In this document: in pieces, positions 1 to 64,000 of the stretch
Layout of the letters: each line of letters opens with the position of its first letter
Numbering within the stretch: the stretch's first letter is position 1
Source: Struthio camelus
Taxonomy: Eukaryota; Chordata; Aves; Struthioniformes; Struthionidae
DNA: 64,000 nucleotides
NCBI RefSeq assembly: GCF_040807025.1
Contig: NC_090942.1
Coordinates: forward strand, 41,742,911-41,806,910
Direction of reading: 5' to 3'
Notes under the pieces: generated by a model
Databases searched by the model: none
Seen by the model: the letters and a program-made list of their open reading frames with translations, nothing else
What the model was told of the DNA's origin: nothing
Program-made: the position numbers and the translations under genes

Positions 1-70
1 AAAAAAAAAAAAAAAAAGAGGGGGCCTTGGGGGAGGGCGGAAGGGGGGGGAAGCTTCCCTAGCGCTGGGT

Positions 71-88
71 ATCCTGGGTAATGTAGTT
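71..88 (-). promoter_or_regulatory. ZNF143/SBS-like motif
   Basis: The minus strand reads AACTACATTACCCAGGAT, close to the ACTACA-TTCCCAGAATGC type element bound by ZNF143 at many housekeeping and bidirectional promoters. The assignment rests on consensus memory only. Confidence 0.5.
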
Positions 89-189
89 CTCCGCTGCAAG
101 GGAGGCCTTGACTTGATCGGCCTGTGAGGGAGGGGGCGGGGAAAAGCCGGTGGCTCAGCCTATAGCGGGGCGGCGGTGGGTGACAGGCG

Positions 190-194
190 CCAAT
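190..194 (+). promoter_or_regulatory. CCAAT box
   Basis: CCAAT in the context GGCGCCAATGGGAG, about 90 bp upstream of the THAP2-relic ATG and within the CpG island. This fits an NF-Y site in a TATA-less promoter. Confidence 0.4.
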
Positions 195-238
195 GGGAGG
201 CTGGTCCGCCATGTTGGTGAAAGGAGGCGAGTGGGAAG

Positions 239-250
239 GCCGCCATCTTG
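239..250 (+). promoter_or_regulatory. YY1 site
   Basis: GCCGCCATCTTG is an exact match to the usual YY1 promoter motif. It sits 31 bp upstream of the THAP2-relic ATG, the usual place for YY1 motifs just at or downstream of a transcription start. Confidence 0.6.
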
Positions 251-280
251 TGGAAGGGGAACGAGCTGTGTGAGGGAGGG

Positions 281-354
281 ATGGGCTGCGTGGCGGCGGC
301 GGCGGGGGGCTGTGCCGCTGGCTGCCGCAGGAGCGTCAGTAGCGTCTCCTCCCG
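281..354 (+). pseudogene. THAP2: THAP2 exon 1 relic
   Basis: ATG at 281 opens a frame beginning MGCVAAAAGGCAAGC. After a GC the next 14 codons align one for one with human THAP2 residues ending at Arg24, with many single-base codon differences. A GT at 355-356 follows CG, so splicing here would need an exon 2 starting with G, which matches the phase of the exon 2 relic. Human THAP2 has Cys5-x4-Cys10 as the first two zinc ligands. Here the cysteines are spaced x7 because the GCG run is expanded. The alignment is suggestive and not conclusive in such GC-rich sequence. Confidence 0.5.
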
Positions 355-1305
355 GTACTGTGCGGGGCAGCGGCAAGCACGGCGCTCCCGGGGCAGAGGG
401 CAGGGACTCCTCCCGGAGCGCTGAGGCGTGGGCGCCCCTTTCCCCCAGGCTCTGGCGCTCGCTGTAGCGCGGGGGAGGATGTCCACGGCCCTCTCTCCTG
501 CAGTGGGGAGCGTGTCCTGCTGCCCCCCAAATTGCTCACAGGTTTCTAAGGAAGGAAAAGCAGGTGGTGTCGTATCTGTCCCCAGCAGTTAGGCAGGTGT
601 CGTTAAATTGCTTGCTCCCTCCCAGTGGCTGAAATGCTGCTGTTGTAGAGGAAGGTTTCTGGCCTGTTACTGTGCAGAAGCTCAGATCAGCCTAATGGCA
701 TGGGAATGGAAAGTGAGCATCTGAGAGGGTAAAGCTAGGAGGAAAAACTCCCTTAGAACGGTATCATTTATTTTTATTGGATTTCTCTTAAGTTTGAGCA
801 CCCTGATGCCATCTCTCTCGGCATATCAGGAGTCCCACCTCCTGCCAGGGTGTTGTCAGGAGAGCAGTGATGGCATCCTTTGGCAGGAGGAGAAATCTTG
901 TTTTAAATAAGGCCTTCAGCTTTTGTAATTCAAACTGGTGTCTCATGGAAAAGTCACATGTCTTGACTTTTAGAAGTTCTAGCTCTGTTTCTGAGCATTT
1001 CTTCACAATGAGCGTGTGTGCTAAATGTCTTCACAGGCTTGCCAAATTCCTGAAACTTGGAGAAGGCTGCTGCCGTTTTGTGCTTTTTTGTAGAGTAAAT
1101 GGTGAAGGATTTATTCAGCAATAACGTGCTTCTTTCACTTTATTTCACTCTAGTTAGAATTCTCAACACAGGTTGTTTTGTTCATATCTCTTGTCACAGA
1201 ACCATCATGCTTCTTCCTGTTTATGGAAGCACTTGCACCAAAAATAAAATTCAGTATCATATGCTATGTTATTTCAAGTTTTTGTTTTCCTTCTTTTTCT
1301 CACGG

Positions 1306-1487
1306 GTGTCCTTTAGAACAAACAAGAAAAGAATGGATATACTTTGCAAAGTGCAAACATTTTATGCCAAACAAGCATTTATTTGCTCAAAACACTTTGC
1401 ATCTTCTTCTTCTGGCCTAACTGAGCAAACAAGATGATTTAGAATAGATGCTGTTCCAGTGACTTTTGACTTCATATAAAACTCGGG
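1306..1487 (+). pseudogene. THAP2: THAP2 exon 2 relic (zinc-finger exon), broken
   Basis: From 1307 the frame reads CPLEQTRKEW, matching human FPLDPKRRKEW with one codon missing. It runs to MPNKH at about 1378. The match then continues in another frame from about 1381 as ICSKHFASSSSGLTEQTR, a TGA stop at 1435-1437, then FRIDAVPVTFDFI and a TAA at 1477-1479. A good donor (GTAAGT) remains at 1488. The polypyrimidine tract before the exon is intact, but the expected AG is GG at 1304-1305, a single A-to-G change. Conservation of the KEW, CSKH and AVP boxes makes the identity firm. Confidence 0.88.
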
Positions 1488-1549
1488 GTAAGTTAATGGA
1501 ACGTGTACGTCGTATACTAAATTCTTCTGCATTTCTTCTATTTCAAGCA

Positions 1550-1798
1550 GAACGTGCCAATTCTATTAAAATGTACATGGAAGAATGAAGCAAATGAAAT
1601 GTTTGCTTTTATTTTGATAATCATCCATGATGTCACGGTAGTGTCCTGTCATGTGTCAGCGCTTCTGTTTAGATGGATGTTGCCTCTAGAAATTATGCTT
1701 AACAGGTGGCTCATGCCAACTAAACACCTCACATTACTAAGGACATCCACGAAGGGCTGGCAGATAAGACAGAACTTTCTGAGTATTTCCTGAAGCAG
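1550..1798 (+). pseudogene. THAP2: Probable THAP2 C-terminal exon relic
   Basis: A polypyrimidine tract ending in AG (about 1535-1549) is followed by sequence with scattered THAP2 matches in changing frames. One segment around 1670 resembles the RRWIKATCLVKN region but contains a stop. Another (1763-1798) reads DKTELSEYFLKQ and resembles human DKTLLSLNLKQ near the C-terminus. The single open frame through this region is not the THAP2 frame. Heavily decayed and only moderately supported. Confidence 0.4.
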
Positions 1799-3564
1799 AA
1801 GCTGGAGGTCGGGCAGGGTGTCGAAAACAGTACTAGATGTTTTTGTTTAGGCTGCTGTCCCAAGGCCTGTGTCTGAAATCTGATCAGCTGTAGTTATAAG
1901 CAAGCCTCAAGATCACTACACCTAAACTGCAGAAACTTCCCTTCCAATAGATGCTTATTTACTTGGGCATTCAGAGCTTTGCATATATATAATTTCAGTT
2001 TTGTTTGTACAGTTATGTTAATTTCTAAGCGTCTTTGCACACTGGTAGGATGTGAATGTCATCATCTTTCAAAGTGAAAAGGAAAGCTTATAAAACTCTT
2101 AGGTGTTGGAGAGAAGCAGCAGTACTATGTTAACTGTGAAGTTAACCTGATCTACGTGTTCCTTTATATTCAATTCACTGGTTCTGTATGGTTGCCCAGA
2201 GTTCATCCAACAAGTGCCCTGAAGTTAGGTGATGCTATGTCATCTATATTACGGATTTCTAGCCCAGAAGTACTTAACCATTTACAAAAGTACAGTTTCT
2301 GAGAATCTTTTAAGTGTTTTGGAGGTCTTGTGCTATCATCCGGATGTTTTATTTCAGTCATTTGATACTGCCGGCTTTTTCCTCTAGTCCAGTGTTATCA
2401 GGCAAGCAATGTCGTTATGTTTGAACTCTGAGGAAGAAGAAGATTCATCAACTGAATTCATTAGTGCTGATAAATAAGGGAATTGACAGAGTTAAATTCT
2501 TCCCTGAAAAGTGTGTAAAATGGCTTGTGTAAACAGAGTGCGTTGATCTGATGTGTTTGGTACCGACGCGTTTGTAAAGTCCGTGAACGTTTGAAAAGTT
2601 GGGAAAGGGCTGCTACTCAACAGAAAAAATAAGAAACTTCCATATTTCTCCCATAGGTAATAGATGAGGTTTCATTGCGGATACCATAAGTCACTTTGTA
2701 ACTTTAAAACTAAAAGGCCAAAGTAAAGAAATTTCATCTTGGCTGTATTTGACTTTATGCCTTTAAAAGACATCTCAGATTGCTGCTGGAGCAGAGGTTT
2801 TTGCGTTAAACGCCGAATGTCTTTTCAGCAAAGTGCAATGGATTAAGAAAATGTATATCTTTTGAACTGGAATGTAAACTCTGATTTGTTTTTGATCACG
2901 TGTTCCCTAAGTATTGTCTGCACCTCTAGACATGGGCAAAAAAGTATCGCAGAAATAGTGTATCTGTTTGTGAAAAATGTTACTTGAGTTACTGACAAAA
3001 AAGTATATCTGCAGCTACGATTGACTGAATTGAAAGATATCTCCATGAGCTCTTCATGAGACTAAATAGCAAAGATCACTGGTGATGTTTACATACGTAG
3101 TGTAGCTAGTGCAACTAAGACTCATTTACATATTTTACAAATCTGAATTACGACAGCTAGTGCAGCAAGCATAATCTTGAGTTTTCTGTTAAAATTTTAA
3201 ATGTCTCTGACATAAGAAAGTATCATATTCTCATGTACATAAGCAAAATGCCTTGACATGGTTAAATTTTGAGCCAGTTGCCCAACTTCAAATACAGTCC
3301 ATGTCTGAAGTTACCTAGCTATGATAGACTTAGTTTTGTCCTGGCATTGGAAAGAAGCATACGAAAAGTGATATCCCCTTGGTCAGTGTGAAGACGCAGG
3401 TAAATGAAGATTACTGCTTCCTTCTCCCACTTCCTCGCTGATGAGATATTTGTTTCTTTATTGTTAGACTCTAAACTCTTTGCAATTGAAAGATCCTTGC
3501 TTAACAAAATAGGAGCAGGTGTAAGCTATATTATCTGACTAACCTCTAAAGCAAAGTATAGAAA

Positions 3565-3700
3565 TAGGCTTTGGAGCACAGACTGGAACCCAGGACTCCC
3601 TCTTCCAGCATAACCAACGGAAAGCCCCAGTACCCAACAGCAGAGTTCAGGACTCCATACTGAGAGCCAGACACCTACCTTTTAAGTACTGAGGGATGGA
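3565..3700. repeat. Possible ancient repeat fragment
   Basis: The phrase GGAACCCAGGACTCCC and the surrounding sequence resemble segments seen in old amniote interspersed repeats. The match is short and diverged, so the family cannot be named from the sequence alone. Confidence 0.2.
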
Positions 3701-4966
3701 AAAGGCCAGGATTTGATCTGTGTCCCAAGCTGCTTATCCAAAACCAAAAATTAATAGTGGAATTAGTGGTCTCCAATGACATCTTTGCTTTAAGTGATCT
3801 ATGCCTCATTTCTGGTCAAGAAAATATGTTTTAAAAAAATCTGTTTCTCAGTGCTTGAGACAAAAATTAGTAGTGGGTTTACCACGTAAATTAAACAGTT
3901 ACAAGTAAAATAGAATCTTGTTTTTCAGAAACATAATCTCAGTTGTAAGGAATGGGCCACATTTTGGAAAATGAAAGATGCTGTCTTTCAGTACTATAAC
4001 ATCTAACTGAGGCTAATTATGGACTATTTTTGTTCTTTCACCGCTTTGTAAGCGTTAATTACAATTGCCTGATACCAATAGAAATAAAACTGAATCAAAC
4101 CAAATAAATTAATTCATTTTGCATTAAATTGACTACATAAACGATACACACAGATTATGCATGTATTACTAGTTAATGCTTATTCATATTGTCTGTTTTC
4201 TCAACTGAAACTTATAGCAGGTTGAACTATAACAACTTGTATATGACCCTACGCTAAACCTTTCTAGAACTAAGGGACTTGTATGCCTCTTACTTTCGTT
4301 TGTCCTGGCACTCAAGTGATTAGCTGTGATCTTAAGTATTGAGGACTCTATGTTAATAATGAAATTTGCCATTTCTGCCGAAGTTTTAGTACCTTCAACC
4401 AACCAGCTTCTAGTAGTGTCCCATATGTTAGAGAACTTTTCGTTACTAGTTATCTTTAGGAGCTCGGATCTGAATGTTATCTAGTGGAACTCTAAGATCA
4501 GTTTTCAGGAGGGGGGGGGGAAAAAAAAGCTTTTCTGTGTGATAGTATTGCCTCTGGAAGAGTTCTGGGGTTCCTTAACTGGAAGGGAGAAATCTAAAGA
4601 TCTTTTGTCAAAGGCTTTAGGGTTTGAATTTCTAGGCAGTATCTGCAGATACTTTGCTCAGAAAGACTGGAATGATTTTTAGCTTGCCTAGGCTTTACAA
4701 CTAAATCAGTAGCTGACATAAGAAAAATTAAACACATAAGAGTTCGCATAGTCGATCAGACTCACAGGTGGGAGGCTCAAATAGTTAATGTAAAAGCAGT
4801 TTCAAGACTGTTGGGCTGAAGTCTCAAACAGAAAAATGCAAAATATATTTTAAAAAATCTACCGAAATAATCAAGGATGTTAAAAGTATTCACCTTTTAT
4901 TTATGTCTTAGGATTTCTCCTCAGAGGATTTTGCTTGAATTCAAGTCTTTTTCCTTTCTGCGTTCC

Positions 4967-4992
4967 TATTATCCAATGTTTATTGGATAATA
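4967..4992. repeat. Perfect inverted repeat, 11-bp stem and 4-nt loop
   Basis: Arms TATTATCCAAT and ATTGGATAATA flank GTTT. Each arm carries a CCAAT/ATTGG pentamer. No gene or promoter context is apparent. Confidence 0.7.
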
Positions 4993-7900
4993 AAGAAAAA
5001 ATATCTAATGTGGCAAGACTTGGCACTATAAGATAACCTCCTAGAATCCTGTTGTTATGGTGATGTCCTAGACTTCGCAAAACTGAAGTAGCTCAGATCT
5101 GTGCAGAACACCAAGTTTCATTTATTTTTGTTATGATGATGCTAGAGAATAAATACAACCTCTTTTCACAGATTAAGAATGCATCTAATTTTTTGCATAG
5201 TCAGTCAAAAATACAGTCTTTGCTGAGATAAAAACTATGGTACCTGAGAGTGTTTTGGGCACTCTACAACTTCAGTACCAATTTATGACACTGGGTGGAT
5301 CTCTGAAGTCATAAGAACAAGAGAATAAATCTTTTGACACCGTCTTGGCATGAGAACAGTGGGCTGCGCTCCATCCTGTTTGTCAGCTTCTTGATTTCTC
5401 CATTCTTGATCTGCCTCATGACAAGATGATTTGCTGTGGTGGCACTTTACTCTTTGTGACTGAAAGAGCGTGAATAATTTATCAAGGCAGAGCAGCAGAA
5501 TACACAAATATTCCTTCTGATCAGATACTTCAGCTGTTGAAAATATTGGGAATCTGCAATTATTTGCCATTAGGACTTAGGCTCATCCTGCTTTTGAATT
5601 ACTTTTTCTGCACCAGGTCTACTGAATCTGGACTGAACAGAAGTCTTGAAAGAAGGTAAGGAGCATTTCTGCGTAACTTTTGAGTGCACATGATGATAGC
5701 CACCTTTTCTAGCTAAACATGCCTTCCTTACTCTGTAGTTTTGTTTTTCCAAGGAAGTCTTCACGTTTCTCACATAATCATCCAGCTTCTAAAGTGAAGA
5801 AATCTTCAGCTCCTTGGCAGCGTTTAAAGTTAGATGTGCAGCTGTTTGTCCTGGAAAAAACAGGCCTAAAGTGCTGCATTAATAAAACCAGAAGTGTTGT
5901 ATTTGAATAAGTAAAGTATTTAGTGATGCAAAAATTGTGCACTATTAAAAGCATATCTCTGGAAAACCAGCTTGTTGGCCACAGAGAGTTTGCTGTTTTC
6001 ATCTATATGCCAAATGTTGTTAAATCTCTGGTGCATTTAACAAGTGAATGATACTCAAATAGTATTTATTTGAAGAGAAATATTAATGTGGTTTAACAGT
6101 GAACTCTAAACAGCTCTCCAGATACAATGTAACATACAATTTTTCACATAGAGCCTTAAAAATACATATTTACAGTCTACTGCAAATCTAAGAATGATAT
6201 AGTTTTGAACTTACATTATGAACTTTCTATCTTTATAATAATGCTGCGGTAGATATAAGAAAAATAATATCCTTTGCAAAGATGTCACACACCAGTGCGG
6301 TCTGTAGTAGGTTTTTAACAAGCTACTATTAATGTGTAGGGTCCTCTGTGTCCTGAGACCAAATTAATCCAAGGCTTCTAGAATTGATGAAATGTGTGGA
6401 AGGTTCCATACTGCTGCAAACCTGAATTAAGGTACGCTCCTCAGCTAGTAATTCCCTCAAGAACTTAACTGTGAAAGAAACCGTAAAGTAATAGAGATAA
6501 GCATTGAAGCATGGTTTTGTCATTTATTCTATTACAGAATCCAGAGACTCTGGTTAGGGCCCGCTGCATGTTTGACAAATGTTTAATAAAGTGTGTATGT
6601 GAAAGAACTGGCAGATCATCTGGTTTTATGTTGTTCTTTATTCAATTTCCCATGTGGCCCTGAACAAGACATTTACTAATATTATTTCCCTCCCTTAAGC
6701 TTGCCAAAATGTAATGTTTGTGAAGTTTTTTAACCTCTTATGATGGAAGTGCTATAGAAATGCAAAGTATTTGTTCAAAGAGAAATTCAGATTGCTTTTG
6801 ATACTTCATTTTCTGCTAACACCAACTTTTGGTAACCTAAAAAAGTGCTTGGAAGGTGATTTAAGAGCAATTTTACATGCTTTACTAGATTTTAAATGAT
6901 GGATTATAAATTTAAACTAAAAATATATAACTTCAGAAAGATTTGAAAGCTATTTTTCTGTACTTAACTTGTTAGCCCTGAATGTAGTACATATGCAGTA
7001 ACTTCTGTTCTGCCTCTAATCTTAATCGGCTGTAACAAATACAAATGAAGACCACGTTAAATAATGAATGGAGTGAAGCAATGACTACTTTCTTTCTTCT
7101 ATCAGAACTACCAGGAACATGTCAGTATTCATCGTATGGTTCAACTGAAATGAATGACTTTACCACTAGAAATACGAATTGTATCACTTTCATCCCAAAG
7201 CAGTCCAAATTTCAATGACTTACGCAACCAAAGCAATATGAACTAGCAGGGACAGTGCCTTAGTCATCTGTTCTTTGACATCTGTCTTCTCTGTTTATCA
7301 GTATGATAAAGGCTGACTTTGTAGCTCATACAGCCCATTCTTCCTCTGGTTTAAAGGAGATATCTCTACAAGGCAGAGATAACCCAAAACCCAGTCGTTT
7401 TGTGCTTTACCACTGTGAAAACATTTGATTCTAATAAAAGAAATACTACTTCTCATGATTCTTTCTCAAAAGCAATTAAAAAAATTGTCAAATGGAAATT
7501 TAGTAACAAACAGCAAAAATGTAGAGACAGGAAGATAAGTAGGGTCAATCTCTCCTTTAACGACAGATACAAATCTTTCCACAAAACACCGTTTCACATT
7601 GCAAGCCTGCTTATAAAATAATAATTAGTGAGGAAGACACATCAGTTTGACTGTGTTAACAGCATCAGCCTTGAGTTTTGGGGTCAGAGCTGCCCATTGT
7701 TTTAATACACAACATCTTCACTGAGTTGAGTGGTATTACATGAGTGTACAGCCATAAAGGGTTTCCCCCCTTTTTGTTCAGCAGCAGTCATCCATCCCAG
7801 AGCTCATGTGTGTCTCTGTTTTATTACAAAAGCATCCCAGCCTACTTGACGTGGAAAGGGCAATTAGAGGACTACATTCACTATAGCTTAAAGCAACTGA

Positions 7901-10900
7901 AATAATGTTGAAAAAAGGAGTAGGAGAAGGAGACAGGAAGTCATGTTCTCCCTGGACCCTTAGCAAGTAAAGTGCTACCACCTGTTGATTATACTGGCAA
8001 TGCATTGTATAAGATTAGTGCTGTTTTATTTCAGACGCAGATAAAGCGATGACAAGCAGCTGCTTGAAAAGTCCTAGGTAAAAGCTATTCACTTAGACAC
8101 TGCATGTTGGTACTTTAGCCACTGTTTAAGGAAGGTAGAGTTGACCATCCTGTTAAGGAGATTATTTCTGAAATGTAAGTTTATATATTTCCCTGTTGAT
8201 CTTCGTCTTCCAGTGGCTTGCAAGCTCGTGTACTTTTTTAACCCTCCAGGGTGAAACATAAATATAACAAATAGTTGGACTGGACAGCCTAGGCTTCTCT
8301 ACCAGGAAAAAATGTTGAGGAATTTTACAATTGTTTTTTTCCCCCTTTGGAAAGTGTTGGTGTGCTAAAGTCAGATCATAATAGTTTTGGTTAATTTTTT
8401 ATAGGGAAGCTCCTAGAATCAGGATGGAATGTGGACAAAACTCATGTAATAGAACATCCCTTAGATGTTCCTTAGATCATCCCTTAGGACAGCCAGTACT
8501 CTTATGTCAGTTAAAAATAGTAAACTCAATTTAATCCTTGTTCTGCCCTGTCCTTTAAAGGCTAGTGAAGACCAGTAAACCTTGGTCTTACACGTTTCCA
8601 ATGATTTCCAAGCCATTAAATCATTTGGAAGTGAAGGCAACTTCTTCTTGTTGTTGAAACTTACATGTCTCCAGCCAATAATGCATTTTCAGTTTTACCA
8701 AGGTAAACATAAAATCGCTTTCCAAGTTCAGTTCATTTGATACTGCTGACAAAAAGACTAAAAAGAGAGGTTTCTTCTGCTTTCATTTAAGTTTGAAAAA
8801 CGGTGTTGCGCTATGTTTGGGCAACCATTTTGTGTATTTCTTTGCCTTAGATTCTTTTTTTACCTGAAACCATCAATTTTCTTTATATTATATAAAGATC
8901 CAGCACACCAGTGTCATAGCACCCATCTGCCCCGCCTCTGGACTGCATTTCCCAGGATTCTCCCCTTAAAAGACTGCAGCTTACATCCTCACAGATATTC
9001 AAACACCCTCTTCCAACTGAAGTCAATAGCAGCGTGGCAAACCTGTAAGAATTCAGGCCTAACCCCAATAATCTATATAACAGTGTTTTTCATTAAGAAC
9101 ATATTCTGTATCTAGATCTAGGTTGGGTCATCCCCCCCTCCCCTGCTATCTAACAAGTAATTTTAACAACAGAAAAAATTTATGCATCTTAAATCTTGAG
9201 CGTTATTTACCAGTAGGTTCGCCTCCCCAATTCTGCTAAGCACTATACAGACAAATACGGCATTATTCTTTTGCTAACATCTTAAGTCTAAGAGCCTGGT
9301 CTACGTATAAAAATCTAAGTATATGTGCAGAGTTCCATCAGTTCTACACAGTCTGCCTAAACAGACGAAACTGATTTGAATCATTAGGTATGACAAGTTA
9401 CACCCACTGGTGCTAAGACAGTAGAAGGATGTATGTTTTCACAGGCTAAAAATGTATGTATTTTAATGATTCTGAATCATTTCAAAGTTATCTAAAAGCC
9501 AGACATTCCTGTTCCCTTGCATAGCTATTATCCTGTCAACACAGGCTATGCTCTACATAGCAAGATGATTCAGAACAGTATTGCAGTTTTGGAGCCAGTC
9601 CTGTGGTTGTTCTTATTTACCACATGCTGTTGTTCATTTCCGAAAGCAATTTTGGTGTGCAGGAGATAATTCCTCTCGGAGGAACCTAATCTGTTCCCCC
9701 CCCAAATGCCCTCCAACCCCTAAGGGTTGTGACCCCCCCAGGCGGACCATGCCATCCCAAAGACCTGCAGCATGAACCTAACACATGTCAGCGGGAGGCT
9801 TTCAAGCGGGGGAGAGCTCTCAAACACCTGAAGTCATCTGATGCTCTACAGAGAGCCAAAAAGAGGCACAGTGAAAGGGCTTTCCTAGGAAAGTTTTTGT
9901 ACATGAGTAACGGCAATTTGGGCACCCCCCTTCCAGAGGGACCCGGAGAAAAGCATGCAGACTATCTTCCTTTCAGAAAGTTTCAATCTACAAGTGTAGT
10001 AGAGGTTTGCAGCGCTGAAGTTATATCCCGTACAAAATAAACTCCCCAGATCAAATATACTGGAGATACGAGAAGCCTGAACACGCAACTGCTTTCAAAC
10101 TATTGATCCTTTCCTATTTCACTGAGTTACTTGCTAAAGTAGACAGAGACATAGTAGAAAGTAGGTTAAATAATAAATTTCTACCATTAGAAAAAGGCAA
10201 TTTCGTGGATCATGTGGATATAGAAAGTTACCCTGGAATATAAAACTGTCTCTGGGCAGATCATGCCTTAGTAAAGTCTGCCCAACTGAGGAAATGTGAG
10301 AAAAAAAGGAGAAGAGCGCTACCTCCAGAAGTACCCAGAATCCTCCTCAAAGATCAGCTAGTTTCCTCTAATCAAAGGGACTGAAATAAATTCATCACTA
10401 CCATCAACTGTAAGCTTACAGACAATTAAAAATCCTCTCAATAGCATTTGTCAGTTTGGAAGCATTCATTATATTTGTAATGTATAAAATGAAAGCGTAA
10501 AAAATCTTTTGTTGCTTACAGTTCCCAGATCATCAGTGATCAAGTCAGGGAACAGGACTGAACCAGCAAAGCATTTTATCATAAACCAGTGGGACTAACA
10601 TGGTTAGAGGCAGCTATTTGCAGAAGTTTGCTAAACTGTGATAATAAATTGATAGAGAATCACGGGGTCTTTCCCTACATCACACCTTCTAACAGTCATT
10701 TCTATTAGTACTAAAATGTGTTTGCAGGCTTTAAAAAAACCTCAATCCTTGCTCTGGTTGGAGATGGAGTGGGGGAGAAAGTGATTCTGTCTGGGGAAAG
10801 TTCATTATTGGGCAACATACCAAGTATACAAGATGCTTAACTTGAAATAAAATTCATACTTGTTAAAATTTGGCGTGCCCAGTGAAATACCAAATCAATT

Positions 10901-13900
10901 TTGAAAGCTAAAATAATATTTTGGGTGCTCTGGAAAGGTCAAAACATTTTAGGATAAGGAATACATCTAATTGGTCACATTATCCTTGGATGAACTGAAT
11001 CAACACAAAGCTAAAGCCTATGAACAAATAGTTAATAATAACTGCTTTTTAAAGCAATGTTCTGTGTTCTACTTTGTGCAGTGAGACAGTTTGATATTTA
11101 TTGCAATCTTCACCATTTCTGGTTTTATAATGCCCCATCCAACTCCTGCCAGGAATGGTTTTTCTATAGTGTTATCACTCACATTTTGACTGCCTCAGAA
11201 ATGTTACGAATTCATCTGCACAGCAACTTCTGTAGTATGGAAATGATTGCTTTCAATTGGGTCTAAATTTGCACAGGTGACTACTAATTTGGGGTGTTCT
11301 TTTTGAGACAAATATTCAACTGCAGTACTATGCTTTTCCTTCTGTTTTCTGTAGACTATATAATGACATTATCAGCACGAAATTTTACTGTCTTACTATT
11401 TTGTATTTTCTACAAGCGTGAATACTATTTAAGGGCCTTGCAAGGAGCGGTACTTAGAAGAATGTTTCCAGCTTGTTAATCTCATGTATTTAACAGTATA
11501 TTGTCTTTAATCAGTTTTTGGGTCTCGAAAAGACAAGTGTAACAAAGAAGAATAGAGACATTAACATTTTTATTTTTATACATTTCAAGTTTTACCATTC
11601 AGAATGCACTCTATCAAACATAAAATCTATAAAGCCAACTGATTAAAAGGAGCACTATTCCCTTAAGTAACCAAAAAAAATATTGAAATTCTTGTGGAGT
11701 GTTACAAGGAAAACAGAGCATGGAAGTTCACGTTCAATTATGATGTTTTTTGCTGTAATAGCTAAGTAAAAGAAAATAATTCAAATTAATGCTCTTAAAC
11801 CATGAAGATCATCCATGAATTGTTTGCTTTATTGTCATATTAATTCTAAGAGAAACAATACGTCTCTCCAATCCCAACTTGAATAAAATAGTCTGTTCAG
11901 CTGTTAAAAACCAGCGCTCAGCTGCCTTTATCTTTCTTCTTTTCTCTGCTATAAACAATATTTATTCTCCTGTAAAAAAGGATTACAGAGGCAGGTAAAA
12001 TGGATTACACCATGCTCAGATCAACATTTCCTATTAATTTTATAGCACTAAGGAAAAAAAATAGCATGATGGAAACAGAACCTTCATGAATATGAATGGT
12101 GTTTTAAGTAGTAAAGAGAAATGCAGAATACTATCTGAGACATACAAAAAAGAGGCAGAAGAACAAAGCAGAACAGAAAGTCTACTTCTAAGATCTTCAG
12201 GAAAATGTGGAAATTTTATGATATCTTATTACTAATCTACTAAATTCTCCTATATTTCTAAGAAGAAAATGAATGTTAAGAGTTATTTTTAATTATTGTA
12301 CTATATACAGCAACATGTTATTATCTTCAGTTTGTCATGCTGCCTTTACTCATCTCACATTCCTTTCTCCTATTAAATCATCATGTTTATTTTTACTTCT
12401 AGACTCTGCGCTGGTCTTGCTTTGCATCATATAGATCTGCGTTCAAGGTAAGAAGGAACTCTTGATCTAAATACCTGGGCTACTTATAATTTCTTGAACA
12501 GATTTTTTTAGATTTAAACTCATCACATTTTTCTTATTTCAAAGATGTATTTATAGAAAATGTAGGGAGAATGCTTTCAGATCCGTTTGTCTCAAGGAAC
12601 ACGTACTTGCCTTTTTTTTAATTATCAAGCTCATTAGCTACATCAGTTTGAATAAGAATATGTTTTCTTAAGTGTAAGTAAAAATTGTTCACTATAATGT
12701 ATTAAATGTGCATAATACTGTCCTTACTGATTCAAGATGGTATTTTGAGTATGTGAATTCTAAATTCACGATATTCAACATCTAGATGGACATTTTAAAA
12801 TATTTTAATTTTTGCCAATTAAAAGTGTTGCAATTTTTTTTCATTGCAGGGCTTAGTGAAAACAAAGGCAACACTTTGAAAAAAGGAATTTAAATGTAGT
12901 ATTTGGGCCAATGCTAGAAACTGCTGTAGGCTCATTTCTTTTGAAAATGTAGCTACTTCTTTCAGTTTCTGAATATAGAAAGTAGTCTTCCTTTCTTTGT
13001 CATTTTCTAATCTAGTTGTAACATTTAATGTGTATTAAGCAAGTTATTTCTTGATCTGGTATGCAGGAAAACATGTTGGGTTTACATAAAAGAAAACACT
13101 AGAGGAGGAAGAAGCCCCACCTAACAAAAGTCTCAGAGTTGAAGGAGTTAAAGAGAATTAAAAGAGACAGAGTTAGAGTCAACATTCATGCAATGATTGT
13201 TATAGTGTCCATGATTAGAATCACCTTTGTAACGTAAGGCACTGTGAGCAATATTCTGTTTTACTTCACCTGCTAACAATCGAACTGCAAACAGCAGCAG
13301 CATCTATGGCTTTAAGCCAAGATGCAAAATCTGTGGATAAGCCAGTGTAATAGAGTCGTATCAGGCATGTCGCTCTAAATCTAGGGACACGTTACTTAAC
13401 ACATTTATGGGATTTATGAGAGAAGGTGAAGGGTCCTTGAGCGCTCCCCAAACCTGCCCCCTCTTAGCACCAGCTTGTGTGTTATTATTAATCATAGTCA
13501 CCTGGTTGTACAGTCCCACCATTATCAACCTGGGCTGTATGATTCCTGCAAGAACCTTTGTTCCTCCACCAGAAATTCTAGTATCTTTCTGTGTTACAGT
13601 TTAGAAAACATACAAGTAAGTGATAAATAAAATAAAGCAACATTGCAGTTAAGTGTCTATTCCAAATAATAAATTTATGGGAATTGGTTACAGCTAAAAA
13701 AAGCAGTTGAACAACCAGTCTAAGTACAGTTGATCTTGTTCTGCTTTAAAAGTTTGGTTACCTAGACTTTGGCAGGAGCATCTAAGCTATGTTGTTATCA
13801 GTGTTACCCTTCAAAAGGTGCCCTGTGCTTATAAGGCAGCACACCTACTCAGATTTTTAGATTTCAAATCCAGATCTCAGATTGCAGCTTAATGAAAATT

Positions 13901-15650
13901 TTGGAGGTAAGAAGGAGGACAAAATATACCATAATCAGTTCATCTGCATCAGTATTAATGTTTTTGTGATCTCTACTTCAGAGAAACTTCTAGCGTTTCC
14001 AGTTTTATAATCAATAAATGCAGCAGAAAATAAAGCCTGTCCAACCTTGTCTAAGGCACATGGCCCAAGAATTTTTTTTTTGGTCTAGAGCCCATACGCT
14101 CTAAACACTTACACAAGTGCTTAACTTTAACCTAGGAATGGGCCTACTATCTTCAGCTAAAACAAAGTAAATCTCTGCAGAATATGGTCGCTGGTTTAGA
14201 CAAAATCTAAAAAAAAAAAGCACTGAATGATAACTGAATTTTTCTTTCACAACAACACAAAATACATCTAAGTTTCTGCTGCAAAGGAAGCTAGAACCTG
14301 GATTGTGCTATACATCCTGTTAGAAACCGCAGATGCTTAATGAAAGAGAACAGAACATCCCCCAAAGATGAATCAGATGCCAGTATGAGCCAGACAGAGT
14401 CTTAAATTCCAGAAGGAAACTTATCATCTCTTACACAAAGATTATACACTAGAATTTGTAAGTAGTTTTAAGTACTCCTATTCCTGAAAGATCACTAGAG
14501 TCTATATCAAAATGTGCCACTTGTTTGGAAAACCTCTTTTACTCCTCTTTTACCTATTAGTCTCTCACAGAATAAATACATAAATAAATCTGTTCTTCAA
14601 GTGTATGGAAAGAAGCACACCTGAGGCTATTGATGACCATAAAGTCACTCATCTGTAGAAGTACTTGCAAAATTACGTTATTTATTATATATTCCAGAGA
14701 ACAAATATTGAATACACATATGTTAGTTCAAAATTATGTTGTGTGATGCTTACAATCTTGTTTATTTTATAGGTGGCTGCCCTAAAACGAAGGGAGGGTT
14801 TTTGAAAAGTTGTGGAGCTTCACGTTTCTCTGCTTGGTTGACAAAGCCTCTCGTGCGTGGAAGTGGATGTTGTGGAGTCCTTCTAATAACTTGTATTAGC
14901 TTCTTTATTGATAGTCAAGTGTTGTGCAAGTTATTTCTGGCAGGCCCTCAGAAAAGCTACTAGGCAGGTTTGGTCTGTTTTCATCTCAAGCTAATTTTGG
15001 GAAATGTTTCAAGTGTCTTTCTTTTAGTGTTAACGAATTAAGAGTTTCAGACCCCATCCAAATACTGGTCTGTATCACTACTTATCAAACGATCTCGTAA
15101 TCTTATAGTGGTGTCATTCTTTGTTTTTATTCCACAAACAGGCAAATCAGATATATATTTAACACGTTTCTTCCTTTGGCACGTAGACTATTTGTGGTTA
15201 TTTAAGCATACCACGTCTAGAACTAGGAATTTCTGCAGCGGGTTGCAGGGCGGCCCTCTGTGAGGAGCCGCAGGCAGAGGCCATGTAGGCAGGAGCTCCC
15301 CAGCGGCCCGGGCACGGGCACAGGCGCAGGGCTCGCCGCAGCGGAGGCACGCTCATGGAGCCAGGTGTTGCGCAGGACAGAGCTAGGCCGCCCTGAGGAG
15401 GATTTGGGGCCAGGGAGGCCTCTGGCCATGGGCACGGGTCTTTTAACCCCGAACCGAGGTACGGGATGGCATCACGAGTTTAGCGGGCCACGTTTCGGTC
15501 TGGCTCTTTCTCGAGAGAGCTGTGAGGAGAGAGCCGGGTGCAGGGTGCTGCCCTCTACACACGCCACAGCTGGCAGAAGAGGCTGCAGCCCGTGTCCCCG
15601 GGGAGGCCCAACGCCTTGTGGAGGCGCCACCCAGGGCAGAGGACAGGCAG

Positions 15651-15672
15651 CCCGCCCGCCCGCCCGCCCGCC
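15651..15672 (+). repeat. (CCCG)n tetranucleotide repeat
   Basis: About five tandem CCCG units within the TMEM19 CpG island, a likely site of length polymorphism. Confidence 0.8.
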
Positions 15673-16059
15673 TCCACAGGCCGCTGAGGGGACGCGGGCT
15701 CGGGGCGGAGGGCCGTGGCCCCCCGGCAATGGCAGTTGCCGAGAGGGCGTCAGCGGGTGACGACGGGGCGCGCAGAAAGCGCCGCTGCCCGCGCAACCCC
15801 CGCGCCCGGCCGTTGGCGAGAGTCGCAGAGGGACAGGTAGTCTCCGCGGAGGGGAAACCCGCGCAGGCGCGGCGAGACAGGGCGGCGTCTCGGCGGGCAA
15901 GCAGGGCTCGCGGGAGGGGCGCCGAGCCGAGGAGCTGCGGCACGGGGCGGGGCGGGGCCCGGCCGGGAGCGGCGGCGGCCGCCGCCCGCCCGCCCGTATT
16001 GCGGGCAGGGTTGAGCCGGGCCGCCTCACCCGCGGGCGGAGACGCAGGCGGCGGCGGCC

Positions 16060-16125
16060 GACGCATGCGCGGAGCCGAGGCCGTGCGGCGAGATGGGCGG
16101 CCGCGGCGGAGGGCTGGGGGAGCAG
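16060..16125 (+). other. TMEM19: Putative TMEM19 non-coding exon 1 (3' part)
   Basis: A strong donor, GAGCAG|GTGGGT, follows 16125. A clear acceptor, a C-rich tract ending GCAG at 16431-16434, opens the first coding exon. Joining them gives a 5' UTR with a short uORF starting at 16093. The 5' end of this exon cannot be fixed from sequence, and other GT sites in the island could be used. Confidence 0.45.
16061..16072 (+). promoter_or_regulatory. NRF1-like site
   Basis: ACGCATGCGCGG matches the palindromic GCGCATGCGC core of NRF1 sites with one change. It lies about 55 bp before the proposed donor of the non-coding first exon, so it is close to the likely transcription start. Confidence 0.5.
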
Positions 16126-16434
16126 GTGGGTGGCGGGCTCGGGCCGGGCGGCGGGGAGGGAGGTCGGGCGAGGTGGGCAGCGGAGGGCGCGCCGAGCGGG
16201 CGGCGGGGTCCTGTCGGCAGCCCGTGCGGCCCCTCGCCGCCCCGCGGCCCGGCGCCCGGCGGGGAAAGGCGGAGCGTCTCGGGGCGGGAAGCGGCGCCCT
16301 GGGGACTCTTCGCGGCCCCCGCCCGGCCCGAGGCCTCGGGGCGAGCGGCGGCCGCCGGCAGCCACCTCCCGCACCCCGGGCCGTGTCGCTGATGCCGTGC
16401 GCCTTGTGCTTTCCCTCTCCTCCCCCCCCCGCAG

Positions 16435-28913
<12,479 letters not shown>

Positions 28914-29525
28914 AGTGGTTGAAAGTTTTTCTGTATGTGACTCAGTGTTGTTGAGCCTTACTCAAAGACTCTTACGAGTGCTCTTTGGATGCTCTTGAGG
29001 AGAGGGGTCTGCAACCATCAGAGCCAAAGGACTTTCCATCACAATTTCTTTAGGCTATAAGCTTCATATGGCAGTTGCCATCTGTCAGGGTGAAGAAGGG
29101 ATTTTTGTCAATATGCTCCTGCTGCTTTTCAAGTGGATGTTGATCACTGCTAAGCGAGGTGAAGCAGTTCATTTATCCTTACGGAGCTGAAGTGGGCATC
29201 CGTGTTTTCTACGGTCCACAGATTCTGGAAGACCAAGAAACTGGCATTAGATGCTTAATCTACATCTACCAGCATGATGGAGTATTGTGGCTACTGTCTA
29301 AGCCCAGCACAAAGTACTCTAGGTTGGCGGTGGTAACACGGGTGAAATCAATGAATTCTGGTATAATATTTCCCATGATCTCCTATAGGATGTAAGATTT
29401 CATGGAAATAATTTGAAATCTTAAAAAAAAGAAAAAAAGTGTTTGAAAAAAAGACTAAATTTAAAATAAAAACTTGACAGTTTTTCCAGTAAGAATAATA
29501 AATTTGACTTTGTTTTATACAAATC
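28914..29525 (+). other. TMEM19: Probable TMEM19 3' UTR with poly(A) signals
   Basis: Follows the TMEM19 stop codon directly. AATAAA hexamers occur at 29465-29470 and 29497-29502. The second is followed by a T/G-rich stretch suitable as a downstream element. The true 3' end could be further right, because AATAAA also occurs near 30425. Confidence 0.35.
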
Positions 29526-32500
29526 TTTAGAATTCTTTATTTCCAAACTAAAAATATTTATAAGGGTTGTTAGCCCTGTTGTAATGTGTTACTTATTAAA
29601 TTATCTAAATATGATAGTTTCAATTTTTGTTTGTTTGTTTAGCAATATGAACGTCATTTCTGTAATATTTAGGATATTGACCAAAATATTTTCTGTAGAT
29701 TCTTTCTCAGTAGTGTCACTTCTTTCCATTTTCTTTGGGGTTGCTTTTTAGTGATGATAGTCTCAACCGAAGAAGCCACAGAGGTTCTTTGTGGTGAATG
29801 GGGAGAGTCTCATCTCTAAAGCATTTCAAAATGGGAATTTAACTTTTAGTGCTTAGATTGCTGTATTAGAGGAGTCTGTCTTTCACCATTAATTATAGAA
29901 GATATGGAAGTGACTTAGCCAGCACAGATTGTGCTGAAACCTTATGAATACCCTCTTGATAACCTCTCACTGGAGACATTCAGAAGGTAGGGCCTGCACT
30001 GTTAACTTCTAAAATCCTTTTTTTCTTTTTATCTTCATAAATAGATGAGCATTTTACATTAAATACCAGATTTTTACAAGCATTCTGTATATGTTGCCTG
30101 TCCTGATTCCCTTGAGTTAAGTATTATGCCACCTTTTATGAGAACATTTAAAATTATAAAAACACCTTCCATTTTGAGTTTACTTGTTTGAAATCTGCTC
30201 TATATAAATCTGGAATTTAGCACTGGAACTTGTAAACTGTATTACCCAGTTATATATACAAGATTTCAAACTAGTGAAAGCTTTCAGAAAAGAATGATTT
30301 TGTGGCTGCTGTATTTCAGTTGCTTCTGTAGTAAGGTGCAAAATTATAAAAGGAATATAAGTACTTAAACTATAACTATAAACACACAAAGTCTTTATTA
30401 ATTGTTTGGATTTAGGCTGCTTCTAAATAAACATTAATCTTTTTAAATATTTTATTAATACTGTTGTGATTTCTGGAATTAACACACTGAATTCTTTTAA
30501 CATAATTTTTCTTTCAATTAAACAGCTTATATTTTTAAATACTTTTGATACCTGAAACAAAATACATTTTCAAACACTGAAGTAGACTTTTAGTCAACTT
30601 TTCATTAATTGGGTCATACTTTTGAAATAGCTTACTGCAGTGAGAAGACATCTATAATTTCAAATTCATAGCAGCATGAAATGCTTTCATCTGTTATCAT
30701 ATGCATTAATGTGATCTGAATGAACTGCTGCAGGTAGGACCTTCAAAGGCCATTATCAAGAATTTTATCTTTGTCATATTTTCTTAGTGATGACACTGAG
30801 TTGCTTTTGAAATTCCCACTCCTAAATCTTCAGTATTTAGAAAGATCTGAGCGCTCTGAAGAGAACAATGTTAACTCCAGGTGTATTATTTTGAATGGGG
30901 GTAGACCTTACACAAATTTTCCTACATTTAGCTTCTTTCATTTAGTAACTATAGAATTGTTAGCCCCCCCCACCCCCCCGCCAAGAGAGGACACAGGGAG
31001 AAAGTTATGTGACTTAGTGCCTGTAAATTGGTGTGTGTCTCTAATTAGCACTTATTGGGATCAGAAAGAGCAAGCAGGAATACTACCCATCCACAAGATA
31101 CTTGGAGAGATTAAAAAAAAAAAAAAGTAAAGGGGGAAGCAAAAGGGCAAGTGATTAAAAATAGGAGGAGCTAGGACAAAAACAGAAGGAAATTTATAGA
31201 AAAGATTTGAAGGTGCAAAAAAGGTCAATGCATTATGCAAATTTATTTTCATCCTTTAAAAACATTTGAATATTTATTTTCCTTCAGAGCCACTGATACA
31301 TTTAGTTTATGAGAAATCTGCCACTAATTTTCCTTTCATTCATTCATATTTCCATAGCATCAAGAGGACATATTGGGTTATCTTTTTTTTTTTTTTAACT
31401 GAAGAGTTGCAATTATGAAGCCTTGAATCTCATTCTCCGTATGGCTTTAGATGTTATGTAAGTTCAACTAAAAGTGAGTGTAGCTATACTTACGACATAA
31501 TTTATGCTTAATAAATAACATTTTGCAATCTCTCTGTGCGTGAGAAATCTTTAGCCAGATTTGGTTTAGGCTTAGTGTATTGAATCTGAATGTTTAAGAA
31601 TACTGATATCACAATCACGGATATATCACTGAATTATTTGTGTAAGTCTTTTTATTTTGCTGTTTCTAACCAGCTGACATTCAGAAGACTGTCTTCTTTG
31701 ACAATAAAGGGTTGAAATGTCTTAAAATACTGTTGGCAGTTTACAGAAGCTGTTTTGGGAAATGGATAAATGAGGCAGTAGATCGATGTTCACATTAAAA
31801 TCTGTTAGGACTGGGTGTCACAGATTTGTAAGTAGGACTTGTTTTCCCTCTCTTCTCCTGACAGTGCTTTGGACTCCGCCCAGCCTTTTTAAAACTTAAT
31901 TATCTGGCATCTTAAATTGCAGCAAGTCACCCTCTTCAAGGAGGAGTCAATCTACTTTGCAGAAAGTTTATTCACTTAAAGCTTTGTAGGTACACTCCAA
32001 TCTCTGCTTCTGGCAGTTCTGCCGGTGTTGTCAGATGTTTTGTTGCTTCACACCAGGGCCAACTGTGTAAGGACCTCTGTGCCTTCCTGTGCTCTAAAAT
32101 TGTAACTGGATAACATCTCTCCGTTTAAAGGCTGGTTTTATTTTGGGTGCGTTGGTGCGGCTCTCAGAATGATGTGCCTTTGTAATGGGTGGTTCACTCA
32201 GACTCCGTAGATCCCTGCACTGTTTCCAGGCTTGGAGCCACCTTTGGTAAATTTTAGCGTATCCCAAATGAAGATGAAATACGGGAAGGTAGAAATAAAG
32301 CTGTTAGGCAAATGCCTGTTCTTACTTAAGTGCTGCTCCCAAGTCTGTTGAGCTCTGAGTTAAAGCAATTTCCAGCAGAGAACAACTTCCACCCACAATG
32401 AGGGACTAGATGAATATTATCACCTTGCCACTGCAGCCGAGAACTAAATGGCAAAATTTTCCTCAAAGCACGTAAGAAGGCAGATACACAGGAAACTAGA

Positions 32501-35500
32501 GGACCAAGGTTATGTGAGTTCTGACCAGGACACTTTCCATGAGACTGATACTGTGAAGTAGTAATGTCATGCATTGCAATGTCACTTTGCAAGTCTTTGG
32601 AATAAATGTGCCCTCTTTGTTTGCTCTATGCTGCTCTGGGATCCGTCCCCTTAGAGTAGGAGCAAGCTCCCTTCCTAATCTAAGAGGCTGACTGAGGAAG
32701 AAAAGACTGGGTTTGCTGAAATACAGAAAAACCAGTCTGACCTGTACTGAGGGAAGAGGTTTTGGAAAGGGCAATACCAACCACCAATCAGCAGACAACT
32801 CTCAGCCTGCGGGGAGCTACCTGGCTGGACTCACAGAGTCACCTCTGAAGCCTTGTGCAACTTCTTTGCCTCTCTTTCCTGCTGTTTGCTTTTTTGTGGC
32901 TTTGTTCAAACAAGCATAAAACAAGATGAAACATGGCAATGTGGTCGCCATCCAAATTGGGCTTGGAGGTTCAAACTGACACGTTTAGCGAGGATGGTAA
33001 CAGTTTAAAAGAAATGCAAATTTATTCTGCGTTTAGAGAACATATCAGTGAAGGAAATAAAGCAGTAATAAAAGTCTTTTGGGTCTCATTTCTTAATAGT
33101 CTCTAGTAACTTTTCAGTAACTGCATTTTGTAAGGATTTTGCAACAAAGCTAGGAAGGTAGAAGGGCATCCTAAAAGCTCATATTGGCCCTAGGAAGAAA
33201 CTTTATGCATATAATGTAAAAGCGTACACCACTGCACAAACCTCTTGTTATAAAGGCTGAGCTCTGCACTGCAACCTTGCATGGTTCTGCAAACTGTGGA
33301 GAATACACTGCTTTTTAACCTGCCTTTCAAGTAACCTAACTATGGGCTGCACGCTAACCTTTGAGTTCCCAAAGTGTTCATTTCTGTAAATGCATCAGTC
33401 AGTCTCTAGCCTTACAACCCAGCACAGCTGCACTCTCTTAAAAGCTTGCAAGTCTTCCTGAAAGAAGGCCAGATCACTGCTTCTCATCAATACCTGCCTG
33501 CTAGCAGTCACAGGGACGAGAGCACTGGATACACTGTGTTGTTTCTTCTCGACAGGCTCTTACTGGAATGATCTGTGCAGAGTTCAGCCCAGCGCAAGAG
33601 AAGTAGTGACCTTTGTCATCCTCATTCTTTTTGTTACCACTACTCATTATTCTGATTCTGCATTGTTCCATTTGATGACTTGCTAAGTCCTGAAATCATT
33701 CCACTGATGAAAGCTGCTATTATTAAATGCTCTCCCAAAGTGATGGTGCTTTGTTTGCTCTTCTACCTGCACTGTATTGCTGTGGCATCCTAGTCTGCCT
33801 TAAACTACTAAAGGCCTCTGGCTTTGCTACTCCCATTATCACCTTGCCATATTAAGTGTTTCCTCCTTATACAATTTAAAAGGCAAAAGTGAAAGCAGAT
33901 GATTTACAATGCATTGGGATAAGAGGCATAATTCACATCTGGAGTTCTAGAATTGCTCTGGCTTTTGGTAGGTGCCATAAGAAAAACAAGACATGTATGT
34001 CAGAGTGAACATTGCAATGAGAAGTGCCTGCCCTAGAGGCTCTATATAGTTAAACCATGCAAGCTGTGCCCGCACCCTCCCCGAAAGACTAAAAAAGTGG
34101 CCAGAGCTATTAGCACAAGACAAAATGGAGGCATATTTCAATTTATTCTACTTTGGAGTTCGAAGTTGAGCAAGCAAAAATATCCTCGCATTGGGTTGCC
34201 TGTAGATTTCTGAAAAAATACAGCGATTAATTAGGTGAATTTGGTTTGCCCTGGATTAGCATGTGTTGCATTTGCACTGGATGAACATGTATTTCACTTG
34301 GATTCAGAACTCACCTGAAATAACAGTGTAATCTAGATTTTGAGCTAAATTTCTTTTTCTCTTTTCTCTAGCGAATCTCAGCCTTTTACCATTGTTTGGA
34401 TTTTTTCTACAGCAGAGAGTTAGTGGTCATCTATCTTCACTTACATACCTTTTTGTGTGAGGAACTGTCTTCATTCTTAAGGGATAACTAAGTCATGAGA
34501 AGGGATCAAGGGATAAACCTATGGATAGTTTTGAAAATGCGGGGGGACCTGCTTTGTCCAATTCTTCCTGCAGCTGTTTTTGCGTTGCAGAGCACAAGAC
34601 TGACTAGCTTGATTGCAAGAGGCTCCATATTTATTGACTTGTGCGCTAAAATCCAACTTACAGAAACTCCTCCAACCCGGGCTAGTGACTTCCACCAGAA
34701 GAAATTTCTTCTTTTTGTTCACAGAATTTCAACATTTTCATAGTCAACAGACTATATTCCACTCCTGCTATTGGCACACATAAAGTGAGAGATGCTATAT
34801 CTTAGATTTTTCCCCCTAATTCTTGATTATTTTCACGATAATAAGGCAGTGTCGTTACCCTTCTCTTTTTCTTGAGATTTTTGAAAATACTCTTTCTATT
34901 GAAGAAAGTAAAACTTCCCTGTGCTCTCTCAATGCTTATCCTAAAAACTAAATCACTGGTACTACAAAACCATTATCTGACCTTTTAGAAAATCCAATGC
35001 TTAAGAGCTTTTTAAGTGGCCAAACTGAAAAGAAGAAACAGATTAATGCAAGAGCTGGTGTTTTATTAAAGAATGCAAAGGAATATATCTTTTAGCAGTG
35101 CCCTGGATTCCATTAGGCACTTGATAGTATTACTACTCAGCATATAAGCATTACCCTGAAGAATCAAAGGTATTAACAATTCACCTTCACTGAGATTTGT
35201 ACATACCACAACAGTAAAATATTTCTAGATTTAACAGGCACATAGAAAAGTGCTTTTTGACATCTTCTCTAATTTTCAAAAATTAAAACTGTCAAGACTC
35301 TCTGAGAACTAGTCATTTGCTGAAGTTAAGATTCTGCTGTTTGCATAATTTGTTTGACTTGAAAGGGATGGTCTTTTTCTTCATACCATTACCAGGATAA
35401 CATTTTGTTCAAAGGCTACTCAATTCTTTTTGCCTGAAAAACAAGCATTAAAAACTTTAGCCCAAAAGAATCTTTTAAAGTTCAAAGGGAGTTGAAATAG

Positions 35501-37465
35501 TGGAAACTTACATCAACTCTATGATACCACCTAAATTCCCTTAAATGATGTCTGTATGCACTAGCAGATCTACTTTGGTGTTTAAGTTAGAAGGTGAGAG
35601 AAAAAGGATTAGGGCAGTAATGAATATATATCAGTCTACGCCCATGTTTACAAATCCAAAAATATCACCTCTACTGTATGCCATTATCAGCCGTTACTGC
35701 TTGTCCTTGACAATTACAATGACTGAGGGAATTTTTAAACTGTTAAAAGTCTGCAACTTGAGAAATGTATTCTTTCCTGCTTATTTTCTCCCATTCTCTC
35801 AAGAGCTGGGTTTTCTTCATCCTTCCTTTATCTCTTTCTGCTTCCTTTATCTCTTTCCGTTTCAGTGACCTAGCTCTCAGACTGGGATCTGCAGCTGTTC
35901 TTTAGCGCTCGTGAACGTGAATTAGAGGAACCACAGGAGAGTGCCTCTGTTCATTAGCAGCAGGTACACAGTTAGTGGCTACACTTTTGCACACGTGCAA
36001 AGACTTGACATGGTGCAAGACTGATATGTCCTGTGCAATTATTTTTCCTTTACTAGCATAAGCAGTTATTTTAAAATACTGCTTGATATTCTCTGGGGCC
36101 TATAATCTCTCTCTTCCCATCCAGACTTAGGGAAAAGTGAAATGTAAAGCAAGAAAAGCTGGTTGCTAGGGGCAGAATGTACCCCTCAGAAAGCTGAGCT
36201 CCACGGGTACACTAGGATACTGAGGAGTGTTAAGATACCCTCTCCTGTACGAGAGTTTAATGCAAAGTGAAGTGAAAAGTTTGATGAAAGTTTAATGCAA
36301 AATCCTTTAGATTTAAGGCAACCCTAAGGAATTAGGTCAGCCTCTTTTCCCAGAAGCCAAGCATTAGTCCTGTGTAAGACAATGCAGGACACCACAGATA
36401 CAGATCAGCACCAGGATTATTTTGCTCCTCTACCCAGGCGGACACAAAATAGGCTTTCTCCCATTTTTTTCATCTAGGAAAGCTGGCAAGCAGAAAAGCA
36501 AATTGGCTTTGCCAAGCCACCAGCACTTACATTGTCCTGTTTTTAAGTAAGAAATGACCTGCTTAATACTTCTTGCAAAGACTTCTTGTAACAATGACAG
36601 CAGTTTTATCTCTAGCATGCTAAAGCAGTCTAAATTTAAAATGTCACAGGTTGCTTAAAGTTTTGAGCAGAGTCGTTTTCCTACACCTCGTTTTCATCAA
36701 GAGATTTGTACAAATCTTTGTGCAGTTGATAACACTACTTCAGTTCTGCCAAAGTCAATAGCCTCAGATGTTCTAGCACAGCTCTAGTTCCTCAGTGCTT
36801 GATCCTGCTAAGTGGGGAGCAGCAAGATATAATCCATCAAAATGTTCAAGCAAACAGTTCATTTTAAAGATGAGAGTAGCTCCAGCGAGCTAGTACACCT
36901 GGGGGTGTACTAGTGTTATTTAAAGTTAGGCATGCTGCAAACGGTCTTGTCAGCAAGCAGACAGCACACTGCTCTGCATCACCTGTAGATGTGCCCTAAT
37001 CCTGTGAGTAAGGTTGCTTTAGTGCATAGATAGTTGCAGGATTGAGTTATTTAACACTTTTATCTTTGCTGAATGGTGCTTAATCTTCAGACATGGAATA
37101 ATTAATGCACAATGTTTATATTATCACTGCCATCAGTTCAGGTCATCCCAACCTCAGCACAAGTTCTCCAGGTGAAATGGGCATTTACAAAATGAATGCA
37201 ATTACTTGCATAGTAAAAAATTATAATTGAATATTTGCCTAAAGATAAGCTCTTATACAAGAATTAGTCGGGGAGGACCTCCTACTCTAATTAGACTAGT
37301 GGATGGCAATAGTATCGTTTGGCTTGATGGTCTTCAAACTTGGTCCCTGACCAGTTTTAGAAGACTAGAAACTTACCTGAACTAGCAGTGACTCTCAGAA
37401 CAGTGTGTCTAATTTTTGTGTGCAAATACTCTGTTTGATATTACTACAGATAGAGTATTTATGTA
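29526..37465. other. Intergenic DNA between TMEM19 and the sense CR1 tail
   Basis: 7.9 kb with no supportable gene. It has C-rich (30963-30981), A14 (about 31112-31125) and T14 (about 31383-31396) tracts. A perfect 10-bp hairpin lies at 36890-36913. Open frames are short and unrelated to known domains. Confidence 0.6.
36890..36913. repeat. Perfect inverted repeat, 10-bp stem and 4-nt loop
   Basis: Arms CTAGTACACC and GGTGTACTAG flank TGGG. Not associated with a recognised gene. Confidence 0.75.
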
Positions 37466-37758
37466 GGGGCCAGACTCTTTTCCGTGGTGCCCTCTGACAG
37501 GATGAGCGGCAACGGGCACAAACTGAAACACGGAAAGCTCCAGCTGAACATAAGCGAAAACTTTTTGCCTGTGAGGGTGACTGAGCACGGGAACAGGTTG
37601 CCCAGAGAGGTCGTGGAGCCTCCATCCTCGGAGATATTCAAAAGCCTTCTGGACAGAGTCCTGGGCAATGTGCTCTAGGTGAGCGTGCTAGCGCAGGGGG
37701 GTTGGACTAGGTGATTTCCAGAGGTCCCTTCCAACCTCAACCGTTCTGTGATTCTGTG
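37466..37758 (+). mobile_element. CR1 LINE, 5'-truncated 3' tail, sense orientation
   Basis: Contains the CR1 ORF2 C-terminal frame (NRLPREVVEPPSSEIF to LGNVL, stop at 37676-37678) and the 3' UTR GGTTGGACTAGGTGATTTCC. It ends in two copies of an octamer-like tail, TTCTGTGATTCTGTG, typical of CR1 3' ends. It starts abruptly at GGGGCCAGACTC. Almost identical to the inverted copy in TMEM19, which extends about 55 bp further toward the element's 5' end. Confidence 0.93.
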
Positions 37759-38160
37759 CTTAACACTGCAGTAACACGCCTGGAAGAATTTAAGCCATGT
37801 TTCCATTATTGCTACAAGTCTGTGTGCTCACAGCATATGTAAGGGAAGCTCTGAGCCCTTAGTGACTTGCCATTTAATTCTGCTTGCTGAAAACACTAGC
37901 TGAATGTATTCCCGCAACTTCTGAGGCTGGACTGTGATAGCAGGTCTGGGTTGACTTCAACCAGTGACAACACCGGGGGGCAATCTCTTGTAGCCCAGCT
38001 TACAGACCTCTGCTTCTACAGTACCGTTAAAGGAGAGGAGAGGGAGGGAATTTCTACTACTTTCTTGATCCTCAAGAATTTTAGTTTGCTTCCTTGAATT
38101 ATTCAAACTCTGATTATTGCAAATAGCTTTTGTTCTTGCCTGAATTGGGACTTTTGAACT
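37759..38160. other. Short intergenic stretch, nothing recognised
   Basis: 400 bp between the CR1 tail and the GC-rich block, of ordinary composition. Confidence 0.6.
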
Positions 38161-38960
38161 TTGTGGGCCAGGTTCCTTAGGCAGTGCTCTGGAAGGACGG
38201 GCAGGCAGGAGGCTATTTACATTGCCTAGTTTAGTCGCCTAGTTTTAGTTGCCTAGATTAGGAGGTCAGCCTCCCCGGCCTCCCTGGGCACCCAGAGAAA
38301 TCACAGGCGGGGAGCAGCAGGAGTGGGTCTGCCCTGGTGGAGACAAGCCAGGAGCTGCAGGTACCCTCTGCACAGGCCAGGCAGTAGCCCACTGGTGGAC
38401 ACAGGCTTGCAGCCCCCAAGCAGGCCGTGGCAGTGACAGTCCCCTTCACCAGTCCCAGATGAGGTGAGGTGAGGACCTGAGGACTTCCAGGGACATGTAG
38501 CAAATTCAGTCAGGAGCACAAGCTGATGGGGCCAAAGACAAGACTGGAGACCAGGCTACCTATCAGTCCAAGGTCCGTCAGACAGGACTGGAGGCAAGGC
38601 AACCTACCCCATAGGTCCAGAGTCCGTTCAGCAAAACCAGCCAGGAAGCCGGGACAGCAGGGGACAGAACAAGGCACAAGCACACCTGTGACATAACTCA
38701 GGCAAAGTCTGGGTACCTCTAGGCCACAGGCAGCGGGTGTGGGTGGGGGTCCTAGATGGGGCTGGACAGTGCCTTTAAAGCCTGTTCATGCACGCAGAGA
38801 CTTGAAAATCGCCCTAAACCAGAGGCCAACTCAGATCAGGAAGTTAACTTAGGTTAAGTCGGCTGATTAACAGTTGATTAACAACCTGTGAAGTCTACAG
38901 AGGGGCAGCTCAACTCCTAAGGCACTGGAAAGCAGAAGCCCAAAGTTGGCCATTTGAATA
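38160..38960. repeat. GC-rich, CpG-poor block with two small tandem arrays
   Basis: About 800 bp of distinctly higher GC than its surroundings. It begins with three imperfect copies of a 13-14 bp unit containing GCCTAG (38222-38262). It includes two imperfect 44-bp units at 38542-38585 and 38586-38633, both beginning GACTGGAG and containing CCTA and GGTCC. It may be part of an interspersed repeat. No coding frame or clear LTR borders were recognised. Confidence 0.45.
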
Positions 38961-41900
38961 CACTCATCAGTGACATGTCTAGGGTGTAAATAGCCAGCAA
39001 AGAAATCCCCTTGTACAGGAAAGCACTGTATTTTTATATAGGAAGGGCCTCCTGCACCAAAGATCCTTTTGTATAAATTACATACCGGGGGTAGGCAGAC
39101 ACTGAAAGAGTGGTGTAATCTGGGACAATTTGGCTGTACTGGTGTGAGTCCTCATTCCTCAACGCTGTAATTACTCGGCGATTTATAATGACGTGTCTGG
39201 TACTGACTGATGACATATATGGATTGTTGCAATGAAAGATCCCACGGAGTTTAGTGGAAAGAGCAAATGTTACTACTGTTTTCTAGATGAATTACATACT
39301 GGCTACATGCTGTCTCATTAATAAGTGTTCTGATAGGTTATAAGTTTACACGCTGTTCACTTCTTCTCCTCAACTTTTCTGCACTGTAGGTTATTCTGTA
39401 GCTTCCTTTCACTGTGAGTCTGTGACATCTGATCATTTTGTCCACCAGTGAAATTCCTCTATTTTGTACAGAGGCATAAATCAAAGTGGACAGCCAGTCA
39501 GGGAATCTTTAATGAAAAGGGTAACCTAAGAATCACTCATTCTCTTTTTGATATTAACCTTTGGGCAGTAGTTAACGTCATCTATACAAAATACAGGCTG
39601 TCTCCTGAAAAGCTCCATGAAACAATTTTTTTCTTTTACTGCTATGCTGAAATCACAAACCTTCCAGTTTTGCAGAACCTTTTTTTATAGCGCTTGTTTC
39701 TGATCTGCTCAGACTCATGACCTCCCCTTGCAGTACTTCCTCCACATTGTTGCTCCTCCAGGCTCTCATATTGTAAATATAAACATTGCTGCCTTGCAGC
39801 TGGGAAGGTCTATTCTACCTTTGGATAGAGAAAACTGTTGTGCACAGAAGAGAGTGAGTGATATGATAGCATACTTGTAGCATCAGATCGACCTCGCCAT
39901 TTTGTTGACGTACATAAGCAGTTGTTCTATGTTTCCTCACCGAAACAGTCAATTCAGACAAGCAGTTAATTTCAGCCTTCACCTTTTAAAAAAGCTGTTT
40001 ATTCTGAGCAATGATTTTCCTCATGCCTTCCTTTATGAAGCTAACAGACTGTGGGAAAAACAGAGCCCAATAAATTACTCACATTGTCCTGGGGAATTTA
40101 TAATTACAACTCAGTGGAAAAAGAAGCGGAAAACGAGTCATATAAGCCTATAACCTCAGACCTTTGATTTTTCTAGAATGCCTCTTCTGAAATAGGATCG
40201 TTCTCTAACTCCTCCCAGCCTTCCTTTAACACTGGTGAGAGCTGTCTTGTGTGAAAATGAAGTATGGACCCACCAAAATGGAGCCTAAGGCTTGAAGGCA
40301 CCGGCTTGTTGCCTGTAATTCCCATGACTGAGCCATGTAAAAGCACTCTCTTTCCCTTCTTTGCATTCATTGATCTTCTCTTGTCCCTTTGTCAAACGCA
40401 TGGAGAGACATCAACTTTTCTAGCAACGTAATTGTACCATCAGATTAGAGCAGAAGTCTCAGTATCCCTCCTGGAAGCTGGCCATTGTTACATGCCTTGT
40501 AGGAAAGGTCAGCATGAAGTAAGAGAATTGGCCTGGACAGTTAGATTACCTGCACATAGTGGAAGTTTATTAACCCACATTAGTTAGTAGCTGAATTTCC
40601 CGAAACTTGAGAGCTCTTACTGCGACACTGCTCTGCAGCTGAAGAGTCAAGGAGTAGAGGAGTGAGACTTGACAGAACTGGAAGCTCTGAGGTGCCTGTT
40701 ATATAGCATTTTAAAACTTCTACCATGCTTTCCTCACCAGAAGGATAGAGATGGCTGAACCTAGCCTGTATCCCTTGGAGATTCACAGCAATTCCCTTGC
40801 AGTTGTCTTCATCTTGGTAAGGATAAGGTAGATGAGGAAGTCCCACTATTTATACTATCTGTTGCTGTTACGTGAAACAAGAAGGCACAGAAGAGAAGAT
40901 ACAAACCCAAGCTACGCTGCAGTGTGCGTACTCAAGGACTGAAAGTTAGCAATGTGGTTTGTCAGCCTTTCCCTGAGCAGTCACCTCTTGAAATCCTCCA
41001 GGAGAGTTGCACCAAACGTCACTGAATCAGATGGGATACAGCCCCCCGCAATGACGGCCATCTCCGGACTGAACTACCTCTATGACGAACGCATTCGAAC
41101 AATGAAGACAGGTAGACGAATTCTTTGCCTCGCTTGCTCTGGAAGCACTAGTGCTTTGTCTGAGTCAGTGCATCAGGTGATGGAAAGTTGAGTGCTGTGA
41201 TTTCTCCTCCTGATGTCTCTTTTCTATCACTGCGCCACCATTTCAGCCTTCTCTCTGCCATGGTCATCCAAAAAAGAAAGCAAAACTAGTGGAGGCAGAA
41301 TTAGTGCTTAGGAAGATTGGAATAAGCCTGAGGAGTCAGTCATGTGTTTGCAGGTGTTGGCTCCCAAATGTCAGAGTGGATAGCATAGAGCAACTACAGA
41401 TCTTCTTTAATCATACCTTGCCTCTGCTCTCTTCTAAGTGTCACCTAGCTTTATTTTCAGACACGTACTATGTCATTATATTATTTCTCTTAGATGTGCC
41501 TCCCACTGTCTTGCAAAATAAAGTATTTATCTTTTATGTGTAGGTGAGCTTTTGACGGTTGCTGCTGCTAATTTAGAGCATGGTGTTTTCCTCTCATGGA
41601 ATGAGGATGGAGGAGATTTTTCATTAAAGAAAAGACAAGAAGACGAAGGCTAAAGGAAGGGAAATGAAATTTGCCAGTGTGTTATTGCTGTGAACTCTGA
41701 GCAGTACCTTAGAAGTGCTAAGAAACTTATCTGAACTACATGGGAAGGTGTAGTGACCTAATTATAATACTATATTTATACAGTTCCCTGATTCAGAACA
41801 CAGAACCTTCTTTTTTCCAGTTCAGTTATCACCATTTGGCATACCTAAATGCAGAAAGGTCTCTTAACCCAGTTACACTGTCCTCATGGCAGTTACACTG

Positions 41901-44678
41901 TAGAGCTGTAGCAGCATAATTATATTTGTACAATTATGCTGATACCTTTCCTAGCACAGAAGCTGGGATAGATATAGATATATCTAATAGATGTGGCATA
42001 AGGACCTTCTGGATGAATTTAGTGAATAAGATAGATTGAATTTCTGCCTTGGGCACTCCCAGGAATTTTCAGTTTTTCTGCAAGCCTAGTGCATTGGTAA
42101 GTGCATATCACACATCACCCAAAAATATAGGTCTGACGTAGTTCTCTACTGGAGCCACTCATCAATTTAAGCTAAAAAAACTCCAGTGTTTGATTCTGGT
42201 GCTCTAGATCTCTGCCACCTACCGAATAAGATAATAGCCCTCACCGTAAGTGAGAATTTAAATTTTCCAGAAAATGCTTTCAGTTTTTTTACTTTCTAGG
42301 ATAATAATATTTGATGAGAAGAAGAAGAAATATTTTTCACAGAAAATATTTATGATGGTTTTCACCAAAATGTTTAATCCTAAAATATTTCCACTGGAAA
42401 AGAATTAGGCTTCAGTTCAAAAGTGCTGTCAGGCTCTTTCATGGAGAAGGTGCTGAACAGCGCATGCAGTATCTCATACACGTCATAGAGGTGAATAGGC
42501 CCCCAAGAGGAACCTGGATATCAAAGGAGGTGGGATATAAAACAACTAAATTTGCGCTGCAGCTATGGAAGCAACCCAATAAAACCCAGCCAAACAATAT
42601 TCTGCAGGTTCTTTGAAGGAGCAGGAAGGAGAAAAGAATTGCAATGACATTTATGGAGAAATAAGGCATCTTGAAGCCTTAAAACAGAACTTGTTATTTG
42701 CACAGGTAAGTATGTTCATTAGTTATAAAACACTTTCTTAAGCCTTTGTTTGAGCAGGCATGCGTATTTTAAATGAACGACAGAGCAAGGTGAAACCAGC
42801 TTTACTACAAACATCAAGAATAAAGTTTTATTAGTATTAATCATACTAGCCATGATTTCTGTGCGTTGCCAGGGGAAGCTATTAAGTAGTTCTGTTCAGA
42901 GAGCAAAGTTTATTCTATGAAACAGTTCAAGATTTTAATGTGATCCTGGTGGGAATTTTCACCCAGTAAAAACGGCACATAGATCAAAATGGATAACATA
43001 TGTTACACTTTCCGCTAGCTTGCAACAAAACCCCTTGCTTTCTTGACTGCAGTACTCACTGAATTGAGCAAATTGGACTCCCACCAAGCCTGGCAGGCTG
43101 TGAAACAGAAAATCCGGCTCAGTCATCCTGCCTACTCCTAAGTGAAGAGGGGCTTCTTTTATCCCTGGAAGTAAAGAAAGAAATCCTTTTGGTCAATTCA
43201 CAGTAGGCCTGCCAATGCCCTCGTTGGTAAAAAAAAATGGCATGAGTTATGAGCACATACCCACCTTTTGTCCCACCTTAGAGAAAAAAATGCCTTGATA
43301 ATATGCCTGTAGATGAATTAGAGCTTTGCGATAGCTTTAAAAACGCTGTTTTACCGAGACATCGGTTGGAAACAGACCATTAAAACATTGCATGGGACCC
43401 AGGATTTTACGTTCTAAACACAAGATATTTCAAGAAAATGATCAAGATTGTGCAAAGAAAGGTCAGACCGACGCAGAAACAGTTAACGCCAATAAGTTGA
43501 CAAAATAACCCATCAGAAATCAGGGAATGCCAACAAGTTGAGGATGGAGACAGCTCCACCATGCTTTATAGCCTTCAGCACTGCCTGAAGCCTCAGCAGC
43601 GGTTCTTCCTCATAGACTCTTGAAAAAGAAGCTTAGTGTCAGGTTTCAACCAACTGCTAGGCAACAAATTTTCACATTTTTATTTGTAGCAAACACTGTT
43701 TATTAAACATTACCCAGCTCCCAGCCCTGTACTCATGACATCTAGTGGAATTAATAAGGAAAAAATGTATTAACCAAGGATGCAATGATATTTTGAATAG
43801 AAATGCTTGTAAAGATGACTTGGAAAAATGAATTTTCCACAGACTATTTTTATTGCTGCATCTTGGCTCTTCTAGTTGGCAAATGCTGGAGTTTGATAGA
43901 AACCTGTTAATAAATCTTTTTCTTTTTTTTTTTTTGGTGGATACAGCAATATGTCTTGTAGGCATCAGTGTCTCCACAGGGGGAAGAACAACAAAAATAC
44001 CACAAAGAATCCCTAATCATGGATTCACTGGTTCAAATAAATAGAGTTCACAGGAGAATTGCTGTTTACAGTCCTACCAGTTGCTTTTTCTGGAGTACAT
44101 ATAACTAATGTCATACATAAGTTGTTTTACTCCTCATATAGATTCAGGTAGAGCTTCAGATGACAGAAGCTCAAGAGTCACACTTCTCAGATAAAAATTA
44201 AGCTCTTCATGAAGGAAATTTCCCTTCATCTGCTGTACAAGTAGCACAATCTGTCTGGCCAAGCAAGCTTTGGGAATGTTATTGGGGCTTGCTGAAACAG
44301 TTGTCAGGTTTTGAGGACTATAATTAATCCTTTATAACTTCAAAATTTACTCCAAATAATCAAATTGCAGGTGTCCTTTGATTCCAGCCCTCAGAGAAAG
44401 AGCCTGTGCCCAGCCCTTTTCCCATCAGTGCAGGGAGCTGGTTGCTGCCGCACTCACTGCTTCAGCTGCCAGTCCTGCCCGCAGTCCTGCAGTGGCCCTG
44501 ACCCAGCACGTTTCCTGACAGATAATGCCAAATTAAGATAGTGCCTCTCATTTCAGCCTAAGATTTTTAGTGCCGTGACTCCTCATTGCAGATTTCCTTG
44601 TGTGCTCACTAAGTCTGGCTGCGTATCTCTTTTCCATCTGACTTCTGAAGCTTGTGTCGATTACAAACCTCAAGAATT

Positions 44679-44873
44679 ATGCTTGTGCAGGAGCACAGGT
44701 TCAGAAAAAGGTTCAGAAACAGACTTTGTGTGGGGAAAGAGAAGTACATGATTAGACAGTACCACAAGGAAGCTGTCAACTGTTTAACGTTGCTAGGAAT
44801 AATAAATATATTTGTTGGCATCTGTGTTGCTGTCGTCTCCTTCTGTATGTGGCAAGAGTCAAGTATGAAATAG
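44679..44873 (+). other. Unrecognised short ORF with a possible membrane segment
   Basis: From ATG at 44679 the frame encodes about 64 residues: a basic N-terminal half (RFRKRFRNRLC), then a hydrophobic run including LLGIINIFVGICVAVVSFCMW, and a TAG at 44871-44873. TGTGCAG just downstream of the ATG could be a splice acceptor, so a terminal exon is possible. No family was recognised and chance is likely in 64 kb. Confidence 0.12.
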
Positions 44874-45928
44874 CACCATGCTGGGCTATGAGTGATGCAT
44901 AGTTGGGCAATAAGGACGTGGCTACGTGGCTGAGTATAGATGATTGGGTATCTTTCTACGTGTACTCTGAATCAGAGGGAGAAGCGATCAGCTGGGCCCG
45001 ACGGTGTAAGCATGCCCAAAAACGTGGCTGCTGCTTCTGACAAAGCTACAGTCTGCCTGGAGTTTTGTTGAGCAAATATAAAATTCATCTTTGACTAAAT
45101 CTGCCCGCTTCCCTATCTGCTTCTTCTATAAAACTGTTATTTATTCTTGTGATTCAGAAGCTTATTATTTTAAAGGAACAACAAGTGTTTCATGAAAAAA
45201 AGCTTTTTTTTTACTTGTATGATCAGAAGCGACTGCCACCTCAAACTTACCTGTAAATTCACCTACAAACTACTTGTCCTAATGGTACAATATTATTAGC
45301 ATTATCTTCAGGCTAGGGAGGTCAAGGCCTCTAGAAGTGACCATACTATGAGAGTCAAGGGGTCAGTTTGGAGGTTAATCACCAAGATCTCCACCTGGGT
45401 TCAGAGATGTTTTGTAAGAGTGGTATTAGGACTATTACCACATAGTTAGCATAAAATAAAATATAAAACCTGAACTGGAGCACAGAGCAAATCAGTACTG
45501 GACACCATGCCAGTCTCAATATCATTTATCTTTGCTTTCATCTTCATAGTGAGTGATAGACATATTTTACGTCTCTAGCGCTAAGAACTGCTGTCTTTGC
45601 CTCCAAACCTGCTCTCTACAGCTTTGGTTTCAGACCTGAATAATCTGTAAAATCTCTCTCCCTGGGTGCATAGGCAGCCTGGAAGATGCAGGAACCTGCA
45701 CAGCCACCTCCCCAAAGGACATCTCGCCTACAGGGACAAGGTGCCTTCCAACTGGAGGTGCAAACCTGCCACAGACTATGCTTTTTACCAATTTACTGCT
45801 TTTTAACTAAGAAACTGCTTGATACAAAGAACGTCCCTCCAAAAGGGGTCCTACCTGAGGTGCTATAGGTTGTTACTTACATGACTATAATAGGCTTAGT
45901 TTTACTTCTAATCTCACCTTTTATGTAT

Positions 45929-46000
45929 ACAACATATATATAATGTATAAACGCACACACATACACATATATAATAATCTATGATATACATGCATGCAGT
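45929..46000. repeat. TA/CA-rich low-complexity patch
   Basis: Alternating TATATA, ACACACA and ATACAT segments over about 70 bp. A degenerate microsatellite. Confidence 0.6.
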
Positions 46001-49000
46001 GTACATACACCCGATAAACTGTGCTTTTTATCCAGAGAGTGTTTAACTCACTGCTGACACACAGCCTCCTTGGGCGTACAGTGTAACAGCAAATTTGTGT
46101 AGTGCTTACACTCAGGGACATGCGGAGGACTTTTGGCCAGAAGTGCAGCACTGCTATTGGCTCTGTGCAGCCCCTGCGACAATGCGGATATAAAAAATGC
46201 AATTCTGATCTAATTACCCAACCTGGAGTCCAAGGAGAACACTCATGGCAAGCATGTAGCTTAACACGAGAAGTTTTCTGTCTCTGAGAGGACTGAAATG
46301 ACACATAATGGCACCCTAGCTCCTCGTACTACCCTGAAGTATCAGCTCCTTCAGACTTGTGGAGAAGAGTTGCACTTACTCATTTTTCTACACAGAAGCT
46401 GAGACCACTGTTTCTGTCTCTACAGCTCTCCAAACCAGGGGCTTTACCTTTTAAAAGAAAATATTAAATTGATCAAAGCAGCAACGTGATAATTGCTTTT
46501 AACAGATGCGTTCTTCTGACAAGAGTATGTAATGGTCCTTGATGAACTATATTCTTTTTTTCAGTTATGTCCATGTGACTCTCCTGAAACTAGGTTACTT
46601 AGTGTAATTAAAAGAAGCACTAGCTTTAAATTAGAAATTTTTGAAGGAAAAAAATGATGAGGAAAAGGGAAAAGCTGACCTATTCCGTTTTATTGGCTCA
46701 ATCAGTAGAAACCAAAGCACCTTCTTTAAGAATTTATGTGATAATCCTCATGTCCAGTCACTTGCCTTTTATACAATATTTTAAAATACAGGACTGACTA
46801 GGAGTGATGCTTTAGCATGTAATAGTAGGTGCTTTGTTCACAAGTTCATTGACAGTGTCTGTATTGCAAGGCACTTTAAGAACCACTGCAAAAGAAAAGA
46901 TCTATAAAATTAAGTGTATTTCAGTCAAGAGTACCACAATAGTTTTTATAGCAGTGGGAGTGAATGAACCTTATTTTTAAAGATGGATAGTTTCCTATCT
47001 GCTTTTTTCTTGTTTTGAAGGCTGCTTTAGGATAAAGTGCTTCAATTTGAACCAGATAACATAGTCTTAGAATAGCTCCACTTATCTCCATAAATTATAT
47101 GCTTAGAAGGCAAGTTTTTCTCAAAGCTTTAGAAGCCTTAGATGAATATACAGTATTTTAGTAAGATGTGATTCTCATTTGAGTCATTAATAATTTTGAC
47201 CATCTTTATTTCAGCAATAAATATGCTGCGTACAGTATTGAAAAACTGATAAGTTTCAGACTTGGCAGAGATGGTCAGCCTTCTGTAAATCAGGCCTGGT
47301 GACTGTCTGTCTGAAATATAACCTCTATCTTGCAAAGTAAGTCATCCCAGCAAGCTCCCCATCAACCTTCATGCCAAGCTGTCAGGCGATGGAAAAAATC
47401 ACCTGATTCACTTGGTAGTTTATCCTGATTTAAAAACATGTGCCTCATTTTGAATTTGAAATTGTCTGGCATGGGATTCTTGCTATCGGTTCTTTCCTTG
47501 TGCCTGTCCTAGCTGCAGTACTGCTAAGCTGACCAAACGGAGTTCTTCTCTGCCCTTTGCCCAATTTTTACACAACATGCAGAATCAGTTTTATGAATGC
47601 TAGATACAGAGATAAAATTATCTTTTCATTATGCCCTTATTTCATATTCAAGAATCACCTTAGTCCTTTTACTACAGTGACTTACTGAGATACTTGTCAA
47701 ATTTTGACTCTCGTATTCTTTATGTTGTGTAAGAGTTACCACTCTTATACCCTTTACAATACTCCTAACTTTTCGGGAGATAGCTTTTCAGATAGCTTTT
47801 TAGTCTTTGCTGGCTGCCTTATTCTTACCATTGTGTACCATACTAACAACGCCACATCACTTCGAATTTGATTAGCAGTGTTTTTATATTTACTTTCCAG
47901 ACCATTTAGGAAACCCGAAGAACCTCAAAAGAAACATCCCTTTTCAAAGATAATTGTCCCACTGACACCTCTACTTTGACCTGCTCATGCTATCCTTGAT
48001 GCACTGAATCTGTGCTTTACTGCATTGTAATATTTTTTTCAGATCATTGACATGTTGTGCTAAGTCAAACACCTTACCAGGTTAGCACAGCTATGCAATT
48101 ACCTTCTAACAGCCAAGTCTGAAATCGCATCACAAGTTTGTTTCATAAGACCTGTTTTTCCATTAGATTGTATTGATTGACTAACATAATATTCCAGTAC
48201 TTCCTTTGTTTGGTAGTTGTTCTTTTGTGTCATTACTTTTCCTGTTGCCATCTTGCCATATCTTCCTCCCCGAAGCTGAAGGTAAGAACATCACAGAGAG
48301 GATGGGTGAATCCAGGTCTGTGCACGGGCAGCAGATAAGTATGAGTGCAAGCCTATGTGCTAGGGGCAACTATCACTGCCAAACAATCAGCTTGTGAGCT
48401 GGATGGTTGCTGCTACGCTGCTGCTGATTTCGATGAAGATGTGTAGTTCATTTAGTGAGGTTTCTCTGATCCAAAGCAGCCAGGTTTTGCTCAGAGAAGC
48501 TCATTGCTTTCCTCACCTGTGCAATCCTCACTGTTTAACTGCAGCTAAGTGGCACTGAAACAATTGTGATTTAGGCTGTCCCTGAGGCATCCACACTTTC
48601 TGTGTTCCAGCTCCCTGTATAGCACCTTTTGGATTATCTACTGGCTGTTCATCCAGTAAGTATAAAACTTTTCTTTTGTTATTGCTGCTTTGACGCACCT
48701 GCAGTCAGGGCACTGCAAAGTCTCACCACTGGTTAGCTTGCCACATCTGCCTCTGTCAGGGTATGAAGGAACCTATGGTGTGACTGACTTCCCCATCTTT
48801 TTCTGCACCATGTAGCAACAAGTTACCCCGGCAGAGAGTTTCTACTTTTATGTAACCCATGAAGTAAATAGAGATCTGCCAGCAGTCGCATTGATCTAGT
48901 GCGTTTGAGAACATAGGCATAGTTGTTTAAAAAATGGTTTGCCAGGGACTGATATTAGTCTAGGTAGCTTATAATTACACGGGCCTCATTTTCACTTTTT

Positions 49001-49889
49001 AAATATTGGCACAATCTTATCATTTTTGCCTTCCTCTGGAATTTCCCTGGTACATAAGCATGTGTTTAAAATTAGCACTTCTGTTTTTTTCCTTTTTCAT
49101 TCTTAGCACTGTTATGATATAGATCTAGTAAATGGACCTTTGTGGGAGGGGGATGTTCACTTTTGCTCCTAGCACGTGTTACCTATTCGTTCATAGCTGG
49201 TCTCTCAGGTCCTCCAATACAGATTTTCTAAACAGATGCCTATCACATCACTTCCTCTCTTTCTCCTCACACATACAGGCAGAATATAGACAAGTTTCCA
49301 CAAAGAAATTCAAACTGTTTTTTGGTTTGATTGGTGTTCTTTTACTGATCCCCAGCAACATCCCTTTCTTGGGTTTGCCAGCTAAAGTTCTCTGTTTCTG
49401 AGTTGTTAATAACTCTGGTACAAGTTACAGCTTCTTCAGAAAAAGTCACAGTATCCCATACTATCCCACATGCACTTTTTCACCATTTTTATGCTTGCTA
49501 AATAGATTATAACTTCTTTTTTTTAATACTCCAGCCATTCAAATTGTCCAAGAAAACTTCAGAAATGCCATTTATAGCACATTTCTTTTCATCAGGGAAA
49601 TTTTTAATTCCTCTGGCTTGCTTCCCAGGCTGCTAGTAAAAATACAGCATTATGTATACAGGCTTGCAGTGTATTTATTCTCTCAGTATCCTTTTCCAGT
49701 TTTGTTGGCATTGAATCCTTCTGGCTGTTCGTGCTCGTTGCCATTCAAGAGGATTAATACTCACCAGTGAAACGGTTCAACCACCACTGCAATGTGGGCA
49801 AAGGTACCACAAAGCCAAGAAATCATATTTGTAGCAGCTAAGCACCCAACAATTCGTACTGAGTATTTTCTGCTTTTGTAGTTTCTCCA

Positions 49890-50240
49890 GGTGCCAGGGC
49901 ACTGCAGGGGCTGGGGCTCCCTGGGGCCGGCAGCGGTGGGGGTTGCCAGTGGTGCCAGGGCCTGTCCCCCCACTCCAGGGGAGCAGGGCACCAGGGGCAG
50001 CCCCAGCCCTGGGGGAGCATCAGGCACTGCCATGGGGCCGGGCAGGGCTGGGCCGAGGCTGGGGTGGGCAGGCGCCCATAAGTCAGGGCCAGGCTCAGCA
50101 GGTCCATGGCTGGACAGGGGCAGAGCTGTGACATCGCTGGTGCTGTAGCTCAGGTGGAGACCAAGCATGAGAGCCTCAGCCTGGCAGCCACACCTCACCT
50201 CCAGGAGGGGAGATGCTCTCCCAGGGGAGATGTGTCCCCT
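49890..50240. other. GC-rich, CpG-poor block
   Basis: 350 bp of G- and C-rich sequence, dominated on the + strand by GGGGC, CAGGG and GGCTGG phrases, in AT-rich surroundings. It allows a 171-codon minus-strand frame (49761-50276) rich in Pro, Gly, Ala and Leu with no recognisable domain. Possibly a repeat fragment or minisatellite-like DNA. Confidence 0.35.
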
Positions 50241-52570
50241 GACACAGGGCTGAAGAATGGGAATGTGGAATAACACAGAAAGGGATTTTCATTCGCACTT
50301 CCACAGAATGCCAATCTATTTATTCCAATGCATCATGAACAGAAATTTCCGTCCTGGAGAATCTTTCATTTTTGCCGGCTGCATGTTGCATTTTTGCCCT
50401 GGAATAGCAGCACAGCAGATTCTGTCTTCATGTTCTTTGCTGCAAGTTCTTAATAATTAACATTCACATCAAAGGCCTCTGGGAAATGAAACGGTTTGCA
50501 AGAATAGTTACAGTCAGTCAGTCCTGGGAATATCTGCACTACAGTTTTGCTGTTCTAACAAAAGGCATTCTCGTGGCGGACAATATTTGTCTAATGTATA
50601 CCTTTTACATCTTAAATGCTTTATTTCCCAATAATAAATATGGCACACCTGCACATTGTTTTGAGTAACGTCAGAGAGCACAAGAATTATTATTATGATA
50701 GCTTAATTATTAATAATACAACAGGAACTGGAGAGACTTAGGTGGGTGGCTTTAAAAAGATACACTGATCAATCAGGTGTACTCAGGATAATGACCAAAT
50801 TTTCCAAAACTGAGGCACTTGGAGAACAATTTTGAGATGTGAATATGAGGGAAAGAACTTTAAAAAAAAAAAAAAAAAGCAGCCTTAGGAAAAAGTTTTA
50901 CTTCTTCCTCATTCTTCCCCCAGACCTTTATTCATTCTCCTTTTCTTCTTTTCCTTGGGAAAAGCATTGAAGAGAAAAAGCATGTAAAAGAATTATAACA
51001 AATGAATAAAGCATTTACCTGATGGCTTTCATTTGAGTGCTTCCTTTTTTTTCCCCCCCGAATCGTCAGTTCCTCTCTTTCTCAGAGCTTGCCCTGAGCA
51101 TGCTGATGCATCTGCGTGTCACTCCATCCTGCCCCCAGTTTTGCTGTTGCTTTCACCCAGCAGTTCCTTTACTAATTCAAGAAGTAAAGGATTTGAGGGA
51201 TGTTCAGTCCAGGGACAGTGGTAGAAGAAGAAACACTGAACAGAATATTTAAAGCCTGAACAGAGCCTTCAGCCCTGCAAGTGAAAGTGCCAAGAGGAGG
51301 GACTGAATGACTGGCAGAGCAGCATACTGCTTGCTGTTCTCAGCATGAGCTCAGGATGCTGCTTGTCAGCAAGAGGAGCTATTAGAAACACATGGAGATA
51401 GTCTTCAGCATTGACATATATGTCTCACTGTATGCATGAAAAAGATAATACAAAGTGGCAAAGGATTCAGAACTGCTTGTCCTAGAGGGAATGATATTTA
51501 CATATAGTTTCTCTTCAACATGGAGAACTGATTTTTTTTTTTTGTAAATAATCAATTATGTCTTTTTCTTTACAAGAAAATATAATAGTTGTCTCCTGCC
51601 AGCATTGTTTCTTACCTAGAAATCAGATTGTATGATTTACTTGTTTCTGCAAATTAGGAACAAATTCCATGCTGCACAAAGCCTCCAAATACATTACTGA
51701 ACCTGTCAAGTACGTCCCCAAGGGTACACCGAGGCTCTAAGCACTGAGCGAGCGGGTAAAACATGTTCAGGTTCATAATGCCTTACTCTTCATCTTCAGT
51801 ACCTGAATACTTGCATTTCTTTTTGGAATAGATTATATCTTTTTCATACATTGATGCCTCTTAAAATAGTAGTTGTGTTTTCTGAATTATCATTTAATTA
51901 ACCTGAAGTATCAATCTTACCCTAGATAAAAATACCTATTATAGTCTTTGATGGATAGGTTGATGTTACTTGTGATTGTCCGTTGGGAGAACAGTGTGTA
52001 CTATCTCTCCTTCTGGACTCTAGTGTTCCTGGTAGAAACACAAAAACACACATTTCATTCACTGTAGTTTCTTTAGGAAATAGCAAATGTATCTTAAAAG
52101 GTATTTTCATGCGGAGGTAATCAGCAACATAGTTAACTTTTCCATTTTCATTTCTGTCAGAAACCATTGCTGACTTGGTGAAACTCAGCTGTTTCACTGT
52201 AGCTGTGGGGAAAAGTACATGTTGCCAAGTCAGTCAGGTGTTCCTCTTAAAACAGATTTATCTGGGATTTGTCTGACTAAATGTAGCTGTCCACAAGCTA
52301 GGGGAAATGAATCCACTTTAAGAGGCTAGTGACCATATACAGTTATTTCTACCTACCGTGCAGGATATTTATGTTCCTGGAAGTCATGCTGCCAAAGTGC
52401 TGTGTGAGCCTTTTGTCTGATTCTGCCTCATTACAAAACTGCTGCCACAGTGTTGTCATGGTGCTGTTGCCTCAATGGCAGTTAGCTACAAGGAGTTCAG
52501 TTTTCAAAGAGTTGCTCGCTGTCAGGCCTCTGCAGCAGACGACATAGTGAACAACAGGACAACAACGAAA

Positions 52571-52604
52571 AGATATGGGGCCATAAAGTAAGATATGGGG
52601 CCAT
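52571..52604 (+). repeat. Small direct repeat, 14-bp unit at 20-bp period
   Basis: AGATATGGGGCCAT occurs at 52571-52584 and again at 52591-52604. Looks like a local tandem duplication. Confidence 0.7.
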
Positions 52605-54973
52605 CTTTACAAATTAGATTGTCCTGTAAAGTCTATTTCTTTCAGAACTGTGAAAAATATTCCCTCCTAATGGATGAGTATAAACTATTTATAACAGAAG
52701 GTCTGTAAAAGTATTTTTAGGAAGTTATGTAAAAAGTCAAAGCATAGCAAATTAGACAGAAAAGAGGCATTCTGTCTTCTGAATATGCTGAAATAAACAC
52801 TTCTCAAACTAAATTAATACCACTAAAATAAAATAGCTTGACAACTATCACAGACAGCGAAACCTACAGACTCTAACAAGCCACGTATATCAGGTTATGA
52901 TAAAATGTAACATTCTCTGTAGTTCAGACAGAATTGTCTCTTCTCAGCCAGATCACCCTTTCTATTTCATTTAATACTGATGGCTGCAGTTTTGGATAAT
53001 GCAGCACGTTAGACTTCCCATGCAAGAAAAGACAGTAATCGCAGGTTCCAAGCAAGAGACAGAGGGAAACAGAAATGATGAAACACAATAGTCACTTGCA
53101 GCAGCGTACTGTCGGTGGGAAGATGTACCTTCTACCTGTGTGCCATGGCAGAGGATTTAGAGAAACGTAGCCTGCTAGAATTGGGCTGCAGTTGGTTTCT
53201 TACGTTTTGTTGTGCTTTCTGTTAGAAAAACGATGCTGGCAGCCATGCTGGCAGCAGTTGTTCCCCTGGGCCCGTTCAGCATACAGAATTCCTATGGGGT
53301 GTCTCCTCCGGAGCCCTTCCAAAAGCCTCAGCTCCTGTGCAAGCAGTGAGAGCAATTCAAGCATTTCAAACACCAGTTAATTCTTCCTCCCTGGGAGATA
53401 GCCTATATTTCCACCATAGTGTTCAATATAATAACACACTCGACTGAAGACTGATGAAAAATCACCCGTGCAGAAAGTACCAAGACTCAACAGCTATCCT
53501 TTTGATCAATAAGGTTTAACTGATATACGGATCATTCTGTTTGAAGGAAAGCTGAAAAGTATAAATCAGGCGTATTCTGTAGTATAATCTTATTTATTTA
53601 TAAAGAATGTATATAGAGTCCCATTTCCCTGAAAACAGTAGAAAGATACAAGAACAAGAGGGTTTTTTTTTGCCAACAGTTTTCAAGACAGCCTCCGACA
53701 CAGTCCTGTGTTGCTTGGAGTGCTGTCTCTACTTCCACTCAGAGTGAAGTTGTTTTCTGCTGCCCTTCTTTTGCCTTTGCTGCCTATGTAGAGCATTTTG
53801 TCCCTGCTCCAAGCAACAGCAGTGTCTTAGCAGCTGCATCTGCAGTCAGCTACCAGGGAAAGCCCCAACCTGCTCGGCCTTGCAAGCAGCCTGTACTCGA
53901 GCATTGACTTCCTTCACCTCTGGCAACCTAAATCCAAAACTGATCTCACTGGCTTTCTTTGATTCAGCCTGGAAGAGGGATAGCTAACATCCCAGTCAGC
54001 TTTGCTGGCTAGACATGGAAGGCGCGATTAATGGAAGCCAGTATCACTTTCCAGCAAAACACAGTTTTTGTTGAAATAACTTACATGCCCACAAAACTGC
54101 GAATGTATTTAAAGAAAAGATACTCTTGAAGACTTTGTCTACTTGATTTCTAACCTGTTTTTCTATTTATTTTATTCACATTTGGAGAAAATTAAAAGGT
54201 AAAAAAGAAATCCGTTTTGTATGTGAATGTGATACTGTTTGGTAATGAAGTTTCTTGCTCCAGGAAATTTGATCTTTGTTCTCCTGGCAGTGTTCTCTAT
54301 TTTTTCCTCTATTCCTTTTCACACAACAGAGCATTAATATTATCTGACAGAGAAAAAAGGAAATTGCACTGTGATGCCTCTTCATAAGCGTTATTTTTCT
54401 TACCACTAAACGATCACTAGAGAGAAGTTATGTTGCAGTAGCTCGGACTGGTTTGTGTGGGTAGCTTTTAATTAAGGTATGACGTTCAGTTTCACAAGGC
54501 AGTGATCTAGTTCTCAAGTGTACGAAACACTATCAGAGAAAGACCTCTACGGTCAAGGAACTTCACAGAACATTTTTCTCATGCCTTTTTCATTGCCTGC
54601 TCTCACATCTCTGTTTAAAGCATTTTATCATGGACTGTTTTTTTTTTTTTTAATAAAAATGTAAATGCCAATATAACTTTATTCACATGGATAGGGCCAC
54701 TGAAGTTTGATGGGATGAAAGCTGTGTTTAAATATATTCATTAGAGGCTTTGCCCTTCTGCTTACAGTAAGCTCTGTAGGTGCGCTCGCTGCATTTGAAA
54801 GTCTTATGATGATGACATTAAAAACCAAATTGGTATGTGTGTCTAAATCTTGCACAGGTCTCTCTCTCTCCTGACATATGATTCTAGATATGGTAAAGCT
54901 ATTTGTTCCGCCTAGGCCACAATTATCATTCCAGTTCAGCGTCCTGCCAAATAATTGCCTTTTATTATATGTC

Positions 54974-55003
54974 GGGGGAGTGGGGTGGGGGGAGGAGGGG
55001 GGA
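54974..55003 (+). other. G-quadruplex-forming tract
   Basis: Successive G5, G4, G6 and G6 runs separated by 1-4 bases, about 780 bp upstream of the RAB21 start codon. It satisfies the usual four-run pattern for an intramolecular quadruplex. Confidence 0.65.
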
Positions 55004-55277
55004 GCTCGGTATTTGTAGAAACTTTTTGAAGACAGGAGCTCAAGACGAGATCCACCTGATCCAACTGCTGATCTCGGTGAGTAGCTAGCTTGGCCTGAGC
55101 TCGCCACCCCGGCTTGCCTTTCCAGGCAACGGGAAAAAAACGGTCGCTTTTAGGACGTGAGTCACCCGCGCTATCTCGGGGGCGCGCGGGGCCGGCTCTG
55201 AGGAGAGCCCCTTCCCTCCCGCCACCGGGGCGGCAACGGCGACGCTCTGCCAGGTATCCTTACATATAGATATATAT

Positions 55278-55278
<1 letters not shown>

Positions 55279-55333
<55 letters not shown>
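55279..55333 (+). repeat. (CA)27 microsatellite
   Basis: 55 bp of uninterrupted CA dinucleotide running directly into an E-box (CACGTG) and preceded by a short TATATA stretch. About 450 bp upstream of the RAB21 start codon. Long pure CA runs are highly mutable. Confidence 0.98.
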
Positions 55334-55336
<3 letters not shown>

Positions 55337-55783
55337 AAGGGAAGCAGGTCGCAGGCCCGACCGCGCCCCGCCCGGGAGGCCCCGTCACCGCCCCCGTCAC
55401 CGCCCCCTCCCCCTCCGGGAGCTCTGGGCGGGGCCTTTCTCCTCCGCCGCGTCCACCCCTCCCATTGGCGGCGGGGCGGGGCGGGGGCGCGTGACCGGGA
55501 GCTGCGTGACGTAGGAGGAAGAAGACGCCATTAGGGGGGGGGAAGCAGGGCGGCCGGCCGTGGCGGCGCTCTGGCTCTGCCTTCGCCTCCCCCGCGGCCT
55601 CGGCGGCGCCTTCCGGTCCTCTCGCCCCGCTCCGGTTCCTTTCCGCGCCGCGAGCCCGCCTGCCGCCCCCCGCGGGTCCCCGTCCGGCCGGGGCCGGTGG
55701 GCGGCGGTGACGACGACGACGGTGGTGGCGGCGGCGCGCCGCGGCGCAGGCGGTTGATGTGAGGCGGCGGCAGCGGGGCGCGG

Positions 55784-55930
55784 ATGGCGGCGGGGGCCGG
55801 CGCGGCGGCCGGGGGCCGCAGCTTCTCCTTCAAGGTGGTGCTGCTCGGGGAGGGCTGTGTGGGGAAAACCTCCCTGGTGCTGCGCTACTGCGAGAACAAG
55901 TTCAACGACAAGCACATCACCACCCTGCAG
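55784..55930 (+). CDS. RAB21: RAB21 coding exon 1
   Basis: 49 codons ending HITTLQ with donor CAG|GTGCGG. It contains the P-loop and the effector threonine. The start context is GCGCGGATGG, with G at +4 but no purine at -3. Confidence 0.96.
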
Positions 55931-58900
55931 GTGCGGGCCGGGGCGCAGGGGGGGCTCTCGCGGCTGTTCCGCCTTCCCTCCCGCTGGGCACTGTCTAGGG
56001 TTGCTGGGCGGTGTCAGCCCACCTCTTCGTTGCTCTCTGGCGCCTTACCGGGCTGCCCCTGCCCTGCCGGTGCTTGTTTTGTCGAATGTTGCTCTGCGCT
56101 GGAGTCTCTCTCTCTGGTGTTTACCGTCTTGTTCACCGCTCTTCCGTGGCAGGAGCGACCACTGCCACTCTTGAAATGGTGGCTGCCCCCCAGCTGGCTG
56201 TGCTGAAAGCCAGCGCTGGGGTTCTTTTTCCCCCCCTCGGGTTTAAGCTTTCAGTGCTTAAATAACTCGTTTCTATTCTGAATACTAACCGTTTTTTCCA
56301 GTTATGTATATGAAGGCGTTCATTTGAATGTTGGGAGATGGAAGCGTGGTTTGAAAGTAGTGTTGTTATTGTACATCAGCAGTGGACTGATGACTAAGTA
56401 TTTCATATGTGTTCCATTTCTGATAATTATAGTCTTCCTAGCATTTCAGAGGCTAACACTTAAACTGTCTAAATACTAATCTTTGAAGAGAACAGCTTTC
56501 ACGAAATGACTTATGAAATCATGGTATATTTTTTCTGGTTTCATAACAGAAAAAATTCTTAAGACTTATTTGCTTGTCACTTTATCTACCTGGGTTTTGG
56601 AACTTGTTCTCAGTAATGCTGTCAGCTAACTTATAAACAACTGAAAAGTGTTATTCCACTTAAACATGTGACAGGATGTCAGCTTGAAAATAATGCTTGT
56701 TTCTTGCACTGCCTACTAGCCTAGTATGGCATATTTGCCATATTAAAAACAAAAGATTGAAAGCTGATGCTCACATGATTGTATGTGGTCTTAGAAAACA
56801 TGTTTTAAACTTTGCATCAGGAGTTGTACATAAGTTTGTGTTGTGTGCTGTATCTGCTCATTTAATCTTCTGTCTCCAATTATGCAGCGTATTTTTTTAG
56901 CAGTTGTGAACAGGTGCATGAAAGTGTGATTTTGGCACTGTAATGTCTACTGTTAATAATAAGTATTCTTTAAGTAAAGAAACAAATCCTGCCACCATGT
57001 GGGCCGCTGGTGAGTTTTTAAATTCTCTGCTGTGAAATACAGAATAAGTAGTAGCTGATGTCAAAAAGCCTCAAGGTAGTTGTGCACTACTTATGCACGC
57101 TTTGGGAAAGATCTTAGCAGGGCTGGGTAGCTCAGAAAAGTTTAATGGCGAAGCTTTCCCTTAGAACAAAGGGAATATTAGAGATGTACTCGAAAAAATA
57201 TGGTGAATGTTTCATTAACAAATACAGTTGCTTCATTTTTGCTATAAATAGTGAAGAAGAACATATTTTAAACTTTATTAGCATAATGTTCATATTCTGG
57301 TATTGGAAGGATCTGTTGATAGGCTTACTAGAAATGAGGCATAAGGTATGGTATTTCTGGCAGGTTAATTGTAGTTTTGATGGCCATAGAGGTAAATAAT
57401 ACTTCACTGTACTGAAGCAGTAACTAGTAATTTACGGGTATCAGAGGATACAGTTGTAATTTTCACCTGAGCTGTGGCATCGAGCCAACAAATTTTTAAG
57501 AATGTATTGAAATGCTGTATGTATTCTGATATCCCATGTAGAAATAGTAGGATTGAAAACTGCTTGTTCATTGAACGGTACCTCTGTTCTTAGTCATGCT
57601 GATTAAATCTTTAGTGCAAAACTTAAAATAGAGCTAAAAAGTGAGTTGGAATACAGAGCTATGTCACAGATGTCATAAAATGGAGCTTTAAATGACAAGT
57701 CAAAAATGCTGACAAAAAGCCTCTCTAAATGCTATGGCTTGGAAGCTTCTTTGTTTTGGACTATCTTGGGTGGCAAGAATTGTTTGTAAAGGAATGAAAA
57801 CACATACTGATACTTGAAATAGAAACTTTGTCTCTACTGCAGTTAGTCTTCTGGTTGCTACTTAAATGTTGATAGTGAAGTGATAATGCTGTTTTTAATT
57901 GATTGCCCTGTATTTTTCAATACATTTTGCTTTTCTGATTGTAAAATAGTGTCAGCTGCTGTTGAATGTTACTGTACTAAATGATAATACTTCAAAAGTG
58001 TATATTGTGGTTTTTGTTTTCCTGTATAGTAGGAGAAGAAAGATTTAGTAAGTCATAAGCACTTCCACTGGCGAGTTAAAACGTCCCTTAAATAAGCTAG
58101 GGAGAAACTAGAATATCTGATTAAGCAATGAAGTGCCGTTTTTTGCAAGACATCCTTTTTTAGATTATGGACTTAATCTGGTAAAGTGGTTTTGTTTCAT
58201 GGCTTCAGTTCAGGATATTTCAGCAAAGGATTTTTGTTCCAGTAAAGTCAAAATTAGGTAAATTCTTCGTTCCTGATTCAGCCGAGGAGCCACAGTGATG
58301 AGCCATATGAAGAGATCACCAGATAGTGGGACAAGCAGCTCTCATCCACAGTACTCTCCTTTAGAAAAAGGAAAGAAGCTTTGCATTGTGCTTTATCCCA
58401 GTATGATTACAACAACAAGCAGGATGGTTGGCCTATGGATTTCTGAAGAGTTAATTTAGTGATGCTGCCTGGTACTTCCTGAAGTGTAAGCCCTCTTATC
58501 TTGAGAGGAATGTGACTTATAGATGTCTGCCCTCTGAGCGGAGAGAGCAGAGGAATCCCTTGAATTGGTCAGTGTGAGTCTTTTTGCTAAAATGAATATC
58601 TGTACTTTTCCATCTGAATTCTAACACTTCAGTATTTTTTTTTAACTGTGAAGTTAATCTGCGTACATACAAATAGAATCCCCTACTGTGCTAGTAGCAC
58701 AGGAGTATTAGTGCAAGGGAGCTGCTCCCCTCCTCCCCACTAGCTAGACTAAAACAATGGATTGGAACTTCCTTATATAGATGGGAACCTCTTATATAGA
58801 GGTTAGGAGGCTGCTTGGACTTGTTGCTGTAGTTGTATTAGCTTGAAGTCATAAACTTAAGATTTCAAAGGACCTGCAAATTGAAACAAGGTAGCTGCCG

Positions 58901-61900
58901 AGTTGCTGCTTAGTTGAAAGAAAATGCCCAGAATAATGTGGAGAAGCTGATGCAGGAAAGCTAGATTCCCCTTCTTCCCTTTCCCCCTGCCCCCTCTCCC
59001 CTCCCCCTCCCCCCCCCAATATAACCTATATTGCCAGACCTTGTGGGCCAGTTAGAACTGGTTCCCATAGATCCAGGTGTTGAGGTCAGGGTTTTCATTT
59101 TAAAATGCTTCTCAGCTCTAAACTGATATCAAGTGGTATATGCAGAAATTACTTCAATAGTAAAGAAATCGACTCTCAAACTATCCCTTTTTATTTAAGG
59201 AGATGCTTTCTTTTGCTAAATTATGGGAGAAGAGTACAGCTTTCATGCTCTGATCTCTGAAATATACTGAGGACTACACAATTTCCAACATGAAAGTCAC
59301 TAATGGACACCAGTCATGCCATGCTGATCCTGATTGTTTTGGGGCACTTGCATAACCTGGGAAAGCTATCATGGGTGTGAGATAGCCTCCTTGTTCTGCT
59401 TTTTCCAGGTTAGTGCTATATGCAGTATTCTTATGCCTGGCTTGCCCCTGTGTCCAAGATAAAACAATCAAGGGGCAGATGGTAGAGAACTGCTTCCCTC
59501 CCTCCCTCCCCCCTGACTTTCAAGAGAATCATTTCCAACCAGATCTGCCTCTTGTTCCACTCAGGTTCTTTTATCCACTCTAACAGGGCCTAATGCACAC
59601 GTGGAACTGAATTCTTAAAAGTTAAGAAAGGATTTTCGACAGACTCATTAAGGGAATGGTATTTAGCTCCTATAATTGCATTATTCTTTTCCTCTAAGTG
59701 TATAAGTATTGTTCTGACTAGTCATACTACACGAATCAAAATACCAATAATAGCTTGCTCCAAAGAGCTGTATGAAATTGCTTGTCTTGGAATTAACTCT
59801 GGTCCCATAGGTTAGGTGGTGGTGTCCCCCTGCCCCAGCAAGAAGGAATTGCTATGGTAATGAAAATAGTATGGAAAGGAGTTACTGATTGTAAGGCAGA
59901 AGTCATGACTGACACTTGACCCTCTAGTGCTTGGTTGGTAAGCCTGCAGGAGTTTGGAACAAATGTTGAATCTTCTTCTGTGTGTTAATTACTTAATGCT
60001 GTCCAGACCTTATCACTTTCAACAGCTTTGATGTGCTTTGCCACTTACTACTTTCTAAACTGATTGGATGGGGAAACTCGCTACACCAGAACAGTAGTTA
60101 AGGCTCTTTCTTACACCTTGAACCCCCCAAAACTGTTGACGAAGCTTTTAATGAAAAAGCTGCGAGTCCTGCATTCACTGCATTAGCTTTTTGATTATCT
60201 CTAACCTTCAGAATGAAGAGTAGTAACCTTGGTCTTACATGAGACAAATGGAACTTCCCCTGGGGATCTTGGGGCTGGTGTTGGGGAGGAGGGAAGAATG
60301 CCATGCTTTCTCCTATGCGTATTTGTTGTCTTTGAAGTGTATGTGCCACTATGGCCATAAAATACATGAATTACTTACATGTAAGTATGCCAAACTTAGC
60401 CATACTTATTAATTCAAGAACCGAGCCTGCTAACAGTATTTTTTCAAATATATAAACACAATTAAAAGGGAAAGAAGCATTTTATCTATATGTAGTATTG
60501 ACTGTTTTGCACAGCATGTTCATAAAGCTTTCTGCTCAGTACTTGGTAACTGAAGTAGTCATAGTTAGATAACCGTGTTACAAACTTTTTATTAAGAAAG
60601 CTTTTCATGCAAGCTTACTTGTGATCCTCTTCATACTGATGCTATCTTTCCTTGTTTTGAGCTAGGGATCTAAGACTTTAGGCTAAACTTAAACAGTAAA
60701 AATTCATCAGGTTTTAATATGGAGAGCAAGTACAACAGCCCAACGCTAAATACCGTTGCCATGATCTCGTGTCAATTTTACGGTAGGTACTGAAAAGCTT
60801 ACTTGAATGTATGTGTCTTCTCAAGCTTTGGTATCTAGGAAAGCAAATGTTTTACTGTTAGTGCTAAAAGAACACTATTTCTATCAAGAGCAGTAGTGAC
60901 CTGAAGGACAGATGATATTTAAGCAAAACTTATATAGGGAGATAACTGTCTGACATACCATATACTGAGGTAGATTTAATGGCACAGTTGTCTTTACTGG
61001 GCCAATATCCAAAGCCGTGATTTTATAACTCTTTGAATACCGACTTCTGTGTTTTTAATATGAAAATGTTTCTGTGAAGATTTTCTCCACCCTTTGGCCC
61101 AGAGGTCCAAGAATGTGGTTCTCAAACACTTAAAGTTCTTACAGACTGAGTAGAGTTGACTTCCTTTGCTATGCTTAGTCTTAGACAGAAGCAAAAAAGC
61201 TCACAGAGCTCTTCCTTGAGATTTACAACAGATGTATGTAGTTCTGTAGTAAGTACATCAATAAAGTATTGGCAAGTAAGCTTGATTCAATGTGTTTAAC
61301 CCATACTTTTTGATAATATGGCCCCAATGTTGGTGAATTAGAAATTCTGAAGTCACTAAGCTTTTCATTTTTAAACTTGGATGTAGTAGAACAAATTAAT
61401 ATATGAAGAGTGGAGACTGATCAGATAGGTGATTCTGAAGGACAGCTAGCTAAAAGCTGTAAACTAGCTTCTATAGAATCTTTGATTTACCTGTAAACCA
61501 TTAAAGTTTTCCTCATGTTTAAGGCTTGCTACTGTGCTGTTGCATTTTTTTTTTTGTTTTAAGTCAGATAATGTGTTAATTATTTCTAACTTGCTGTCTG
61601 GAACTGTTTCTGAAGTTGATTTTTATGCCACCTCACTGTAGACTGAAGGGGTAGTGTTAGTGCTGCAGGTAGGTTGAATATAATGGCCACGATGACCAGT
61701 TCTGCTACTTGCTCTTGGAAAGAGGTTCTGGGTGTTTTCTTTTTTTTCTAGATCTATGGTCTGTCCTCTCTATATATCAGCTCTGTTATTTGTCTGACTT
61801 TATGGAATGCTTTGAGGGAAAGGGTACAACTTATTTCAAATAAGGAAAGAAAAAGACCTCTCTAAATCAATTCCTTACCTTATGTCATGCAAATGCCTGA

Positions 61901-63621
61901 GTTAATGTTAGGAAAGTAGCAGAAGAGCAGGATCTGCTCTAGCAGCTGAGTGTTGGATTGGCTTAACTGTAGCACAGTTCTCATTCTTGAGAGATGATTT
62001 CACAGTGGTTTAGGTTGATATTGAACTACTATGGTCTTCTGTGTGGGTATTGGTTGCTCGTGCAGTTACACAGCAAGCTGCTTCGGGCAGCTGATCTGGG
62101 CCACATACTTTTTCCGTCCACACATACATACACATGTGGCTCTCAGTTGGTTCAATGCCTGATCAGTGCTCAAGCAGAGAGCTCTTGTTGTGCTGCTGCA
62201 GTCTAGCCTAAAATGATCTGGGAGGAATGTATTATAAGATATCACTGAGACCTTGTTGATGTCCAAAAGCTAACTGAGGTGAAGCTGAAAGGCAAGCTGA
62301 GTATAACTTAGGAAAAAGATGAAAGTTAACCCTTGGCAAGTGAATTGACTAATGATATTAACCTGTTACTGCTAGACTTCAGCTTTTTAATGTATCAACT
62401 TTGTTAGAGCCTGCTTTAGTGTATTAAACTTGTATCCCTTTCCACTGAATTGTTCATCTAGTAACAGAGGTGATATTTGAAAATGTAGATTGTACAGGCT
62501 CTGAGAGGAACAGGCATCCTTTTGAGTTACTGAAATTAAGACTAAGCTTGCAATATACTCTGGTCCTGTAAAATGTCTTCAGAAGACAACTTAGAAGTTA
62601 ATCTAAGAATTTCATTATGCTTCTTTTGAGGCCTCTTATGTGCAGGTCAGTCCTGCCACTTACTTTTCTTTTGGGTGTGCACCTTTTTCTGTCAGGTACA
62701 GTTAACTGAGGAACATATTAAGCTTGCAGGAGCAGTACCAGAATGAAGAAGGTGACAGGGAGAATTGTGAGCTCATTTCCGAAAAACAAAGGAAAAAGAC
62801 AGACAAGGAAACTTCTTGCCAAATACTAGTGTTTTGAGACTTCTAGCTCTAAACTATTTTATTTTGTTCCAGTAACTTACTATGAGTGAGCTACTTGAGC
62901 AATTCCTCAACAGTTAAGGTGGATCCCGTCAACTTCATATACTCTAGTGAAAAGTCTAAGCTGAACTTGAAGCATATCAGTGTTTTGAATTCAGTCTCTT
63001 TCTGCACAGACTTCGTCTTATCCTTCCCAGATCATTCAGAACAACAAAGTGTAGGAAATGTTTGGCTTAAACCAAATTTCTTCAGAAAAGACTTCTGGCA
63101 AAAAGTAGTGCAATGGCTAACTGGCTTAGTATTGACCTAGCCTTCTGGCCTAAGGAGTATTTTGAGCCAAAAATGTTGGCGGCTGTTTATTGATTCTGGT
63201 GTGTTTATGGATAAATTAATTTGAAGTCAAATGAGGCTACTTTTGTATAAAACTGAACTCTAATCTCTCTTTACTTTATAGGCATCTTTTCTTACAAAGA
63301 AACTAAACATTGGTGGGAAAAGAGTAAACCTTGCAATATGGGTAAGTGTTCTTTCCTACTACTTCCCCTTCCCCCAGCGGACTATTTTCCTGAAAAAATA
63401 CTTACAGTTAATAGAACTTACATGTTTTGCACTTCTTAAAGTAAAATTTACAACCAATTGTAGTCTCTTGAATGCTTTATTTTTTTCTTAAATAAGTGTT
63501 TTAACCAATGCAGGATACAGCAGGTCAAGAAAGATTTCATGCATTGGGGCCGATCTACTACAGAGATTCTAATGGAGCTATTCTAGTATATGATATAACA
63601 GATGAAGACTCTTTTCAAAAG
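55784..63621 (+). CDS. RAB21: RAB21 small GTPase, first three coding exons (partial, 3' part outside window)
   Basis: Coding exons 55784-55930, 63282-63341 and 63514-63621 join in phase 0 to give the first 105 residues of about 220. Rab21 cycles between GDP and GTP on early endosomes and controls integrin and general endosomal traffic. Visible motifs are the P-loop GEGCVGKT (22-29), the switch I region with Thr47 just before the exon 1/2 junction, and the WDTAGQE switch II box (69-75) with the usual Gln. The alanine/glycine-rich N-terminus is about four residues shorter than human as I recall it. [10 protein letters not shown] and [20 protein letters not shown] are characteristic of RAB21. 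The second GTP-binding half (NKID), the switch-distal helices and the prenylated C-terminal cysteines must lie to the right. ATG 55784 is chosen because an in-frame TGA lies 24 nt upstream. Confidence 0.97.
55931..63281 (+). other. RAB21: RAB21 intron 1
   Basis: 7.35 kb with no other gene recognised. The first 300 bp are GC-rich and the rest AT-rich. It contains a C/T-rich tract at 58968-59018 and a CCCTCCCTCC stretch near 59500. Confidence 0.85.
58968..59018 (-). other. C-rich polypyrimidine tract (G-quadruplex potential on minus strand)
   Basis: About 50 bp composed almost only of C and T, with several runs of C4 to C9 in RAB21 intron 1. The complementary strand has multiple G runs separated by 1-3 bases. 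Confidence 0.6.
63282..63341 (+). CDS. RAB21: RAB21 coding exon 2
   Basis: Acceptor TTACTTTATAG, donor TGG|GTAAGT. 20 codons from ASFLTKK to LAIW, the strands between switch I and switch II. Confidence 0.96.
63342..63513 (+). other. RAB21: RAB21 intron 2
   Basis: Short 172-bp GT-AG intron separating the Trp and Asp codons of the WDTAGQ box. Confidence 0.9.
63514..63621 (+). CDS. RAB21: RAB21 coding exon 3
   Basis: Acceptor CCAATGCAG, donor AAG|GTACTA. 36 codons from DTAGQERF (switch II) to DEDSFQK. Confidence 0.96.
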
Positions 63622-64000
63622 GTACTATGACAGATTTCAGCTCTGCATAATGTAAACAGATTGAGAGCCAACCTGTGGTATGAACATGTAACTGGGAATC
63701 TTCTATTCTGGCAATAGCACCTCTGCTTAATTTGATCAAGTTATGGGATTGATATATGATCACATATGAAAATCTTAGTATTAGATCTGCAAATTTAGGC
63801 TGTGTGATGGAAGCATATGCCTTCTTGATATTTTTGAAGGCTGACTCTTTCAGTCTGCTCTAAATAACCTTGTTAGAACTTTATCTGCAGAATACCAGAG
63901 AACTACTTGTATGAGTTACCTGCAACAAGCTATAAACATAAACCAGTACTGTTGTGATAGTATGCAATACTGATCTTTAAGAGTAAAGTGATGTGGCCTT
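63622..64000 (+). other. RAB21: RAB21 intron 3 (partial)
   Basis: Begins with the GTACTA donor and runs off the right edge. No further RAB21 exon is visible. Confidence 0.85.

Follow-up and report, generated by a model that had tools for sequence, protein, structure and literature searches.

A decayed THAP2 remnant upstream of TMEM19 and RAB21 in Struthio camelus is probably a unitary pseudogene

THAP2 belongs to the THAP family of zinc-finger proteins, and little is known about its role. The cysteine spacing in this family falls within the range Cx2-4C, and the Trp, Pro and AVP motif of the THAP domain are needed for DNA binding. As a class, unitary losses of genes are well known from birds, and the unitary pseudogenes of other bird genes have decayed at the syntenic site with their introns, just as seen at the locus described here. 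The literature searched, represented mostly by titles and the beginnings of abstracts, yielded no report of a loss of THAP2 in birds; such a report may be in print elsewhere, and THAP2 may already be missing from annotation databases for birds. In the portions of text available, PMC10225710 deals with THAP2 in mouse skin and mentions chicken only as an antibody, PMC12563233 presents THAP2 as a microRNA target in zebrafish, PMC5596316 concerns Xenopus and PMC4684624 concerns THAP9. The text match in the accessible part of PMC6190866 proved to be the author name Thapa only, with no THAP2.

The window, i.e., the whole stretch of 64,000 nucleotides that was analysed, contains a locus whose closest described relative is human THAP2. 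It resembles the human gene in 26 of the 49 exon 2 residues compared, in the inferred phase of the border between exons 1 and 2 and in the gene order THAP2-TMEM19-RAB21 on one strand. It differs from human THAP2 in a lost acceptor, a frameshift, one or two stops and a last exon that is hardly recognisable. THAP1 belongs to the same domain family and shares 17 of the 49 residues. Decay of THAP2 in place, as proposed in the original prediction, is well supported, because an intron-bearing remnant is present at the syntenic site and its coding frame has failed. The features are compiled in Table 1. Human THAP2, TMEM19 and RAB21 proteins were the queries in tblastn and in frameshift-aware alignments; the phmmer and Pfam results for exon 2 are independent of these query sequences.

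Table 1 Features of the THAP2 locus and its downstream neighbours in the window
Feature	Position	Strand	Basis
Probable THAP2 exon 1 remnant, open; reads MGCVAAAAGGCAAGCRRSVSSVSSR when the first exon 2 base is added	281-354	+	
Exon 1 donor GTACTG, intact	355-360	+	sequence read
Lost intron 1 acceptor, GG replacing AG	1304-1305	+	border and phase inferred from human THAP2 protein
Decayed THAP2 exon 2, holding most of the zinc-finger THAP domain	1306-1487	+	phmmer, Pfam, tblastn
Frameshift, net 4 bases lost	1379-1383	+	frameshift-aware alignment
TGA stop in frame, where human QTRRL has its second Arg	1435-1437	+	CSKHF frame, alignment
TAA stop in frame, perhaps the result of a deletion near 1472/1473	1477-1479	+	CSKHF frame
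Exon 2 donor GTAAGT, intact consensus	1488-1493	+	sequence read
Candidate THAP2 last exon remnant, human residues 151-223	10283-10532	+	frameshift-aware alignment
TMEM19, six exon matches	16475-28910	+	tblastn, 64-88% per piece, human protein as query
RAB21, three exon matches	55823-63624	+	tblastn, human protein as query

The motifs RKEW, CSKHF, LTEQTR and DAVPVTFDF, on which the identity of exon 2 had originally been founded, were located by frame reading at 1310-1473, and the identification was borne out with THAP2 as the best match. After translation of exon 2 through one frameshift, with X standing for the stop, phmmer matched the THAP domain of human THAP2 (PDB 2d8r) with 61.1 bits and an E-value of 5.5e-16, whereas the match to the THAP1 chains was far weaker (2ko0, 25.1 bits, E-value 1.6e-4; 2jtg, 21.3 bits, E-value 0.0027). 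These three were the only sequences matched up to an E-value of 10, the comparison with THAP paralogues covering PDB sequences. With the frameshift bridged, exon 2 reached 30.6 bits against the Pfam THAP model (cut-off 23.9), and the single-frame pieces stayed below this cut-off, the first half giving no match and the second half 21.4 bits. One frame of exon 2 translates as CPLEQTRKEWIYFAKCKHFMPNKHLF; another, the one containing CSKHF, reads ICSKHFASSSSGLTEQTR, a stop, FRIDAVPVTFDFI and a second stop. In a tblastn search of the window, human THAP2 matched exon 2 in two pieces in two frames with an E-value of 5.45e-11. The frameshift-aware alignment of the exon 2 region to the human protein scored 126, compared with a mean of 25.2, a standard deviation of 3.7 and a maximum of 47 for dinucleotide shuffles, none of which did as well (0 of 200, and 0 of 100 in a separate run). 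Among the residues common to THAP1 and THAP2, 15 of 24 are kept in exon 2 and nine are changed; where the two human proteins differ, the THAP2 state is kept at 11 of 25 positions. Judged by its sequence, exon 2 is a THAP2 remnant, with THAP2 its best match among the THAP proteins compared.

Three lesions in exon 2 and at its border are secure. At the border, the last two bases of exon 1 (CG, ending at 354) and the G at 1306 together make up an Arg codon, in phase as expected, and the following TGT CCT TTA encodes C-P-L where human THAP2 has F-P-L. The phase thus agrees with the loss of an AG exactly at the GG dinucleotide. The second lesion is the net loss of four bases: CAT (1376-1378) and TGC (1384-1386) are separated by five bases at a site where human THAP2 codes for T-F-L. 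The third is the TGA. The TAA is doubtful, since translation from 1473 to the donor gives HIKLG, compared with HIKS in human THAP2, and thereby points to a further deletion of about seven bases. The TAA is perhaps not an independent change, and the sequence suggests that this deletion is the true lesion and the stop its consequence. The original count of at least four independent lesions was therefore slightly overstated: acceptor, frameshift and TGA stand, and the TAA may derive from the deletion. A cryptic acceptor AG is present at 1315-1316, 11 bases past the lost one, and would restore the CSKHF frame up to the TGA at 1437. With either acceptor, none of the three frames of this strand holds the C2CH zinc ligands, the Trp and the AVP motif in one open frame. 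There is no complete THAP domain in any of these frames because the frameshift and the TGA split the ligands, Trp and AVP from one another.

Exon 1 is marginal by similarity, with 29 of 500 shuffles scoring as well in one run and 4 of 100 in the other. Joined to exon 2, it lifted the score against the Pfam THAP model by 3.8 bits, from 30.6 to 34.4. The altered cysteine spacing that had originally been pointed out is indeed there, Cx3C as opposed to Cx4C in human THAP2. It is no lesion in itself, because it falls inside the range of the family. After the second cysteine the exon has 10 residues, compared with 14 in human. Its position, its donor, its phase and the gain in the Pfam score make it probable that this open stretch is exon 1 of THAP2; it lies 951 bases upstream of exon 2 in matching phase.

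The last exon had been placed in fragments at 1500-1798, and this placement turned out to be wrong: between 1487 and 2500 the score was 29, at the level of the null mean (29.7), and since 36 of 60 shuffles did as well, a last exon in this interval was rejected. When the whole interval to TMEM19 (1488-16400) was searched, the best match, scoring 51, ended at 10532. This alignment is colinear with human THAP2 nearly to the C-terminus and holds three frameshifts, an insertion of six codons and one stop. Null means were 40.2 and 40.0, with 0 of 60 and 7 of 260 shuffles as good, and the controls gave 47 for the reversed protein, 42 for the minus strand and 38 and 41 for two other stretches of the window. 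Because of the reversed protein and the 7 of 260 shuffles, the claim is kept modest: the alignment is suggestive of a remnant of the THAP2 last exon and is not secure. With this candidate as last exon, intron 2 could be as long as about 8.8 kb. A search of 1488-10290 for human residues 85-150, with which the last exon begins, found nothing, 49 of 60 shuffles being as good. Two open frames that overlap, 116 and 74 residues long, are situated at 9690-10240, just 5' of the candidate. None of the three open frames scanned in this region (8762-9112, 9690-10037 and 10019-10240) had a Pfam match up to an E-value of 1.

Downstream, the remnant is followed on the same strand by TMEM19 and RAB21, the order of the human genes THAP2, TMEM19 and RAB21. 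The upstream neighbour, ZFC3H1 in human, lies outside the window, and synteny was assessed on the downstream side. The TMEM19 pieces are free of stops over 332 codons, and Pfam DUF92 was found in four of the five pieces scanned out of six, one of the four falling below the cut-off. Pfam Ras was found in both RAB21 pieces scanned out of three. Altogether, 426 of 427 neighbour codons checked contain no stop, the exception being a TAG just before a RAB21 exon. The tetrapod neighbours of tph2 listed in PMC6470480 are caps2, lgr5, rab21, tbc1d15, tmem19, tspan8 and zfc3h1, and the accessible part of that paper mentions no THAP gene among them. Upstream of the RAB21 exon matches, at 55279-55333, CA is repeated perfectly 27.5 times. 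Two CR1-like pieces in opposite orientation, at 25858-25900 (minus) and 37690-37750 (plus), share the 3' end GAGGTCCCTTCCAACCTCAACCGTTCTGTGATTCTG, near 25858 and 37731, and fit a bird origin of the DNA; they were found with a looser pattern and read by eye, and the strict pattern, which requires two consecutive 8-base units, had no matches. Rfam gave no matches at gathering score over the whole window.

The failure of the coding sequence could be real at this locus while a working THAP2, duplicated or relocated, survives elsewhere in the genome. We consider this unlikely, as the remnant occupies with its intron the syntenic site, which is the place expected of the parental copy, and the next-best tblastn match of THAP2 within the window had an E-value of only 1.4. 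It is likewise unlikely that the locus still yields a predicted peptide of 64 residues by splicing of the exon 1 donor at 355 to the cryptic acceptor. The frame for such a peptide is open, the pyrimidine tract and both donors are kept, and C11, C15, C48 and H51 would provide four possible zinc ligands. However, the peptide would end at the TGA, 50 bases ahead of the end of exon 2, it would be devoid of the Trp of RKEW, the Pro of FPL and the AVP motif, and its cysteine-to-cysteine distance of x32 is below the usual range. It is hardly credible, even with one assembly at hand, that errors of assembly or sequencing, or a rare allele carried by one bird, account for the lesions, as these comprise substitutions and a net loss of four bases outside long homopolymers, the open neighbouring exons make a poor assembly unlikely, and changes in 9 of the 24 residues common to THAP1 and THAP2 are unexpected from errors or a recent allele. 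A retrocopy is ruled out, in full agreement with the original prediction that introns and synteny are kept, because a separate exon 1 with matching phase precedes exon 2 across an intron.

The locus is very probably a unitary pseudogene of THAP2. The acceptor, the frameshift and the TGA are disabling, and introns and synteny are kept, though exon 1 is weak by similarity. According to this reading, the coding sequence of THAP2 would have decayed in a gene that kept its place, introns, exon 1 and neighbours; the intron 1 acceptor would have gone, the THAP domain would have become frame-shifted and stopped ahead of the AVP motif, and the last exon would have become barely recognisable, for which reasons no complete THAP domain is expected from the locus. 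Some points count against the pseudogene reading. Exon 1 and the last exon are each weak alone, the cryptic acceptor would give a product of 64 residues, the upstream neighbour lies beyond the window, and 15 of the 24 residues common to THAP1 and THAP2 are still kept, which indicates that a large part of the sequence evolved under constraint, at least up to the loss. The locus would then make no working protein, the genome would hold no other copy of THAP2 and the loss would be fixed; Struthio camelus has probably lost THAP2.

If all nine changed residues were altered after the loss, and 2.25 non-synonymous sites are counted per codon, the divergence amounts to about 0.2 substitutions per site, which is an upper bound. 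With about 2e-9 changes per site each year as the neutral rate, the loss would be at most roughly 100 million years old, with a wide error. It is possible, if rather doubtful, that an early loss of THAP2 in birds, by one lesion of acceptor or frame common to them, left a whole clade without a conserved amniote THAP factor, the exon 1 promoter perhaps persisting with a non-coding or short-peptide transcript that uses the cryptic acceptor.

Until its spread is known, the probable loss of THAP2 is one more case of a familiar class in birds and ordinary in kind. If a bird does lack THAP2, nature has provided a knockout of the gene; its dispensability, and what changed alongside the loss, could be read from the timing of the loss among birds.
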